A DNA stretch of 64,000 nt, from IMG/VR virus record IMGVR_UViG_3300020472_000012, positions 1 through 64,000 of that record; one strand, written 5' to 3'. A model generated the notes under the pieces. The model did not search any database. It was not told the origin of the DNA and worked only from the letters and a program-made list of their open reading frames with translations. This stretch comes from a virus. Numbering within the stretch: the first letter of the stretch is position 1; each line of letters starts with the position of its first letter. A program made the position numbers and the translations under genes. Shown here piece after piece: positions 1 to 64,000 of this stretch.

Positions 1-1227
1 AATGTAGGAAACTTTACAACAGAAGATATTAAGAACACTGCATTATCCACAACATACTTTACTGCAACTAAAGTAGAGTCACATCATCCATTTGAAGAAG
101 AATCAAAAGAACAAATACAAACAGAACCAGTTACAGCAGTAAGTGGTAAGACTGCAACAGAAGGTGGTGCAGAACCTTATGACCATACTACAAAAGTAAA
201 TGGATTTATAGGTAGAGGTAGAGTATTAGTATCAGATGACCCTAACGAGTTCTATGATACTGTAATGAAGAACAGAACTAAGAATGTTATCGTAACTCAA
301 ACCTTTGCAAGTGCAGCCACTAAGAGTGGTAAGACACTTGCAGTAGTACCTTCTAGTAAAGAAGATGCAAACCAACAAGGAACAAGAACAGACCAATCAA
401 CTAGCACAACAACAACTCTAAGAATAACTGGTGGTTTAGATTGGGGTGATACAATACAAAGTGCAAATAGAGATTCAATATTAAATAACCTTGCAACAGG
501 AAGAGAAGAACATAAAGTCCCATCCGACTCAAAACGATTTAACTCAGTTAGAATTTCAGACCATGAACAAATGATAACCGAAGATGGTTATAGCTTGGTT
601 GCAGAACCAGACCATGGCCACCTAATGTTAGAACCTAAGTGGGAAGAATATAATGCAAGTGAGTCTGTTGATGGAAAACAATATTACACTAATGGTTGGG
701 TAGTAGACCCAACAGAAGAATTAATACTAGAGGATGGTGGTAAGTTACGAATAGAAGATGCAACAGATATAGAAGTTGCAGTTAAGTTAGTAACTGAAAG
801 AACACCAAACTTTGGAAGTATGTACCTCAGACACGAAGAACATGGAAGAATAATCTTCGAGGACGATAGTGCATTAGTACAAGAGATGTCATCAAGTATA
901 CTACCAACTCCTACAATAGCAGTTGGGCCAACACTGGGTGATTTATCTAGAATAGGATTCTCTTCAAATTTAGAATTTGAAGAAAGAATGAGACAAGAGT
1001 CTGGAAATGCAGCCAACAATGTTGATGGCATTAATACTGAAACTGGTAAAGGGGATTTAATCCTTATGGAAAGTGGATGGAAACTCTTGGAAGAGGCACC
1101 TTACGAGGGTGTCAAAATTAGTGATATAAGTACCTTATATGGAAATATACCTATATCAGAATTGGAAATTAATGAAGGTATGAGAACAAGTCTAACTTTT
1201 TCTGCATCAGTTCAATCTGGTGCATAA
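1..1227 (+). CDS. Structural protein, 5'-truncated by window (gp7-like position)
   Basis: The frame is open from base 1, so the start lies outside the window; 408 residues are visible. I recognise no catalytic motif. Short degenerate repeats of alternating acidic and hydrophobic residues recur (ILEDGGKLRIED near visible residue 245, IIFEDDSALVQE near 284, LILMESGWKLLEE near 353). Such LEDG-type repeats are common in large virion proteins of marine T4-like phages. It lies directly upstream of gp8, where baseplate wedge genes are expected. A baseplate or tail structural role is inferred from position; the exact T4 counterpart cannot be named. Confidence 0.6.
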   Translation, partial: NVGNFTTEDIKNTALSTTYFTATKVESHHPFEEESKEQIQTEPVTAVSGKTATEGGAEPYDHTTKVNGFIGRGRVLVSDDPNEFYDTVMKNRTKNVIVTQTFASAATKSGKTLAVVPSSKEDANQQGTRTDQSTSTTTTLRITGGLDWGDTIQSANRDSILNNLATGREEHKVPSDSKRFNSVRISDHEQMITEDGYSLVAEPDHGHLMLEPKWEEYNASESVDGKQYYTNGWVVDPTEELILEDGGKLRIEDATDIEVAVKLVTERTPNFGSMYLRHEEHGRIIFEDDSALVQEMSSSILPTPTIAVGPTLGDLSRIGFSSNLEFEERMRQESGNAANNVDGINTETGKGDLILMESGWKLLEEAPYEGVKISDISTLYGNIPISELEINEGMRTSLTFSASVQSGA

Positions 1228-1233
1228 AAGTTG

Positions 1234-1241
1234 TATAAATA
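1234..1241 (+). promoter_or_regulatory. T4-type late promoter box TATAAATA
   Basis: Exact match to the T4 late promoter -10 octamer, in the 63-bp gap upstream of gp8. A gp55-type late sigma factor is encoded in this window. No separate -35 element is expected for this class. Confidence 0.65.
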
Positions 1242-1290
1242 CCTATTAGAATTAAAATTTATTTTTTTAAATTAGAGGAAGGAAAAACAA

Positions 1291-2715
1291 ATGGCAGCGA
1301 TTATAACAGAAAAATTTCGTTTGCACAATGCAAAGCAATTTCGTGAAGTTGCTTCGGAGTCTGGAAATGACATGTATATGTTTATTGGTAGACCATCTGC
1401 ATGGTCAGACGATTCTAATCCACCAACTCCAGTAGACTCTTTGAATGATGAGTATGATGCATACGCAAACATGGTTGCACTTAAGAAAGTTGCAACTACC
1501 GATGTTAGTCATGCCATTGTAAGACGAGACTGGACAAGTGGAACAGCATACGATGAGTATAGACATAATTATACATCATCTAACACATCAACAAGTGGTG
1601 CATCCACACTATGGGCATCTACATTCTATGTAATGACAGATGACTATAATGTGTACAAATGTATAGAAAATAACAGTGGTGCAAACTCTACTGTTAAACC
1701 AGACCACACTACTGTTGCAATACCAACCGAATCAGATGGATACAGATGGAAATATATGTATTCAATATCTGCATCAGATGTAATCAAATTCGTAACATCA
1801 GACTTTATACCAGTGAAGACACTTGGTGCAAAGGCTGCTGTAGAAGGTGATTCTGGTGCATTAGGAACTGCAGCTTCTGACGATGCATCTGCACAATGGG
1901 ATGTAGAGAATGGTGCAGTCGATGGAACAATCGAACACATAAGAGTAACAGCAGCTGGTTCTGGATATACAGATGGGACTTATACAGTTGCAATCGCAGG
2001 GGATGGTTCTTCTGCAACTGCAAGTATAACAGTATCATCTGGAGCAGTTTCTGCTGCAACAATAAATGCAGTAGGTTCTGGATATTCAGTAGCAAGTATT
2101 AACAGTGCAACTTTTATTGCATCTGCTGGTTCTGGTTCAAGTGCAACATTTGATGTTATAGTAAGTCCTAAGGCTGGACATGGTTCAGACCCAGTTGAAG
2201 AACTAGGTGGAAACTATGTTATCGTTAACTCAAGACTTGAGTATGCAGAAGGAAGTGGAGACTTCCCAACTGATAACGATTTCAGACAAATAGGTCTTAT
2301 TGTAAACCCAACAAACATAGGAACAAACACTCTATCAAGTGCAAGTACATTAAGTGCATCTAATGCCTTTACAATGGCATCTGGTGCTACTATGCCTTCA
2401 GTTGACGACAAGATTAGAAATGCTTCTACTCTTGCAGCTGGAAGTGCAGCGGGTATCGTAGTTTCAGTAGACTCAACAAATAGGATTATATCTTATTTAC
2501 CATCTACTGGTTCAACAGACCTATACAATGACTTTAGTGCAAGTGATACAGTATACAGTTCTGCTGGGGCAAGTCTTGGTACAATCTCTAGTGTAGATTC
2601 AACAAGACCAGAAGTTCAAAGAAACTCTGGTGACATTGTATACATAGAAAATAGGGGTGCAGTTGCAAGGGCAGCTGACCAGATTGAGGACATCAAATTA
2701 ATCATAGAAATGTAG
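1291..2715 (+). CDS. gp8: Baseplate wedge protein gp8
   Basis: Homologue of T4 gp8, a dimeric component of the baseplate wedge linking gp7, gp10 and gp6. The 474-residue protein keeps the family landmarks: an N-terminal ITEKFRLHNAKQF segment and IGRPSAWSD (T4 has FGRSEPWS), VRRDW near residue 80, a DGYRWKYMYSI segment near 152, and a C-terminal FRQIGLIVNP ... SGDIVYIENR ... DQIEDIKLII block matching the T4 C-terminus. It is about 140 residues longer than T4 gp8 (334). The extra length is a Gly/Ser/Ala-rich central insertion (about residues 185-290) resembling fibre sequence, and a second one near 350-440. A late promoter box lies upstream and a strong GAGGAAGG ribosome site precedes the ATG. 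Confidence 0.88.
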   Translation: MAAIITEKFRLHNAKQFREVASESGNDMYMFIGRPSAWSDDSNPPTPVDSLNDEYDAYANMVALKKVATTDVSHAIVRRDWTSGTAYDEYRHNYTSSNTSTSGASTLWASTFYVMTDDYNVYKCIENNSGANSTVKPDHTTVAIPTESDGYRWKYMYSISASDVIKFVTSDFIPVKTLGAKAAVEGDSGALGTAASDDASAQWDVENGAVDGTIEHIRVTAAGSGYTDGTYTVAIAGDGSSATASITVSSGAVSAATINAVGSGYSVASINSATFIASAGSGSSATFDVIVSPKAGHGSDPVEELGGNYVIVNSRLEYAEGSGDFPTDNDFRQIGLIVNPTNIGTNTLSSASTLSASNAFTMASGATMPSVDDKIRNASTLAAGSAAGIVVSVDSTNRIISYLPSTGSTDLYNDFSASDTVYSSAGASLGTISSVDSTRPEVQRNSGDIVYIENRGAVARAADQIEDIKLIIEM

Positions 2716-2726
2716 GATAACTAACA

Positions 2727-5700
2727 GTGGCTCAAAAAACAGACCTTAATGTTAGTCCTTATTATGATGATTACTCAGACTCGAAGAATTTTCATCGAGT
2801 TCTGTTTAAACCATCAGTTGCTATACAGGCAAGGGAACTAACACAATTACAATCTATACTGCAAAACCAGATAGAAAGATTTGGTAACCATGTCTTTAAA
2901 GAAGGTTCCATCATCACTGGTGCAAGAACAACTTATGATGATAAGTTCTTTGCAGTAAAGGTTAATGATACCAATCCAAATGGAAGTGGAACTTCTGCAA
3001 CTGAATCATTCAGAGCAGATTCTTTAGATAAAATATTTCAAGGTGAAACAACTGGTGTTGTCGCAAAGGTCGTAGATACTGCTGCCAAAACAACTTCTGA
3101 CCCACTAACACTATTTGTAAAATATCTTAGAACTGGAAACTCTGGTACTACATTCTATAATGAGTTCCAAGACGCAGAAGAAATCTCAAGGGTAACTGCA
3201 AATGCCACAACTGGTGCGTATACATCTGCATCAGACAATAACGAATTTAAAGTATTCTCACAATCTGGATTAACAGATGTTGGTTCAGTTCAAGGTAGTG
3301 CAGTAAGTATTGCCGAAGGTATTATGTATGTTCGTGGTAATTTTGTCAAGGTAAGTAAACAAACTTTAATCCTAGAAAAATATTCTGCAACTCCATCCTA
3401 CAAGATAGGTCTTGATGTTGCAGAAACTTTAGTAGATTCTACAACAGACACATCTCTATTAGATAATGCAATTGGTTCAACAAACGAAAATGCTCCAGGC
3501 GCAAATAGACTTAAAATCTCTTTAACTCTTGCAAAGAAATCTTTAACTGCAACAGACTCAACTAACTTCATCGAATTGATGAGAGTTGAAAGTGGTATCG
3601 TAACAAGAAAAACTCAAATGACAGAGTATGCAAGATTACAAGACTCTCTTGCACAAAGAACTTATGATGAGAGTGGAGATTATACACTACAACCTTTCTC
3701 AGTTTCATTTAGAGAACATTACAATAACCAAACAAACAATGGTGTCTATACTTCAACAGACACACCAGCTGGGGACAAAACTAAATTTATTGCAAATGTA
3801 TCTGCTGGTAGAGCATATGTTAAAGGATACCAAGTTAATAAATCATCTCAATCGTTTGTCACGATGGAGAAAGCAAGAACTACAACTAGTAAGACTGGTG
3901 TAGAATCACCATTTAGACTTGGGAACTATATTAAAGTAGAAAACATATATGGTTCACCAGACATTGGTAATGAAGGTACATTAAATCCAATGAATGAAGT
4001 TCTATTATATGATACTGCATTAGGTTCCTCTGGTTCTGGAAATGGTGGTGGTAGTGCAATTGGTGTTGCAAGAGTAAGAAACATAGACAACGATGGTACA
4101 AACTATAGAGTGTATCTATTTGATGTCCAGATGTTTACTAAGATTACAAACACTGGTACAGTAGCAATGACTGGTGGTTCAAAGATTAAAGGTAGTTCAA
4201 GTAATGCAATAGGAACTGTATACAGTCAATCTGGTGCAGTAGTAAATTGTATTAATGTTACTGGTATATTCCAAGCAGGCGAAACAATAACAAGACAAGA
4301 TGACGATACTGTTACTGCAACAGTTAGTTCAACAACTCCAAGAAACTATGGAATTCAAAGAGCAAGAAGGATACACCAGACTGCTGGTAATCAAGGTGGT
4401 GCAGCTGCATTTGGTGGAGACTTAGTATTAGATGATAATGTTTCTTTAACTGGAACTGCATATATTGGTTCTGGTGACTTGGATGCATTAGTTGGTGTTG
4501 GTTCTAAATTCACAAACCAATTAGAAGAAGGTGATAAGATTTTATTCCCAGATGGTCAAACTGGAATTGTAAACTCAATCGCATCAGACACTTCTGTTGA
4601 TTTAATAGCAGATTTAACTGGTGCAATCGATGGTACAATTATAAGAACTAGACCAAAATTATACAAAGCAAATCAAACAGTCGCAATCTCTGGACTACCA
4701 CAAGATGGTGTTAGTAACTGTACTACAACTAGAGAAGTAGTAAGACGACAAGAATTAGTTACAGTTGCATTAAGTAAACTTACACTTAGTGCTAATAGTG
4801 GTGAAACATTCACTGCAAAATCTGTAGAAGATTATGTAATAACAAACGAAAGTACAGGTGCAGCGGTTTCTGTTAGTGGAACAACATTCTCTGGTGCTGG
4901 AACAGCAGGATTAGAAATTAGTAGTGGGGATGTACCAGCAAATGGTGTTGTATGTAAAGTTTTATATACAGTAGTAAGAGACAACTCTGTAGCTGCAGAA
5001 GCATCAAAGACTATGAAGAGGTCTACAGTAATAAATGTTAATACTGCTGACCCATCAATTTTTGGAGTAGGATATCAACATGAAGATATCTCTTTAGGTA
5101 TAACAGATTTATATAAAGTTAGAGCCATTTATCAAGGTGGTTCTACTGTGTCGTATGGTTCAACTCCAACCGAATCGACAGAAGCACTTCCACCTTCATT
5201 CGTATATACTGCTGATGAAGGAAATAGTGTTGCAATTTCAGCTGCTGGTACTCTACTAAAAGGTAGTGTTTCTGGTGCAAGGGGTATATTAATAGAGAAC
5301 TCTGGTGGTACATGTTTCTTCTATTACATAACAGATAAAAGATTTCAAAACTCAGAAGAAATTACAACAGAATTAGGTTCTGTTGGAACATGTGCAAGTG
5401 TTAGCGTAGGTTCACCAGAAATTAAAAATAGTTTCTTGGTCGATGATGGTCAAAGAGATGGATACTATGGACTTGCAAGTATAACTAGAAAACAACAAGC
5501 ACCAACACCAGCAGGTAAATTAAAGATTATTGTAGATTACTTTGTACATGGTTCTGGTAACTACTTTACTCATAACTCATATACAGATATGATGTTTGAA
5601 GAAATGCCACATTATGTTGCAGATAGGATTGACCCTAATGCAACCTTTGAACCAAGTGGTACATTCAGATTAAGAGATGCGATAGATTATCGTCCAGCAG

Positions 5701-8700
5701 TTGCACCAGAATTAACAGTATCTAGTACAACATACAATGCTGTAATAAGTGCAACACCACCAGATGTATCTGCATTAGGTAATTATCCTTTTGCATATTC
5801 AACACAAGCTTTTGATAGTAATTCTCATACTGTTGACCTTCATAAGATTGGTGCAAACACTACATCTAATGTAACTAATTATCTAAACAGAATAGATAAA
5901 CTTTTCTTAACTTCTAAAGGTGACTTTATAGTTTCTAAAGGTGAGTCTTCACTATCACCAGTTGCTGGTGGAGATATAGAAGATGCAATTCTTATTGGAA
6001 CAGTAAAGGTTCCAGCATACACAACACATGCAGAAGATGTATCAATTAAATTAAAGAATCATAGACGATACACAATGAGAGACATTGATAGAATGTCTAA
6101 GAGATTGACAATTCTTGAAAATGCAGTAACAATGTCTATGTTAGAAACAACAACTGATAGTTTACAAGTTTTAGATGATGATGGGTTTGATAAGTTTAAA
6201 TCTGGATTCATCGTAGATGCATTTAAAGGTCATGGTGTAGGTAACCCTTCACATCCAGACTATCAAGTTGCAATGGATGGTGCAATGAATGTTGCAAGAC
6301 CTACTGGATATACTGGAAGAGTTGGTCTATCTGCTAATACAGATAAATCAAACAACATTGTAATTAATGATAACATTGTAACATTGAAGTTTGATTCTGA
6401 TGCATACTTACAAGCAACGAAAGCTTCAACCGAATTAAATGTAAACCCATTCAACATTGCAAACTTTATTGGTAACTTAACCTTAGACCCAGATGCAGAC
6501 CAATGGCATGAAAGAACACAAATGCCAGATGTACTTACAAGTGTAGAAGGTAACTTTGATGCAATACAATCTGTTGCTGGTGTGGGTACAGTTTGGAATG
6601 AGTGGCAAGAAACATCACAAGGTATCCCAGTAACAACTCAAGAAAATGTTGTAACTGAAACCTTACCTATAGAAACTATAGAAAGAATGGGTGGCCGAAG
6701 AGGTGGTAGATGGATTGGTGCAATGCAAGCCAACCAGTTAATGGGATTTGAATTCCAACCTCGTTGGGATGAAGTAGATTTCATTGCAGACAACTGGGAT
6801 GGTGGTGGAAGAATTAACAGTGAAGGTACTGCTGGAACAAGAACAACATTTACAGAAGTAACAACTACACCAACAGTAGAACAAAGAAGTGGTGTAAACA
6901 CACAGGTAGTTGAAGATATAGTAAGAACAGAAAACGATAGACTTGTCAAGATGGATGCAATTCCATTTATGAGAAGTATCGATATAACTGCAACAGCAGA
7001 AAACATGAAACCTAACAGTAAGTTAAATGTATACTTTGATGGTATTCAAGTTAATTCACATTGTACTCCATCATCTGCAACTTATGGTGTTGGTGGTGCA
7101 ACTACAAAAGGAACACAAATTTTAACAGATGGACATGGTAAGGCATTATTTACATTTACTATTCCAAATAACAATCCATCATTTTCAACTGGTACAAGAA
7201 CAATGAAGTTGACAAATGGTGATTCAATCGATGATGCAAAATCTACAACTAGTGCAGAAGCAACATTCTCTGCACAAGGTACAATGGCACATCATCAGAA
7301 GACAATTACTTCAACAAGAAATGCAAGAGTAGTACAAACAAATGTTAGTGAAAGTAGAGATGGTTCAATTGTTACAAGAGAAGACAAACAAACAGAAACA
7401 GAAGGTACTCCAAGAATTGTTTGGATTGACCCACTTGCACAATCCTTCTTGGTTACTGATACAAATGAAGAAGGTGCATTCTTAACTAAGATTGACCTAT
7501 ACTTCTCTACAAGAGATGCAACTGGTTTACCAGTAACAGTAGATATAAGAGAGATGGAAAATGGATATCCAACACAAAGGATAGTTCCAGGCTCAGAAGT
7601 AACTAAGAATCCAGATGATGTTAATGTTAGTTCTAATGGACAAACTGCAACAACATTTGAATTTAAACATCCGATATATGTTCAACCAAATAGAGAATAC
7701 TGTTTTGTTGTAACATCTAACTCTAACGAATACTTCTGTTGGACTGGAGAGATGGGTAAATTTGATGTTCATACACAAGAGCCTATTGACGAACAACCAT
7801 ATGCTGGTGTTCTATTCAAATCTCAAAACAGTTCTACATGGACTACCGAAGAGATGCAAGACCTTAAGTTTACAATTTATCGTGCTAAGTTTGTATCAAG
7901 TGGTACTTTAACATTAGAAAACGACAAGTATGGTGAAGTGGCTGGATATGCTCAGTCATCAACAACTGCAACAGATGAGTCAACATCACAAAACTTCTCA
8001 TCTCAAAAATGGATAAACCCAATAGAAATTGTTGGAACTGGAGATGGAAACAGATTTAAGGTTCACCAATTATCACATGGAATGTATGATACAGATTCTA
8101 ATGTTGTAATAGAAGGTGTGGTTGGTGATAGACTATCTGGATTAACAAATATCTCAATCGCAGCTTATGGTGGTAGTGCAGCTGGAAGTGCAGCGACTTA
8201 CACTGATGTTGCACTTTATGATAATTCAACTGGTGCTGTAACTGATGCAACTGCTGATATCGTAGTAGATTCAGCCTCAACTGCAAGTTCAATAAAAATT
8301 AATAATCCAGGCTCTGGTTTAGCAACAACACAAACATTAAAACTTTTAAACAGTGGAGCTGGTGGTTCTGGTACAGCAACATTCTGTACAATAACAATTA
8401 ATGCAGTAGGTGACACTTTAGGTGGTATGCCTATCAGTCTAATCAATGCAACTCATAATAATGTTGCAAGTTTCGATATGGATTCATACGAAATAGATGT
8501 TAACCTTAACTTAGGTAGTGGAAGTGATAAGTCAGTTGGTGGTATAGAGAATATTAGAGGTGGTGGAACTGCTGTAAGAGCAAGTAGAAACTTATACTAC
8601 GATAGTATACATCCATCTATAAGACACTTAACTATGCCTAAGACTTCAATTACACCGAATCTATTTACTACAAGTGCAAACTCTCCACAAGGAAGTGCAA

Positions 8701-9368
8701 GTGCATATAGTAAAGCAACTGCAAGTGCAGTGGTAGTAATAGATGATAACAACCCAATGGCAAGTCCTAAGATGATTCCTTCATTCATAAATGAGTATGA
8801 GGAAATGGGTAATGTAAGAGGTTGTCAATTAGACCTTAACATGACAAGTTCATCAAACATAACTGGAGAAACAACTTATACATCAAGAGTATCTCCAGTA
8901 GTAGATTTAAACAGTGCTGGTATAATAGGAACAATGAACAGAGTAAACTTTGTTGATAGTGCAAGTGACATTGCAACTAACTCAACATACATTGCACCAG
9001 AAGTCGCAGAAGGTGATAGTAACAATGCAGTGTACATCACTAAGAGAGTTAACTTGGAGAATGCAGCCACAGAACTTAAAATTATGTTCGATGGATATAG
9101 ACCAGTAACTACAGATGGTGATTGTGAGATATTAACATACTACAAAGTACAAAATCAAGATGATAGTACACCATTCTCATCTAAAGGTTGGATACAATTT
9201 GCAACAACAGATGTTCCAGATGCAGATAGTTCTAGATTTAGAACATACGATTACTCTGTATTAAACTTAGATGAGTTCACAGGATTTGCAATTAAGATTG
9301 TATTGAAGAGTAAACAAACAAGTAGGGTTCCAGTAATAAGACAATTTAGAGGACTGGCACTTGCGTAA
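2727..9368 (+). CDS. Giant virion structural protein, DUF4815 type
   Basis: A 2213-residue protein, the largest in the window. The N-terminus (YYDDYSDSKNFHRVLFKP, then QARELTQLQSILQNQIERFG) is the signature of DUF4815-type virion proteins found next to baseplate genes in marine T4-like phages. The middle is Gly/Ser/Thr-rich and probably beta-structured. Around residues 1555-1720 a globular stretch (WIDPLAQSFLV, then PIYVQPNREYCFVVTSN) is typical of the same group. The start is GTG, 11 nt after the gp8 stop, with GGATAAC as a modest ribosome site. Role: likely baseplate-attached fibre or connector, by analogy with proteins in the same place in cyanomyophages. No enzyme motif seen. Confidence 0.75.
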   Translation: MAQKTDLNVSPYYDDYSDSKNFHRVLFKPSVAIQARELTQLQSILQNQIERFGNHVFKEGSIITGARTTYDDKFFAVKVNDTNPNGSGTSATESFRADSLDKIFQGETTGVVAKVVDTAAKTTSDPLTLFVKYLRTGNSGTTFYNEFQDAEEISRVTANATTGAYTSASDNNEFKVFSQSGLTDVGSVQGSAVSIAEGIMYVRGNFVKVSKQTLILEKYSATPSYKIGLDVAETLVDSTTDTSLLDNAIGSTNENAPGANRLKISLTLAKKSLTATDSTNFIELMRVESGIVTRKTQMTEYARLQDSLAQRTYDESGDYTLQPFSVSFREHYNNQTNNGVYTSTDTPAGDKTKFIANVSAGRAYVKGYQVNKSSQSFVTMEKARTTTSKTGVESPFRLGNYIKVENIYGSPDIGNEGTLNPMNEVLLYDTALGSSGSGNGGGSAIGVARVRNIDNDGTNYRVYLFDVQMFTKITNTGTVAMTGGSKIKGSSSNAIGTVYSQSGAVVNCINVTGIFQAGETITRQDDDTVTATVSSTTPRNYGIQRARRIHQTAGNQGGAAAFGGDLVLDDNVSLTGTAYIGSGDLDALVGVGSKFTNQLEEGDKILFPDGQTGIVNSIASDTSVDLIADLTGAIDGTIIRTRPKLYKANQTVAISGLPQDGVSNCTTTREVVRRQELVTVALSKLTLSANSGETFTAKSVEDYVITNESTGAAVSVSGTTFSGAGTAGLEISSGDVPANGVVCKVLYTVVRDNSVAAEASKTMKRSTVINVNTADPSIFGVGYQHEDISLGITDLYKVRAIYQGGSTVSYGSTPTESTEALPPSFVYTADEGNSVAISAAGTLLKGSVSGARGILIENSGGTCFFYYITDKRFQNSEEITTELGSVGTCASVSVGSPEIKNSFLVDDGQRDGYYGLASITRKQQAPTPAGKLKIIVDYFVHGSGNYFTHNSYTDMMFEEMPHYVADRIDPNATFEPSGTFRLRDAIDYRPAVAPELTVSSTTYNAVISATPPDVSALGNYPFAYSTQAFDSNSHTVDLHKIGANTTSNVTNYLNRIDKLFLTSKGDFIVSKGESSLSPVAGGDIEDAILIGTVKVPAYTTHAEDVSIKLKNHRRYTMRDIDRMSKRLTILENAVTMSMLETTTDSLQVLDDDGFDKFKSGFIVDAFKGHGVGNPSHPDYQVAMDGAMNVARPTGYTGRVGLSANTDKSNNIVINDNIVTLKFDSDAYLQATKASTELNVNPFNIANFIGNLTLDPDADQWHERTQMPDVLTSVEGNFDAIQSVAGVGTVWNEWQETSQGIPVTTQENVVTETLPIETIERMGGRRGGRWIGAMQANQLMGFEFQPRWDEVDFIADNWDGGGRINSEGTAGTRTTFTEVTTTPTVEQRSGVNTQVVEDIVRTENDRLVKMDAIPFMRSIDITATAENMKPNSKLNVYFDGIQVNSHCTPSSATYGVGGATTKGTQILTDGHGKALFTFTIPNNNPSFSTGTRTMKLTNGDSIDDAKSTTSAEATFSAQGTMAHHQKTITSTRNARVVQTNVSESRDGSIVTREDKQTETEGTPRIVWIDPLAQSFLVTDTNEEGAFLTKIDLYFSTRDATGLPVTVDIREMENGYPTQRIVPGSEVTKNPDDVNVSSNGQTATTFEFKHPIYVQPNREYCFVVTSNSNEYFCWTGEMGKFDVHTQEPIDEQPYAGVLFKSQNSSTWTTEEMQDLKFTIYRAKFVSSGTLTLENDKYGEVAGYAQSSTTATDESTSQNFSSQKWINPIEIVGTGDGNRFKVHQLSHGMYDTDSNVVIEGVVGDRLSGLTNISIAAYGGSAAGSAATYTDVALYDNSTGAVTDATADIVVDSASTASSIKINNPGSGLATTQTLKLLNSGAGGSGTATFCTITINAVGDTLGGMPISLINATHNNVASFDMDSYEIDVNLNLGSGSDKSVGGIENIRGGGTAVRASRNLYYDSIHPSIRHLTMPKTSITPNLFTTSANSPQGSASAYSKATASAVVVIDDNNPMASPKMIPSFINEYEEMGNVRGCQLDLNMTSSSNITGETTYTSRVSPVVDLNSAGIIGTMNRVNFVDSASDIATNSTYIAPEVAEGDSNNAVYITKRVNLENAATELKIMFDGYRPVTTDGDCEILTYYKVQNQDDSTPFSSKGWIQFATTDVPDADSSRFRTYDYSVLNLDEFTGFAIKIVLKSKQTSRVPVIRQFRGLALA

Positions 9369-9558
9369 AATAAAAGATAAAGAACATCTTGTTAAAGATG
9401 AAAGTAATGGTGCCATCATAAATACTGATAAGGCAGGATATCTTGCATATAAACAAAGAAAGATTACCATGAAATCAAGACAAGATGAAATAACAGAATT
9501 AAAAACCGAAGTGTTTGAATTAAAAGGTATGATGAAAGAATTAATGGGTAGACTATAA
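9361..9558 (+). CDS. Small coiled-coil protein, TTG start
   Basis: A 65-residue protein beginning with TTG inside the last codons of the DUF4815 gene; its final base is shared with the ATG of the next fibre gene (TAATG). The sequence is charged, and residues 36-65 (RQDEITELKTEVFELKGMMK) form a clear heptad-type coiled coil. Small proteins of this kind occur at this spot in marine T4-like phages. Translational coupling on both sides supports it being real. Function unknown; a trimerisation or assembly factor for the adjacent fibre is possible. Confidence 0.65.
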   Translation: MRKIKDKEHLVKDESNGAIINTDKAGYLAYKQRKITMKSRQDEITELKTEVFELKGMMKELMGRL

Positions 9559-11849
9559 TGGCATTAACAGTAAGTAACAGCAATACACTAGAAGATTTAC
9601 GAGTCAGTCATAATGACCTCGTAGATGATGTTGGTGGTATTGGAAGTTTAAGAACATCACAAACAAATTCATTAGTAGATGCAGTCAATAGTATTATTGA
9701 TGAGTATTTCTATTTTAAAGAATTTGAATTTAGTGCATCTGGTGGAACTAACGAAGCGTTCACTGGTGCAGATGCAGCTGGTGAAACTTTAAAATATTCT
9801 GTTAACAGGTTAATGGTATTTAAGAATGGTACACTACTAAGAAATGGTAGTGAGTATTCTGCAGCCAATGGTTCAAGTATTACTATGGTTGGTTCTACAT
9901 CTTCTGGTGATAAGATAAACATTAAATCATTCACTGGTTCATACGAAGGAACTGCAAGTGCAACTGCATCTCAAACAGTTCAGTGGACAAAGACTGGTAC
10001 TGGTTCAATCTATAACATCAATGCTGGTGGTATAGTAATTAACTCAGATGCAGATTCGGTTGTTACATCACCCGCTGCTGGATATGGAATTCAATTAGAA
10101 TCAACTGGTGATGATGTCTTAATAGAAACTGGTTCATCTAATACAACTAAAATTACAGGTGATATAAATGTTGTAGGAGACTACAAGAAAGATGGTTCTG
10201 CACTTAGAATAACTGATTTAGGTTCTTATGCAACTGATGTCAGAGGACAAATCAGTGCATCTGGAGACTTATCTTATAACAGTTCAACTGGAGTAATGTC
10301 ATTTACTGCTGGTGCAAGTTCAGTTGTTGGATTAACTGATACACCTGCTAACTACAATAGTGCAGCTGGTAAATATTTAAAAGTTAACTCTGGTGAAGAT
10401 GGAGTTGAGTTTGATGCATTAACAACTGATGATGTTACAGAAGGAACAAATCAATTCTATACTGCTGAAAGAACAATGGATTATCTTGCTGGTTCAACTA
10501 CAGCTGGTGAGGGTTTAATTGCTGGAACTAATGTTGGTGTTACATATGATGATGTTGCCAATACAATTACAATTAGTTCTACTGGTAAAACACAAGAAGA
10601 AATAGAAGACATCGTAGATGCGATGACTGCTGCTGGTGAAGGATTAGATATAGTTTATGATGACACTAATGGTACTTTAACATTTTCTGGTGAAGATGCA
10701 AGTACATCTAACAAAGGTGTTGCATCGTTTTCATCCGATAACTTCTCAGTAACAAGTGGTGAAGTTACAATTAAAGACAATGGTGTTATATTAGGAACAG
10801 AAACAACTGGTGATTTCATACAGAACCTAGTTGCTGGTACTGGTGTTTCAGTTAGTACAACTTCTGGAGAAGGACATCAACCTACAGTTGCAGTTGCAGC
10901 TAGTGGTGTTACTGCTGGTTCATATGGTTCTGGAAGTGCAATTCCAAGTATTACAGTTGATGCAACTGGTAGGATAACCGCTGCATCTACAAGTTCAGTT
11001 GATACTTATTCTGGTTTTGACTTTGGTATAAGTGGTTCAGATGCAACAGTTGCTGAAACTGAGAATGTATATATCGCAGGTGGTACTGGTATTGATGCAT
11101 CATTTAGTTCAGATGGAACTACACATACAGTAACTATATCTCAAGATGCAAGTGAATTAACAACTTCAACATCTAATGCTGATGGAGACTACTTTGTAGT
11201 TGTAGATACTTCTAATGCTGAAAAGAAACTAACAAAAGCAAATATTGCTTTATCTGGATTCGATAATGATTCTGGATGGACATCTAATGTTGGTACAACT
11301 ACTGCAAGTAATTCACAAACCTTTACTAACAAGGGTGGTAATATATCTCAATGGACAAATGATAGTGGATATGTAACTTCATCTGGAGTAACATCTGTTG
11401 GTGGTTCATCTGGTGTATCTTCATCTGGTGGAACAACACCTTCATTATCATTAGACACTGCTTTTAATGCACAATTTCAAGGAGTTGGTGCAAACACTGC
11501 TGGTGCAACTGGAGAAGTTCGTGCAACTGGTAACATTACTGCATATTACTCTTCTGATATTGCATTAAAAGAAAATCTAAACCCAATAGACAATGCACTT
11601 AACAAGGTTATGTCAATTACTGGTTACAACTTTGACTGGATAGATTCTCACATCGAAGAAAGAGGTGGAGAAGATGGATACTTTGTTAGAAAGAAAGATG
11701 TTGGTATTGTTGCACAAGAAATAGAAAAAATTCTCCCAGAGGCTGTTGCAGACAGAGTTGATGGAACTAAAGGTGTTAAATACGAACAAATCATCCCATT
11801 ATTAGTCGAAGCAATCAAAGACCTCAAATCTCAATTAGATTCTAAGTAA
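9558..11849 (+). CDS. Tail fibre with C-terminal S74 intramolecular chaperone
   Basis: A 763-residue fibre. The N-terminal 100 residues are fibre-like (SLRTSQTNSLVDAVNSII), the middle is Gly/Ser/Thr-rich beta-repeat sequence, and the last 98 residues are a peptidase S74 (endosialidase-type chaperone) domain starting SSDIALKENLNPID. S666 and K671 have the five-residue spacing of the autocleavage Ser-Lys dyad, so cleavage before S666 would release the chaperone after trimer folding. Later parts of the domain (KKDVGIVAQEIEKILPEAV, GVKYEQIIPLLVEAI) also match the family. A module EDASTSNKGVASF near residue 380 recurs in the fibre at 12523. Confidence 0.88.
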   Translation: MALTVSNSNTLEDLRVSHNDLVDDVGGIGSLRTSQTNSLVDAVNSIIDEYFYFKEFEFSASGGTNEAFTGADAAGETLKYSVNRLMVFKNGTLLRNGSEYSAANGSSITMVGSTSSGDKINIKSFTGSYEGTASATASQTVQWTKTGTGSIYNINAGGIVINSDADSVVTSPAAGYGIQLESTGDDVLIETGSSNTTKITGDINVVGDYKKDGSALRITDLGSYATDVRGQISASGDLSYNSSTGVMSFTAGASSVVGLTDTPANYNSAAGKYLKVNSGEDGVEFDALTTDDVTEGTNQFYTAERTMDYLAGSTTAGEGLIAGTNVGVTYDDVANTITISSTGKTQEEIEDIVDAMTAAGEGLDIVYDDTNGTLTFSGEDASTSNKGVASFSSDNFSVTSGEVTIKDNGVILGTETTGDFIQNLVAGTGVSVSTTSGEGHQPTVAVAASGVTAGSYGSGSAIPSITVDATGRITAASTSSVDTYSGFDFGISGSDATVAETENVYIAGGTGIDASFSSDGTTHTVTISQDASELTTSTSNADGDYFVVVDTSNAEKKLTKANIALSGFDNDSGWTSNVGTTTASNSQTFTNKGGNISQWTNDSGYVTSSGVTSVGGSSGVSSSGGTTPSLSLDTAFNAQFQGVGANTAGATGEVRATGNITAYYSSDIALKENLNPIDNALNKVMSITGYNFDWIDSHIEERGGEDGYFVRKKDVGIVAQEIEKILPEAVADRVDGTKGVKYEQIIPLLVEAIKDLKSQLDSK

Positions 11850-11876
11850 AAACTTTCGTTTCAAAATTCTAATCAG

Positions 11877-11884
11877 TATAAATA
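11877..11884 (+). promoter_or_regulatory. T4-type late promoter box TATAAATA
   Basis: Exact late-promoter octamer followed by C, in the 68-bp gap after the S74 fibre gene and 34 nt before the next start codon. It probably drives the second half of the tail-fibre block. Confidence 0.65.
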
Positions 11885-11917
11885 CTACTGAAAACATTTA
11901 AAAGGTAGTAATTATAC

Positions 11918-12253
11918 ATGTCAGCAATAAGCAATTTATACATCGACCAAGGCTCAGATTTTTCTGTAACTGTAGGTATGACTGATGCAACATCAGCTGC
12001 ATTAGACCTAACTGGTGCAACATTTCTGGCTCAAATAAGGAAAACCCATTCTAGTTCTACTGTAACTGCAACTTTTGGTAGTTCACATGATAGTACAGGT
12101 GGGAATTTGACTTTGACTTTGGCTGATACAGTAACGGCAGGAATAACTTCTGGTCGTTATGTATATGATGTACTAATGACTAATTCTTCTGCTGAGAAGA
12201 CAAGAGTTTTAGAGGGACAAGCTATAATTACACCTAGCGTGAGTAGGAGTTAG
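11918..12253 (+). CDS. Small tail-associated beta-sandwich-like protein
   Basis: A 111-residue protein. Alternating hydrophobic strands and a DLTGATFLAQIRK segment followed by GRYVYDVLMTN resemble the Ig-like N-terminal modules of phage baseplate/upper-fibre proteins (BppU type); this is a layout resemblance only. It lies between fibre genes, 2 nt before the next gene, so a minor virion or fibre-attachment role is likely. No motif gives a firmer function. Confidence 0.55.
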   Translation: MSAISNLYIDQGSDFSVTVGMTDATSAALDLTGATFLAQIRKTHSSSTVTATFGSSHDSTGGNLTLTLADTVTAGITSGRYVYDVLMTNSSAEKTRVLEGQAIITPSVSRS

Positions 12254-12255
12254 AA

Positions 12256-12492
12256 ATGACCCAAGTTAAGGTTAATCAGTCACCATCTGTAAGTGTAAGT
12301 ATTGCAAATGCAGCTGGGAAACAAGTTAAACAGGTTTCGGTTGGTAAGTTGGATGGTTCAACTACACCAATAAACAGTTTACAAGATGTGGACACTACAA
12401 CAGCGACACTACAAAGTGGTACAACGCTGATATATGATTCAACAACGAACAATTTTGAGGCTACCAACAGTATTGATGGTGGGACATACTGA
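12256..12492 (+). CDS. Small tail-fibre-region protein with IDGGTY C-terminus
   Basis: A 78-residue protein of beta-rich composition (INSLQDVDTTTATLQSG, then TLIYDSTTNNF). It ends in SIDGGTY, and the next gene also ends in AIDGGTY. LQDVD...LxYDSxxxxF is a frequent motif of phage fibre shafts. The gene starts 2 nt after its neighbour and lies in a fibre cluster. Probably a minor structural protein. Confidence 0.55.
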   Translation: MTQVKVNQSPSVSVSIANAAGKQVKQVSVGKLDGSTTPINSLQDVDTTTATLQSGTTLIYDSTTNNFEATNSIDGGTY

Positions 12493-12522
12493 GAATTGAG
12501 AAATTAATGGAGAGAGAATAAT

Positions 12523-13974
12523 ATGTCAACAGTAATTCAGATTAAAAGAAGCACTGGTGTTTCTGCCCCTACTACATCTGACTTAGCACAAGGTGAATTA
12601 GCATACTCGATGGATGCTTCCAATGATGGAAGTGGTGCAATTCTTTATGTAGAGTCCCAGAACAATAGTGGTAGTGCAGTAATACAGAAACTAGGTGGTA
12701 AATATTATACTGATGTCTTAGATGGTACTACACCAACTCCAGCACCTTTTAAAGTAGGGAATGGTGCAACAAGTGGTGGTAGTATAAGATTATACGAAGA
12801 TACAGATAATGGAACTAACTATACTGCAATTAAGGCTGCAGACACAATCGCATCCGATGTAACCTATACACTTCCAAGTGCAGATGGTTCAAATGGACAA
12901 TTTTTAAAAACAGATGGTAGTGGCGGACTAAGTTTTGGTACTGTAGTATCAACACTATCTCTTGCAGCGGATACTGGGTCAAATGATTCACTATCTACTG
13001 GAGAGACAATTACATTTACTGGTGGAGAAGGAATAGACACAACAGTAAGTGATAATGAAATAACTATTGCTGGAGAAGATGCAAGTACATCTAATAAGGG
13101 TGTTGCATCTTTTAATTCATCACACTTTGATGTATCAAGTGGTGATGTAAGTGTTGCAGCTGCCTTCATGGTAACAGAATCCGAAGGTATAGGTTCAAAC
13201 GATAACGATACCACTGTTCCAACATCAGCTGCAGTCAAGGACTATGTAGATACAAATGTAACTGCACAGGACTTAGATGGTGCTGGAGACAGTGGCACAT
13301 TTGCAGTAGATTTAGATTCACAATCTCTAACAATTGCTGGTACAGCAAACGAGATTGAGACTTCTGCAAGTGGTCAAACATTAACAGTTGGACTACCATC
13401 TAATGTAACAGTAGGGAACAACCTTACAGTTACAGGTAACTTAACAGTTAATGGTACACAAACACAAGTAAATAGTACAACAGTAACAATTGATGACCCA
13501 ATCTTTGTTGTAGGTGGAGATTCTGCTCCTGGCTCAGACGATAATCTAGATAGAGGTATTGAGTTTAGGTGGCACAATGGTACAGCTGCAAAAATGGGGT
13601 TCTTCGGTTTTGATGATAGTACAGGTAAATTTACTTTCGTTCCAGATGCAACAGATACATCTTCTGTAATTTCTGGAACAAAAGGAAACCTCGACATTGG
13701 TGGATTAGACCTTGCTGGTTCAATCACAAGTGTTGATGGTTCAGCCCCAACTGCTGGTCAGTTGTTAATAGGTCATGGTTCTAATGGAGACATGGCACTT
13801 GCAACATTGACTGCTGGTGAGGGTATGGATGTCACTAATGCAGATGGTTCTATTACCATTGCTGGTGAAGATGCAAGTACAAGTAATAAAGGTATTGCAT
13901 CATTTAACTCAAGTGAGTTTACAGTTTCATCTGGTGCAGTTTCTATAACTGCAATTGATGGTGGAACTTATTAA
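12523..13974 (+). CDS. Tail fibre-like repeat protein
   Basis: A 483-residue protein. Its N-terminus (VIQIKRSTGVSAPTTSDLAQGELAY when read through) is the IQxKRS...L..GELAY module common at the start of phage fibre proteins. The body contains TYTLPSADGSNGQFLKTDGSG, two copies of EDASTSNKG(V/I)ASFNSS (near residues 187 and 449) and an LTVTGNLTVNGTQT block near residue 305. The same blocks recur in neighbouring fibres. The protein ends AIDGGTY. Predicted beta-structured fibre; receptor unknown. A GAGAGAATA ribosome site precedes the ATG. Confidence 0.75.
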   Translation: MSTVIQIKRSTGVSAPTTSDLAQGELAYSMDASNDGSGAILYVESQNNSGSAVIQKLGGKYYTDVLDGTTPTPAPFKVGNGATSGGSIRLYEDTDNGTNYTAIKAADTIASDVTYTLPSADGSNGQFLKTDGSGGLSFGTVVSTLSLAADTGSNDSLSTGETITFTGGEGIDTTVSDNEITIAGEDASTSNKGVASFNSSHFDVSSGDVSVAAAFMVTESEGIGSNDNDTTVPTSAAVKDYVDTNVTAQDLDGAGDSGTFAVDLDSQSLTIAGTANEIETSASGQTLTVGLPSNVTVGNNLTVTGNLTVNGTQTQVNSTTVTIDDPIFVVGGDSAPGSDDNLDRGIEFRWHNGTAAKMGFFGFDDSTGKFTFVPDATDTSSVISGTKGNLDIGGLDLAGSITSVDGSAPTAGQLLIGHGSNGDMALATLTAGEGMDVTNADGSITIAGEDASTSNKGIASFNSSEFTVSSGAVSITAIDGGTY

Positions 13975-13989
13975 TAGAGGAAGTTTATA

Positions 13990-14412
13990 ATGGCATATTA
14001 TGATGGTGAAATTTTAACACCTGCTGATTCTGAAAAGAATTCTGCAAGAGATTTAGCATTACAGATTCCGCCTAAAGTTTTAGATGCATTATATATGCAA
14101 GACGAATCTGAATACTGGGTCGGTCAAACTAGTGGTGAAGTAAGAGTAGAAATACAAGACACTTCTGGTTACTCTAAGATTAAATCAAGAATGAGATATG
14201 ATACTTCTCCTTTTGAAAAAGAAGGTGGAAGAAGTCGATGGGATTTCGACACCTCTAAAGCAGAGGAAACATATGTGTATCAAGGTAATGTTCTCCGAGT
14301 AGGAGAAACTATAATTGATGCATTGGGGATAAATTCCTCAGAAACTAACAATGTCAGATGGACAGTAGATACTGATAACTGGCGTTGTGTATTAACAAAA
14401 GTAGTTAAATAA
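13990..14412 (+). CDS. Hypothetical protein in tail-fibre block
   Basis: A 140-residue, mixed alpha/beta, charged protein, unlike the Ser/Gly-rich fibres around it. No family recognised. Tryptophans are spread through the sequence (EYWVGQTSG, SRWDFDT, VRWTVDTDNWRCVL). An AGAGGAAG ribosome site precedes the ATG. Its place between two fibre genes suggests a fibre-associated adaptor or assembly protein, which is inference from position. Confidence 0.55.
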   Translation: MAYYDGEILTPADSEKNSARDLALQIPPKVLDALYMQDESEYWVGQTSGEVRVEIQDTSGYSKIKSRMRYDTSPFEKEGGRSRWDFDTSKAEETYVYQGNVLRVGETIIDALGINSSETNNVRWTVDTDNWRCVLTKVVK

Positions 14413-14422
14413 CTAAAAGATT

Positions 14423-14438
14423 TTGGGTATATACCCAA
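14423..14438. promoter_or_regulatory. 16-bp perfect palindrome TTGGGTATATACCCAA
   Basis: A perfect inverted repeat in the 46-bp gap between two fibre genes, with no T-run after it. A related hairpin (AAGGGTA...TACCCTT) lies after the repeat-protein gene near 21390. It could be a weak terminator, an RNA-processing hairpin or a protein site; the sequence does not decide. Confidence 0.35.
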
Positions 14439-14458
14439 TGTATAAGGTGAGTTAAAAA

Positions 14459-15775
14459 ATGGCACAAACAGTTCAACTCAAAAGGAGTGCAACTGAGGGA
14501 GCCCAACCGAACACAAGTGACTTGTCACTTGGTGAGTTGGCTATTAATACCTATGATGGTAAGGTTTTCATCAAGAAGAGTGTTGGTGGAACTGAATCTG
14601 TCGTTGAGGTAGGTAAAACTTCTAATCAGTTCACTACTTATCAACATACCATATTCAGTAATGCTGGTGGAACACTATCGAATGGACAGACTTCATTTTC
14701 TGGTTCAGATGATAATGGTGATTCATTAAGTTATACTGCTGGAAATATCATTGTTGCATTAAATGGTGTGGTATTAGACCCACACGATTTTACTGCATCC
14801 AATGGAACAGCAGTAGTATTAGCAGCTGCAGTAAAGACATCCGATGTATTGGAAGTAATATCATTAGGAAAAGCATCTGGTTCTGCACTCACAAGTGTTG
14901 TAGTCTATGAATACGAAGCAACAGCAAACCAAACTGGATTTAGTGGTGCAGACCATAATAGTGCAACTCTATCTTATGACTTAGGAGAAGAATTAGTATT
15001 CGTTAATGGAATACTATTTGACCCAAGAGTTGGTAAAGATTACACACGAACAAATACAACTACAATAACAATGAACAGTGGGTTGCAAGAGGACGATGTT
15101 GTAGTAATCTATGTTTATGGTGGTGGTAATCCTTTTAAAAGATATCAGTTCGATTTAACATCTGGTTCAACAACTCAAGTAACTGGAACAGATGCAAATG
15201 GAGTAACATTAAGTTTCCATCCAGATTATACAGAAGTATATGCTAATGGTGTATTAATGCAGAAAGGTCAATGGACAGGTGGAGATGGAAAGACAATTAC
15301 CTTCACTGATGCATTTGTAGACCCAAACTATGTAATAGATATTATAGACTACAAGATAGATGCACCAAAGGTTAGACTATTTAGAGACTCATCACCATTC
15401 TTAGGTGGTAACTTAAATGTTGGTACATATAGTATCACATCATCAAGTGGTCAAGATATTAAATTCCAACCATCTTCTGGACAAGCAGTTCAGATTGATG
15501 ATGCACACTTACAACTAGACATTCTTGCAAGTGACCCTTCAACTGAAGCTGATAAGGTCGCAATATATGCTAAAGATGTATCTGCAAGTGCAGAGATGTT
15601 TGTAAGAGACGAGGCAGGTAATGTAACACAAATTTCTCCACACAATAGCAATGGAGAATGGATATATTATTCTGAAAACACAATAACAGGCAAACGATTT
15701 AAAGTGAATATGGAGAAGATGATTAGAAAACTCCAACAAATCACTGGAGAAACATTCATTGAAATTGATGAATAA
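14459..15775 (+). CDS. Tail fibre-like protein
   Basis: A 438-residue protein with the VQLKRSATEGAQPNTSDL...GELAINTYDGKVF opening found in many phage fibres. Three tandem related units follow (residues about 55-135, 145-225, 230-305), each ending in a YVYGGG- or VISLG-like strand after a ...NGxxxDPxDFTxxNGT... loop. The C-terminal 40 residues (SENTITGKRFKVNMEKMIRK) are charged and probably helical. No chaperone domain is seen. Likely a short fibre or fibre connector. Confidence 0.7.
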   Translation: MAQTVQLKRSATEGAQPNTSDLSLGELAINTYDGKVFIKKSVGGTESVVEVGKTSNQFTTYQHTIFSNAGGTLSNGQTSFSGSDDNGDSLSYTAGNIIVALNGVVLDPHDFTASNGTAVVLAAAVKTSDVLEVISLGKASGSALTSVVVYEYEATANQTGFSGADHNSATLSYDLGEELVFVNGILFDPRVGKDYTRTNTTTITMNSGLQEDDVVVIYVYGGGNPFKRYQFDLTSGSTTQVTGTDANGVTLSFHPDYTEVYANGVLMQKGQWTGGDGKTITFTDAFVDPNYVIDIIDYKIDAPKVRLFRDSSPFLGGNLNVGTYSITSSSGQDIKFQPSSGQAVQIDDAHLQLDILASDPSTEADKVAIYAKDVSASAEMFVRDEAGNVTQISPHNSNGEWIYYSENTITGKRFKVNMEKMIRKLQQITGETFIEIDE

Positions 15776-15783
15776 CATAAATA
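15776..15783 (+). promoter_or_regulatory. Late promoter-like box CATAAATA
   Basis: One mismatch to TATAAATA, followed by C as in most boxes of this window, 27 nt before the large fibre gene and overlapping the end of the previous one. Plausible late promoter variant. Confidence 0.45.
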
Positions 15784-15809
15784 CTTATTTTAAGAGGGAG
15801 AATTAGACA

Positions 15810-18800
15810 ATGCCAACAAAAGCAAGATATCTTGCAGACTTATTAAATGCATCTGGGGAGTTAGACTCTACTGGTGCAGTTGAGAGTATTCAAGATAATA
15901 TATCAACACTATTCAGTGCTGGAACTCATACAGGTATATCATTTACCTATGATGATTCCAATGCAACATTCAGTGCAGCCGTTAATCAAGACGCAGTTGC
16001 AGCTGGATTTTATCACAAAATCGCAGTAACAGTTTCAAGTAGCAAGTATTACTTGGATGGAACACAACAAGCAACAGCGATACTGTCTCCCTCAGTATTG
16101 TATAGATTTGACTTGTCTGATTCATCTAACGCTAATCATCCTCTAAGATTCTCTACTACTTCTGATGGAACACATAACTCTGGTGCAGAAATATCAGCAG
16201 GGTATACAACATATTCTAAACAAGGAACGCCAGGTTCATCTGGTGCATACACAGAAGTATGTTTTGAACAAGACCAAACAAACCCACTTTATTACTATTG
16301 TTCTGCACATAGTGGTATGGGTGGTACTGCATTGTTAGGTATTATGCCTAACTCAGATTTTTTAACAGAAGGTTCAACTAACCTTTACTATACAGACGAG
16401 AAAGTTCAAGATGTGGTTGGTGCTCAAATAGCAACCAATGGTTCACATACTGGATTAACTGCCACCTATGATGATGCTGGTGATGGTGCAATAGATATAG
16501 CACTATCCAGTGAATATGTACAAGACTTAGTAGGTGCAATGGTATCATCTAATACTGAGAGCGGTATTAGTGTAACATACGAAGATGGAGATGGTACTTT
16601 AGACTTCAATGTTAATGACCCAACAATTACCCTTGCTGGTGATGTTACTGGTTCTGCAACAATGACAGATTTAGGTAATGTATCTATTACCACAACCATT
16701 GCAGCTGATAGTATTGCATTAGGAACAGACACAACTGGAAACTATGTACAAACAATAACTGGAACTACAAACGAAATAGAAATATCTGGTTCTGGTTCAG
16801 AAAGTGCAGATGTAACAATAGGTTTACCGAATGATGTAACGATTGGAAATGATTTAACAGTTACAGGAGACTTAACTGTCTCTGGAACTACAACTACTGT
16901 ATCGTCATCAACAGTTGCAATTGCAGATGTAAACATGAAGGTTGCAAAAGATAACGCTGCAAATGCAGTAGACTTTGGAATATATGGTGCATACAATGAT
17001 GGTTCTGGAAAATTTGCTGGACTTAACTGGGATGCATCTGAGTCAGATAAGTTTAGACTCTTTCATGGAACTGCAACAGAACCAACTACTGTAGTAAATA
17101 CTGGTGCAAGTGGTTGGACAAAAGGAACATTAATTGCAGACTTAGAAGGTAACGCTTCTACTGCAACTGCATTAGAAACTTCAAGAACACTTGCATTAGC
17201 AGGTGATGTTACTGGTTCTGCATCTTTTGATGGAAGTGGAAATGCAACAATAACTGCAACTATATCTGCTGACTCTGTTGCATTAGGAACAGACACAACA
17301 GGAAATTATGTTGCAGATGTCGCTGGTGGAACTGGTATTACAGTTACACATAGTGCTGGTGAAGCATCAACACCTAGTGTTGCAGCCGACCTTGCAACAA
17401 CAAGTGCAGTTGGTGTTGCATCATTTAACTCTACAGACTTTACAGTAACTTCTGGTAATGTTGAGTTGGTTGATGAAGCAATTCAAGATGTGGCAGGTGC
17501 TCAATTAGCAACTAATGGTTCACATACTGGTATCACTGCAACATATGATGATGCTGGTGATGGGGCAATTGACCTTGCACTAATAACAGAAAATGTAGAA
17601 GATATAACTGGTGCTCAATTAGCAACCAATGGTTCCCATACAGGAATAACTGCAACTTACGATGATGCTGGAGATGGTGCAATAGACCTTGCATTAGTAA
17701 CAGAGAATGTACAAGACATTGCTGGAGCTCAACTTGCAACTAATGGTTCACATACTGGTATCTCATTTACATATGATGATGCTGGTGATGGTGCTATAGA
17801 TGCAGTAGTAAGTGGTGCAGCTGCAACTATCATATCAGATTTTGGTGAAGCAGTTGCCGACACAGTAGGGGCAATGTTCAGTGGAAACACAGAAACAAAC
17901 ATAACAGCAACATATGTTGATGATGATAATACTATTGACTTAGCCGTTTCTGGTAATATGTCTAGTATCGTATCAGATTATCAAGAAGCAATCGAAGATG
18001 TTGTAGGTGCAATGGTAGGTTCTAATACCGAAAGTGGTATTGCTGTAACATACGATGACACAAATGGTAAGTTAGACTTTGATGTATCAGACCCAACGAT
18101 TACTCTTGCTGGAGATTTAGGTGGTTCTGCAACAATAACTAACTTAGGAAATGCAACCTTAACTGCAACAATACAAGCTGGTTCTGTAGAAAACAGTATG
18201 TTAGCAGGTTCAATTGCAAACAGTAATCTTGCAAATTCAACAATAACAGTTTCCGATGGTTCTAACACAACTGCAACTGCATTGGGTGGAACAATAACAT
18301 TTGCTGGTACTTCAAACGAAGTAGATGTTGCAGAGAGTTCTGGAACAATTACATATGGACTACCATCTGATGTAACAATATCAAACGACTTAACAGTTAG
18401 TGGAGACTTAACAGTTACAGGGTCAACAACTCAAACTGGTGCTGTAGTAACAGACAATAACTTTACAGGGTTAACAAATGCAAACTCTGGAAACTCAACA
18501 GACTTTGGTTTCTATGGTAAGTATGTAGAATCTTCAACCACAAAATATGCTGGTTTATTCTACGATGCATCAACTGATAATACATTCAGACTCTTTAGAG
18601 ATACAGAAACAGTACCTTCAACAACAGTAAATACTTCTGCATCTGGTTATGGTGTTGCAACTCTAGTTGCAAATATTACAGGTGATGTTAGTGGTTCATC
18701 TGGAAGTACAACAGGTAACGCTGCTACTGCAACAGCACTTGCAAGTGCAAGAACTATTAGTGGTGTAAGTTTTGATGGTACTGCAAACATAACTTTAGAT

Positions 18801-19760
18801 ACAGACGACATTGGTGAAGGTTCAAGTAACCTCTATCATACAAGTGAAAGAGTACAAGATGTTGCTGGTGCTCAATTAGCAACTAATGGTTCACATACTG
18901 GTGTTTCAGTTGCATATGACGATGCTGGAGATGGTGCAATTGATATAACAGTTGCAAACTCAGACTTTGCATTGACTGGTGATGTAACTGGTACTGTAAC
19001 ACAGACTGCAAAAGGTAATGTATCAATTGCAACTACGATTGCAGCTGACTCAGTTGCATTAGGAACTGATACTACTGGTAATTATGTTGCTGGAGTAAGT
19101 GGTGGAACTGGTGTTTCAGTTAGTGGTTCTGGTTCAGAGAATGCAACTGCAACAGTTTCAATTGGACAAGCAGTAGCAACAACTAGTGATGTAACCTTTG
19201 CAGATATAGCTGCAACTGGTGATGTAACAATTACTGGTGACTTAACAATAAATGGTACAACAACTACTGCATCATCTACTAACACTGTAATTGCAGATAG
19301 ATTAATAGAATTAGGAAATGGAACTACTGGAACTCCAGCCAATGATATGGGTATTGTTCTTGAAAGAGGTTCATCCGATAATGTGTTTATTGGTTGGGAC
19401 GAAAGTGCAGATGTAGTTACAGTAGGAACTGGTTCATTTACAGGTGCATCAACTGGTGACTTAACAATAACAGCAGCTGCTTTAACAGCTGGAGAGTTCA
19501 CTGGTACTGGTGGTACATTTGGTAATGTTCAAGTAGGTGTAACAGGAGATGGAGAGATTGATACAAGTTCTGGTAACTTAACAATCGATTCTGCTGGTGG
19601 TACAACTACAATAGATGATACTGTATCAATAAGTGGAGCTGCAACAACAGACTATACAACAATTGGAAGTAGTGCAAAATCATTCAGAAATGTGTTCATT
19701 CACGACTCTGCACCGAGTGGTTCAGATGGTGCTGTGGGTGACATCTGGGTAACCTACTAA
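15810..19760 (+). CDS. Large tail fibre with cupredoxin-like insert and repeats
   Basis: A 1316-residue fibre. Residues about 65-185 form a distinct module (YRFDLSDSSNANHPLRFS ... YYYCSAHSGMGG) with H110, C164, H167 and M170 placed like the copper ligands of cupredoxins. Then come five copies of SHTG(I/L/V)...YDDAGDGAID and three blocks of the type LPxDVTIxNDLTVTGDLTVSG (near residues 350, 865 and 1140). The C-terminus SFRNVFIHDSAPSGSDGAVG...IWVTY is a frequent ending of marine phage fibres. Beta-structured shaft predicted. The repeats are strongly conserved at DNA level, so recombination between them is likely. Confidence 0.8.
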   Translation: MPTKARYLADLLNASGELDSTGAVESIQDNISTLFSAGTHTGISFTYDDSNATFSAAVNQDAVAAGFYHKIAVTVSSSKYYLDGTQQATAILSPSVLYRFDLSDSSNANHPLRFSTTSDGTHNSGAEISAGYTTYSKQGTPGSSGAYTEVCFEQDQTNPLYYYCSAHSGMGGTALLGIMPNSDFLTEGSTNLYYTDEKVQDVVGAQIATNGSHTGLTATYDDAGDGAIDIALSSEYVQDLVGAMVSSNTESGISVTYEDGDGTLDFNVNDPTITLAGDVTGSATMTDLGNVSITTTIAADSIALGTDTTGNYVQTITGTTNEIEISGSGSESADVTIGLPNDVTIGNDLTVTGDLTVSGTTTTVSSSTVAIADVNMKVAKDNAANAVDFGIYGAYNDGSGKFAGLNWDASESDKFRLFHGTATEPTTVVNTGASGWTKGTLIADLEGNASTATALETSRTLALAGDVTGSASFDGSGNATITATISADSVALGTDTTGNYVADVAGGTGITVTHSAGEASTPSVAADLATTSAVGVASFNSTDFTVTSGNVELVDEAIQDVAGAQLATNGSHTGITATYDDAGDGAIDLALITENVEDITGAQLATNGSHTGITATYDDAGDGAIDLALVTENVQDIAGAQLATNGSHTGISFTYDDAGDGAIDAVVSGAAATIISDFGEAVADTVGAMFSGNTETNITATYVDDDNTIDLAVSGNMSSIVSDYQEAIEDVVGAMVGSNTESGIAVTYDDTNGKLDFDVSDPTITLAGDLGGSATITNLGNATLTATIQAGSVENSMLAGSIANSNLANSTITVSDGSNTTATALGGTITFAGTSNEVDVAESSGTITYGLPSDVTISNDLTVSGDLTVTGSTTQTGAVVTDNNFTGLTNANSGNSTDFGFYGKYVESSTTKYAGLFYDASTDNTFRLFRDTETVPSTTVNTSASGYGVATLVANITGDVSGSSGSTTGNAATATALASARTISGVSFDGTANITLDTDDIGEGSSNLYHTSERVQDVAGAQLATNGSHTGVSVAYDDAGDGAIDITVANSDFALTGDVTGTVTQTAKGNVSIATTIAADSVALGTDTTGNYVAGVSGGTGVSVSGSGSENATATVSIGQAVATTSDVTFADIAATGDVTITGDLTINGTTTTASSTNTVIADRLIELGNGTTGTPANDMGIVLERGSSDNVFIGWDESADVVTVGTGSFTGASTGDLTITAAALTAGEFTGTGGTFGNVQVGVTGDGEIDTSSGNLTIDSAGGTTTIDDTVSISGAATTDYTTIGSSAKSFRNVFIHDSAPSGSDGAVGDIWVTY

Positions 19761-19763
19761 ATA
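19756..19763 (+). promoter_or_regulatory. Late promoter-like box ACTAAATA
   Basis: A (C)TAAATAC variant of the late box, overlapping the stop of the 1316-residue fibre gene and 35 nt before the repeat-protein start. The same variant precedes gp13 and gp18, which makes it more credible. Confidence 0.4.
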
Positions 19764-19798
19764 CAGTAGTAGATAATGAATAGGAGTGAAGTCAGATA

Positions 19799-21373
19799 AT
19801 GGCATCAAAGATAAAGACAGGCCCAACAACTTGGACAGATACCTATGGTATGAGGGTAAAGACGCCTGGTGGGTGGAATAAGGTAGTTGATGTTAAGAGG
19901 AAAACTCCTACTGGGTGGCAGTTTGTTACTGGTACAATACAGGTAACTCAACCTTATCAACAGACTTATCAACAACCATATCAGCAACCCTTTCAACAAC
20001 CTTATCAACAACCATATCAGCAACAGAATAGTAGACCTTCTACTTATGAAGTAACTATACCTCGACCTGCTAACTACGAACAGACTATACCTAGACCGAA
20101 TCAATACGAACAAACGATTCCTAGACCTGCTAACTACGAACAGACTATACCTAGACCTTCTAGTTATGAACAAACTATACCTAGACCTTCTAGTTATGAA
20201 CAAACTATACCTAGACCAAATAGTTACGAACAGACAATACCAAGACCTACTACCTATCAGACACAAGGTACTAGGCCTGCATTCTATCAGTCTCAAGGTA
20301 CTAGACCTGCTTCATATGAGCAGACGATACCAAGACCTGCTTCATATGAACAGACGATACCAAGACCTGCTAACTACGAACAAACAATTCCTAGACCAGC
20401 TTTTTATCAGACACAGGGTACACACTTTTATCAAACCCAACATTTGCATCACTTCTATCAGACACAAGGGTCTCACTTTTATCAGACACAGGGTACATCA
20501 TTTCACCAGCACCAAAATGCTGGGTTCCACCAAATACAGAACTCTAGACCAACTACTTATCAGATACAAAATGCAAGACCTACTTTCTATCAAACTCAGA
20601 TAGCTGGATTCTTCCAGCCTGGGCCAGGTTTTAAAAATGGTGGTGGTACATGGTATCCACCTTCACAGCATCAGAATGCAAGACCTACTTTCTATCAAAC
20701 ACAAGGTAGTAGACCAGCATTCTACCAGACACAAGGTACACACTTTTATCAGACACAGCATTTACATCACTTCTATCAGATTCAGAATCAAGGATTCCAT
20801 CAGATACAGAATGCATCATTTCACCAACACCAGAATGCTGGATTCCATCAAGTGCAAAATTCTAGACCTACTTCTTATGAGGTTACTATTCCAAGACCTA
20901 CTTCTTATGAGGTAACAATATCTAGGCCTACAAGTTATGAGGTAACTATACCAAGACCGACTACTTATCAGATACAAAATGCAAGACCTACAACTTATCA
21001 GATACAAAACTCTAGGCCATCTTCATACGAGGTTACAATATCTAGACCTACTTCTTATGAAGTGACTATACCTAGACCTACTTCTTATGAAGTAACAATA
21101 CCTAGACCAACAAGTTATGAGGTAACAATACCTAGACCAACAAGTTATGAGGTAACAATACCGAGACCTACATCATATGAGGTTACTATTCCAAGACCTA
21201 CTTCATATGAACAGACGATAAGTAGACCAACTACTTATCAAGTTACTGCACCTAGACCAGCAACTCGTCCAACAACGAGACCTGCTACTAGACCAAGTAC
21301 AAGACCATCAACAAGACCAGTCTCTACATGGGATGGAGACCTTGCTAAGCCTTGGGATGGTTCATCAGATTAA
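19799..21373 (+). CDS. Tyr/Pro/Gln-rich decapeptide-repeat tail protein
   Basis: A 524-residue protein in three parts. Residues 1-50 are a small Trp/Gly-rich domain (TPGGWNKVVDVKRKTPTGWQ). Residues 51-78 are Gln/Pro-rich (YQQPYQQPFQQP). From residue 79 to about 485 the sequence is nearly all ten-residue repeats: RPxxYEQTIP, RPxxYEVTIP, RPxxYQIQNA and RPxFYQTQGT, with an inner His/Phe form (HFYQTQ, GFHQIQN). A TRPxTRPxT tail and STWDGDLAKPWDGSSD end it. The alternating pattern suggests strands or an extended PPII-like rod. It sits at the end of the fibre block with a ribosome site AGGAGTGAAG. Probably an elongated, perhaps adhesive, fibre; no homologous family is named. Confidence 0.7.
   Translation: MASKIKTGPTTWTDTYGMRVKTPGGWNKVVDVKRKTPTGWQFVTGTIQVTQPYQQTYQQPYQQPFQQPYQQPYQQQNSRPSTYEVTIPRPANYEQTIPRPNQYEQTIPRPANYEQTIPRPSSYEQTIPRPSSYEQTIPRPNSYEQTIPRPTTYQTQGTRPAFYQSQGTRPASYEQTIPRPASYEQTIPRPANYEQTIPRPAFYQTQGTHFYQTQHLHHFYQTQGSHFYQTQGTSFHQHQNAGFHQIQNSRPTTYQIQNARPTFYQTQIAGFFQPGPGFKNGGGTWYPPSQHQNARPTFYQTQGSRPAFYQTQGTHFYQTQHLHHFYQIQNQGFHQIQNASFHQHQNAGFHQVQNSRPTSYEVTIPRPTSYEVTISRPTSYEVTIPRPTTYQIQNARPTTYQIQNSRPSSYEVTISRPTSYEVTIPRPTSYEVTIPRPTSYEVTIPRPTSYEVTIPRPTSYEVTIPRPTSYEQTISRPTTYQVTAPRPATRPTTRPATRPSTRPSTRPVSTWDGDLAKPWDGSSD
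20033..21253 (+). repeat. Tandem 30-bp coding repeats (decapeptide array)
   Basis: About 40 in-frame units of roughly 30 bp, each centred on a core such as CCTAGACCTxCTxxTTATGA. Neighbouring units near 21050-21190 are almost identical at DNA level, while synonymous changes elsewhere show older divergence. Frame is never lost, so selection acts on the protein. Not spacer-repeat DNA: there are no unique spacers between the repeats. Confidence 0.85.
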
Positions 21374-21381
21374 TGATTTGA

Positions 21382-21401
21382 AAGGGTAACTATATACCCT
21401 T
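21382..21401 (+). terminator. Hairpin after repeat-protein gene (AAGGGTA/TACCCTT)
   Basis: A seven-bp perfect stem with a six-base loop, beginning 8 nt after the stop codon. No long T-run follows, only TATAAACTTTATATT, so it is at best a weak terminator or 3'-end stabiliser. Confidence 0.4.
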
Positions 21402-21426
21402 ATAAACTTTATATTATGGAGAAATT

Positions 21427-22062
21427 ATGTTATTAGTATATGACGACAACAATACTCTTCACCTAAGAAATGAAAGAGGACTACGATGGAGTTATGAGAG
21501 AACAGACCGACCAGAGTTGGGGTTCGATTTTGACTACCTATTCTATAACCCACCAGAAGATGAATTCTATGAACTCAATGGTGAGGCACAACCCTTAAGT
21601 CAAGAACAACTTGACCAAGTAAAAGAGTATATCTCTTTATCAGAACCGCCTGATGTAATCACCTTACAAGACCAACATATAGGTGATTTAAAAGACCATA
21701 TCAATCAACAACTAGATGGAATCCTAGATGATTTAGGATATCATGGTTGGGTTGAAGTAATGTTAGTTGGTAGAGAGGGTTCACAAGACCCATATCGTGC
21801 AGAATCAAGACGAGTTCTTGAGTTTAGAGACTGGATATTTCAGACTTTTTATAGACTTGAAGAAGAAATTCGTTTAACTGTAGATGCAGATTTACTATCT
21901 TTGGATGCTTATATCCAGAAATTACCAACTATTCCAAGAGCAGAATGGTTCTCTAGAGGGGATAGACCTATTGCAGAAAGACTTAAACTTCTTGCAGATA
22001 GTGACACTTTAGATGTAAATGAAGGTGAGTCAGCACTAGGGGAAGATAAGAGAGCAGTCTAA
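21427..22062 (+). CDS. Tail-fibre-associated protein, possibly DUF4376-like assembly factor
   Basis: A 211-residue acidic, helical protein. The region from about residue 85 to 185 (RRVLEFRDWIFQTFYRLEEE, later SLDAYIQKLPTIP) resembles the DUF4376-type domain seen in phage tail-fibre assembly proteins: an aromatic RDW segment, then a ...LP.IP ending. It follows the repeat protein and its stop overlaps the next start by one base (TAATG). Fibre assembly or chaperone function is inferred. Resemblance is moderate. Confidence 0.5.
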   Translation: MLLVYDDNNTLHLRNERGLRWSYERTDRPELGFDFDYLFYNPPEDEFYELNGEAQPLSQEQLDQVKEYISLSEPPDVITLQDQHIGDLKDHINQQLDGILDDLGYHGWVEVMLVGREGSQDPYRAESRRVLEFRDWIFQTFYRLEEEIRLTVDADLLSLDAYIQKLPTIPRAEWFSRGDRPIAERLKLLADSDTLDVNEGESALGEDKRAV

Positions 22063-22907
22063 TGTCCGATAGAGATTTATTCTCTTGGATAGACGAACCT
22101 CTTAAAATAGTTCACCTAGAGAAATCACAACCATTAAAACAACTTCCACATAAAGAATGTTGGATAATTGATAATTGGTTACCAGATTCCATCTTCCAAT
22201 CTTGGATAGATTGGAGAAGTCAATCAGTCAATTGGGGATTATCTAATAGAGTAATAAGGGATGGAGAGAAACAACACCTATATTGGGGTGAGTCTTTCTA
22301 TACTTCTTTACGAGAAATTAAAGCTTATCATGGTGGAGATAAGTTAAGAATTCAACCTTTATCAAAAAGAAGATGGAGTAATGTCTCTCCAGATTGGAGA
22401 AAAACAGTCATTAATACTAATGAATCTGGATATTGTCATCCACTTGTTGATAATATTATATGGAGATTGCAACAAGAATTTAGATTTGACTGGGTTAGAT
22501 TTCAATATTGTGGAATGAATGGACAGATAACTGGACAGGATGGAACACTTCATGAGGACACTCATAAGGGTGAGGATGGTATTAATAACCTAACATTTCT
22601 CTTTTATGACCAACCTTACTGGGAAGATGACTGGGGTGGTGATTTAATCTTCTATGATAGTAGGTGTCATGATGAACAATTTGGTAAAGGTATATTAGAA
22701 AACGAAGAAGAATATGAGATTGGTCGTGTTCAATATAAACCTAATAGACTAGTTGTGGTTAATGGAATGATTACACACAGACATCCAGGCCCAACTGCAC
22801 CATATGAGAAACCACATTTTCCTTTTAGAACTTCTTTAGTTTGTCGTGGGGATGAAATAAAGTTGTGGGACAAAGGAGTATATAAACATAAAGAATATGA
22901 ATACTAA
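22062..22907 (+). CDS. 2OG-Fe(II) oxygenase, prolyl-hydroxylase-like
   Basis: A 281-residue enzyme of the 2-oxoglutarate/Fe(II) dioxygenase fold. The metal triad is readable: H164-x-D166 in LHEDTHKG and distal H239 or H241 in ITHRHPGP; R256 in FRTSLV is the likely 2OG-binding arginine. A WGGDLIFYD strand and PNRLVVVNG lie between them as in P4H-type proteins. The gene is coupled to the tail gene upstream and overlaps the next gene by 11 nt. Its place just after the proline-rich repeat protein makes virion protein hydroxylation an attractive but unproven role. Confidence 0.8.
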   Translation: MSDRDLFSWIDEPLKIVHLEKSQPLKQLPHKECWIIDNWLPDSIFQSWIDWRSQSVNWGLSNRVIRDGEKQHLYWGESFYTSLREIKAYHGGDKLRIQPLSKRRWSNVSPDWRKTVINTNESGYCHPLVDNIIWRLQQEFRFDWVRFQYCGMNGQITGQDGTLHEDTHKGEDGINNLTFLFYDQPYWEDDWGGDLIFYDSRCHDEQFGKGILENEEEYEIGRVQYKPNRLVVVNGMITHRHPGPTAPYEKPHFPFRTSLVCRGDEIKLWDKGVYKHKEYEY

Positions 22908-23685
22908 AATAATTTTAATAATGGGATTGCCAGGCTCTGGTAAAACCACTCTTGCAAAACATCTATTAGACTACATTGATGCAGAACATTATGAAGCAGA
23001 TGTTATTAGACAGATAGAAAACGACTGGGACTTCTCCGAAGAAGGGAGAATGAGACAAGTATATCGAATGAGAGAACTTGCACAAACAACTAAAAGACCA
23101 TATGCAATATGTGATTTTGTTTGTCCTTTAGTAGAAGGTAGAGAAATTTTACAACCAGATATAGTTATCTGGATGAATACTATTGAGAAAGGAAGGTTTG
23201 AAGACACCAATCAAGTGTTTGTAGAACCAGAAAAAGTCGATTATCTGGTTACAGATTACAATGCAGAACTACATTCAGAGGTCATTTCTAGAACAATTCT
23301 AGAAACTTCTGCAATTTCTTTTGACCCTAAACTACCAACTACACAGATGTTGGGCAGATATCAACCATTTCATGATGGTCATCTTGCATTATTTGAGAGG
23401 TGTCATGAACAAACTGGTCAAGTAGTTATCATGGTAAGGGATATGCCAGCAGATATAAAGAACCCTTTTGACTTTAAAACCATTAAACAAAACATTAAAT
23501 TATATCTTCTAGGGGAAGGATACGAAGAAAATCATGATTATGTTATCATCAAAGTACCTAATATTGTAGATATTAGTTATGGTAGAGATGTAGGATATAG
23601 TATAACCGAACATAAATTTGATAAAGATGTAGAGGAAATTAGTGCAACAGAGATAAGGAGACAGATTGGCATCAAGGAAAATTAG
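22897..23685 (+). CDS. Fused APS-kinase-like and HxGH nucleotidyltransferase
   Basis: A 262-residue two-domain protein. Residues 1-135 look like an adenylylsulfate kinase: Walker A GLPGSGKTT (10-18), EADVIRQIENDWDFSEEGR and AICDFVCPLVEGRE match the APS-kinase order of motifs. Residues 148-260 are a cytidylyltransferase-fold domain, with GRYQPFHDGH (H159/H162) and the C-terminal ISATEIR (248-254) typical of NadM/NadR-like adenylyltransferases. PAPS synthetases have a similar kinase plus nucleotidyltransferase layout, but the second domain here looks closer to NMN adenylyltransferases. Substrates cannot be fixed from sequence. It overlaps both neighbours and is followed by a DUF2061 gene. Confidence 0.75.
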   Translation: MNTKIILIMGLPGSGKTTLAKHLLDYIDAEHYEADVIRQIENDWDFSEEGRMRQVYRMRELAQTTKRPYAICDFVCPLVEGREILQPDIVIWMNTIEKGRFEDTNQVFVEPEKVDYLVTDYNAELHSEVISRTILETSAISFDPKLPTTQMLGRYQPFHDGHLALFERCHEQTGQVVIMVRDMPADIKNPFDFKTIKQNIKLYLLGEGYEENHDYVIIKVPNIVDISYGRDVGYSITEHKFDKDVEEISATEIRRQIGIKEN

Positions 23686-23911
23686 TCTTATAAAGAGTGT
23701 CAGTTATAGAGTTTTAGCAATTTCTATCACTGGTCTTACTGGTTACTTCGTAACTGGGAGTCTAATTTTTGCAGCCACGATAGTCTACATAGATACTTTA
23801 TTGAAGATAGTATTCTATTATTGGCATGAAAGAGTATGGGAAAGAATACAAAAGAAGATGAAAAAGAATAAAGATTGGAGAATTGGAACAGTATGGGAAA
23901 AGAGGAAGTAG
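23666..23911 (+). CDS. DUF2061 membrane protein
   Basis: An 81-residue protein with the DUF2061 pattern: KSVSYRVLAISITGL, a glycine-bearing helix (GYFVTGSLIFAATIVYIDTL) and the conserved KIVFYYWHERVWERI ending. Two membrane helices are predicted with a basic C-terminal tail. TTG start inside the previous gene (20-nt overlap). DUF2061 genes often lie beside APS-kinase genes, which fits the neighbour. Biochemical role unknown. Confidence 0.8.
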   Translation: MASRKISLIKSVSYRVLAISITGLTGYFVTGSLIFAATIVYIDTLLKIVFYYWHERVWERIQKKMKKNKDWRIGTVWEKRK

Positions 23912-24936
23912 GTAAATGTCCTATAGACCACTCTAAACCAAAGAAGTCTATAAGAGCATCTGGAACATTTGATAGGAGTGAGACTCATACTATCAAGTTT
24001 ACTACGCCTTGGGATGATGCATTTGATGTATTCCAACCAGTTCCGATGTCCGAAGCACAACCAGATTGGTGGAATAAACTATCAATATATGTCCATGATG
24101 ACAAGTTTACTAAACAACAAACTGGTAAAGGATGTCCATCTATGCATGATATTATGAATACTGGGTACATTATTAGAACCCACAAGACTATATTAGTTGT
24201 TCAAATACCAGATTGTGAAGACAAAGAAGAACCATATAGTGACCCAGAGTTTCAATGTACTTGGTGTGATGAGACATGTGACCCAGAATCAGAAGTAGGA
24301 AAGAGACATAGAAGGTTACACAACCACGACCAAGGCGGTACTGCATATGTAATTAAAGATGAATATGTAGAAGATATGACTCAATATATGAGAGAATGTA
24401 TCGAAAATGATGTAGGTAGAAGAGATATGTATTTCGATTTACTCAATGAAGAACATCAATCAAACAAATGGATTGACTGGAGATATGAAATAACAGGTGG
24501 TCACAATGGCGGTCAACTGTTAGGTTCAGATTTTGACCATAGGTTGTCTATAAAATTCAGACAGCCTTGGACAATTTCTACTCCAGAAGGTACATCGTGT
24601 TATTGGTTAGACCCATTTCTAAAGATGAATGACAACTGGACAGCAATGCAAGGTGTCATTGATACTGATGGGTTTAACCAAATTGATACGAATTGTATAA
24701 CAATTATACATCCATTAACTAATGAAAACTTTATTATACCGAAAGGAACACCAATTGTCCAGATAGTTCCCTTTGTTAGAACTAAGTGGAAACACGAATT
24801 GGAATTAAATATGGACATAAAACAAGACTTCATGCATACACCAGAGATGAAAGAGTTGGGAGAAAAGGGTGAGAGTGGTGATGGTAAAAAGAATGTTTAC
24901 AGAAAAAACTTCTGGGAAGTAAAGGAGTTTAAGTAA
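23893..24936 (+). CDS. Hypothetical protein, DUF6065-like
   Basis: A 347-residue protein from the ATG at 23893, with GGAG 12 nt upstream; a TTG 18 nt earlier is also in frame. It overlaps the DUF2061 stop. Beta-rich, with CPSMHDIMNTGYIIRTHKTI, a four-Cys cluster including CTWCDETC (possible metal site), and a late HPLTNENFIIPKGTPIVQIVP segment. That last segment resembles the double-stranded-helix end of DUF6065-type proteins. No catalytic triad visible. It lies in the oxygenase cassette and shares one base with the next gene (TAATG). Confidence 0.5.
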   Translation: MGKEEVGKCPIDHSKPKKSIRASGTFDRSETHTIKFTTPWDDAFDVFQPVPMSEAQPDWWNKLSIYVHDDKFTKQQTGKGCPSMHDIMNTGYIIRTHKTILVVQIPDCEDKEEPYSDPEFQCTWCDETCDPESEVGKRHRRLHNHDQGGTAYVIKDEYVEDMTQYMRECIENDVGRRDMYFDLLNEEHQSNKWIDWRYEITGGHNGGQLLGSDFDHRLSIKFRQPWTISTPEGTSCYWLDPFLKMNDNWTAMQGVIDTDGFNQIDTNCITIIHPLTNENFIIPKGTPIVQIVPFVRTKWKHELELNMDIKQDFMHTPEMKELGEKGESGDGKKNVYRKNFWEVKEFK

Positions 24937-25676
24937 TGTTACATCAATTATTTCCAACTAATGTATTCACTTTTAACATGATAGGGGATGACCCATACTA
25001 TCAGATGTCAGAAAAGAACTGGGATAAGTTAATTAAAGAGTCTTATACCATGAGAAAGAAAGACCCAGTAGGAAGATTTAGGTCAAATGATGAGAGTGGA
25101 TGGCAGTCTAACGATGGTGTAGAGAACAATGCAGTCTTCCAACCCATGCTTAATAGAATGAATAGGTTCTTTGACAAGGAAGTATTTCCTTTCTATGGTG
25201 CAACTGATAACGAATTAAAACTACAACATGGTAATTATTGGGTTAATATAAATGGATTAGGTGGTCATAATCATGCACATACACATCCAGGCTGTTGGTA
25301 TTCTGGAGTAATATACCTACAAGTACCTAAAGGAATGGATAGAGGTGGACTACAAATCATAGACCAGAACATAAAACACATGTCTCAGTTCCCTTTAATG
25401 TCTAACAGAAGTGATATGTGGTGGAGAGTTCAACCAGAAAAAGGATTATTAATATTATTTCCTTCTGGAATATATCATTTCGTAGAACCTAACGATGCAG
25501 ATGGAGATAGAATTTCTATTGCATTTAATAATTCTTTTGTTGATAGACAAGTTATTGCAAACCATTACGATGAACTTCCTTATGGAATGGTTAACACACA
25601 TCCAGAACAAACACCAAAAAGATATGATGATAGTATAGTAGTGCAACCAGATGGCACTTTAGAATTCCCTAAATAG
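24936..25676 (+). CDS. 2OG-Fe(II) oxygenase, TIGR02466 type
   Basis: A 246-residue protein. The segment NYWVNINGLGGHNHAHTHPG, followed by SGVIYLQVP, is the signature of the TIGR02466 putative 2OG-Fe(II) oxygenase family; H111-H117 give the proximal histidines. LLILFPSGIYHFVEPND supplies the distal His, and DRISIAFN the 2OG-binding Arg. Length is close to family norms (about 200-250). It closes the 22-25.7 kb enzyme cassette just before the neck genes. Substrate unknown. Confidence 0.82.
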   Translation: MLHQLFPTNVFTFNMIGDDPYYQMSEKNWDKLIKESYTMRKKDPVGRFRSNDESGWQSNDGVENNAVFQPMLNRMNRFFDKEVFPFYGATDNELKLQHGNYWVNINGLGGHNHAHTHPGCWYSGVIYLQVPKGMDRGGLQIIDQNIKHMSQFPLMSNRSDMWWRVQPEKGLLILFPSGIYHFVEPNDADGDRISIAFNNSFVDRQVIANHYDELPYGMVNTHPEQTPKRYDDSIVVQPDGTLEFPK

Positions 25677-25699
25677 TAAGATAAACACGAGGATTCTCA

Positions 25700-25951
25700 A
25701 TGGACAACGAAATGACACACTTAATCTGGAACTTTGTATTGACTGCCGGAGCAGCGGGAGTTGGTTGGTGGGTCATTAATATGCACAACGAATTGAAACG
25801 AGTAGAGATTTTGTTGAACAGGACTAGGGAAGAAGTAGCGAGAGACTACATTCAGAAAGATGATTTGGAAAGAGCAATGAGACCAATTGTAGAATCCATA
25901 GAGAAAATTGACTCTAAATTAGACGATTTTCTAATCTCAAATCAAAAATAA
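25700..25951 (+). CDS. Small membrane-anchored coiled-coil protein
   Basis: An 83-residue protein with one N-terminal membrane helix (residues 8-27, LIWNFVLTAGAAGVGWWVIN) and a charged helical tail with heptads (ELKRVEILLNR, then IVESIEKIDSKLDDFL). Layout suits a spanin/holin accessory or membrane adaptor, but no family is recognised. An ACGAGGATT ribosome site precedes the ATG. Confidence 0.6.
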   Translation: MDNEMTHLIWNFVLTAGAAGVGWWVINMHNELKRVEILLNRTREEVARDYIQKDDLERAMRPIVESIEKIDSKLDDFLISNQK

Positions 25952-25959
25952 CCTAAATA
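25952..25959 (+). promoter_or_regulatory. Late promoter-like box CCTAAATA
   Basis: Variant late box ending in AAATAC, in the 48-bp gap before gp13 and 41 nt upstream of its ATG. It would start the neck/terminase transcription unit. Confidence 0.4.
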
Positions 25960-25999
25960 CTGTTAGAACAAAATTTTTAATTCTAATGGAAAATAGGTT

Positions 26000-26815
26000 A
26001 TGGCATCACCAAACAGTAAATCAACACTAAAAGAATATGCATTAAGACAACTGGGGAAACCAGTTATAGAGGTTAATGTTGATGACGACCAAGTAGATGA
26101 CATCATAGATGATTGTCTACAGTATTATAAAGAGTACCATTATGATGGTACAATGAGAACATATCTCAAACATCAAATTAATTCTACTGATTTAACAAAC
26201 CAAAGACTAGATGCATCAATGACGCAGTCATCAACTGGGTCACACATATCAAGTACAATGTCCTTTAAAGAGGGACAAGGATATGTGGTTATGCCAGAAT
26301 CAGTTATGTCTGTTCTTAGAATCTTTCCATTCACCGATAAATCTGGACTCAATATGTTTGATATGAGATATCAGTTAAGGTTACATGACCTTTATGACTT
26401 ATCTTCTACATCTATATTGCAGTATGAGATGGTACAGAACCATGTCCAGTTACTAGATGAACTATTAGTTGGTGAGGTTCCAGTAAGATATAACAAAGTA
26501 CAGAATAGATTATATCTTGATTTGGATTGGACAAATGCAGTTGCAAACACAGACTGGATTATTATAGATTGCTATCGTGCAATTGACCCAACTACATTTA
26601 CAGATGTTTACAATGACATATGGTTAAAGAGATATGTCACTGCAAAGATTAAAGGTCAGTGGGGAAGGAACATGTCTAAGTTTGAAGGTATTCAATTGCC
26701 AGGCGGAGTTACACTAAACACTCGACAAATGATAGAAGATTCAAACGAGGAAATAACTAGATTAGAAGAAGAGAGTAACTTACAACAGACTGAATCTGCT
26801 ATTATGTTGGGGTAA
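26000..26815 (+). CDS. gp13: Neck protein gp13
   Basis: A 271-residue homologue of T4 gp13, which with gp14 forms the neck that closes the filled head and receives the tail. The N-terminus (STLKEYALRQLGKPVIEVNV, then DDQVDDIIDDCLQYY) is the diagnostic block. The C-terminal IWLKRYVTAKIKGQWGRNMSKFEGIQLPGG is also typical. It is 3 nt upstream of gp14, in the T4 gene order. Confidence 0.92.
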   Translation: MASPNSKSTLKEYALRQLGKPVIEVNVDDDQVDDIIDDCLQYYKEYHYDGTMRTYLKHQINSTDLTNQRLDASMTQSSTGSHISSTMSFKEGQGYVVMPESVMSVLRIFPFTDKSGLNMFDMRYQLRLHDLYDLSSTSILQYEMVQNHVQLLDELLVGEVPVRYNKVQNRLYLDLDWTNAVANTDWIIIDCYRAIDPTTFTDVYNDIWLKRYVTAKIKGQWGRNMSKFEGIQLPGGVTLNTRQMIEDSNEEITRLEEESNLQQTESAIMLG

Positions 26816-26818
26816 ATT

Positions 26819-27733
26819 ATGCCTACTAATGTATTTTTTAATCATGCAGTCGATTCTGAACAGAACTTAGTTGAAGACTTAGTAGTTGAATCGTTAAGAC
26901 TTTATGGTCATGAAGTTTATTATATGCCACGAAAAATCGTGGATGAGGATTCTCTTTTAGGAGAAGACCCTTCAAGTAAATTTGATGATGCATATCAAGT
27001 TGAAATGTATATCGAAAACACCGAAGGGTTTGAAGGTGAAGGTGACCTATTAACTAAATTTGGTGTTGAGTTAAGAGACCAATGTACTTTTGTTCTTGCA
27101 AAAAGAACATGGGATAGATTCATATCCTTAGATTCAAACCTAGTAACAACATTCAGACCACAAGAAGGAGACTTAGTTTACTTCCCAATGGGAAACCAAG
27201 TCTTTGAAATAAGATTTGTAGAACATGAGAATCCATTCTATCAACTAGGTAAAATATTTGTATTCAAACTTTCATGTGAAACATTTGATTACTCACACGA
27301 AGAATTCGATACTGGAGTGGCTGCACTTGATAACATTGAAGACCAACACTCTTATCAAATATCAATGGTTCTTGGAACAGGTGGTTCTGGAACCTTCACT
27401 GTTGGTGAGACAGTAACACAAACAGTTAATACTGGTTATACTGTATCTGGTAATGTAGTTAATTGGGATGCAAGTACAAGGACATTGTATGTTAATAACA
27501 TAACATTCTCTGATACTGGAGTACCAACACAATACAATATGTTTGTATTAAGTTCTAATGCAAATGCTGGAAACATTGTTGGTGCAACAAGTAGTGCAAG
27601 TTGGGAAGTAACCACTGCACCTAATACGATTGCAATAATACAAGACCCAACAGCAGATAACCAAGACTTTGAAACAGCAGGTGATAATATAATAGACTTT
27701 AGTGAGTCAAACCCATTTGGGAGTGTAACATAA
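26819..27733 (+). CDS. gp14: Neck protein gp14
   Basis: A 304-residue homologue of T4 gp14. Family blocks: N-terminal EQNLVEDLVVESLRLYGHEV, then YYMPRKIVDEDSLLGED, and RPQEGDLVYFPMGNQVFEIRFVEHENPFYQLGK near residues 118-150. The C-terminal third (about 190-290) is a Thr/Ser-rich beta segment, longer than in T4 (256 residues). Forms the head-tail neck with gp13. Confidence 0.92.
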   Translation: MPTNVFFNHAVDSEQNLVEDLVVESLRLYGHEVYYMPRKIVDEDSLLGEDPSSKFDDAYQVEMYIENTEGFEGEGDLLTKFGVELRDQCTFVLAKRTWDRFISLDSNLVTTFRPQEGDLVYFPMGNQVFEIRFVEHENPFYQLGKIFVFKLSCETFDYSHEEFDTGVAALDNIEDQHSYQISMVLGTGGSGTFTVGETVTQTVNTGYTVSGNVVNWDASTRTLYVNNITFSDTGVPTQYNMFVLSSNANAGNIVGATSSASWEVTTAPNTIAIIQDPTADNQDFETAGDNIIDFSESNPFGSVT

Positions 27734-27734
27734 G

Positions 27735-28556
27735 ATGTTAGGTAAGGCACATTTCTACCATGAAGCAATAAAGAGGTCAGTATCAGTATTTGGTACTGTC
27801 TTTAATGATATTGAGATTTCAAGAACTAAAGGTTCATCAACTCAATTCATGAAAGTTCCTATTGCATATGGCCCGAAACAGAAATGGATACAAAGACTAG
27901 ATGCAATGCCCAACTTAGGTGCAGATGATTCATCAAGAGTTGCAGTAGTATTACCTAGACTTGCATTTGAAATAACAGGATTAACTTACGATTCCCAAAG
28001 AAAATTGGGGAAACTTAAACAATATAAACTTAAAGAAACTGGAGACAATACTGTTCTTAGAACACAATTTGCACCAGTACCATACAATATTACTTTTGAT
28101 TTAACTGCAATGGCAAAGAATACTGAGGACTGTTTACAAATAGTAGAACAGATTCTACCATTCTTTACACCAGACTTTACTGTAACTATAACAACTGTTC
28201 CTAATACTTCTGAGAAAAGAGATGTTCCTATAGTCTTAGAGTCAGTTGCTTATAATGATGAGTACGAAGGTGACTTCCAAACTAGACGAGTAGTCACATG
28301 GACTTTAGGATTTACAATGAAAACTTACCTATATGGAAATATAACTCAATCAGAAGTTATCAGAGATGTTCGTGCAAGAACCTATATATCTGATGATGGT
28401 AAAGCAGATGTTGCTGCTGGAAGGTCTAGTGAAGTGAAAGTAGTACCTAATCCTACTAGTGCAGATGTAGATGTTGCACCAGTAAGTTATACTGAGACCT
28501 TAAACTTCTTTGATGGAGATGATTTCACATATGGTGACGATGATACAACAATTTAA
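27735..28556 (+). CDS. gp15: Tail terminator / sheath stabiliser gp15
   Basis: A 273-residue homologue of T4 gp15, the hexameric ring ending the tail tube and sheath and joining them to the neck. Signature opening HFYHEAIKRSVSVFGTVFND, then KVPIAYGPKQKWIQRLD. Length matches T4 (272). The start codon follows the gp14 stop by 1 nt. The last 50 residues are acidic and less conserved. Confidence 0.9.
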   Translation: MLGKAHFYHEAIKRSVSVFGTVFNDIEISRTKGSSTQFMKVPIAYGPKQKWIQRLDAMPNLGADDSSRVAVVLPRLAFEITGLTYDSQRKLGKLKQYKLKETGDNTVLRTQFAPVPYNITFDLTAMAKNTEDCLQIVEQILPFFTPDFTVTITTVPNTSEKRDVPIVLESVAYNDEYEGDFQTRRVVTWTLGFTMKTYLYGNITQSEVIRDVRARTYISDDGKADVAAGRSSEVKVVPNPTSADVDVAPVSYTETLNFFDGDDFTYGDDDTTI

Positions 28557-28558
28557 TT

Positions 28559-28987
28559 ATGAACAATATAGACCAAAAACTAGATGACCTTCTAGACATC
28601 AATAACGAAGCTTCCAAGGCATTAGTCGATGGAAGAATAGAAAAGAAACCAATAGTCGTTAACGACTCAGACACCAGACATGAAGATAGAGGTGTCGATT
28701 ACAAATATACTAGAAACACATTATACAATCTTGTTGAGAGAGGACAAGATGCAATAGAGGGTATTCTTGACCTTGCAAAAGAGTCAGAACATCCTAGAAC
28801 CTATGAAGTCGCAGGACAATTAATAAAGACTGTTGCAGATACCTCTGAAAAACTCTTACAGATTCAAAAACAAATGCAAGATTTAGAGGGGTCAAGACCT
28901 CAAGCACAGAAGACAACTAATCAACTCTTCGTAGGTTCTACAGCAGAATTACAGAAACTATTGAAGAAGAACAATGACTCAAGTTAA
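28559..28987 (+). CDS. gp16: Terminase small subunit gp16
   Basis: A 142-residue homologue of T4 gp16, the regulatory DNA-recognition subunit of the packaging motor. The central helical region (DYKYTRNTLYNLVERGQDAI, then PRTYEVAGQLIKTVADTSEKLLQIQKQM) matches the family coiled-coil core. Acidic N-terminus. It overlaps gp17 by 14 nt, as is usual for this pair. Confidence 0.9.
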   Translation: MNNIDQKLDDLLDINNEASKALVDGRIEKKPIVVNDSDTRHEDRGVDYKYTRNTLYNLVERGQDAIEGILDLAKESEHPRTYEVAGQLIKTVADTSEKLLQIQKQMQDLEGSRPQAQKTTNQLFVGSTAELQKLLKKNNDSS

Positions 28988-30584
28988 AAACGAAGGTTAC
29001 TTAGGTAATATAAATGTCAAACGAGCTGGTGTCGAACAAGGTTGGACACAAGACCAAGTTGATGAGTATATTAAATGTTCAGAAAACCCAAACCATTTTA
29101 TAGAAAATTATGTTAAAATTATCTCACTTGACGAGGGGCTTGTCAACTTTAGGTTGTATGATTATCAAGAGCGTCTTATTGACCACTTTCATGATAATCG
29201 TTTTAGTGTCTGCTTGGCTTGTAGACAGAGTGGAAAGTCGATTACAGTATGTGCATACCTACTCTGGTATGTCTGTTTCCATCCAGAACAAACAGTGGCC
29301 GTACTTGCCAACAAGGGGTCTACTGCAAGAGAGATGTTGGCCAGAATCACTACAATGCTTGAACACATTCCCTTCTTCTTACAGCCAGGCACAAAGGTAC
29401 TCAATAAGGGTTCCATTAATTTTGAAAACAACTCAAGAATAATTGCAAGTGCTACATCTGCAGCTTCTATTCGTGGACTGTCTGTTAATTTACTATACTT
29501 AGATGAGTTTGCATTCGTAGAAAATGCAGAAGTATTCTATACTGGTACATATCCAGTAATCACATCTGGTAAAAATTCTAAGGTTATTGTTACCTCTACT
29601 GCAAATGGTGTAGGTAATATGTTCCATAAGATATGGGAAGGTGCAATAACTGGGTCAAGTCAATATAAACATTTCCAAGTTGACTGGAGTGATGTTCCAG
29701 GCCGTGATAAGAAATGGAAAGAAGAGACCATTGCAAATACATCACAGATGCAGTTTGAACAAGAATTTGGTAATTCTTTCTTAGGAACTGGTAGAACTCT
29801 TATCCAAGCAGATACATTATTGGGAATGCATGGTGCAAATGCACAAGAATTATATGGGGCAATTAAGGTATATCATAGACCAAAAGAGAACCATACTTAC
29901 ATAATGACAGTGGATGTTGCAGAAGGTAAGGGATTAGATTATTCTGCATGGAGTATTATAGACATAACAAAGGGTAATGAGTGGCATCAAGTATGTACAT
30001 TTAGAGACAATATGATATCACCATTGTTACTTCCAGACCTAATTAATAAGTGGGGAATTGCATATAACAATGCAATGGTGATTGTAGAGAACAATGGACA
30101 GGGTGCAATGGTATGTAATGAGATGCATTATAACTTAGAATACGATAATATGTTCATGTCTAACACAATAAAATCAGATGGAATAGGTCTTAGGATGACC
30201 AGAAAGACAAAAGCAATAGGATGTGCAACCCTAAAAGAAGTCTTAGAAGAGAATAAACTACATATTCCAGACAGTCATACCATACAAGAGTTAACTACAT
30301 TTGTAAGTAAAGGACAATCATGGGAGGCAGATGGTGGTAATCATGATGACATGGTAATGACTTTAGTTCTATTTGGGTGGTTTGTTTCCACTCCATTGTT
30401 CACTGATATGACAGATGAACAACTTAAAATGTTATTATTTGCAGAAAGACAGAGAGAGATAGAGGAAGATGTCCTACCTTTTGGTATAATAAATAGTTAC
30501 AATGAAGAAGAAGAAGAGAGTTTTGTAGATGGAGAAGGTGATGTTTGGACTACTGATAGAAGATTTCCAAACAAATTTTGGTAG
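28974..30584 (+). CDS. gp17: Terminase large subunit gp17
   Basis: A 536-residue packaging ATPase/nuclease. Walker A CRQSGKS (residues 83-89), Walker B LLYLDEFAF near 178, coupling motif VTSTANG near 207. The RNase H-like nuclease has TVDVAEGKGLDYSAWSIIDI near 317, VIVENNGQG near 368 and HDDMVMTLVLFGWF near 458; these carry its acidic metal ligands. The C-terminal acidic tail is normal for the family. Cuts concatemers and drives headful packaging at the portal. Confidence 0.95.
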   Translation: MTQVKNEGYLGNINVKRAGVEQGWTQDQVDEYIKCSENPNHFIENYVKIISLDEGLVNFRLYDYQERLIDHFHDNRFSVCLACRQSGKSITVCAYLLWYVCFHPEQTVAVLANKGSTAREMLARITTMLEHIPFFLQPGTKVLNKGSINFENNSRIIASATSAASIRGLSVNLLYLDEFAFVENAEVFYTGTYPVITSGKNSKVIVTSTANGVGNMFHKIWEGAITGSSQYKHFQVDWSDVPGRDKKWKEETIANTSQMQFEQEFGNSFLGTGRTLIQADTLLGMHGANAQELYGAIKVYHRPKENHTYIMTVDVAEGKGLDYSAWSIIDITKGNEWHQVCTFRDNMISPLLLPDLINKWGIAYNNAMVIVENNGQGAMVCNEMHYNLEYDNMFMSNTIKSDGIGLRMTRKTKAIGCATLKEVLEENKLHIPDSHTIQELTTFVSKGQSWEADGGNHDDMVMTLVLFGWFVSTPLFTDMTDEQLKMLLFAERQREIEEDVLPFGIINSYNEEEEESFVDGEGDVWTTDRRFPNKFW

Positions 30585-31220
30585 ATGAAAGTTAAAAGAA
30601 ATAAATATAAACTCGCAGAAGGTACAGAACACGAAAGAGATTATGGAGTTATTGTTCCATTTGGCCCTTTAGAATTTGATATTGAAGAGATGAAAGACTA
30701 TATTCTTAGTGATGAAGGTCGAAAAGTTATAGAAAGAGAACATTGGGTAGACCCTAACATACCATATAACTGGGCAAAACTACCAAGAAAGTGTTTCTTT
30801 GATGCATATTATAATGTAAAAGAGACTTTCTATAACAATGTTACATCTCTGGGAATCGACACTGGAGTCCCACATATGTTTCATGGGTGGATAAACATAT
30901 TTGAGAAAGGGGATAGAATACACTGGCATTCCCATACTCAGACAGAAGAAAAGAATTTTTATCATGGTGTTATCTGTATAACCGATGGTGGTGGGTCATA
31001 TACAGAGTATAGACATCATGAAACTAAGGAAGAATTGTATCAAATACCATCCCAAGTAGGGTATGGACACTTTATAGCAGACATGTTAACAGAACATAGG
31101 TCATCTATTAATGAATCTGATGAACCTAGAATAACAATTGCATTTGATATTATACCACATTATGACTATATTGGTCAATGGGATTGTGCTAATGCAAAAC
31201 ACTTTATTCCATTCTGTTAA
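30585..31220 (+). CDS. 2OG oxygenase-like protein inserted between gp17 and gp18
   Basis: A 211-residue double-stranded-beta-helix protein starting at the base after the gp17 stop. Blocks: HGWINIFEKGDRIHWHSHT (H113, H115, H117), LTEHRSSI (H171) and PRITIAFDIIP (R182). The place of the usual HxD aspartate seems taken by His (HxH), so iron binding by three His or altered chemistry is possible. The protein at 61102 shares HGW.N, WHxH and PR(V/I)TIAFDIIP and is a paralogue. T4 has no gene here. Catalytic activity is uncertain. Confidence 0.65.
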   Translation: MKVKRNKYKLAEGTEHERDYGVIVPFGPLEFDIEEMKDYILSDEGRKVIEREHWVDPNIPYNWAKLPRKCFFDAYYNVKETFYNNVTSLGIDTGVPHMFHGWINIFEKGDRIHWHSHTQTEEKNFYHGVICITDGGGSYTEYRHHETKEELYQIPSQVGYGHFIADMLTEHRSSINESDEPRITIAFDIIPHYDYIGQWDCANAKHFIPFC

Positions 31221-31238
31221 AGTGTAAATGACAAGAAT

Positions 31239-31246
31239 ACTAAATA
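31239..31246 (+). promoter_or_regulatory. Late promoter-like box ACTAAATA
   Basis: Variant late box in the 105-bp gap upstream of the tail sheath gene, 80 nt before its ATG. The rest of the gap is AT-rich, with a GGGGAAAA ribosome site at its end. Confidence 0.4.
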
Positions 31247-31325
31247 GATTATGACGAATTAATAAAACATATTTGATTCGGCAAAGTAAAATAAATGTTA
31301 ATTATCATTATAGGGGAAAACTAAC

Positions 31326-33332
31326 ATGGCATTTCAAGTATCACCTGGCGTACAGGTAAAAGAAATAGATGTTACTAATGTAGTTCCAGCTGTATCATCA
31401 AGTATTGGTGGATATGCTGGTATGTTTAGTTGGGGCCCAATTGATGAAGTAAGAAACATTGTTTCTGAGAAGCAATTAGTAGATACCTTTGGGGAACCTA
31501 CTGATACCAATATCGGAAGAGAACACTTTTACAGTGTTGCAACATTCTTGAGATATGCAAATGTGATTAAGGTCGTAAGGGCATTAAACTCAAGTTCATT
31601 GAATGCAACATCTGGTGGTTCTTCTGGTTTACTCGTTAAAAACAAGACTCACTATACAGAATCTTTTGAAGATGGTAGTGGTACTGTTGGAGACTGGGGT
31701 GCAAAATATGCTGGTGCTTTAGGAAATAGTTTGAAAGTTTCAATGTGCTCTGGTAGTGCAGCTTTCAGTGATAGTAATGTAACCACACTAGATGCTGACC
31801 CAGCATTAGGTGCAACCTCTTTAGGAGTTGCAGCTGCTGAGAAGTTTGTAGTTGGTGATAGAATTACTGTTGCTGGAGATACTAATAAGTATGCTGTTAC
31901 TGCAATCGCATTTGACTCTGGTTCCTCTGGTGCTGGAGATATAACTATTCATCTTGCTTCTGATAAGACAAAAGGATTACAAGTTGATGTTGCAAGTGGT
32001 GTGAATGTTTCCAGAGAATGGGAATTCGCAACTTACTTCGACACAGCTCCAGGCACTTCACCAAATGCAACCGATAAGGGTGCATCTAACGATGAAATGC
32101 ATGTGGTAGTTGTAGACGAAGATGGGGATATCACTGGACAAGTTGGAGAAATCTTAGAGACTTTCTCTAATGTATCCAAAGCAACTGATGCAAAAGATTC
32201 TTTTGGTGCTTCAAACTATTACAAGAATGTAGTCAGAGACCAATCTGGTTACCTTTGGTGGTTAGACCACAACTCTAACTTAACTACAGTTGGTGTAACA
32301 TTACAAAATGCTGGTACAGGTCGTACTTTCAGTACATACAGTCTACCAGTAACAAATAGTTTATCTAATGGTGCTGATGGAGAACAACCTACTTCTGCTC
32401 AGAAAAATACTGGTTACTCAACTTACTTGGGTGATGCAGAAACAGTAGATGTAGACTTCCTAATTGCAGGGCCAAACTCTGCTGACAATGGAAGTGGAAC
32501 CGAAGTCGCAACAGTTGCCGAAGCTACAACACATATCAACAATCTAATCACAATTGCCGAGTCAAGGAAAGATTGCGTGGTAGTTTGTAGCCCAAGACGA
32601 GCAGATGTTGTTAACAATGTAGGTTCTGAACAGAGTTCAGTCACAACATTAGCAGACACACTTACATCAAGTTCATATGCAGTTATGGATAGTAACTGGT
32701 TGTACATGTACGATAAGTACAACGACCAATACTGTTATGTACCTGCTTGTGGTTCTACAGCTGGTCTTATGGCAAGAACAGATTTAGTAAGAGACGCATG
32801 GTATTCACCTGCTGGTTTCAATAGAGGTCAGTATCTTGGTGTAACCAAACTTGCATTCAATCCTAATCAAGCAGAAAGGGATGAACTTTACAAGAAGAGA
32901 GTTAACCCAGTAGTAACTTTCCCAGGCGAGGGAACAATACTATTTGGAGATAAAACTCTATTAAGTAATCCAAGTGCATTTGATAGAATCAATGTACGAA
33001 GATTATTCATCGTATTAGAGAAAGCAATATCAACTGCTGCTAAGTTCCAACTCTTTGAATTCAATGATGCATTCACAAGAGCAAACTTTAGAGCAACAGT
33101 AGAACCTTTCTTAAGGGCGGTGCAAGGAAGACGAGGTATCGTAGATTTCCAAGTTATTTGTGACGAAACAAATAACCCACAGGCAGTCGTAGATGCTAAC
33201 CAATTCCAAGCATCAATTTTCGTTAAACCTAATAAGAGTATCAACTTTATCACTCTTAACTTCGTGGCTGCAAGGTCTGGAGTTGAATTTGAAGAAGTAT
33301 ATGGTGCTACTAACACACTAGCTGGAAGTTAA
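31326..33332 (+). CDS. gp18: Tail sheath protein gp18
   Basis: A 668-residue contractile sheath subunit. N-terminus FQVSPGVQVKEIDVTNVVPA and GGYAGMFSWGPIDEV are the T4 gp18 opening. The conserved C-terminal core (NPVVTFPGEGTILFGDKTLL, then RLFIVLEKAISTAAKFQLFE and FNDAFTRANFRATVEPFLR) interlocks subunits and drives contraction. Similar in length to T4 (659). The middle (120-330) is Gly/Ala/Ser-rich and variable, as expected for surface domains. Followed closely by the tube gene. Confidence 0.95.
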   Translation: MAFQVSPGVQVKEIDVTNVVPAVSSSIGGYAGMFSWGPIDEVRNIVSEKQLVDTFGEPTDTNIGREHFYSVATFLRYANVIKVVRALNSSSLNATSGGSSGLLVKNKTHYTESFEDGSGTVGDWGAKYAGALGNSLKVSMCSGSAAFSDSNVTTLDADPALGATSLGVAAAEKFVVGDRITVAGDTNKYAVTAIAFDSGSSGAGDITIHLASDKTKGLQVDVASGVNVSREWEFATYFDTAPGTSPNATDKGASNDEMHVVVVDEDGDITGQVGEILETFSNVSKATDAKDSFGASNYYKNVVRDQSGYLWWLDHNSNLTTVGVTLQNAGTGRTFSTYSLPVTNSLSNGADGEQPTSAQKNTGYSTYLGDAETVDVDFLIAGPNSADNGSGTEVATVAEATTHINNLITIAESRKDCVVVCSPRRADVVNNVGSEQSSVTTLADTLTSSSYAVMDSNWLYMYDKYNDQYCYVPACGSTAGLMARTDLVRDAWYSPAGFNRGQYLGVTKLAFNPNQAERDELYKKRVNPVVTFPGEGTILFGDKTLLSNPSAFDRINVRRLFIVLEKAISTAAKFQLFEFNDAFTRANFRATVEPFLRAVQGRRGIVDFQVICDETNNPQAVVDANQFQASIFVKPNKSINFITLNFVAARSGVEFEEVYGATNTLAGS

Positions 33333-33342
33333 GGAGTAAAAA

Positions 33343-33840
33343 ATGGCAACAATAGACCAATTTAAAGCACAATTAACATCTGGTGGTGTTCGTTCAAACA
33401 GGTTTCAAGTTTTCATTCCAAGAGCGGGTGAAAGAGTTGAATTTTTAGTTAAAGCTGCACAGATTCCTGCCGAAACTTTCGGTGGGCCTATCGAAGTAAA
33501 CTTTAGGGGTGCAAAACTAAAACTTCCAGGCGAAAGAACTTATGAAGATTGGACAGTTACAGTTCTAAACGATGTTGATTTTAGTATCAGAACAGGAATG
33601 GAAAATTGGATGGGTGAAATACAAGAAAGGGATAGTGGCGTTGGTGCAACTGACCTAGACTATCTTGTATCTCGTGCTTTTGTATCTCAGTTGCATAGGG
33701 ACGAATCAGTTCTAGCAACTTATGAGTTCTTTAACATGTATCCTTCATCTATAGGGTCAATCTCTTTAGATATGGATACCGAAGAAGTACAAACATACGA
33801 CATCACATTCACATACAGTCACTTTGAAAGAACAGTCTAA
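33343..33840 (+). CDS. gp19: Tail tube protein gp19
   Basis: A 165-residue tube subunit (T4: 163). Opening FKAQLTSGGVRSNRFQVFIP and the AQIPAETFGGPIEVNFRGAK block match gp19, as does the C-terminal MYPSSIGSISLDMDTEEVQT segment. The stop codon lies inside a strong hairpin. Stacks as hexamers within the gp18 sheath. Confidence 0.94.
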   Translation: MATIDQFKAQLTSGGVRSNRFQVFIPRAGERVEFLVKAAQIPAETFGGPIEVNFRGAKLKLPGERTYEDWTVTVLNDVDFSIRTGMENWMGEIQERDSGVGATDLDYLVSRAFVSQLHRDESVLATYEFFNMYPSSIGSISLDMDTEEVQTYDITFTYSHFERTV

Positions 33841-33857
33841 TTAAGACTGTTACTTTC
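33826..33857 (+). terminator. Strong hairpin spanning the gp19 stop codon
   Basis: GAAAGAACAGTCT pairs with AGACTGTT-A-CTTTC: 13 bp with one bulged A and a five-base loop holding the end of the stop codon. No T-run follows. It may act as a partial terminator, RNase barrier or attenuator between the abundant sheath/tube message and the portal gene, which has its own late box 8 nt further on. Confidence 0.55.
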
Positions 33858-33864
33858 TTAGTGC

Positions 33865-33872
33865 TATAAATA
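33865..33872 (+). promoter_or_regulatory. T4-type late promoter box TATAAATA
   Basis: Exact octamer 9 nt before the portal start codon. The initiation site for a late promoter would fall at or just before the ATG, giving a very short leader. It directly follows the gp19 hairpin. Confidence 0.65.
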
Positions 33873-33881
33873 TATTTTATT

Positions 33882-35429
33882 ATGGAATTATTTGGATTTG
33901 AAATAAATCGAAAGAAGAGGGAAGCAGAACAAAGGAATGCACCATCCTTTGTTGCACCTGTAAATGACGATGGGGCTCAAGTTATTGAGTCCTCACCTAT
34001 GGGGTCGAATTTTGCTGGTGGACAATACCTCTCTTCTTATATTGATATGGAAGGTGCTATCAAGAGTGAGATTGACCTCATTCAAAGATATCGTTCCATG
34101 TCATTGATACCAGAGTGTGATGCAGCTGTTGACGATATCGTACAGGAAGCAATTGCAACCAACGATTTAGACAACACAGTAAGTATCAATTTGGATGGAA
34201 TCAAAAATGGTGACTTATCTGATAATATCAAAGATACAGTCAGAAAAGAATTTGAACACATCCTATCTCTGTTAAGATTTAGAAATACAGGCCCAGACTT
34301 ATTCAGAAAATGGTATATAGATGGTCGTGCATACTTCCACCTATTAACCGAAAAGGGTTCTCCTAAGAAGGGAATTCAAGGGTTAAGATATATTGACCCT
34401 ATGAAAATCAAGAAGATTAGGGAAATCCATAAGAAGAAAGATGAGAAGACTGGTGTTGAGGTAATTGATAGGATTGAAGAATACTATCATTTCTCAGATG
34501 CTGGATTTGATAAAACTGGTACAAACAACAGTGGTCAAGTCCTAAAAATAAGTCCAGATGCAGTTATAATGGCATCGTCTGGAATGATGGATGCAACTAG
34601 AACTCAAGTAATAGGTTACCTACATAAAGCATTAAAAGCTGGTAATCAATTACGAATGATGGAAGATGCACTTGTAATTTATAGGATTGCAAGAGCCCCA
34701 GAGAGAAGAATTTTCTATATAGATGTAGGAAACCTTCCAAAAGTGAAGGCAGAACAGTATCTTGCAGATACGATGACTAGATATAAAAATAAACTAGTCT
34801 ATAATGCTGACACTGGAGAAATCAGAGACGACAGAAGACATATGTCAATGTTGGAAGATTTCTGGTTACCAAGAAGAGAAGGTGGTAGAGGAACAGAAAT
34901 AACTACTCTGCCAGGCGGACAGAACTTAGGTGAGATAGAAGATATAATCTATTTCCAAAAGAAACTGTATAAGGCACTTAATGTACCTATCAGTAGATTG
35001 GAAGCAGATGCACAATTCTCACTAGGTCGTGCAAGTGAAATTACAAGGGATGAGGTTAAGTTCTCACGATTTGTAGATAAACTAAGACATAAGTTTTCAG
35101 TTCTCTTCTTAGATTTGTTGAAGACTCAACTTATCTTAAAAGGTACGATGTCTGCCGAAGAGTTTGATAAAGCTCGAGAGTATATAACTTTCGACTTTCA
35201 AAAGGACTCACACTTTGTAGAAATGAAGGAAGCTGAAATCTACAGAGAAAGAGTTAACACACTCAGAGAAATGGATGAGTTTGTAGGTAAATACTACTCT
35301 CAGAACTGGGTAAGAAAGAACATCTTGCGTCAATCAGAAGATGAAATCGAAATTATTGATGGTGAGATTGAAAAAGATAAAGACAGTGGTGATGGGGAAG
35401 GAGAGGATGACTCTTTTGACCAATATTAA
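33882..35429 (+). CDS. gp20: Portal vertex protein gp20
   Basis: A 515-residue dodecameric portal subunit (T4: 524). Landmarks: SYIDMEGAIKSEIDLIQRYR, then PECDAAVDDIVQEAIATND, RNTGPDLFRKWYIDGRAYFH, and the C-terminal LNVPISRLEADAQFSLGRAS. It initiates prohead assembly and is the channel for packaging. A charged, acidic C-terminal tail is normal. Confidence 0.95.
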   Translation: MELFGFEINRKKREAEQRNAPSFVAPVNDDGAQVIESSPMGSNFAGGQYLSSYIDMEGAIKSEIDLIQRYRSMSLIPECDAAVDDIVQEAIATNDLDNTVSINLDGIKNGDLSDNIKDTVRKEFEHILSLLRFRNTGPDLFRKWYIDGRAYFHLLTEKGSPKKGIQGLRYIDPMKIKKIREIHKKKDEKTGVEVIDRIEEYYHFSDAGFDKTGTNNSGQVLKISPDAVIMASSGMMDATRTQVIGYLHKALKAGNQLRMMEDALVIYRIARAPERRIFYIDVGNLPKVKAEQYLADTMTRYKNKLVYNADTGEIRDDRRHMSMLEDFWLPRREGGRGTEITTLPGGQNLGEIEDIIYFQKKLYKALNVPISRLEADAQFSLGRASEITRDEVKFSRFVDKLRHKFSVLFLDLLKTQLILKGTMSAEEFDKAREYITFDFQKDSHFVEMKEAEIYRERVNTLREMDEFVGKYYSQNWVRKNILRQSEDEIEIIDGEIEKDKDSGDGEGEDDSFDQY

Positions 35430-35438
35430 GAGGAATAA

Positions 35439-35627
35439 ATGATGAGTAAAGAAAATATCAAAGACTTAGTTAATGCAATCGAGACTGGAGATAATGTCAA
35501 GGCAACTGATGCATTTCAGGCTGCAATGATAAATAAACAGGCAGATGCAATTGACTCTAAGAGACTTGATGTTCAGATGAATTGGATGGAAAAGGAATCT
35601 GGAGAATCAGAGAGTGAAGAAGTTTAA
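35439..35627 (+). CDS. gp67: Prohead core protein gp67
   Basis: A 62-residue, highly charged helical protein (KENIKDLVNAIETGDNVKAT, then FQAAMINKQADAIDSKR) resembling the gp67-type prohead core proteins that follow the portal in marine T4-like phages. Position between gp20 and gp21 is as in T4. Expected to be cut to peptides by the gp21 protease. Ends with an acidic tail overlapping the next start. Confidence 0.75.
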   Translation: MMSKENIKDLVNAIETGDNVKATDAFQAAMINKQADAIDSKRLDVQMNWMEKESGESESEEV

Positions 35628-35970
35628 AGAACTAGTAAAAGACTTAAACGAAAAGAAGTTTAAACTACCTCGTGGAGAACAAGAGGTGGATTCATACTTC
35701 GAGAAAGGTCAAAGAGGCAAGAAAGTTGCCGTTATCATTGCAAAGAAGTCAAATAAATTTAAAGTTTATGTTGATGGACAAGAACTTGCTATCTATAAGA
35801 GTGAAAAGGAAGCAAGAAAGAATGCAAAACAATTAATTGCATTATTGGGTGAAGACTTAGATGACTTCATCGAACAGTTTTCAATTGAGGATTCATTTGG
35901 ATTCTCAGATGGATTGGTGGGAAATCAATCCTATAGTGAACAAGAAGAAAAGGTTCACGAAATAAAATAA
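35614..35970 (+). CDS. gp68: Prohead core protein, gp68-like
   Basis: A 118-residue basic-then-acidic protein with GTG start, overlapping gp67 by 14 nt. It occupies the T4 gene 68 position. Lys-rich N-terminal half (KELVKDLNEKKFKLPRGEQE) with a small predicted alpha/beta region (KVAVIIAKKSNKFKVYVDGQ). Gene order is the main evidence; sequence similarity to T4 gp68 is not obvious. Confidence 0.6.
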   Translation: MKKFKELVKDLNEKKFKLPRGEQEVDSYFEKGQRGKKVAVIIAKKSNKFKVYVDGQELAIYKSEKEARKNAKQLIALLGEDLDDFIEQFSIEDSFGFSDGLVGNQSYSEQEEKVHEIK

Positions 35971-35983
35971 AGGAAAGAGAGAC

Positions 35984-36634
35984 ATGTTTTTAATATCAGA
36001 ACAAATATCAGATAATGTGAATTTGATAACAGAAACCAATAAAGATGGTAAGAAAGAACAATATATTGAAGGTGTCTTTCTTCAAGCAGGAATAAAGAAC
36101 AGAAATGGTCGTATTTACCCAATCGAAACGATGAAAAAAGAGGTAAATCGATACATCAAGGAATTCGTAAATAAGAAGCGTGCATATGGGGAACTGGGTC
36201 ATCCAGAAGGCCCTACCATTAACTTAGAGAGGGTATCACACTTGATAACTGATTTAAGGGAAGATGGAAAGAATTTTATAGGTAAAGCTAAAATTCTCAG
36301 CACTCCAATGGGTAATATAGTTAAAGGACTGTTAAATGATGGTGCTAAACTAGGCGTGTCCAGTAGGGGTATGGGTTCAGTAGAACAAAGAGGAAATGCA
36401 CAATATGTCCAAGACGATTTCATGCTAGCAACCGCTGCTGATATCGTTGCAGACCCTTCTGCACCAGATGCTTTCGTTGAAGGTATCATGGAAGGTGTAG
36501 AATGGGTTCAAGAGGGTGGAATCTTCAAAGCGAAAGAGATTGAATCTTGGAAAAGTCAGATTCAACAAACCAAACAACGCCATTTAGAAGAGAAGAAGTT
36601 AGAAATCATGAAAAACTTCTTCTCAAAATTATAA
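35984..36634 (+). CDS. gp21: Prohead protease gp21
   Basis: A 216-residue serine protease of the herpesvirus-assemblin fold (T4: 212). Catalytic His is H73 in GELGHPEG; the nucleophile is S126 or S127 in GVSSRGMG. KNRNGRIYP near residue 40 is also diagnostic. It removes the scaffold and matures the capsid proteins inside the prohead. Good AAAGGAAAG ribosome site. Confidence 0.93.
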   Translation: MFLISEQISDNVNLITETNKDGKKEQYIEGVFLQAGIKNRNGRIYPIETMKKEVNRYIKEFVNKKRAYGELGHPEGPTINLERVSHLITDLREDGKNFIGKAKILSTPMGNIVKGLLNDGAKLGVSSRGMGSVEQRGNAQYVQDDFMLATAADIVADPSAPDAFVEGIMEGVEWVQEGGIFKAKEIESWKSQIQQTKQRHLEEKKLEIMKNFFSKL

Positions 36635-36638
36635 AATT

Positions 36639-36646
36639 TATAAATA
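36639..36646 (+). promoter_or_regulatory. T4-type late promoter box TATAAATA
   Basis: Exact octamer plus C, in the 80-bp gap between the protease and scaffold genes. It should give an extra message for scaffold and major capsid, which are needed in large amounts. Confidence 0.65.
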
Positions 36647-36714
36647 CTACACAGAGAAACAATTATGTTCTCGTTTTTTAATTAGTAAGTATTTAAAACT
36701 AGGGGATAAGTAAA

Positions 36715-38040
36715 ATGTCTGAACAAGATATACAAAACCAAGAAACCGAAGTAGTCGAAGGTGCAGCTGTACCACAGGCGAAAGGTGCCGTTACCCCAGA
36801 CCCAGATGCTCCTAAGAAAGCAGTTGCTGCAGTTGATAAAGCCGGAGATGCCACTAAACCTTCTAAAAAAAGGAAAGGTGACCAAGAAGGTGGAGACAAA
36901 GCAGCTCCTAAGCAGGAAGAGGTAGAGTCTGATAGTGATGAAGTCGTTGTAGAAGATTTGACCAAAATGGAAGCTCTTCGTGCAATTATTGAAGAACTAA
37001 AGGGTTTGGAAAAAGACGAAATTAAATCCCTCTATGCTGAAATGGTTAAGAAAGAAGAAGATGAAGATGATGAAGACGAAGATGACGATGAAGAAGTCGA
37101 TGAGTCTACAAAAGCTGACCTTCTTAGAAAAATTGCTGAACATTTCAAGACAGAGGACGAAGATACTGTAAAAGAAGCATACGCTGCTATTACAGAGAAG
37201 AAAGAAGAAGTCGAAGATGACGAAGACGATTCAGAAGATGACGATGAGTCAGATGATGATGAAGATGAAGTCAAAGAGAAAACTAAGAAAGAAGAAGTAG
37301 AAATTGATATGTCTGATGACATTGAAGCTTTAATTTCTGGTGAAGACGAACTTTCAGAAGAATTCCAAAACAAAGCAAAAGTAGTTTTTGAAGCTGCTGT
37401 ATCTGCAAAAGTAAACCAAATTCGAGAAGAACTTGAAAAAGAATCTCTTGAAAGAGTTGTTGAAACAACTGGTGAAATCAAAGAAGAACTTGTTACTAAA
37501 GTTGATTCTTTCCTTTCATATGTTGCAGAAGAGTGGGTTAAAGATAACGAACTTGCAATCGAGAGAGGACTTAAGTCCGAACTCACAGAGAATTTTATAA
37601 CAGGTCTTAAAGACTTGTTTGAAGACCATTATGTTGAAGTTCCATCTGACAAACTAGATGTTGTCGATGAACTTGCTGGTAAAGTTGAAGAAGTTGAACA
37701 GAGACTTAACGAAGAAGTTTCTAAGAACATTGATTTAACTGCTTCCAATGAAGAACTAGTTAAAGACAAAGTGGTTCGAGAAGTTTCACAAGACTTAACT
37801 GAACAAGAAGTTGAGAAACTTGGTAAATTAATCGAAGACATAGATTTTAACGATGAGTTTGAATCAAATGTCAAAACCATCAAAGAGTCTTATTTTGACA
37901 ACTCTGCTAAAGAGACTGTCCAATTAGACGAACAGATGGTGGCAAGTGAAGGAGAAGAAAGTGGTTCGACTGACGACAAAATCGTTGACCCAACCATGGC
38001 TGCCTACTCTGCCGCAATAAAGAGGGTTAACCCACTATAA
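36715..38040 (+). CDS. gp22: Scaffold / prohead core protein gp22
   Basis: A 441-residue scaffold, longer than T4 gp22 (269). The N-terminal 180 residues are extremely acidic, with runs such as KKEEDEDDEDEDDDEEVDES and EDDEDDSEDDDESDDDEDEV. Two similar helical units (MEALRAIIEELKGLEKDEIK, ADLLRKIAEHFKTEDEDTVK) precede the runs. The C-terminal half is the conserved coiled-coil scaffold (residues 205-420, with FQNKAKVVFEAAVSAKVNQI), and the end TMAAYSAAIKRVNPL is typical. Degraded by gp21 during maturation. Confidence 0.9.
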   Translation: MSEQDIQNQETEVVEGAAVPQAKGAVTPDPDAPKKAVAAVDKAGDATKPSKKRKGDQEGGDKAAPKQEEVESDSDEVVVEDLTKMEALRAIIEELKGLEKDEIKSLYAEMVKKEEDEDDEDEDDDEEVDESTKADLLRKIAEHFKTEDEDTVKEAYAAITEKKEEVEDDEDDSEDDDESDDDEDEVKEKTKKEEVEIDMSDDIEALISGEDELSEEFQNKAKVVFEAAVSAKVNQIREELEKESLERVVETTGEIKEELVTKVDSFLSYVAEEWVKDNELAIERGLKSELTENFITGLKDLFEDHYVEVPSDKLDVVDELAGKVEEVEQRLNEEVSKNIDLTASNEELVKDKVVREVSQDLTEQEVEKLGKLIEDIDFNDEFESNVKTIKESYFDNSAKETVQLDEQMVASEGEESGSTDDKIVDPTMAAYSAAIKRVNPL

Positions 38041-38102
38041 TGAATGGTGGTGTTAATTTAATATTAACTTTTCATTAGTAAAAATTTAAGGGGAAAACTA
38101 TT

Positions 38103-39410
38103 ATGTTTATGTCAGAATCTTTACAAGAAAAGTGGCAGCCGGTATTAGAACATCCTGATTTGCCTAAAATCGATGATTCATACAAAAGAGCAGTCACTTC
38201 TGTAGTTCTTGAAAACCAAGAAAGAGCCTTAAACGAAGACAGAGGAATGATATCTGAAGCATCACCAGTTAACGCTGCTGTTGGTTCCGATGGGTCTGGT
38301 ATCTCAAACTGGGATCCAATCCTAATTTCTTTGGTTCGTAGGTCTCTACCTAACTTGGTTGCATACGACATTTGTGGTGTCCAACCTATGACTGGCCCAA
38401 CTGGGTTAGTATTTGCAATGAAAGCTCGTTATAACGATAACACTTCAAGGTTAGCAATGACCGAGGCGTTATTTGACGAAGCAGATTCAGATTTCGCTGG
38501 TGCGGGAACACAAGCTGGAACAGACCCATTTGGGGATGCAGCCACTTATGCTTCTGGTACTGGTATGACTACTGCAGCAGGGGAGGCATTGGGTGACAGT
38601 GCTTCAAATCCTTTTGCTAGTATGGCTTTCACAATTGAGAAAGCAACTGTAACTGCAAAAACTAGAGCTCTCAAAGCAGAATACACTATTGAACTTGCAC
38701 AAGACCTTAAAGCAATTCATGGTCTTGACGCAGAAACAGAACTTGCAAACATATTGTCTGCTGAAATCCTTGCGGAAATCAACAGAGAAGTTGTAAGAAC
38801 TGTTAATGTTCAAGCTAAAACTGGTGCTCAGTCTGGTACTGCTAATGCTGGTCGATTTGACCTAGATGTTGATTCATCTGGTCGTTGGTCAGTTGAGAAA
38901 TTTAAAGGCATGCTCTTCCATGTAGAAAGAGAAGCTAACACAATTGCAAGAGAATCAAGACGAGGAAAGGGTAACTTTATCCTTTGTTCTTCTGATGTAG
39001 CATCTGCACTAGCTATGGCTGGTGTACTTGACTACGCTCCTGCTCTCTCAACTAACCTAAATGTTGACGATGCTGGTAATACTTTTGCTGGTGTTCTTAA
39101 TGGTAAGTATAAAGTCTATATTGACCCATACTACACATTAGACCCAGTAAGTGGTCACAGTAACGAAGGTTACATGACTGTTGGATATAGAGGTTCCAAT
39201 CCTTATGATGCTGGTATATTCTACTGCCCATATGTTCCATTACAAATGGTTCGTGCGGTTGGTGAAAATACTTTCCAACCAAAAATTGGTTTCAAAACTC
39301 GATATGGAATGATTTCAAATCCATTCGTAGGTTCGTCTCCAAGTGATGGTCTTGCATCAGCAGGAAGTAACTTCTACTACAGAAAGGTCGAAGTAGAAAA
39401 TATTCTATAA
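38103..39410 (+). CDS. gp23: Major capsid protein gp23
   Basis: A 435-residue HK97-fold major capsid protein. N-terminal delta/core entry ALNEDRGMISEASPVNAAVG, then RSLPNLVAYDICGVQPMTGP and GLVFAMKARY (diagnostic gp23 block). Shorter than T4 gp23 (521), as in marine relatives. The N-terminal part, about to residue 55, is expected to be removed by gp21. Followed by a strong terminator. Confidence 0.96.
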   Translation: MFMSESLQEKWQPVLEHPDLPKIDDSYKRAVTSVVLENQERALNEDRGMISEASPVNAAVGSDGSGISNWDPILISLVRRSLPNLVAYDICGVQPMTGPTGLVFAMKARYNDNTSRLAMTEALFDEADSDFAGAGTQAGTDPFGDAATYASGTGMTTAAGEALGDSASNPFASMAFTIEKATVTAKTRALKAEYTIELAQDLKAIHGLDAETELANILSAEILAEINREVVRTVNVQAKTGAQSGTANAGRFDLDVDSSGRWSVEKFKGMLFHVEREANTIARESRRGKGNFILCSSDVASALAMAGVLDYAPALSTNLNVDDAGNTFAGVLNGKYKVYIDPYYTLDPVSGHSNEGYMTVGYRGSNPYDAGIFYCPYVPLQMVRAVGENTFQPKIGFKTRYGMISNPFVGSSPSDGLASAGSNFYYRKVEVENIL

Positions 39411-39435
39411 GAACTTTTCAAGTCAGAACGATTAA

Positions 39436-39461
39436 AGGGTCTCTTCGGAGACCCTTTTTTT
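39436..39461 (+). terminator. Rho-independent terminator after gp23
   Basis: Eight-bp stem AGGGTCTC/GAGACCCT closed by a TTCG tetraloop and followed by seven T. It begins 25 nt past the major capsid stop and is the clearest intrinsic terminator in the window. Confidence 0.93.
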
Positions 39462-39482
39462 ATATACCTGCTTTTTTAATCT

Positions 39483-39490
39483 TATAAATA
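39483..39490 (+). promoter_or_regulatory. T4-type late promoter box TATAAATA
   Basis: Exact octamer between the gp23 terminator and a small membrane-protein gene whose ATG is 9 nt downstream. It restarts late transcription after the terminator. Confidence 0.6.
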
Positions 39491-39499
39491 ATAGTGTAT

Positions 39500-39667
39500 A
39501 TGATGAAATGGTTAGATAAAATAATAACAAAAAGAAGTGGTGGGAAGACCGAAGAAGATATCTACAAAGCTAGATGGGTCTGGTATCATACAATACTTGC
39601 ATTCGAGATATTCTTAACGAATATATTACTCATTGCAATCCTACTTGCCATTTTATTAAAGGGGTAA
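39500..39667 (+). CDS. Small single-helix membrane protein (55 aa)
   Basis: A 55-residue reading frame. Basic N-terminus (MMKWLDKIITKRSGGK), then ARWVWYHTILAFEIFLTN and a hydrophobic helix to the end (ILLIAILLAILLKG). It sits 9 nt after a late promoter box and 6 nt before the next gene, filling the gap exactly. Function unknown. Confidence 0.65.
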   Translation: MMKWLDKIITKRSGGKTEEDIYKARWVWYHTILAFEIFLTNILLIAILLAILLKG

Positions 39668-39673
39668 TTAATT

Positions 39674-39979
39674 ATGATTAAAGAAATAATCAAAGGTGCC
39701 GTGTACATGATAAGTGGTGCAGTTATACTTGCAGCTATTTGGAGTGCAGACACTATGAGTGAAAGGAAAGCTCATTTTGATTCTAAGATGCAAGGTAAAC
39801 AGAATATTAGAATCAATATTGGAGACGATGTTAAACATGGTTTACTGCAACACCATTTACATGGTGAAGATGGTAAGATAATCTGGCAGAAACAAGCCGA
39901 CACTATATCTCTACCAGTAATTCCACAAGAAGAAATCGAAGTGGAAGTACCAGAAGCTATAGAAGAAGTTAGAGGATAA
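39674..39979 (+). CDS. Membrane-anchored hypothetical protein
   Basis: A 101-residue protein with an N-terminal membrane helix (residues 5-25, [20 protein letters not shown]) and a soluble tail with HHLHGEDGK and an acidic end ([16 protein letters not shown]). Two nt before the ACP gene. No family recognised; may be a membrane partner of its neighbours. Confidence 0.6.
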
Positions 39980-39981
39980 TA

Positions 39982-40206
39982 ATGTCACAAGTAAAAGATT
40001 TGGTCATTAAGATAGTAAATGACCACCTTGATGTAGATTCTAAACTAGAATCTAACTTTATGGATGATTTAGGTTCAGATTCATTAGATACTGTTGAACT
40101 AGTTTTACAGTTTGAAGAAGAATTTGAAATAGATATTCCAGATGAAGACGCAGAGAATTTAACAACTGTAGGTGCTGTTGTTGAATATATAGAAAACAAT
40201 GGATAG
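39982..40206 (+). CDS. acpP: Acyl carrier protein
   Basis: A 74-residue acidic four-helix ACP. The phosphopantetheine site is the DSL motif in [14 protein letters not shown], with Ser34 (E. coli AcpP uses Ser36). [20 protein letters not shown] matches helix II-III, and [11 protein letters not shown] helix IV. It would need the host holo-ACP synthase; no acyltransferase is seen next to it. It lies between small membrane proteins and a tail-tube-like gene in a late-transcribed stretch, so it could serve a lipid-linked step in morphogenesis or lysis, or redirect host fatty-acid synthesis. Identification is firm; role is not. Confidence 0.93.
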
Positions 40207-40333
40207 GGACACATACAAATATGTGGAATCTAAAATTCCTTTATCAGAACATAAGTATAGGGGGTGGTTTTATCACTATCCAACTAAGAAGTTCTATAGA
40301 TGGAATGATATCCCATATGAGGGAAGTAAATGA
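40199..40333 (+). CDS. Small aromatic-rich protein (44 aa)
   Basis: Starts inside the end of the ACP gene and ends in an ATGA overlap with the next gene. 44 residues, rich in Tyr/Trp/Lys ([19 protein letters not shown]). Tight coupling on both sides supports expression. No homologue recognised. Confidence 0.55.
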
Positions 40334-40908
40334 CAACTAGAAGTATAGATGTAGCAACTTGGGCTGGTGATTTACCAGATAATCTTTCATACTTATCACC
40401 TACACAATTTGAGTTGGTAATTGCAAAGTTACCCTCAACAAAGTATTTTGCAACTGGTGCGAATATACCATCAGTTAGTTTAAATGCACTTGCACAGTCA
40501 ACTAGGTTAGGAATACAACCACAGATGCCTGGCGATAGAGTTGCATTTTCAGAGTTCAATGTTAATTTCATCGTAGATGAAAACCTTGAAAACTGGAGAG
40601 AACTATACACTTGGATGATTCAAATAGCTCCTGGCTATGATTCCAATGAGTATAGAAAATTAATAGGGGCAAACGATAGAGTTGGACAAAAGTTCGATGA
40701 TTCTGGAGACCCTAAGAAAATGTATTCCGATATGACAATGGTAGTAACAACTGCAGCCAATAATCCTAATCGTTATGTTAGAATATATGATTGTTTTCCG
40801 ACAACACTTGCAGAGGTTACTATGGATACAACAACAACAGACAATCCTTATGTAGTTTGTAATGCTACTTTTGCATTTACCTACTTTGAGATTGCTACAA
40901 CATCTTAA
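40330..40908 (+). CDS. Tail tube-like protein (gp19/gp54 family)
   Basis: A 192-residue protein of the gp19-type tube fold. ATGANIPSVSLNALAQSTRL and MPGDRVAFSEFNVNFIVDEN parallel the AQIPAETFGGP...LPGERTYEDWTVTVLNDVDF order in the tube protein at 33343. The terminal YVVCNATFAFTYFEI matches the closing strand. T4 gp54, the tube initiator on the baseplate, shares this fold, so an initiator or tube-end role is likely. Which of the two it is cannot be decided from sequence alone. Confidence 0.7.
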   Translation: MTTRSIDVATWAGDLPDNLSYLSPTQFELVIAKLPSTKYFATGANIPSVSLNALAQSTRLGIQPQMPGDRVAFSEFNVNFIVDENLENWRELYTWMIQIAPGYDSNEYRKLIGANDRVGQKFDDSGDPKKMYSDMTMVVTTAANNPNRYVRIYDCFPTTLAEVTMDTTTTDNPYVVCNATFAFTYFEIATTS

Positions 40909-40916
40909 TATGAACA

Positions 40917-41030
40917 GTGAAAGAATATTGGAAAGAAGTGTGGGAGTTTTGCAAAGCTGAACCAGTTTGGGCAGCGGTCTTTTTCTTTTGTGGATATCTA
41001 ATAGGTATAGTGATAACTAACCCTTTTTAG
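40917..41030 (+). CDS. Small single-helix membrane protein (37 aa, GTG start)
   Basis: GTG-initiated frame coding KEYWKEVWEFCKAEPVWAAV followed by FFFCGYLIGIVITNPF. One membrane helix. It starts 9 nt after the tail-tube-like stop and ends just before the uvsY promoter. Alternative ATG nearby gives only a 16-codon frame, so GTG is preferred. Confidence 0.5.
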   Translation: MKEYWKEVWEFCKAEPVWAAVFFFCGYLIGIVITNPF

Positions 41031-41031
41031 G

Positions 41032-41059
41032 TAGACAAATTACCATTTTGTGGTATAAT
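41032..41059 (+). promoter_or_regulatory. Sigma70-like promoter of uvsY
   Basis: TAGACA, 16-nt spacer, TATAAT. The -10 box ends 6 nt before the uvsY ATG, so initiation would fall at or near the start codon (leaderless mRNA). Same architecture as five other sites in the window. Confidence 0.75.
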
Positions 41060-41065
41060 TATAGT

Positions 41066-41512
41066 ATGAATTTAGAAAAAATCCGAGAAGAGTGGGCAAA
41101 AGATAGTGTCATCGATAAGATAGACATGGATAAAGTCTCGCTTGAAACTCCAAAATTACACTCAAAATACTTAGATGAACTCTCATCTAAAAGACTCAAC
41201 TATAAAAAATACGAAGTAGAATATAACATTCTTCTCAAGAAGAAGTGGTTGTGGTATACTGATAAGTTATCTAAAGAAGAAATAGATGAACTGGGATGGT
41301 CTTATGACCCATTTGAAGGACATAAGGTCTTAAAGGCAGATTATAACTACTATTTCAATGCAGATAAAGACTTAACAGACCTTAAACTTAAGTTGGAATA
41401 TCTTACTGAGTGTATTGATGTTTTGAAAGACATACTAAATATCCTTACATGGAGACATCAATCTATTAAAAATGCAATTGACTGGTTAAAATTCACTAAC
41501 CCAGCAGGATAA
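41066..41512 (+). CDS. uvsY: Recombination mediator UvsY
   Basis: A 148-residue UvsY (T4: 137), which loads the UvsX recombinase on gp32-coated single strands. Signature opening LEKIREEWAKDSVIDKIDMD, then TPKLHSKYLDEL and LKKKWLWYTDKLSKEEIDEL. The ATG at 41066 is chosen because an in-frame TTG upstream would put the -10 promoter box inside the coding region. No Shine-Dalgarno sequence is visible, consistent with leaderless translation. Confidence 0.92.
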   Translation: MNLEKIREEWAKDSVIDKIDMDKVSLETPKLHSKYLDELSSKRLNYKKYEVEYNILLKKKWLWYTDKLSKEEIDELGWSYDPFEGHKVLKADYNYYFNADKDLTDLKLKLEYLTECIDVLKDILNILTWRHQSIKNAIDWLKFTNPAG

Positions 41513-41515
41513 ATT

Positions 41516-42178
41516 ATGCCATCTTTTTTACGAGAACCCTTAGTTATTATAGAAGACGCACTTTCAGTTGATGTGTGTGAAGAACTAAAGTATATTGGAA
41601 CCCATTCAGAAAACCAGTATGGACAAATTGGTGATGGTGGTGAACATGTTGATATACGAAAATCTGGGGTTTCGTGGTTACCTAGAGATATGAAAATAGG
41701 TGATGGTAGGGAACTACAGAAAGATATCATTTGGCCGATGATAGTTAAAACTAATGAAGAATGGTTTGGGTTTGATTTAAACTACCATGAAGCAAGTCAA
41801 TTCACTACTTACAAAGCACCAGATGAACACTATAACTGGCATGCAGATGGTGGGCCAGACTTATATCAGAATATAAGTGAAGAAGAACCACTATTTACAA
41901 ACGATGAACTTCAAGTGGGTACATATCGTAAACTATCATATGTTATACAATTATGTCATCCAGATGAATATGATGGTGGGAAATTCCAATATATAGACCC
42001 TACAAGGAATATTGCACAGACAGATTGGGGTTTAATTGAAGAGACGATACCATTTAGAGCAATGGAACAAGGAAGTGCAATCTTTTTTAGTTCTATATTA
42101 CATCATAGAGTTATGCCTGTTACCAAAGGTATAAGACATTCACTAGTAGGTTGGGTATGCGGGCCACCATTCAAATAG
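41516..42178 (+). CDS. 2OG-Fe(II) oxygenase, PKHD/PiuC-like
   Basis: A 220-residue dioxygenase with all key residues: H109-A-D111 in NWHADGGP, H197 in LHHRVMPV and R207 in KGIRHSLVGW. YDGGKFQY and GSAIFFSS are typical core strands of the PKHD-type hydroxylases. Length matches the family (about 225). It is inserted between uvsY and uvsW, which are near neighbours in T4 relatives, and overlaps uvsW by 22 nt. Substrate unknown; virion or nucleic acid targets both possible. Confidence 0.85.
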   Translation: MPSFLREPLVIIEDALSVDVCEELKYIGTHSENQYGQIGDGGEHVDIRKSGVSWLPRDMKIGDGRELQKDIIWPMIVKTNEEWFGFDLNYHEASQFTTYKAPDEHYNWHADGGPDLYQNISEEEPLFTNDELQVGTYRKLSYVIQLCHPDEYDGGKFQYIDPTRNIAQTDWGLIEETIPFRAMEQGSAIFFSSILHHRVMPVTKGIRHSLVGWVCGPPFK

Positions 42179-43578
42179 ACAAAATTGATGAAACTCATAT
42201 AAGAGTTACATCAGACGAGTCAGTTCAAAGAGAAATTTCAGAATATTTTACATTTCCAGTGCCGGGGGCAAAGTTTATGCCTTCTGTTAGGAACAGGTAT
42301 TGGGATGGTAATATTCGTTTATACAATAATGAGAAACTATATACAGGATTGTATTATGCATTATATCAATTTGCTAAGGATAGGGAATATGACATTGAAG
42401 GATATAATTGGGAAACTGATGTTCAAGAAGCGGGATTTATTGAAAACTTACAACTACCCTTCGAGGTTCGAGATTATCAAAGTGAAGCTATATCGCATGC
42501 TATTAAGTACAGACGCTCTCTTTTGGTGTCACCTACTGCTAGCGGTAAGTCTCTTATTATCTATTGCATCGCACGACATTTCTTAAAAGTTCACAAGAAA
42601 CCAGTATTAGTTATAGTACCCACAACCTCTCTGGTAGAACAGATGGCAACTGATTTCGAGGGATATGGGTATAATAAACCTATCGATAAAATGTATGGTG
42701 GTAATAAGGTAGGTGATACTGAGATAGTAGTTACTACTTGGCAGACCCTTAGCAGGATGCCTAGGGCCTTCTACAGCCATTTTGGATGTGTGTTTGGTGA
42801 TGAGGCACATTTATTCAAAGCAAAGGTACTTACAGGTATCTTAGAGAAGATGAAAGACATCACACATAGATATGGAACAACAGGTACATTAGATGATTCA
42901 CAAACACATAAACTCGTTCTTGAAGGACTATTCGGGCCCACTCGTTATGTTACTACTTCTAGTGACCTTATCGATGATGGAGTTCTTGCAGACTTAAATG
43001 TCCAATGTTTGGTACTTCAATACCCAAAAACTACATCCAAAGAGGTAGTTCAGATGGATTATCAACGAGAAATGGAATTTTTGGTAGATAATAACAAAAG
43101 AAATCGTTTTATTCGTAATTTAGTACAAGATAGGGGTGGCAATACCCTTATTCTCTTCCAATATGTAGAAAAACATGGAAAGGGGTTATATAATGACTTC
43201 CTACAACTAGGTGGTAACTTATTCTTCATATATGGTAAGACTGACACTATTGCACGAGAAGAGGCCAGAGCAATAGTAGAGAAGTCAGATAATGCCATTA
43301 TTATTGCATCATATGGTACTTTCTCTACTGGAATTAATATAGAAAACCTAGATAATATAGTATTTGCAAGTCCTTCTAAGTCAAAAATAAGGATTTTACA
43401 GTCAATTGGAAGAGTTTTAAGGAAAGGAAAGACTGGAAAAGCAACTGTATATGATATTGCAGACGATTTATCTTTTGGAAAAAAAGAAAATTATACTCTA
43501 AAACACTTTAAAGAAAGGATAAATACTTACAATAGGGAGAAATTCCCATACACAATACACAACATTAAATTCAAATGA
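42157..43578 (+). CDS. uvsW: DNA/RNA helicase UvsW
   Basis: A 473-residue SF2 helicase, the RecG-like branch-migration and R-loop-resolving enzyme of T4. N-terminal UvsW domain (FPVPGAKFMPSVRNRYWDGN). Motif I SPTASGKS (125-132), motif II DEAH (215-218), motif III-like TGTLDDS near 245, and the C-terminal IIASYGTFSTGINIENL and QSIGRVLRKG. T4 has DECH in motif II. An ATG at 42157 is preferred to a TTG 6 nt earlier. Overlaps the oxygenase upstream and the next gene by 4 nt. Confidence 0.94.
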   Translation: MRATIQIDKIDETHIRVTSDESVQREISEYFTFPVPGAKFMPSVRNRYWDGNIRLYNNEKLYTGLYYALYQFAKDREYDIEGYNWETDVQEAGFIENLQLPFEVRDYQSEAISHAIKYRRSLLVSPTASGKSLIIYCIARHFLKVHKKPVLVIVPTTSLVEQMATDFEGYGYNKPIDKMYGGNKVGDTEIVVTTWQTLSRMPRAFYSHFGCVFGDEAHLFKAKVLTGILEKMKDITHRYGTTGTLDDSQTHKLVLEGLFGPTRYVTTSSDLIDDGVLADLNVQCLVLQYPKTTSKEVVQMDYQREMEFLVDNNKRNRFIRNLVQDRGGNTLILFQYVEKHGKGLYNDFLQLGGNLFFIYGKTDTIAREEARAIVEKSDNAIIIASYGTFSTGINIENLDNIVFASPSKSKIRILQSIGRVLRKGKTGKATVYDIADDLSFGKKENYTLKHFKERINTYNREKFPYTIHNIKFK

Positions 43579-44045
43579 ATTACAAATATCTAAGATTAAA
43601 CACTGGTGAACACATCATTTCTGTTGTGGAACCAATTAAAGCAAACCAAGAGGTGAAGTTAATCATGCCTATGATTGCAGATATTGTTCCTTCCATGTTA
43701 GGACAAGGAACAATAATGAAACTATCACCTTTAATACCATATACAAGTGAAGACCACATTATAATGAGACTGACAGACATATCCTACTTTAGTAGTATTA
43801 CACAACAATTTGTGGATTTTTATAAGAAAGGGGTAGATGACTGGGTACAGATACGAGACCATGTGGGTCTACAGGTAAGAACACCAAAGGAAGAACTTGC
43901 AGAAGGAAAGGCATTTCGCAGACTTATGGAACAACAAGTCAAACAATATGTCGATAACGAACTAGGGGATGTCCAGTTTGATATAGAAGAAGAACTGCAA
44001 GATATGATAATAGATGATGAAGACAATAAAAGGACTATTCATTAA
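43575..44045 (+). CDS. Hypothetical protein downstream of UvsW
   Basis: A 156-residue protein with ATGA overlap to uvsW. A beta-rich N-terminal half with Sm-like flavour (LRLNTGEHIISVVEPI, then MPMIADIVP and MRLTDISYFSSI) and a helical acidic C-terminus (FDIEEELQDMIIDDEDN). Proteins of this type follow uvsW in marine T4-like phages. No known function. A 141-bp gap with a promoter for gp55 follows. Confidence 0.6.
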   Translation: MNYKYLRLNTGEHIISVVEPIKANQEVKLIMPMIADIVPSMLGQGTIMKLSPLIPYTSEDHIIMRLTDISYFSSITQQFVDFYKKGVDDWVQIRDHVGLQVRTPKEELAEGKAFRRLMEQQVKQYVDNELGDVQFDIEEELQDMIIDDEDNKRTIH

Positions 44046-44150
44046 CATCCCTTTATAGTAATATATCCTTCCCTTTGGGACACAATTTATTTTATCATCG
44101 AACTTAAAAGCTGTCAAGTCTTTTTTTCTACTATTAGATGAAAATAACTA

Positions 44151-44178
44151 TTGACAGATATGCATTATGGAGTATAAT
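44151..44178 (+). promoter_or_regulatory. Sigma70-like promoter of gp55
   Basis: TTGACA, 16-nt spacer, TATAAT, both hexamers perfect. The -10 box ends 8 nt before the gp55 ATG. Lies in the 141-bp gap after the UvsW operon, whose remaining sequence holds a weak TCCC/GGGA hairpin and T-rich stretches but no gene that I can see. Confidence 0.85.
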
Positions 44179-44186
44179 AGATACAT

Positions 44187-44741
44187 ATGGCACAAAAAGC
44201 AAAACCAGAACACTATGTAAATAACAAAGAGTTCACAGCAGCGATTACAGAACATAACCTTGCAGTTAGGAAAGCAGTCAAAGATGGAAAGGAACCACCT
44301 AGAGTTTCCGAGTATATTGGTGAGTGCATTTATAAAATTGCAACAAGGTTATCGACTAAACCAAATTTTATCAACTATTCTTATAGGGATGAAATGATTT
44401 GTGATGGAATTGAAAACTGTTTACAATATATAAACAACTTCAACCCAGAGAAATCTCAAAATGCGTTCGCATATATCACACAAATTATTTACTATGCATT
44501 CCTAAGAAGAATCCAGAAAGAAAAGAAACAGTCTGCAATTAAACAGAAGGCAATTATGAATTCTGGAATATTAACAGACATGGTAGACACTATGGATGGT
44601 GACACCAATCAGTATTCAAATTCGTATGTTGAGTTTTTACAAGACAATATGAATGAAATAACCTATAAACCTAGAGGTAAAAAGAAAAAAACCCAATCTA
44701 ATAAAGGCGTTGAAAACTTTTATCAGTCCACAAAAAAATAA
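44187..44741 (+). CDS. gp55: Late sigma factor gp55
   Basis: A 184-residue sigma factor directing host RNA polymerase to late promoters with the gp45 clamp as coactivator (T4: 185). The region 2-like block YSYRDEMICDGIENCLQYIN and FNPEKSQNAFAYITQIIYYA, then FLRRIQKEKKQ, is diagnostic. Lys-rich C-terminus. Shares one base with gp47 (TAATG), the T4-type neighbour. The late boxes listed here are its expected targets. Confidence 0.93.
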   Translation: MAQKAKPEHYVNNKEFTAAITEHNLAVRKAVKDGKEPPRVSEYIGECIYKIATRLSTKPNFINYSYRDEMICDGIENCLQYINNFNPEKSQNAFAYITQIIYYAFLRRIQKEKKQSAIKQKAIMNSGILTDMVDTMDGDTNQYSNSYVEFLQDNMNEITYKPRGKKKKTQSNKGVENFYQSTKK

Positions 44742-45802
44742 TGAAGTTTGCTATTCTTAACGACACACATTGTGGTGTTCGTAACGATAACATACAATTT
44801 CACGAACTACAAAGAAAGTTTTATGAAGATGTATTTTTCCCTTATCTGTTAGAACACGACATCAAACATATAGTTCATCTTGGTGATTACTTTGACAAGA
44901 GAACTGGTATTAATTTCTTATCATTACAGAAAAACAAAGAACACTTTGTTGACCATCTTGATGAGTATGGTATTACTATGGATTTAATTCTTGGTAATCA
45001 TGACTTGTATTATAAGAATACATCCGAAGTCAATTCACCACAAGCACTATTAAACCATCCTAATATAAAAATCTATGGTGATGTAATTACTAAAGATTAT
45101 GATGGGTGTAAAGTATGTTTAGTGCCTTGGATTCATAGAACAAACATCGATGACACAGTAGAACACCTAGACACAACCAATGCTACTATTGCAATGGGTC
45201 ATCTAGAAATCGAAGGTGCAATGATGATGCCAGGCTATTATTCAACTCATGGTTTGAGTCTGGATACCTTCAAAAGATTTGATAAAGTTTATAGTGGACA
45301 TTTCCACACCAAATCAGAAATGAACAACCTAAGATATTTGGGTTCTCAAATGGAATTCACTTGGTCAGATTATGGAGATAAAAAATATTTTCATATATTT
45401 GATACAGAAACAAGAGAGGTACTTCCAGTTGCAAACCCTATTAGGATGTTTGAAAAAGTATTCTATGATGATTCCAAAGAAACAATGGAGTCAATTCAAG
45501 AAAAAGATTTCTCACATTTAAAAGATATGTTTGTCAAAGTGGTTGTTATGAGTAAAGACCAACCATATTGGTTTGACATGTTTATTGAAAAGATTACAAA
45601 AGCAGATGTAATCGACTTTAAAGTTGTAGAAGACCACGGCAACCTCGATATGATGGATGACGATGATGCACTATCAGATGCAGAAGATACACTTACAATT
45701 TTAACTAAACATATAGAAGGGATGGAAATCTCTGGAGAAAAATCTAAACTAGAACATTTGATGAGGTCTCTTTATTCAGAGGCTCTGGATGTTAATATTT
45801 GA
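44741..45802 (+). CDS. gp47: Recombination nuclease subunit gp47 (Mre11/SbcD-like)
   Basis: A 353-residue metallophosphoesterase. Motifs: LNDTHCG (residues 6-12), LGDYFDKR near 49, GNHDLYY near 87, GHLEIEGA near 145 and SGHFHTKSE near 187. With gp46 it resects double-strand ends for UvsX-dependent recombination and replication restart. Length near T4 (339). Directly follows gp55. Confidence 0.94.
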   Translation: MKFAILNDTHCGVRNDNIQFHELQRKFYEDVFFPYLLEHDIKHIVHLGDYFDKRTGINFLSLQKNKEHFVDHLDEYGITMDLILGNHDLYYKNTSEVNSPQALLNHPNIKIYGDVITKDYDGCKVCLVPWIHRTNIDDTVEHLDTTNATIAMGHLEIEGAMMMPGYYSTHGLSLDTFKRFDKVYSGHFHTKSEMNNLRYLGSQMEFTWSDYGDKKYFHIFDTETREVLPVANPIRMFEKVFYDDSKETMESIQEKDFSHLKDMFVKVVVMSKDQPYWFDMFIEKITKADVIDFKVVEDHGNLDMMDDDDALSDAEDTLTILTKHIEGMEISGEKSKLEHLMRSLYSEALDVNI

Positions 45803-46035
45803 AACGAGTAATATATAATATGAATGGAATAGTATACAGTGGTTCCTATACATGTGAAGGACATACAGTACATTTTAGAATCTTAGAAGATGATGTAGTA
45901 GACATCACTGAGGTAACTCAAATGCACAGTGCTCCAATAGGTAGAACATACACATCAACAAAAACAGTTGAATTAGATGAAGCAATCAAGATACAATCTG
46001 AATTTATAAAGTTGGGATATGATAAGATTTCATAG
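45799..46035 (+). CDS. Small protein between gp47 and gp46 (gp47.1 position)
   Basis: A 78-residue protein with TTG start overlapping the gp47 stop; an ATG 21 nt further in is the alternative. Beta-rich (GIVYSGSYTCEGHTVHFRIL) with a helical end overlapping gp46 by 17 nt. It takes the place of T4 gene 47.1. Function unknown. Confidence 0.55.
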   Translation: MKRVIYNMNGIVYSGSYTCEGHTVHFRILEDDVVDITEVTQMHSAPIGRTYTSTKTVELDEAIKIQSEFIKLGYDKIS

Positions 46036-47731
46036 TGTAAAGTACAAAAACTTTCTTTCCACAGGCAACAAATTTACAGAAGTTTTTCTAGACAAAAGAA
46101 AAGCCTGTCTAGTTGTGGGTGAGAATGGAAGTGGTAAATCTACAATGTTAGATGCATTATGCTTTGGACTATTTGGAAAAGGATTTAGAAAAGTTTCAAA
46201 AAACATGTTAGTTAATACTATTAATGGTAGGCACATGGTAGTTGAGATTGAATTCTCAGTTGGACAGAAGAGATACAAAGTTGTTCGTGGTGCAAAACCA
46301 AATATCTTTGAAGTGTATCTACATGGTAAGTTACTTAATCAAGATGCAAACATGAGAGACTATCAAGAGTATCTCGAAAAACAAATTCTAAAATTAAACT
46401 ACAAGGCATTTACTCAAGTAGTAATACTTGGTAGTTCAACCTTTACACCTTTCATGCAAATGGGTACTAATGATAGACGAGGTATTATTGAGGATATACT
46501 TGATATCAACATATTCTCTATTATGAATGATATCTTAAAGATTAGACAAGGTGCAATGAAGACTGAGTTACAAGAGATTGAATATGATATTAAATTATCA
46601 CAAGATAGAATTGATACATACAAAGGTCATATTAAAGCATTAGGTGAAAATCGTAGACAAAAGGTTGCAGACTTTAGAGATAGTATTGCAAATTCTGAAT
46701 CCCATGTAGAAGACCTACAAGTAGAAATAGATTCTTTTTTACAAGAAGTAGAAGATAATCTAAACCCTAAGATAAAAGATTTTGAAAAGTTAAAAGATAG
46801 ACTACAACATACAGTAGAAATTGAAAGGAAACTACACGATGCATTTACTAAAGGTGAGGAACAACTAGACTTTTATGAGCATACAAAGACTTGTCCCACA
46901 TGTAAACATGACTTGGAAGACGACTTCAAGGAAAAGAAACTCGAAGAGATTGCAGGCACGAACACAGAAATCACGAGGGGAATCAAAGAACTCGAACAGA
47001 AGGTTGCATCACTCGAAAAACAACTCGAAGATATCCAAGAGGTGCAAGAACAAATCAATGATATCAACAGAAAGGTATCTAAGAAACAGAATGAGATTAG
47101 TGCATCGCAACAATATATCACGAAAATCAACAAAGAGATTGATAAACTTGTATCAGAAAAACAGTCTGATGATTCCAAGAAGTTGGGAATAGAAACAAAA
47201 GCTTTAAAGAAACACGACACTAGAAAAGAAGAACTTGTAGATAAGAGACATTATTATGACCTTGCAGCTTTCTTATTGAAGGATAGTGGTATTAAGACCA
47301 AAATTGTTAAACAATATCTTCCAGTAATGAATAAGTTGATTAATAAATATCTTGCTTCAATGGACTTCTTTGTTCAGTTTGAGTTAGATGAGAACTTTAA
47401 TGAGAATATAAAGTCTAGATATAGAGACGATTTTTCTTATGCAAACTTTAGTGAAGGGGAGAAAATGAGAATTGACCTTGCATTGTTATTCACTTGGAGA
47501 GCAATTGCAAAGTTAAAGAATAGTGTGAATACAAACCTATTGATGTTAGATGAAGTCTTTGACAGTTCACTGGATGAGGGTGGTACTGATGAGTTCATGA
47601 AAATACTAACAACATTAGGAAACGATACCAATGTCTTTATTATTTCACACAAAGGGGACATTCTAAATGAGAAGTTTAGACATGTCATGAAATTTGAGAA
47701 GGTTAAAAACTTTAGTAGGATAGCAGAATAA
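46019..47731 (+). CDS. gp46: Recombination ATPase subunit gp46 (Rad50/SbcC-like)
   Basis: A 570-residue SMC-type ATPase (T4: 560). Walker A GENGSGKST (34-42); two coiled-coil arms flank a zinc hook CPTC (C292, C295). The C-terminal lobe has signature FSEGEKMRIDLALLF near 480 and Walker B LLMLDEVFDSSLDEGG near 507. Works with gp47 in end resection. Confidence 0.95.
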   Translation: MIRFHSVKYKNFLSTGNKFTEVFLDKRKACLVVGENGSGKSTMLDALCFGLFGKGFRKVSKNMLVNTINGRHMVVEIEFSVGQKRYKVVRGAKPNIFEVYLHGKLLNQDANMRDYQEYLEKQILKLNYKAFTQVVILGSSTFTPFMQMGTNDRRGIIEDILDINIFSIMNDILKIRQGAMKTELQEIEYDIKLSQDRIDTYKGHIKALGENRRQKVADFRDSIANSESHVEDLQVEIDSFLQEVEDNLNPKIKDFEKLKDRLQHTVEIERKLHDAFTKGEEQLDFYEHTKTCPTCKHDLEDDFKEKKLEEIAGTNTEITRGIKELEQKVASLEKQLEDIQEVQEQINDINRKVSKKQNEISASQQYITKINKEIDKLVSEKQSDDSKKLGIETKALKKHDTRKEELVDKRHYYDLAAFLLKDSGIKTKIVKQYLPVMNKLINKYLASMDFFVQFELDENFNENIKSRYRDDFSYANFSEGEKMRIDLALLFTWRAIAKLKNSVNTNLLMLDEVFDSSLDEGGTDEFMKILTTLGNDTNVFIISHKGDILNEKFRHVMKFEKVKNFSRIAE

Positions 47732-48675
47732 TGGGTGAACTTTGGGATGTAGGAAAGAGTACCAAGAAGGGAATTATTCTTAATAGTCATGCAAGAACTG
47801 GATTGTATAAGTCATGGCAAATAATTGTGGATAATTATATTAAACAAGATAAATCATGGAATGATTATAGAAAATCTAGTGGTCTTTCTCAAGACCCTAG
47901 GCCTTGGCAAGGATATAAGGATGCAGTTGAAGAACAAATAATTTCAGTAATGTCAACTGGAGAGGGTGTAGAGGATTCACCATATTTTAAACATATAAGA
48001 AATCCAATAGAACCATTTGTTGGAATTGCATTAGATGTGTATGGAATGCCACATCCATTTGGTGGAGACTCAGAAAAGATATACAAAGAGTTAATGTTTG
48101 TAAGAAACGAACTTAATGAACTACCACCTTTTGGTGTCTTTGGTGCATGGAATGAATGGAGAACAGATTTATTACATTGGAAAACTTTAAAGAAGATGGG
48201 GTATAAGATAGTTAATCTTCATAGAAGAGAACTTAAAGATTGGTTTATATCATGTACCATTGCTATGATTGGTGGTGCAGAGGTAAACAAAAATGGTTTT
48301 CATGCATGGAACAAAGAGAGTGCAGACTACATACTAGGGGTTAGAAAGAAACTAAAAGGTAATCTTGAAATTTCTAAAACACAAGTATTACTCTTCCTAG
48401 AGTCTGTTAATCGATATCTTCAAGCATCACAAGAAATATGTACAGATGCATATTGTGTTTACGAATCATTAGAGGATGCTCCAGAAGTATTCATGAAGGA
48501 ATGTGAATTAGATTTAACTCAAGACCAATGCAAAGATTGGTTTACTGAGATAGTTCCACATCCAGTAGAAGATATGAAAGAGTATATTAAGGATGAAGGT
48601 GCATTTGAAGATATGTGGAATAAATTACAAACAACAGATTTTAAGGAAGAATATAAAATTGATATAGTACAATGA
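47731..48675 (+). CDS. Sulfotransferase-like protein
   Basis: A 314-residue protein coupled to gp46 (TAATG). Two segments recall PAPS-dependent sulfotransferases. One is an N-terminal strand-loop-helix (GIILNSHARTGLYKSWQ, 14-30) at the 5'-phosphosulfate loop position. The other is YKIVNLHRRELKDWFIS, with R166 and S174 spaced as in the 3'-phosphate site. The loop lacks the usual SxRxGST pattern, so the call is tentative. The rest is not recognised. If correct, it may use PAPS from the host or from the APS-kinase-like protein at 22897. Confidence 0.42.
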   Translation: MGELWDVGKSTKKGIILNSHARTGLYKSWQIIVDNYIKQDKSWNDYRKSSGLSQDPRPWQGYKDAVEEQIISVMSTGEGVEDSPYFKHIRNPIEPFVGIALDVYGMPHPFGGDSEKIYKELMFVRNELNELPPFGVFGAWNEWRTDLLHWKTLKKMGYKIVNLHRRELKDWFISCTIAMIGGAEVNKNGFHAWNKESADYILGVRKKLKGNLEISKTQVLLFLESVNRYLQASQEICTDAYCVYESLEDAPEVFMKECELDLTQDQCKDWFTEIVPHPVEDMKEYIKDEGAFEDMWNKLQTTDFKEEYKIDIVQ

Positions 48676-49334
48676 TAGAACCAAAACGCATAGATTTTAT
48701 TGATTCAGAAGGTATATTACTATATGAGAATGTAGTTTCTAATGACCAGTTGTTTGATTGGTTTAATAAGATGAATAGTCATGCATACTTTAGACAATGT
48801 GCATCTTCTGAAAAGACAACAGATGGTAAAGTTATTGAACAAGCAAAAGCATGGCAAGCCAACTTTAATAAACCAGATGTTATAGAACAGATAAATGCAG
48901 ACCCAAATATAAGTTCTAAGATTTCAGATGTAGATAATCAATCACCATTAGGATTTGACTTAATGGAAGAGATTTGGAATACTATTAATGACCAGTGTGG
49001 GTTTCATCATTTAGAACCAATACAACAATACATAAATGCATTTAATCATGGTGATAATACATGGGGTCATACTGATTGGTATGATTATACAATAATAGTT
49101 TATATCAATCCAGAATGGGATAACCAAATAATGGGTGGAGAAACTTTGTTCTTTGATGACGACTATCAGTTCATTAGATGTGCAGTTGCATGTACGCCAG
49201 GAAATGTAGTATGTTTTAAAGGACAAATACCACATAAAGGTGGTTTAGTGTCAAGAGATACTACTGTAGCAAGATACTCAGTGGTATTTCAATGTAAAGA
49301 GTTTGGTAGTGAAACAGGTCTAGAGGGAAAATGA
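48672..49334 (+). CDS. 2OG-Fe(II) oxygenase (P4H-like)
   Basis: A 220-residue dioxygenase, ATGA-coupled to its neighbours on both sides. Triad H133-T-D135 in WGHTDWYD and H188 in IPHKGGLV; R201 in ARYSVVFQ for 2OG. MGGETLFFDDD and GNVVCFKGQ match the P4H core. Substrate unknown. It stands in an accessory operon with the sulfotransferase-like protein, deformylase and another oxygenase. Confidence 0.85.
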   Translation: MIEPKRIDFIDSEGILLYENVVSNDQLFDWFNKMNSHAYFRQCASSEKTTDGKVIEQAKAWQANFNKPDVIEQINADPNISSKISDVDNQSPLGFDLMEEIWNTINDQCGFHHLEPIQQYINAFNHGDNTWGHTDWYDYTIIVYINPEWDNQIMGGETLFFDDDYQFIRCAVACTPGNVVCFKGQIPHKGGLVSRDTTVARYSVVFQCKEFGSETGLEGK

Positions 49335-49948
49335 AATTAGTAGCAAAAAATGAAAAAGTCCTTAGAGAAAAGGCAAAAGTATACGACTTTGAGAATCCAC
49401 CTATGGATACAATGGAACTCAAAGATAAGTTAATCAATACCATGATGGAAGAAAATGGTATAGGGTTGGCTGCACCACAAGTTGGTGTTCCTTACAGAGT
49501 GTTCGTGATGAGAGGTAAGGATAAGGACGAGTGCATGTTTATTGCAAACCCAGAGATAATAGAGTTCTCTGAGGAAACTGTTGTGATAGAAGAAGGATGC
49601 CTCACTGGTGGACTGGAAGGTATTTTCTGTCACTTAACTCGTCCTGCAGCCATAACTGCTAGGTGGCAAAATGAAGATGGTGATGTTAGAGAACTAATGT
49701 TTGATGGTTATAGTGCAAGATGTTTTCAACATGAACTTGACCATTTAGATGGTGTTCTCTTTATTGACCACGCAAGTCAAATAAAATTAGAAAGAGCAGT
49801 TAAGAAAAAGAATAAAAGAATTAAACAATATGAACGATTCAAAAAACAAATTAGGGAACTTGAATCCAGAGGTTATTTTAATACACAGTTGTCTGACTCC
49901 GAAGGAGTGCAACCTACTGATAAAGTACCACAAAGCAAATCAGAATAA
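49331..49948 (+). CDS. def: Peptide deformylase with C-terminal extension
   Basis: A 205-residue metalloenzyme removing formyl groups from nascent N-termini. All three motifs are present: GIGLAAPQVG (43-52), EGCLTGG (88-94) and QHELDHLDG (133-141), giving ligands C90, H134 and H138. Many phage deformylases are short; here about 55 residues follow the catalytic core, and the last 39 or so are encoded in DNA that also encodes the next gene in another frame. Such enzymes are common in marine phages. Confidence 0.95.
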   Translation: MKLVAKNEKVLREKAKVYDFENPPMDTMELKDKLINTMMEENGIGLAAPQVGVPYRVFVMRGKDKDECMFIANPEIIEFSEETVVIEEGCLTGGLEGIFCHLTRPAAITARWQNEDGDVRELMFDGYSARCFQHELDHLDGVLFIDHASQIKLERAVKKKNKRIKQYERFKKQIRELESRGYFNTQLSDSEGVQPTDKVPQSKSE

Positions 49949-50534
49949 AGTAACACATTCAGACCCTACAACTGTATATAATGGCAGAAGAATACCTTAT
50001 GAGTTTATAAATAACTTAGAGGTTAAAAGAACAATTGCAAAATATCAATACGATGTTGTTGCAAAAGTCTGGTCTCATTTCAATAAAAGTTGTTATCCAG
50101 AACAGACTGAAATCATGAGGTGGCCGATAGGTGTTCCACAGGAAACACATATTGACACTATGGGTTCAGATAAAGAAGATGAAATGTGTATAATCCCATT
50201 TACAGATTATGCATCCATCCTTTATTTGAACGATGACTTTGACGATGGGTTAACCATATTCGAGGGCGGGTACGAAATAAAACCCAAACAAGGAATGGTT
50301 GCCATTTTTGAAGGAATGAAGTATTGGCATGAGGTAAGTGCATGTAAAGGTAAAGACCGATACACCTTACCATGTTGGTACACTACAGAATGGAGAAACA
50401 TGGAACTTCAATCTCAAGGTGGTGAAGGAAGAGCGGGACTCTATAGAGGAACCCTTCCAGCATCTGGAGATAGTGAGAAGGACATGGAAACTCTTCGTCA
50501 TTGGTGGAAAGAGACCTACTTTCCACAAAGTTAG
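49830..50534 (+). CDS. 2OG-Fe(II) oxygenase overlapping deformylase
   Basis: A 234-residue dioxygenase. Triad H107-I-D109 in ETHIDTMG, H167 in YWHEVSAC and R177 in KDRYTLPCW; KPKQGMVAIFEG is the usual strand before the distal His. The N-terminal LIHSCLTPKECNLLIKYH is normal for the family, so the start within the deformylase gene (119-nt overlap, different frame) looks genuine. A later start would remove this domain edge. Confidence 0.82.
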   Translation: MNDSKNKLGNLNPEVILIHSCLTPKECNLLIKYHKANQNKVTHSDPTTVYNGRRIPYEFINNLEVKRTIAKYQYDVVAKVWSHFNKSCYPEQTEIMRWPIGVPQETHIDTMGSDKEDEMCIIPFTDYASILYLNDDFDDGLTIFEGGYEIKPKQGMVAIFEGMKYWHEVSACKGKDRYTLPCWYTTEWRNMELQSQGGEGRAGLYRGTLPASGDSEKDMETLRHWWKETYFPQS

Positions 50535-50562
50535 TAACTAATTAGGTCATGGAGAAACTTTT

Positions 50563-51168
50563 ATGAGAAAGTTATTATTAATACTATTAATGAGTATGAC
50601 ACCATTCGTTTGGAGTGATGTTAGTGGCTCAGTTGGTATAAGTTCCGACTACATTTGGAGAGGTGTATCACAATCAGCTGGTAATCCCTCATACAACCTA
50701 AATCTTGAAGCAAATTCAAAAGGATTTTATGGTGGAGTATGGGCTGGACAAGTTGATTTTGATAACGAAGCCGATTGGGAATACGATTTATATGGTGGAT
50801 ATGCAATAGCATTATCTGAAAATATAAATGTAGATGTTGGATTTGTACAATACCGATATGATGAAGTTATCGACACATCAGAAGAAATCTATGTGAAAGC
50901 AACTGTAGGTGATTTTGGTATTAAATATTTTAGAGATACAGAAGACAGTGGGAACCAATTTATTGTTGGAACCTACGATGCTTGGTTTGTACCAGTAGTT
51001 GATGTAAATCTAGAATATGGTAGGATAGACAGTAACAACGATTACAAAGCATTAAACATAACATATTTGTTTAATAACAATGTATCAGTTGGGGCTCATG
51101 TTTTATCAAGTGCATTCAGAGGTGAAGCATTAGATAACATATCTGTATCATTAGGTTATAACTTTTAA
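50563..51168 (+). CDS. Outer-membrane beta-barrel protein, Gcw_chp/TIGR02001 type
   Basis: A 201-residue secreted protein. Signal peptide MRKLLLILLMSMTPFVWS, cleavage likely before D19. The mature part shows SGSVGISSDYIWRGVSQSAG and GFYGGVWAGQVDFD, the hallmark of the Gcw_chp family of proteobacterial outer-membrane proteins. Alternating amphipathic strands continue to a terminal ...SLGYNF with the C-terminal Phe needed for BAM insertion. Likely acquired from a host. It may alter the infected cell's surface (superinfection exclusion or uptake). Good ribosome site ATGGAGAAAC. Confidence 0.85.
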   Translation: MRKLLLILLMSMTPFVWSDVSGSVGISSDYIWRGVSQSAGNPSYNLNLEANSKGFYGGVWAGQVDFDNEADWEYDLYGGYAIALSENINVDVGFVQYRYDEVIDTSEEIYVKATVGDFGIKYFRDTEDSGNQFIVGTYDAWFVPVVDVNLEYGRIDSNNDYKALNITYLFNNNVSVGAHVLSSAFRGEALDNISVSLGYNF

Positions 51169-51185
51169 TTAAGTAATTACATGGA

Positions 51186-51216
51186 GTGTGGGGATGAAAG
51201 TCCCCGCACCACTTTT
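51186..51216 (+). terminator. GC-rich hairpin with short T-run
   Basis: Nine-bp stem GTGTGGGGA/TCCCCGCAC (one G-T pair), six-base loop, followed by CACTTTT. It lies 18 nt after the outer-membrane protein stop. Terminator is likely, though the T-run is short and the next start codon follows at once. Confidence 0.6.
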
Positions 51217-51348
51217 ATGGAAACATTCTGGTTTATAATAGAAATGCCTTTTCTATTCTTTAAGTGGGGACTAATTTTCTCAGCGTGGGTAACGCTTTTA
51301 TGGATGATTGGGAACATTTGGGAAAATAGAAAGGATGATATATCTTAA
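51217..51348 (+). CDS. Small membrane protein (43 aa)
   Basis: A 43-residue frame, Trp/Phe-rich (ETFWFIIEMPFLFFKWGLIF), with one long membrane helix and a short charged tail (ENRKDDIS). It overlaps the Coq4-like gene by 14 nt. Composition and coupling support it, but a hairpin lies directly upstream, so translation could be limited. Function unknown. Confidence 0.5.
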   Translation: METFWFIIEMPFLFFKWGLIFSAWVTLLWMIGNIWENRKDDIS

Positions 51349-52024
51349 GAGAGTAAAACCCTTAAGGGGCATTAAAGCACTCTTACAACTTGCCAAATCT
51401 AAGCAGAACATTCAGTCTTATTTGGATGTGAATCATGCGTTCAATGGAAACTCTCCAGACAATACTATTTCTAAGTGGGCATCAAGTTCACAAGGTATTA
51501 GATATTCTAGAGGCGAACGATTACCTTTATTAAAAGAATATCCAAAGAACTCTGTTGGTTGGCATTTAAACAAAATGCAACTTGACCCTAAGTATGCAGA
51601 TTTCAATTTTCTACAATCAAACAAATACATTAACCCACAAAAAGCATTCTCAAACTGGATAGTTGATACTCATGATATTGGACATATTGTGAGTGGATAT
51701 GGTGATGATGGTTTTGGAGAACTTCTCAGAGTTGAATATGAGATAGGTGGAACTTACATGCAAGGATGGAAGGTTATATCTCTAATGTTCCAATCTAAAG
51801 TATTTTTGTTGAATCCTATGTTGTATTTTAAACTAAGACCAATGATTAAAGAAGCATCCCAGAGAGGAAAAGATTCTAATCCATATGTTATGGTAGATTG
51901 GTTTGAATATCTTGACCAACCATTAAATTTTGTGCGAGAGAGAATATTGAGACTTCAACCTACCACCTTATATCAGTATAAAGACCCTCGTTGGCATTCA
52001 TTCGTAGAAAGTAATTTTAATTAG
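51335..52024 (+). CDS. coq4: Coq4-like protein (ubiquinone pathway)
   Basis: A 229-residue protein from the ATG at 51335, with AGGATG context; an earlier in-frame TTG is less likely. It contains the Coq4 metal-binding motif HDxxHx11E: H113-D114-I-G-H117 ... E129, in VDTHDIGHIVSGYGDDGFGE. Surrounding sequence (NSVGWHLNKMQLDPKYADFN) also resembles the family. Coq4 acts in ubiquinone biosynthesis, where it organises or catalyses head-group processing. A phage copy could support respiration during infection. The gene end overlaps a minus-strand small gene. Confidence 0.85.
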   Translation: MIYLKRVKPLRGIKALLQLAKSKQNIQSYLDVNHAFNGNSPDNTISKWASSSQGIRYSRGERLPLLKEYPKNSVGWHLNKMQLDPKYADFNFLQSNKYINPQKAFSNWIVDTHDIGHIVSGYGDDGFGELLRVEYEIGGTYMQGWKVISLMFQSKVFLLNPMLYFKLRPMIKEASQRGKDSNPYVMVDWFEYLDQPLNFVRERILRLQPTTLYQYKDPRWHSFVESNFN

Positions 52025-52166
52025 ACGCTTGTTTTAATTGTTTATCTAGTGGATGTACATGTTTTTCATATGTCATAACACCCGCTGCTCTTGCAACCTT
52101 ATGTAACCTTCCAGATTTCATCAACTTATGAAATCTATTTATTTTCTTTTTCAATTCCTTTTTCAT
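52017..52166 (-). CDS. Small basic protein, only minus-strand gene (49 aa)
   Basis: Reads on the minus strand from an ATG at 52166 to a TAA at 52017, converging with the Coq4-like gene by 8 nt. The 49 residues are basic and helical (KKELKKKINRFHKLMKSGRL, then HKVARAAGVMTYEKHVHP). A perfect TATAAT box lies 3 nt upstream of its ATG. Size and charge would suit a small DNA- or RNA-binding or host-takeover protein; no family recognised. Confidence 0.55.
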   Translation of the reverse strand: MKKELKKKINRFHKLMKSGRLHKVARAAGVMTYEKHVHPLDKQLKQASN

Positions 52167-52234
52167 ACTATTATATATGCACAGTTGTCACAGTATTGTC
52201 ACAAAACTGTAATATTTCCATTATCTCTCCAGAA
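52167..52234. promoter_or_regulatory. Divergent control region with TTGTCACA direct repeats
   Basis: Between the minus-strand gene and the rightward tRNA/VWA unit. Minus-strand -10 box (complement of 52170-52175). Two direct copies of TTGTCACA start 11 bp apart (52185 and 52196), one helical turn, and are flanked by an inverted pair ACAGTT/AACTGT (52181-52186 and 52205-52210). Operator-like; the regulator is unknown. Confidence 0.5.
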
Positions 52235-52264
52235 TTGACACAGGGGTGCCCTTTTTAGTATAAT
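52235..52264 (+). promoter_or_regulatory. Sigma70-like promoter of tRNA-Asp
   Basis: TTGACA, 18-nt spacer, TATAAT. The -10 box ends 8 nt before the first base of the tRNA. Shares the form TTGACACA(G/T)GGGTGC with the next promoter, so the two look like copies. Confidence 0.85.
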
Positions 52265-52272
52265 AGCTAAAT

Positions 52273-52347
52273 GGTCTGTTAGTTCATCGGTAAGAATACT
52301 GCCCTGTCACGGCAGAGAGAAGGGTTCGATTCCCTTACAGACCGCCA
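52273..52347 (+). tRNA. tRNA-Asp (GTC)
   Basis: Full cloverleaf: acceptor GGTCTGT/ACAGACC, anticodon stem CTGCC/GGCAG with loop CTGTCAC (GTC at 52306-52308), T arm AAGGG-TTCGATT-CCCTT. Discriminator G followed by an encoded CCA. Own promoter upstream. Confidence 0.95.
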
Positions 52348-52355
52348 GATAACAA

Positions 52356-52385
52356 TTGACACATGGGTGCATAATTTTGTATAAT
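52356..52385 (+). promoter_or_regulatory. Sigma70-like promoter of VWA gene
   Basis: TTGACA, 18-nt spacer, TATAAT, starting 9 nt after the tRNA CCA. The -10 box ends 6 nt before the ATG, predicting a leaderless transcript. Confidence 0.85.
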
Positions 52386-52391
52386 AGCAGT

Positions 52392-54746
52392 ATGGAAATG
52401 GGAAATTTTACAAGACATCAAAAAGACTCTTTGGCAAGATTACTTGCTACTGAGGATTTAGTTATAGAACATAGGAAAACACCTACTGCATATTTTGACC
52501 TTAAAGCAAGGAAATTAGTATGCCCAATTCTTAAAGATGATATGTCTGCAAATCTTTATGACCTCTTTATGGGTCATGAAGTATCACATGCATTACATAC
52601 TCCAGAAGAAGGATGGCACGATGCAATATTTGATAATGGTACATACAAAGGTGCAAAATTTAAAGGTTATCTTAATGTCCTAGAAGATGTTAGGATTGAA
52701 AAAGCAATCAAAGAAAAATATGCTGGATTAAGAAGAGCATTCTTTGATGCATATAAAGAATTACACAATGACCTTGATTTCTTTGGGGTCTCAAAAAAGG
52801 ATGTAAATAAACTTGCATTCATCGATAGAATCAATCTTTACTTTAAAGTAGGTCATACTTTAATGATTGATTTCTCAGATAAAGAATTAAAAATCATCAC
52901 TGCAATTAATACCAAGATGGATACTTGGGATAAAGTTGTTAAGATGGCAGAATACCTATTTGAACTTTCTAAGGATGAAGTGGTAGAACCACAAGAAGAC
53001 CCTAGTCAACAATTGGTTCCACAATTTAAAGATGAAGATGGTCTAGAAGATATTGGTGATGAAGATAGTTCATCTTCAATGGATATGGAAAGTGATGAAG
53101 AAGCAGAAGAAGAAATGGATTCTTTTGGTTCACCAGTTTCCGATGATATTTTCAATGAAGAAGAAAAAGAAACTAAAGAAGAAAATGAAACTGATGGTTC
53201 TAGTGATGAAGGTGAAAAAGAAGAATCAGAAAAAGAAAAAGAAATAAAAACAGAACAAGATTTAGGTGGAAGTGGTGCTGGTGAATACAGTGAATCAATG
53301 ACTGATAAAGTTTCAAGACAAAATGAAGAACACTTCCTTCATGATGATAATGAAGAAAAAGAATGGCACAATAAAGACAATTCTTATGTTTCATTACAAA
53401 CTAAAGATATTAAATTTGATGATTATAGAATCACTTACAAAAAAGTTCTTGAGGAATTAAAAGAAGGTCAAGAGAAAAATTTTGGTAAAGAAACTTGGGA
53501 TAATGCCAAAGATGAATATGTTACATGTGACAACTACGATGATGTTTGGAGATATGTCAATGAGTTTTTAGACCATAACAAAAACATCGTCAACTACATG
53601 GCAAAAGAATTTGATATGAGAAAGGCTGCATCAAACTACAAAAAAGCAATGACTGCTAAAAGTGGTGAGATTGATATGCAGAAAATCCAAAACTACCTAA
53701 TCAAAGATGATATCTTTAAAAAGGTTACAGTTGTGCCAGATGGTAAAAATCATGGTCTACTTATGTTAGTAGACTGGAGTGGTTCAATGGCTGATTGTAT
53801 TGCAGAGACTTTAGAACAATGTATAGTTCTTACAATGTTTGCCAGAAGAGTTGGTATCCCTCATAGAGTATATGCATTCTCTGATGGTTACAGAGCAGAT
53901 GATGAATCAAACTACGAAGAAGAAAGAGAAAAAACTCAAGGAGCCATTGATAGGAAAGAAGTTTACATTGGTAAAATTAAATTATTTGAGTTCTTCTCAG
54001 ATAAAATGAATCAAAGAGATTTCAAAGAAATGGTAATGAGACTTATGATTCAAGTTGATTCAATGTTTTACTGGAGAGCAAGTTCTGATAAATTTAATAA
54101 TCCTTGTTATGGTGCTCAGAACTATAACTTAAGTGGTACACCACTTGATGAGTCTTTAGTAATCATGAGAGACTACATTATAGATTTCAAAAATAACTAC
54201 AACATTGATAAACTACAATTTGTTACTTTAACAGATGGTGAAAGTTTCCAGTGTAATGGTCTTAGACAAGGTTATGCTAGAAAACAATTTTTCCACGATA
54301 GAAAAACTTTAGGTACTTTCGAGTATGCTGGAAGAAATTATGAACAAAGTGGAACTGATACTCTATTAAAGTGGTTGGAAAAAACTACTGGAGTTGATAC
54401 TGTTGGGTTCTTCCTATGCAAACAAGGTCATAGAGCTTTTGATAATGCAGTAAGTCAGTTTGGAAAATCTGAACTTGGTTACTACGACCAAAGTGTAAAG
54501 AACAAAGAAGATTATAAAGTATTCAGAAAAGATGGTGGATTCAAAGTTCCTTGCTCAGACAAGTCTGGCTACAAAGAATTCTACCTTCTAAACATCAAAA
54601 AGATGCAGATTGTATCAGAAGATGATACTTTAGATGTAGATGCTGGTGCAAGTAAACAAGCATTGAAGGGTGCAATGAAGAGAATGGGAAATAACAAACT
54701 ATCTCAGAGAAAAATCCTTCAACATTTCATCAAAAAGGTTGCATAA
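52392..54746 (+). CDS. VWA-domain protein with HExxH metal site (CobT-like partner)
   Basis: A 784-residue protein starting at the ATG after the promoter (a TTG in frame upstream lies in the -35 box and is rejected). Residues 55-110 hold a zinc-peptidase-like site: H62-E63-V-S-H66 in GHEVSHALH and NVLEDVRIEKAI downstream as possible third ligand. Residues 200-330 are a very acidic linker. Residues 455-740 form a von Willebrand A domain with MIDAS D461-W-S463-G-S465. Paired with the MoxR-type ATPase downstream, as in CobS/CobT and MoxR/VWA systems. Likely ATP-driven remodelling of an unknown target. Confidence 0.82.
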   Translation: MEMGNFTRHQKDSLARLLATEDLVIEHRKTPTAYFDLKARKLVCPILKDDMSANLYDLFMGHEVSHALHTPEEGWHDAIFDNGTYKGAKFKGYLNVLEDVRIEKAIKEKYAGLRRAFFDAYKELHNDLDFFGVSKKDVNKLAFIDRINLYFKVGHTLMIDFSDKELKIITAINTKMDTWDKVVKMAEYLFELSKDEVVEPQEDPSQQLVPQFKDEDGLEDIGDEDSSSSMDMESDEEAEEEMDSFGSPVSDDIFNEEEKETKEENETDGSSDEGEKEESEKEKEIKTEQDLGGSGAGEYSESMTDKVSRQNEEHFLHDDNEEKEWHNKDNSYVSLQTKDIKFDDYRITYKKVLEELKEGQEKNFGKETWDNAKDEYVTCDNYDDVWRYVNEFLDHNKNIVNYMAKEFDMRKAASNYKKAMTAKSGEIDMQKIQNYLIKDDIFKKVTVVPDGKNHGLLMLVDWSGSMADCIAETLEQCIVLTMFARRVGIPHRVYAFSDGYRADDESNYEEEREKTQGAIDRKEVYIGKIKLFEFFSDKMNQRDFKEMVMRLMIQVDSMFYWRASSDKFNNPCYGAQNYNLSGTPLDESLVIMRDYIIDFKNNYNIDKLQFVTLTDGESFQCNGLRQGYARKQFFHDRKTLGTFEYAGRNYEQSGTDTLLKWLEKTTGVDTVGFFLCKQGHRAFDNAVSQFGKSELGYYDQSVKNKEDYKVFRKDGGFKVPCSDKSGYKEFYLLNIKKMQIVSEDDTLDVDAGASKQALKGAMKRMGNNKLSQRKILQHFIKKVA

Positions 54747-54748
54747 AG

Positions 54749-54778
54749 TTGACACATGGGTACACTTTTTAGTATAAT
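54749..54778 (+). promoter_or_regulatory. Sigma70-like promoter upstream of 37-aa peptide and AAA gene
   Basis: TTGACA, 18-nt spacer, TATAAT, beginning 2 nt after the VWA stop. The -10 box ends 6 nt before an ATG. The first 14 bases (TTGACACATGGGTG/TAC) nearly match the promoter at 52356. Confidence 0.85.
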
Positions 54779-54784
54779 AGCTAC

Positions 54785-54898
54785 ATGATAAAGAGATTAA
54801 ACATAACACCACTGATAGAGATTCCGATAGGTTTCAGAATTTATCAATCTTTGGTTTTGGGATTAATAACAATCCCAGTAATATTTGGAATTTTATAG
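54785..54898 (+). CDS. Leaderless-type membrane peptide (37 aa)
   Basis: ATG placed 6 nt after a perfect -10 box. Codes for MIKRLNITPLIEIPIGFRIY then a hydrophobic helix SLVLGLITIPVIFGIL. The stop overlaps the ribosome site of the AAA ATPase (TAGGAGAG), so its translation may affect the next gene. Function unknown; could be a leader peptide. Confidence 0.55.
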   Translation: MIKRLNITPLIEIPIGFRIYQSLVLGLITIPVIFGIL

Positions 54899-54908
54899 GA
54901 GAGAAAAT

Positions 54909-56075
54909 ATGAATTTGAATGCAAATCATTATAGGTTTTTGGATGCTTGCTCAGAGCAGTTTCCAGGCCAAGTCGAGTTTTCAAAATCGACAGTAAGGAA
55001 AGTTTGTGATACAGCAAATATTCCTTTCCCATCGTGGTTAATTAGAAAACCACAATTTAAAGCTGGATATGGAACTTATTCAATTGAGTCCATAGTGCCA
55101 GAGAATTATGGTGCAGTTGCTGAAGTAGCAAATACACCATCTGTTGAAGTAGTTAACATTCCTTCAACTGGAGTTGGTATGAATGTACTGGACGATAATG
55201 TTTCAGTGATTCCTTCTCAGATTGAGAACTATGTTCCTTTTGGTCACTTTACTGACCTTAAGAAAATTCTTCAATCTGGCATTTTCTTTCCAGTGTTCAT
55301 AACTGGATTGAGTGGTAATGGTAAAACCTTAATGGTGGAACAGATTTGTGCCAAACTTAAAAAAGAATTATTTAGAGTTAACATCACAATTGAAACTGAT
55401 GAAGATGATTTAATTGGTTCCAACACTTTAGTGAATGGAAACATCATGTTCAGAGAAGGCCCTGTCCTTAAAGCAATGAGGAAAGGTGCTGTTCTTTTGA
55501 TTGATGAAGTTGACCTTGCATCAAACAAGATTATGTGTCTACAATCCATCTTGGAAGGTAAAGGATACTTAATCAAGAAAACTGGTGAGTATGTAGAACC
55601 AGCAGATGGTTTCACAATTTGTGCCACTGCAAATACAAAAGGTAAAGGTTCTGAGGATGGAAGGTTCATAGGAACTAACATCTTGAATGAAGCATTCCTT
55701 GAAAGGTTTGCAATTACTTTGGAACAAAGTTATCCACCAGTGAGAACTGAACAAAAAATCATCAAGAAAGATTTTGAACTTCTTGGAGTCAGTGATGATG
55801 AGTTTGCAGAGAAACTAGTTGACTGGGCTGATGTTATCAGAAAGTCCTTCTACGAAGGTGCAGTTGATGAAGTGATTTCAACTAGAAGGTTGGTTCACAT
55901 TGCAAAAGCATTCTCAATGTTCACTGATAAGTTGAAGTCTATCGAGGTTTGTCTTGCAAGGTTCGATGATGATACAAAAGCAGCCTTCCTTGACCTCTAC
56001 ACTAAAGTTGATGAAGGTGTGTTAGGTCAAGAAGAAGAGATTGAGGAATCAGAGGAAAATGACATCCCAATATAA
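54909..56075 (+). CDS. MoxR/CobS-like AAA+ ATPase
   Basis: A 388-residue AAA+ protein, starting at the ATG 8 nt after AGGAG. N-terminal helical domain (about 1-55), Walker A GLSGNGKT (133-140), ETDEDDLIGSNTLVNGNIMF, Walker B LLIDEVDLAS near 196, sensor 1 ICATANTKGKG near 235 and FLERFAITLEQ near 260 (arginine finger region). Best fit is the MoxR/CobS group, which works with VWA proteins such as the one upstream. Ends in an acidic tail. The pair is known in marine T4-like phages without an assigned role. Confidence 0.88.
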   Translation: MNLNANHYRFLDACSEQFPGQVEFSKSTVRKVCDTANIPFPSWLIRKPQFKAGYGTYSIESIVPENYGAVAEVANTPSVEVVNIPSTGVGMNVLDDNVSVIPSQIENYVPFGHFTDLKKILQSGIFFPVFITGLSGNGKTLMVEQICAKLKKELFRVNITIETDEDDLIGSNTLVNGNIMFREGPVLKAMRKGAVLLIDEVDLASNKIMCLQSILEGKGYLIKKTGEYVEPADGFTICATANTKGKGSEDGRFIGTNILNEAFLERFAITLEQSYPPVRTEQKIIKKDFELLGVSDDEFAEKLVDWADVIRKSFYEGAVDEVISTRRLVHIAKAFSMFTDKLKSIEVCLARFDDDTKAAFLDLYTKVDEGVLGQEEEIEESEENDIPI

Positions 56076-56286
56076 AAAGAACTCTCCTAAAGGAAAGGGG
56101 CAAGGGTTAAACCTTGCCCTAATTTCCGAAATGAACATAAAACAATTGATTGTATATGTTTATGGTGAAGATAAAGGATGGAAGATTACATCGAATGGTG
56201 CAACTTCCCATTATGGAGTTGAAGTATCTAAGGATAGATTACTCAACATGGCAGTAACAAAACTTAACAATCCTTACGCAGAATGA
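56059..56286 (+). CDS. Hypothetical small protein
   Basis: A 75-residue protein from the ATG at 56059 (AGAGG upstream), overlapping the AAA gene by 17 nt. Basic start (KKNSPKGKGQG) and a mixed alpha/beta remainder (IKQLIVYVYGEDKGWKITSN). No family recognised. Overlaps the next gene by 4 nt. Confidence 0.6.
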   Translation: MTSQYKKNSPKGKGQGLNLALISEMNIKQLIVYVYGEDKGWKITSNGATSHYGVEVSKDRLLNMAVTKLNNPYAE

Positions 56287-56378
56287 AATGGATAACAAAA
56301 TTGTTTTTAGACCCAGTGTGGTTATATGTATTTTTCCTTGCAACAGTTTTAGTAAAGGATATAAGGAATAACTTTTGA
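56283..56378 (+). CDS. Small membrane peptide (31 aa)
   Basis: ATGA-coupled to the previous gene. MKWITKLFLDPVWLYVFFLA followed by TVLVKDIRNNF: one membrane helix flanked by positive residues. The next gene starts 5 nt later. Supported by coupling only. Confidence 0.5.
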   Translation: MKWITKLFLDPVWLYVFFLATVLVKDIRNNF

Positions 56379-56383
56379 ATACA

Positions 56384-56626
56384 ATGACAGAATTTTCAGA
56401 TGTGGTACAAAACCAAATAGAACTCTTAAAAGCAGAAGAGTGGGGCAAACAAGTTAAAATGATTATTGGTGAAGGTGGATATGTAGTCTACCATTTCAAT
56501 AATGGAGATAAACAGATTATAGAATCCAAGACAGGTAAATCCACTTGGGAATATGCTAGTGAAGAGAAAAAACTAAGCATGTTGGAAAGGTTTCAGCGTT
56601 GGAGAGCAGACAACAATGATTCCTAG
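56384..56626 (+). CDS. Hypothetical protein
   Basis: An 80-residue helical, charged protein (VVQNQIELLKAEEWGKQVKM, later YASEEKKLSMLERFQRWRAD). ATG at 56384 is preferred to a TTG 9 nt upstream. Last gene before the structured RNA. No family recognised. Confidence 0.6.
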   Translation: MTEFSDVVQNQIELLKAEEWGKQVKMIIGEGGYVVYHFNNGDKQIIESKTGKSTWEYASEEKKLSMLERFQRWRADNNDS

Positions 56627-56654
56627 TTATTTAATAATAGGGGCGTTAAGCTCG

Positions 56655-56736
56655 GGCAGGGACAGGGAACTGACCATATACAAAGAGGACACTTATAATA
56701 CTAGCTCTTGTAGTATTGACGAGTTCCCATCCCGCC
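56655..56736 (+). ncRNA. Candidate structured RNA with pseudoknot
   Basis: In a 132-bp gene-free gap. Outer helix: GGC-A-GGGA-CA-GGGAACT (56655-56671) pairs with AGTTCCC-A-TCCC-GCC (56722-56736), 14 bp in three segments. Inside it AATACTA/TAGTATT (56697-56703, 56711-56717) form a perfect 7-bp hairpin. Its loop bases CTCTT (56705-56709) can pair with AAGAG at 56683-56687, making a pseudoknot. No T-run follows, so not a terminator. It ends 22 nt before the next ATG: a cis-regulatory element or a free ncRNA. I cannot match it to a family; manA and wcaG phage RNAs are candidates. Confidence 0.65.
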
Positions 56737-56758
56737 AGATTTTATTTATGAATATACC

Positions 56759-58009
56759 ATGTCTATAGAAGCAAAATTATATAAGATAACAATTGATAAA
56801 CCAGAGCCACCTTTCTATTATGTAGGATGGACAGCACAAGTTGGTAAAGGTGATAGTTATCTACACTCATCGTTGAATAAACAACTTAAAGAAGATATGA
56901 GTAGGTATCCATATGACCATGAAGAAATGGAAGTTGGAACTAAAGAAGACATGGCAACACAAGAATATAGAATACTACATTCAGTAGATGCAATTAATAA
57001 TGACGATTGGTACAACAATAATAATGGTGGTGGAAAGTATGTAAGGAAACATGGTAACTTAGATGCAATGGATTCCTTCACTGAGAAACTAAGGAATAAA
57101 GAATTCCTACTTGGAGATAGTATCTTGCTTGCAGATGTTGAGAAGATGAGAAGATTCCAAGTTAGACATAAAGTTATAAACAGGAAACACAAATTAAAAC
57201 TTCAAGATAATATCAATACCAATAAAGGTGATATGAGAAATTGGGAACCAATTATCGTTCTTGAAGATTTCGATGGTGAAGGTGAACATCTTCTTTTTCA
57301 AGGTAATCACACAACCCAAGCTTCAATAGACTCTGGAAAAGTTCATGAACTTCCACACCAGTTAGTTCCTAAAGAAGAGTGGAGTAAACTTACTGATGAT
57401 GAATTAGAGACAGTTTGTAGAAGATTAAACCCACAACACGAGAAACCAAGTTTACCAACAGATGATGATGAAGCAATTGCATGGATTGTTGATAAACATT
57501 TTGAGAAAAATATCTCACCTAGTTCAGATATTATCTACGAAGAAATGGAAAAATGGGGATATCAGAAATCCTATGTTCAGAGAAGTCTTGTCTATCATGC
57601 AGAGAAAAAGATTAAGTCACAAAAAGGTATTCCATCTGGGCATATAATAATAGATTATACTCAAGGTTCAGATAAAAATAGATTAGAGAAAAAACTAAGA
57701 AAAGCAAGAACCGATAATTCTGATGCATATTCTATCAGTAGTGGTTATTTTAAGTTAGATAACTTTCTTGACGATTTCTTAGATAATGCAGACCAAAAGA
57801 AAAAAGATAGATTAGAATTGATTAAGATTTTTGTATATCATGTAGATTATGCAAAGAAAGAAGAGTGGGATAATAAGTATTATCCAATTGTGAAAACTTG
57901 GATTGATGGACTAAATAAAATCAGTCAAGAAGAATATCGAGTTCAAGTAGAATTTGAGGTTCTACCTTTTACTCGACCAAACCCAATAAAACAGACTAAG
58001 GAGTCTTAA
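56759..58009 (+). CDS. GIY-YIG-like / ParB-like fusion protein
   Basis: A 416-residue protein. Residues 1-100 resemble a GIY-YIG nuclease variant: PPFYYVGWT, then VGTKEDMATQEYRIL and NDDWYNNNNGGG, where GIY-YIG enzymes carry their Glu and NxxGG end; the Tyr/Arg catalytic residues are not clear. Residues 130-210 resemble the ParB/sulfiredoxin fold (KLKLQDNINTN, then EHLLFQGNHTTQASIDSG, with a GNHT box). Residues 235-295 look helix-turn-helix-like, the rest helical. Possibly a homing-type or regulatory DNA-binding protein. It directly follows the structured RNA. Confidence 0.5.
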   Translation: MSIEAKLYKITIDKPEPPFYYVGWTAQVGKGDSYLHSSLNKQLKEDMSRYPYDHEEMEVGTKEDMATQEYRILHSVDAINNDDWYNNNNGGGKYVRKHGNLDAMDSFTEKLRNKEFLLGDSILLADVEKMRRFQVRHKVINRKHKLKLQDNINTNKGDMRNWEPIIVLEDFDGEGEHLLFQGNHTTQASIDSGKVHELPHQLVPKEEWSKLTDDELETVCRRLNPQHEKPSLPTDDDEAIAWIVDKHFEKNISPSSDIIYEEMEKWGYQKSYVQRSLVYHAEKKIKSQKGIPSGHIIIDYTQGSDKNRLEKKLRKARTDNSDAYSISSGYFKLDNFLDDFLDNADQKKKDRLELIKIFVYHVDYAKKEEWDNKYYPIVKTWIDGLNKISQEEYRVQVEFEVLPFTRPNPIKQTKES

Positions 58010-58011
58010 AC

Positions 58012-58155
58012 ATGGCACAACCACAATCTCAACAAGACCTATTGAAGTTTCAAGGTAAGAGAATTAAAGACCAATCAGAATCAATTGCAGAACAAAGCAA
58101 GAAGATTGCTGAATGGATTACACAACAACAAGACCCAAGACATAACCAAGAGTGA
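58012..58155 (+). CDS. Small helical protein (47 aa)
   Basis: A 47-residue Gln/Lys-rich helical protein (QSQQDLLKFQGKRIKDQSES). AAGGAGTC ribosome site upstream; the next ATG follows its stop directly. No function can be given. Confidence 0.6.
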   Translation: MAQPQSQQDLLKFQGKRIKDQSESIAEQSKKIAEWITQQQDPRHNQE

Positions 58156-58368
58156 ATGAATAGAAAACAACACAAAGCACTTAAAGAAACATTCGTTACA
58201 GTCTTTACTGGATTGGTCATTAATTGGCCAATCAGTTTAGGATTGTTATACTTATGTTGGGATGTAATTGGACTTAACACTCTTGAGACTTCTATCGTTA
58301 TGACATTAGGTATGACTTTAGTTGCTCTCTTGAGGGTCTTTACTATTAGGATGTATTACGAAGAATGA
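58156..58368 (+). CDS. Two-helix membrane protein, DUF7220-like
   Basis: A 70-residue protein with a positive N-terminus (MNRKQHKALKETFVTVFTGL) and two membrane helices, ending MTLVALLRVFTIRMYYEE. The layout and the final LLR.F.IR.YY resemble the small DUF7220-type phage membrane proteins. Starts right after the previous stop and overlaps the next gene by 4 nt. Confidence 0.55.
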   Translation: MNRKQHKALKETFVTVFTGLVINWPISLGLLYLCWDVIGLNTLETSIVMTLGMTLVALLRVFTIRMYYEE

Positions 58369-58691
58369 ATAAACAATTAGAATTAGACTTCCAGTTAAGT
58401 AAACCTATTCCTAGAGGTCAAATAGACCAACAGGAATATGCAAGGGTATTGAATTCTGTAGGAGTCTTTGTGGACTATGTTCATGGGACTTATGAAGAAG
58501 TAGAAAATTACTGTGACATCAACAATTATTGGGTAGATAGGTATCTAGACCATGTTGACCCTATGACAGTACAAAGACATTTTAAATATATTGGTTCTGG
58601 GCAGAATCCATGTTCAGTTGCTAGACCAATTTACCAGTACGATAAGGATGGTAAGTTTATTGGTTACACTGAATTTAAAGAGAAATGGTAA
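58365..58691 (+). CDS. Hypothetical protein
   Basis: A 108-residue protein, ATGA-coupled upstream. Contains VDYVHGTYEEVENYCDINNY and the final YDKDGKFIGYTEFKEKW, a D.DGKFI.. pattern frequent in small phage proteins. Its stop is 1 nt before the -35 box of the next promoter. No function recognised. Confidence 0.55.
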   Translation: MNKQLELDFQLSKPIPRGQIDQQEYARVLNSVGVFVDYVHGTYEEVENYCDINNYWVDRYLDHVDPMTVQRHFKYIGSGQNPCSVARPIYQYDKDGKFIGYTEFKEKW

Positions 58692-58692
58692 C

Positions 58693-58720
58693 TTGACAAA
58701 TCCAGAATCTATGAGATAAT
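58693..58720 (+). promoter_or_regulatory. Sigma70-like promoter of DUF3310/gp45 operon
   Basis: TTGACA, 16-nt spacer, GATAAT. The -10 box ends 6 nt before the DUF3310 ATG. Drives the DUF3310, sliding clamp and perhaps clamp-loader genes. Confidence 0.7.
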
Positions 58721-58726
58721 AATTAT

Positions 58727-59023
58727 ATGAGTGATATAAAGTATAAATTTAACGAACCCAAACTATTGAAAGAAATAGCAGATTATGTAACTACTACCTA
58801 TGAACAACATTATGGTGGTGGTAAATATCAGGCAACTGATATGATAATTGACTCTGGACATGGTGAGGGTTTTTCAGTAGGTAATATTATGAAGTATGCA
58901 ATGAGATATGGTAAGAAAGGTGGTAAGAATCGTCAAGACTTGCTTAAGATTGTACATTATTCTCTTATTGCTTTATATAATCATGATGAAACATCAAGTA
59001 GTGAGGTAAAAAATGAATCTTAG
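58727..59023 (+). CDS. DUF3310-like protein
   Basis: A 98-residue protein. SVGNIMKYAMRYGKKGGKNRQDLLKIVHYS (read in two parts, residues 51-80) is the core of DUF3310, a small helical domain found in many phages near nucleotide-metabolism genes. The N-terminal half (YEQHYGGGKYQATDMIIDSG) matches the substrate-proximal part of the same family. Overlaps gp45 by 11 nt. Biochemical role not established. Confidence 0.75.
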   Translation: MSDIKYKFNEPKLLKEIADYVTTTYEQHYGGGKYQATDMIIDSGHGEGFSVGNIMKYAMRYGKKGGKNRQDLLKIVHYSLIALYNHDETSSSEVKNES

Positions 59024-59681
59024 TGATGATACTCTTGAAGTCCTAGACAATTTTTCAGATATTAACTCTGGAATTACTGTTAGGGTGGGGCAAGAGTTAA
59101 AAACAATTTCCCCAATGAAAAACATTTTTGGTACAGCCAAAATATCTGAGAACTTTGATAAAGAGTTTTCGATATATGACTTATCAGAATTTCTTGCAAC
59201 TTTATCGTTGTTCGATGCACCAACTTATGAGTTTGGTGAGAAAGAAGTTGTAGTTAGTGAAGGTGGTAATAAAGCAAGGTATGTGTATGCAGACCCTTCA
59301 ATGATTATTACTCCAGAGAAAGATATAACAATGCCTAATCCAGAGATTGTATTTGAATTAGATAGTAATACTCTAAGTAAAGTACAAAAGGCTGCAAATG
59401 TTCTATCGTTGCCAGACTTAGTTTTGGAATCAGATGGTACAATTGTTCTTCTTGCAGTAAGAGATAGGAAACTAACTGACTCAAGTAATGAGTTTGGTGA
59501 GAAGATTGCAGATGGTGATGGTAGTGTCTATTCAATGAACTTCAAGATAGAGAACTTGAAAGTATTGGATGATGATTATACAGTGTATGTATCATCAAAA
59601 GGTATTTCACACTTTGTTTCAAAGAATAAAGGTGTAGAATATTTCATTGCATTAGAACCAGATTCAAAATATGGGGCATAA
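59013..59681 (+). CDS. gp45: Sliding clamp gp45
   Basis: A 222-residue trimeric clamp (T4: 228). Opening LSDDTLEVLDNFSDINSGIT, then LSEFLATLSLFDAPTYEFG, and VFELDSNTLSKVQKAANVLSLP near 110 are family blocks. It tethers the polymerase and, with gp55, activates late transcription. GAGG ribosome site upstream. Confidence 0.95.
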   Translation: MNLSDDTLEVLDNFSDINSGITVRVGQELKTISPMKNIFGTAKISENFDKEFSIYDLSEFLATLSLFDAPTYEFGEKEVVVSEGGNKARYVYADPSMIITPEKDITMPNPEIVFELDSNTLSKVQKAANVLSLPDLVLESDGTIVLLAVRDRKLTDSSNEFGEKIADGDGSVYSMNFKIENLKVLDDDYTVYVSSKGISHFVSKNKGVEYFIALEPDSKYGA

Positions 59682-59685
59682 CTCA

Positions 59686-59693
59686 TATAAATA
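59686..59693 (+). promoter_or_regulatory. Late promoter-like box TATAAATA abutting a start codon
   Basis: Exact octamer directly followed by ATG of the 39-residue frame. Initiation would fall inside that frame, so a late message from here would express the clamp loader rather than the small protein. May also be chance in AT-rich DNA. Confidence 0.4.
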
Positions 59694-59813
59694 ATGAATG
59701 TAGATACTAAGACATTGGTATTAAGGGCTGCAAGACCAACTCTCTCATCTAGGGGTTTTGTTCAGTTTGATAAGGTGGGTTATCAGACTTCTTTAATTCG
59801 AGATATATTATGA
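59694..59813 (+). CDS. Small basic protein (39 aa) before gp44
   Basis: A 39-residue frame (NVDTKTLVLRAARPTLSSRG, then FVQFDKVGYQTSLIRDIL) ending in an ATGA overlap with gp44. Supported by coupling and by filling the gap. Function unknown. Confidence 0.5.
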   Translation: MNVDTKTLVLRAARPTLSSRGFVQFDKVGYQTSLIRDIL

Positions 59814-60742
59814 CAGAAGAATTTTTATGGGTAGAGAAGTATCGTCCAAAAACTATTGAGGATTGTGTACTTCCATCACAAATCAAACAAACCTTTTTTG
59901 ACTTAAAAGGTGAAATTCCAAATATGATTCTTAGTGGTTCTGCTGGAACTGGTAAGACTACTGTTGCACGAGCATTGTGTGAACAAGTTGGTGCAGATTG
60001 GATTATCATTAATGGTTCAGAAGAGAGTGGTATTGATGTTCTTAGAACAAAGATTAAAAACTTTGCTTCTACTGTGTCGTTGGGTGGTGGAAACAAAGTT
60101 GTTATTCTCGATGAAGCAGATTATCTAAATCCACAATCAACCCAACCAGCATTGAGAGGATTCATCGAAGAGTTCCATAAGAACTGTAGATTTATCCTAA
60201 CATGCAACTTCAAGAACAGAATAATACAACCTTTGCATTCAAGATGCACTGTAATAGACTTTAGAATACCAGCTAATGAAAGACCAAGACTCGCATCTGT
60301 ATTCATGGCAAGATTAATGACAATCTTAACTGAGGAAGGTGTGAAGTGGAATACAGAAGTATTACAAGAACTGGTAATGAAATACTTTCCAGACTTTAGA
60401 AGAACTATAAATGAACTACAGAGATATGGAACTAGTGGTGAGATTGATGTAGGTATCTTAACTAATGTCCAAGAAGAAAGTTTAAAAGAACTAATGTCTC
60501 ATCTTAAAACCAAAAGGTTTACTGATATGAGACGATGGGTTGCAATGAATGTTGATAACGACCCAGTAATGCTATATAGAAAGTTGTATGATAGTTTATA
60601 TGAAACTGTCGATAAATCAACAATCCCACAAGCAGTTTTAATTATTGCAGATTATAGTTATAAGTCTGCATTTGTAGCCGACCAAGAAATTAACTTGGTT
60701 GCATGTTTAACCGAACTAATGATGGAGTGTAAATTTTCATGA
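59810..60742 (+). CDS. gp44: Clamp loader ATPase gp44
   Basis: A 310-residue AAA+ clamp loader subunit (T4: 319). WVEKYRPKTIEDCVLP opening, Walker A SGSAGTGKTT (42-51), Walker B VVILDEADYL near 98, SRC motif LHSRCTVIDF near 143 with the arginine finger. Loads gp45 at primer-template junctions with gp62, which is not in the window. Confidence 0.95.
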   Translation: MTEEFLWVEKYRPKTIEDCVLPSQIKQTFFDLKGEIPNMILSGSAGTGKTTVARALCEQVGADWIIINGSEESGIDVLRTKIKNFASTVSLGGGNKVVILDEADYLNPQSTQPALRGFIEEFHKNCRFILTCNFKNRIIQPLHSRCTVIDFRIPANERPRLASVFMARLMTILTEEGVKWNTEVLQELVMKYFPDFRRTINELQRYGTSGEIDVGILTNVQEESLKELMSHLKTKRFTDMRRWVAMNVDNDPVMLYRKLYDSLYETVDKSTIPQAVLIIADYSYKSAFVADQEINLVACLTELMMECKFS

Positions 60743-60906
60743 AACAATTTAAAGAATGGATAAACAGGGACAACAACAAATTTACTTTTGTTGGTGCCTT
60801 CTGTCTATTGGGTATGACAGTTACATGGGGTGATGGTATGGCTGAGTTTGCAACATTTTCAGCAATATTTGTTTTTTGTGTAATTAGAAAAGTGCTAAAT
60901 ATATAA
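60739..60906 (+). CDS. Small membrane protein (55 aa)
   Basis: ATGA-coupled to gp44. Charged start (MKQFKEWINRDNNKFTFVGA), then two short hydrophobic stretches ending FATFSAIFVFCVIRKVLNI. No family recognised. Its end is 1 nt before the next ATG. Confidence 0.55.
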   Translation: MKQFKEWINRDNNKFTFVGAFCLLGMTVTWGDGMAEFATFSAIFVFCVIRKVLNI

Positions 60907-60907
60907 T

Positions 60908-61102
60908 ATGGAATACGAACTAGTACATTATATACTTTTAGGTCTCCTTGTTGGACTCGCATATTGGCATGGTCATAAGACTGGAGTCAATGCTGGTGCA
61001 GAAGGAATGTATGAACATTTATATAATAGTGGGACAAGAAAAGAAGATAAGGTTATTGTTGCATTAGAATATGAAGATAGACATTATAAAAAGGATTTTT
61101 AA
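60908..61102 (+). CDS. Small membrane-anchored protein (64 aa)
   Basis: N-terminal membrane helix (YELVHYILLGLLVGLAYWHG), then a soluble tail (YNSGTRKEDKVIVALEYEDR). Shares one base with the next gene (TAATG). Function unknown. Confidence 0.6.
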   Translation: MEYELVHYILLGLLVGLAYWHGHKTGVNAGAEGMYEHLYNSGTRKEDKVIVALEYEDRHYKKDF

Positions 61103-61866
61103 TGGAACAACCAACACTATCAAAAGATTTATTTAGAATCAAACTCAATGTTGGGTTAGACTATAGATTTATTGCTGATTGGTGTATAGAACATGAACAT
61201 CATCCATACTTCTCACATGATGAAGATGGGGTTGCAACACCAAATCAATTTAGTGATAATCTAAGGTCATATGTTAGAGGTTCCAAAGAAGGTATAGATT
61301 TTGGTGAAGATGGTGTAGCAGATTTAGAAGAGAAGACTAAAGACATAGAATATTATCATACCTATAATCCATTTTCATTTGGATTAAGACCATTTGCAGA
61401 TTTATACTGGAAGTTAAATGAGTTCTTCTATTCAGACCCACAAGTTAACGAGGCTGGTGAACCATATTACATTCATGGATGGTTTAATGTATATACAAAG
61501 AAAGATGAAGACAATAAAGGGTATGACCACATCCCTTGGCACAAACATATGGAAGTTTATCATCCACATATCTATCATGGATTTTATTGTGCAAATGTAC
61601 AACCTTCTCAAACTTGGTACAGAGAGGGCCCAGAATCTACAGAGGAATCGTGGTTAAAACATACAGACTATGATGATATGATAATATATTCACCATCATC
61701 ATTTGAACATGCATCAACGCCATGGCTTGAAGACAAACCTAGAGTGACGATTGCATTTGACATTATTCCAGAGAGTGTTTATCTCTCAGAACATAATATT
61801 GGTAACTATCAATGGGGATTAGAACCAAGACAATATCAATCAATACCATTTCCTAAATGCATATGA
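61102..61866 (+). CDS. 2OG oxygenase-like protein (paralogue of 30585 gene)
   Basis: A 254-residue protein sharing with the 30585 protein the blocks HGWFNVYTKK, IPWHKHMEVY (H147, H149), SFEHASTP (H203) and PRVTIAFDIIP (R214). As there, HxH replaces the usual HxD. ATGA-coupled to the cytosine methyltransferase, so it may belong to the DNA-modification operon, though a protein substrate is equally possible. Fold assignment is moderate and activity uncertain. Confidence 0.62.
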   Translation: MEQPTLSKDLFRIKLNVGLDYRFIADWCIEHEHHPYFSHDEDGVATPNQFSDNLRSYVRGSKEGIDFGEDGVADLEEKTKDIEYYHTYNPFSFGLRPFADLYWKLNEFFYSDPQVNEAGEPYYIHGWFNVYTKKDEDNKGYDHIPWHKHMEVYHPHIYHGFYCANVQPSQTWYREGPESTEESWLKHTDYDDMIIYSPSSFEHASTPWLEDKPRVTIAFDIIPESVYLSEHNIGNYQWGLEPRQYQSIPFPKCI

Positions 61867-63128
61867 ACTATTTTCAATACACATTAAATGATTTAGAACA
61901 CAATTCTGCAAAGAAAGAATTCAATTACATTACCTTCTTTGCTGGTGGTGGTGGAAGTTCTTGTGCATATAAACTTGCTGGTGGTGATGTAAGATACATG
62001 AATGAGTTTCAACAGATTCATGTAGATACTTACCTTGCAAACTTTCCTAATACAGTTCATGAATGTAAAGATATAAAACAAGTCACTGGTAAAGATATTT
62101 TAGAAATGACAGGATTACAAAAAGGTGAACTTGATATTATGGATGGTTCTCCACCATGTCCACCATTCTCTATGGCTGGAAAGAAAAGAGAAGGTTGGGG
62201 TAAAGAGAAAGTTGCATATGGAATGAAACAACAGAACATAGAAGACCTTACTTGGGAAATGATTAGAATCGCAGAGGAAGTCATGCCCAAAGTTATAGTA
62301 TGTGAAAATGTGAAAGGTCTTTCTATGGACTATGCAAGAGACCATCTTATTAAGATGATAACAGATTTTGAAAAACTTGGGTATTCAGTTACATGGAAAA
62401 TCATGAAGGGTCATGAACATGGAGTACCACAAAAAAGAGAAAGAGTATTCTTAGTTGGTGTTCGTGATGATGTATTAGATGCAATAGGAATGCCATTTAT
62501 GTGTTTAAGTGGATTGTTTCCAGAGACAACTCCAGAAAGAATATCGATTGGAGAAGCAATTGATGACTTAATAGATGATGAAGAGAATAAGAAGGATGCA
62601 GAATATCTAGTTAATTCAATGAATAATTCATCAAAGTCACATTGGATTAATGGATTTGAGACACATCCAGACCCAGACTATGCACACTGTGGCCCATGTA
62701 AAGGGTTAGATGGTGTTGCAGATATGATGGGAAATCGTCCTTACATATCAATAGGTGATGATATTGTTGGGCCTTGGTTTGAAGAACAAATAGAAAATGG
62801 ACACTTAAAAGAAGAGGATGCAAAACATTCTTATTATATGTCAAGAATTGTTCCAAAACATCTTCCAGCACATTCACTAACTGAACAAGGATGTCAAGAA
62901 AAATTTATGGGTGGTAATCACTTCCACTATAGTGGTAAGAGGATATACACACCAAAAGAAATGGTCAGACTTATGACATTACCAAATGATTATAAGATGA
63001 CTGGGGACTATAACGATAAAGGTGCAAGAATAGGTTTAATGGTTGCACCACTATGTTTGTACTACTTAGTAGAACAAATAAAGGAACAGGTATTAAAGCC
63101 ATGGAATTCACTGCACCAAAAGACTTAG
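61863..63128 (+). CDS. DNA (cytosine-5) methyltransferase
   Basis: A 421-residue C5-MTase. Motif I FFAGGGGSSCAYKLAGGD, motif IV GSPPCPPFS with catalytic C99, motif VI ENVKG, motif VIII QKRERVFLVG, and a C-terminal motif IX/X region (RIYTPKEMVRLMTLPNDY, GARIGLMVAPLCLYYLVEQI). The target-recognition segment (about 215-330) carries CGPC. The ATG at 61863, overlapping the upstream stop by 4 nt, is preferred to one 6 nt earlier. No restriction enzyme is adjacent; instead a TET/JBP-like gene overlaps its end by 28 nt. Forms 5-methylcytosine; target sequence unknown. Confidence 0.94.
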   Translation: MNYFQYTLNDLEHNSAKKEFNYITFFAGGGGSSCAYKLAGGDVRYMNEFQQIHVDTYLANFPNTVHECKDIKQVTGKDILEMTGLQKGELDIMDGSPPCPPFSMAGKKREGWGKEKVAYGMKQQNIEDLTWEMIRIAEEVMPKVIVCENVKGLSMDYARDHLIKMITDFEKLGYSVTWKIMKGHEHGVPQKRERVFLVGVRDDVLDAIGMPFMCLSGLFPETTPERISIGEAIDDLIDDEENKKDAEYLVNSMNNSSKSHWINGFETHPDPDYAHCGPCKGLDGVADMMGNRPYISIGDDIVGPWFEEQIENGHLKEEDAKHSYYMSRIVPKHLPAHSLTEQGCQEKFMGGNHFHYSGKRIYTPKEMVRLMTLPNDYKMTGDYNDKGARIGLMVAPLCLYYLVEQIKEQVLKPWNSLHQKT

Positions 63129-64000
63129 GTTTTGACGAAACCTTTGAACGATTTAATGGGAAGTTCCTAGATGAAACTTCTTATGATACTGTTGTATCTT
63201 CTATTGGAGTAGAAGAAGATATTATCAAAATCTACAAACCAACTGGTTCATTGTTTGATAAACCATTACTTGCATGTATAGTAAAGAATACCTATCAAGG
63301 TGACACTTACCATCAAGTTAAAGACACTTTGTATTCTATAGATGATACTTCTACCATGAGAGCAAACGCTGCCGGCCCTATCGACCACGAAGAAATGAAA
63401 GCAAAAGGATTGATAGAAGGTAAAGATTATGTTCTAAGAACACCAAATTCATATTATCCATTAAAGAAGAATGGTGAATTCAATCGTATTGCAGAAGCAA
63501 ATGCAATTCATTCTGTCTTTGCTGGATATAAGAGAGGTAGATTTACTGGTATGATAGGATTATCAAACTGGTGTGAAAAGAAATCTAATATAGATAAATG
63601 GAATACAATGAAAAAGATTGCAGTTGTTAACGAACAAGCACTTAAGAAAGGTTGTCCAGATATCTGGAAACTACAAAGAACATATGCAGATGAATGTATA
63701 GAAGAGAAGTATCATTTAGGTGGTGCTCCAATTACTACATTATCTGCAAACAAATATACCAGTGAAGGGACTGCAAAGATGTCTGCACATATTGATGGTA
63801 AAGACCTAGAGTTTGGTATGACTACAATGTGTGTATTCAGATTAGGTAACTTTGGTGGTGCATATCTAACATTCCCAAGATATGGAATTGCAATTGAGGC
63901 TGATGATGGGGATGTATTGATTGCAGATTCAAACGAATTACATGGAGTCACCAAGATAGAAGGTGATGGAATAAGATTATCGTGTGTTGCATACTGTTCA
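63101..64000 (+). CDS. TET/JBP-like 5-methylcytosine dioxygenase, 3'-truncated by window
   Basis: 300 codons are visible; the frame runs off the window. It overlaps the methyltransferase by 28 nt. From residue 205 the sequence follows the TET/JBP 2OG-Fe(II) pattern: KMSAHIDGKDLEFGMTTMCV with H230-x-D232, then NFGGAYLTFPRYGIAIEADD, DVLIADSNELHGVTK with H281, and IRLSCVAYC with R292. GGAYLTFP, the strand of GD(V/L)L and the LHG box are hallmarks. TET-type phage enzymes oxidise 5mC made by a partner methyltransferase to 5-hydroxymethylcytosine, often as a step to larger modifications. The N-terminal 200 residues are not recognised. Confidence 0.8.
   Translation, partial: MEFTAPKDLGFDETFERFNGKFLDETSYDTVVSSIGVEEDIIKIYKPTGSLFDKPLLACIVKNTYQGDTYHQVKDTLYSIDDTSTMRANAAGPIDHEEMKAKGLIEGKDYVLRTPNSYYPLKKNGEFNRIAEANAIHSVFAGYKRGRFTGMIGLSNWCEKKSNIDKWNTMKKIAVVNEQALKKGCPDIWKLQRTYADECIEEKYHLGGAPITTLSANKYTSEGTAKMSAHIDGKDLEFGMTTMCVFRLGNFGGAYLTFPRYGIAIEADDGDVLIADSNELHGVTKIEGDGIRLSCVAYCS

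Follow-up and report, generated by a model that had tools for sequence, protein, structure and literature searches.

The window, the 64,000-nucleotide stretch of DNA analysed here, is contained in a 114-kb viral record and the phage is of the T4-like marine type. Its gene order runs from tail-fibre-like genes through a block of repeat protein and oxygenase genes to the Ad2, neck and terminase genes. Two tail-fibre-like genes sit immediately upstream of the repeat gene. One encodes a protein of 1316 residues (15810..19760), found directly upstream here and in relatives, and is presumed to supply the mounting point. The repeat protein (524 residues, 19799..21373) is rich in Pro, Tyr and Gln and is followed by a 211-residue protein (21427..22062), a 2OG-Fe(II) oxygenase of 281 residues (22062..22907) and a second 2OG-Fe(II) oxygenase (24936..25676) that is kept in both clades considered below and is absent from the first-pass annotation. 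All features are on the plus strand. The 211-residue protein matches no known family in Pfam or PHROGs; the position of its gene, between repeat protein and oxygenase, is constant in both clades, and a role as an assembly chaperone, or some other help in assembly, is a guess only.

Two groups of relatives inform on this block. With the oxygenase and the repeat protein as queries, IMG/VR yielded about 30 contigs, the window clade, in which the order is 1316-residue tail fibre, repeat protein, 211-residue protein and oxygenase wherever the contig reaches. A sister clade was reached by a scan with the neck protein, identity 47-56%. The sister-clade oxygenase is 29-35% identical to that of the window and the 211-residue gene is also present. 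Upstream there are one or, usually, two Pro/Tyr/Gln-rich proteins built from units (SPFTY, QEPNIR, PYIANA...) entirely unlike those of the window, sharing with the window protein an N-terminal KTPxGW domain and a C-terminal WDG motif.

The window repeat protein carries 30 decapeptides of the RPxxY type and about a dozen octapeptides (HFYQTQGS/GFHQIQNS type), so that an earlier count of about 40 decapeptides holds only if the octapeptides are included. Tandem Repeats Finder detects the same arrays at the DNA level. The pattern is non-random: relatives retain it, and it is stricter than first described. Pro and Tyr occupy opposite parities over hundreds of residues in both clades, and the spacing between consecutive prolines is even in 89% of cases in the window clade and 95% in the sister clade, against 52% in neighbouring proteins. 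Units of 4, 6, 8, 10, 12 and 18 residues all preserve this two-residue register, which is looser in three window-clade members (L006, L012 and L018) than in the others. A Tyr three residues after a Pro shows roughly 5-fold enrichment in each clade, with 69% of all Tyr in the window clade and 63% in the sister clade placed within P-x-x-Y. A two-faced extended beta strand needs a two-residue register; collagen-type and polyproline helices repeat every three residues, and a disordered chain has no period. The period found here is two residues, not the three of a collagen Gly-X-Y triplet, and is consistent with a beta structure. The protein has no match in Pfam or PHROGs, gp37 and fibre families included, and searches for homologues in named phages returned only low-complexity matches (Lactobacillus and Ruminococcus phages). 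AlphaFold2 gave no confident fold for the monomer (pLDDT 30), an 11-sequence, low-complexity oligomer being a poor case for prediction.

The window protein can be divided into two arms that surround a tip. Residues 1-49 (19799..19945), with K-V-K-T-P-x-G-W motifs, are homologous to the N-terminus of the first sister-clade gene and form a presumed base or anchor. An outgoing arm of 221 residues (aa 50-270, 19946..20608), with its opposite Pro and Tyr parities, leads to a 17-residue tip, FFQPGPGFKNGGGTWYP (aa 271-287, 20609..20659), and a returning arm of 223 residues (aa 288-510, 20660..21328), the antiparallel complement of the first, ends at a WDG...W motif (aa 511-524, 21329..21373) common to the second sister-clade gene, where it reads RWDGxLxQxWP. 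The tip is the centre of mirror symmetry and the register changes parity around it, the flip occurring between about residue 212 and the tip, across a His block. In a relative with a repeat protein 80 residues longer (L004) the arms measure 261 and 263 residues. Two motifs of the outgoing arm, HLH at 215-217 (20441..20449) and HQH at 236-238 (20504..20512), are mirrored exactly about the tip by HQH at 342-344 (20822..20830) and HLH at 321-323 (20759..20767), respectively (216+343 = 237+322 = 559). The sum is also 559 in L003, from other positions, and 639 in L004. There are four such motifs in the window, L001 and L004 and six in L003, and the mirrored blocks are confined to these four proteins; HxH is absent from L014, and L012 has no His whatsoever.

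Complementarity between the arms was assessed by mutual information as a function of offset. Scoring mirror symmetry with residue classes pooled gave too blurred a result because of the 10-residue period, and the strictness of the period means that Pro-Pro counting alone cannot fix the window-clade register. Antiparallel mutual information peaks at offset -1 in both subclades of the window clade, at 1.56 and 1.39 bits, and shuffling the unit order of one arm reduces these values to 0.33 and 0.10 bits. Parallel pairing in the larger subclade gives 0.1 bits or less. For the window protein alone the value is 1.87, which none of 300 shuffles reached. Facing R-E and E-R are enriched 9-11x and, one offset on, Y-R and R-Y 7-9x. 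The histidines and Y-R pairs point to 559 as the facing sum; the other candidate, 560, has R-E and Y-P pairs.

In the sister clade the two arms are encoded as two separate genes. With arm 1 counted from the N-terminal domain as far as the final in-phase PxxY/F, and arm 2 from its beginning up to WDG, the lengths are matched across 43 distinct combinations spanning 186-554 residues (r = 0.976, Spearman 0.989), the commonest difference being -2 residues. Several of the larger mismatches can be explained. The end rule catches a globular tip in L136-L141, and the mismatch in L180/L182, the same contigs as L073/L074, reflects lost repeats or assembly collapse, since six close relatives have arms of 522/524. 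In L203-L210 the fibre gene order is swapped and the commonest of these is still length-matched (216/218).

In 23 non-redundant sister-clade pairs, selected with arm lengths within 8 residues of each other, 985 of the 1,041 prolines in arm 2 lie opposite a proline of arm 1 in antiparallel alignment, with one offset best in 22 of the pairs. Facing residues share 1.3-1.6 bits of mutual information at the register, about 0.5 far from it and 0.3 in parallel alignment, and mismatched partners give at most 0.41 bits. The table of facing types is near-symmetric (R-I/I-R, F-E/E-F, H-R/R-H, Y-A/A-Y) and cognate modules recur, HRSPFTY opposite QEPNIR and PYIANARQ opposite QNRQPFTY. Smoothed zone composition shows a negative antiparallel correlation between the arms because the paired modules differ in sequence. 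The arm codons are not reverse complements, which rules out a DNA palindrome as the cause of the complementarity. As far as sequence can inform on architecture, paired arms are very likely.

The oxygenase at 22062..22907 matches phrog_274 (E = 1e-12) and PF13640, 2OG-FeII_Oxy_3, the latter just short of the Pfam curated cut-off (E = 2.2e-5). The residues H164-x-D166, H239 and R256 are invariant in 19 sequences, homologues from S-CAM1 and P-SSM2 included, which bears out the suggestion in the first-pass annotation that an oxygenase with a full iron triad lies two genes on from the repeats. Judged by sequence and model, the product is a weakly matching but real member of the 2OG-Fe(II) oxygenase superfamily. 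The model has a pTM of 0.71 and its structure matches are 2OG oxygenases, although Foldseek places it at superfamily level only; the nearest PDB folds are the small-molecule enzymes FtmOx1 and SptF, with a bacterial prolyl 4-hydroxylase (P. putida, 4j25) at rank 20. A profile search against PDB sequences gave no match. The residue that binds 2OG is Lys in prolyl 4-hydroxylases of the collagen, plant and PBCV-1 type and Arg in PHD-type enzymes. Here the invariant residue is Arg256, with K250 lost in the sister clade, so the Lys of the former group is missing and the arginine is compatible with PHD-type prolyl hydroxylases.

Two further enzymes are encoded nearby. The second oxygenase matches PF13759 (E = 1.7e-22). 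A GT8-like glycosyltransferase is located between the repeat genes and the oxygenase in the sister clade only, and was not found in the record that holds the window. It is homologous to annotated phage glycosyltransferases and eight of 11 members match PF01501 (Glyco_transf_8), the best at only 2.5e-5; a profile search against PDB sequences produced nothing useful.

Do the repeat gene and the oxygenase travel together? Co-occurrence had been proposed as a check on the link between them, and both genes are present on every contig long enough, in two divergent clades, a single short and rearranged contig aside. In the window clade four loci show the oxygenase without the repeat gene and one the reverse, and in each case a contig end cuts the locus; locus counts there are not independent, since several loci represent the same contigs in overlapping copies. 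Among 17 sister-clade loci whose sequence extends 6.8 kb or more upstream of the neck gene, 16 carry a repeat gene; the exception, L075, has the oxygenase without it on the rearranged contig. A further 80 loci came from a scan with the N-terminal domain; 77 have the oxygenase and the other three end too early. In the two clades the second oxygenase is just as consistent a companion. Among more distant T4-like phages, nine loci with comparable upstream DNA lack both the oxygenase and the repeat gene; L120, one of the nine, has only the second oxygenase. The kinase gene is truncated in L003 and L004, which retain the repeat gene and oxygenases. Since the two genes stay together even in a clade whose repeat units are wholly unlike those of the window, a functional link is plausible. 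The co-occurrence is confined to one syntenic block, perhaps of one ancestry.

We favour, as the probable reading of the locus as a whole, an ordered beta fibre with paired arms and oxygenases that serve as its dedicated modifiers. The chain would leave the base domain as an extended arm of roughly 220 residues, a Pro face alternating with a Tyr face, turn at the short Gly-rich tip and return as a second, equally long arm, pairing antiparallel with its own first arm or with the arm of a neighbouring copy. Complementary repeat units would set one fixed register and the matched arms the length of the fibre; in the sister clade the arms are separate proteins. A tail-associated fibre is the likely identity of the repeat protein. 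The oxygenase would be a dedicated fibre modifier, a role probably shared by the second oxygenase and, among sister-clade phages, by the GT8-like glycosyltransferase. We regard the chances that the oxygenase acts on the repeat fibre as evenly balanced, and those that proline is its target as slightly below even. Hydroxylation of fibre prolines would be its most likely activity on the fibre, and might tune stiffness or create sites for sugars.

The strongest alternative, a tentative one to which we give lower but appreciable credence, accepts the fibre and has the oxygenases act elsewhere, on some other tail protein, in host translation, on a nucleotide or in DNA repair, so that the genes merely travel together. 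Cyanomyovirus 2OG oxygenases are numerous and scattered, nine in S-SZBM1, and a role in DNA repair has been proposed (PMC9146016). The P-SSM2 homologue of the oxygenase sits among replication genes, the entire block is conserved in synteny, and the small-molecule substrates of FtmOx1 and SptF also count against the reading we favour. However, the oxygenase stays within a few genes of the fibre whilst its neighbours (kinase, glycosyltransferase and fibre order) change, and the S-CAM1 homologue likewise adjoins tail-fibre and chaperone genes. The phrog_274 proteins of S-CAM1 and P-SSM2 are annotated as 'DNA endonuclease V' and are homologous to the window oxygenase, with the same H, D, H and R residues. 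They are shorter (about 160-170 residues) and 24-28% identical over the alignment, and no homologue of the repeat protein was found in the phage records.

A lengthened homotrimer of the T4 gp37 needle type, with iron bound at HxH motifs, is a second and unlikely alternative. We know of no two-gene form of gp37, the form that the sister-clade fibre takes. T4 gp37 is trimeric, and seven irons are arranged along its needle (PMC6957217). The resemblance is in the probable phage fibre with its tail-fibre neighbour genes, in a chain that would run out to a tip and back, and in HxH motifs on a putative single face, those of the window protein falling on one parity and mirrored about the tip. There is, though, no sequence match to gp37 families, and only a few members have the mirrored motifs; the repeat arms of 186-554 residues and the Pro/Tyr dyad register are further differences. 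By analogy only, the needle is the closest system in how the paired fibre would work.

The first-pass annotation likened the repeats to mussel adhesives, a disordered Pro/Tyr-rich protein hardened by hydroxylation of Pro or Tyr. That the product is a virion protein, and an adhesive one, was itself an inference, supported by the two tail-fibre-like genes directly upstream. The richness in Pro and Tyr, the decapeptide style shared with mussel foot protein 1, the nearby oxygenase and the failure of AlphaFold to fold the repeat protein are all compatible with such a material. Mussel foot protein 1 is disordered and Lys-rich, with DOPA made by tyrosinase, and lacks paired arms. The phage repeat proteins are Lys-poor (0.4-1.6% in relatives), with no Cys in the window clade. 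Hydroxylation of Tyr is unlikely because DOPA is the product of tyrosinases, not of 2OG oxygenases, and no tyrosinase occurs among ten neighbouring proteins scanned in Pfam. A disordered adhesive requires no even register, equal arms or residue-by-residue antiparallel complementarity; an ordered paired fibre therefore fits better, and we judge the mussel-type explanation highly improbable. Scarcely credible is the idea that the complementarity is an evolutionary consequence of duplicated repeats or of gene conversion, the arms being unpaired in the structure: repeat arrays are easily duplicated and many window-clade units are identical in both arms, but the paired sister-clade units differ (HRSPFTY opposite QEPNIR and the reverse), the signal is lost with mismatched partners or shuffled unit order, and the codons, as described, are not reverse complements.

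If the paired fibre is real it would be a genetically encoded ruler, its length fixed by two matched repeat arms, encoded by a single gene or by two depending on the phage, its units pairing as complementary modules do. Length and register would be readable from sequence, offering a model for programmable beta fibres, and the locus would provide a testable case of a phage enzyme hydroxylating a fibre of its own virion. Marine T4-like phages encode many 2OG oxygenases, and for one family of these the locus suggests a substrate. We rate the fibre as such as a known kind and module pairing as the novel case. A further reading, which we consider doubtful, is a module-pairing code in which cognate modules align chains or arms antiparallel over 200-550 residues, with prolines hydroxylated and, in the sister clade, glycosylated. 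The sequence would then set fibre length and register, evolution would proceed by matched insertions and the result would be a phage counterpart of hydroxyproline-rich glycoproteins. No comparable fibre was found in the open-access literature searched.

A virus-encoded 2OG hydroxylase proposed to place 4-hydroxyproline in viral proteins is present in PBCV-1, a eukaryotic virus, where to our knowledge hydroxylase and substrate genes have not been described as a conserved pair. We note a caution from this system: as summarised in PMC7019647 (refs 161-162), the prolyl 4-hydroxylase has characterised peptide substrates and amino-acid analysis of the virion detected no hydroxyproline. The extensins of plants, hydroxyproline-rich glycoproteins, have no homology to the phage proteins, in which hydroxylation and glycosylation are putative. 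Plants use other glycosyltransferase families for extensins. The likeness is in the combination of Pro/Tyr repeats with a putative hydroxylase, to which the sister clade adds an adjoining glycosyltransferase.

In some phages of the sister clade, the divergent relatives in which the two fibre arms are usually encoded by separate genes, gene 1 ends in a Hint (hedgehog/intein-type) domain, preceded by a Gly-rich stretch and a Cys. Examples are L071:809-2260, L054:1485-3260 and L082:853-2955, with L080:2397-3662 a weaker case, and the beginning of a Hint-type domain is present in at least six of the 80 IMG/VR loci added by the scan with the N-terminal domain. The domain could serve to process or attach the fibre tip.

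Between the fibre genes and the oxygenase, the sister clade carries a protein of approximately 520 residues (L062:4412-5983 and orthologues), the C-terminal half of which appears to be a GT8-like glycosyltransferase, while the N-terminal half is conserved and displays the motif SIQxEGLWxPIQG...IHPGSVR. The phrog_10255 protein at 22897-23685, which combines P-loop kinase and cytidylyltransferase-like segments, is limited to the window clade, the one without the glycosyltransferase, and is truncated in L003 and L004. Both clades retain a 353-residue protein (phrog_7084, 23875-24936) between the two oxygenases. In locus L010 an additional ORF (L010:2000-2605), placed between the repeat gene and the gene for the 211-residue protein, matches Gcw_chp (PF09694, 5.6e-20), a protein family from bacteria; an ORF at L029:2002 is of equal length.

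Records of S-CAM1 and others name phrog_274 members 'DNA endonuclease V'. This label looks erroneous, because the cyanophage homologues share 2OG-Fe(II) oxygenase residues with the window protein (22062-22907).

Elsewhere in the window, Glu/Asp-type codons (GAAGAC, GATGAA) occur in tandem runs at 37052-37277.
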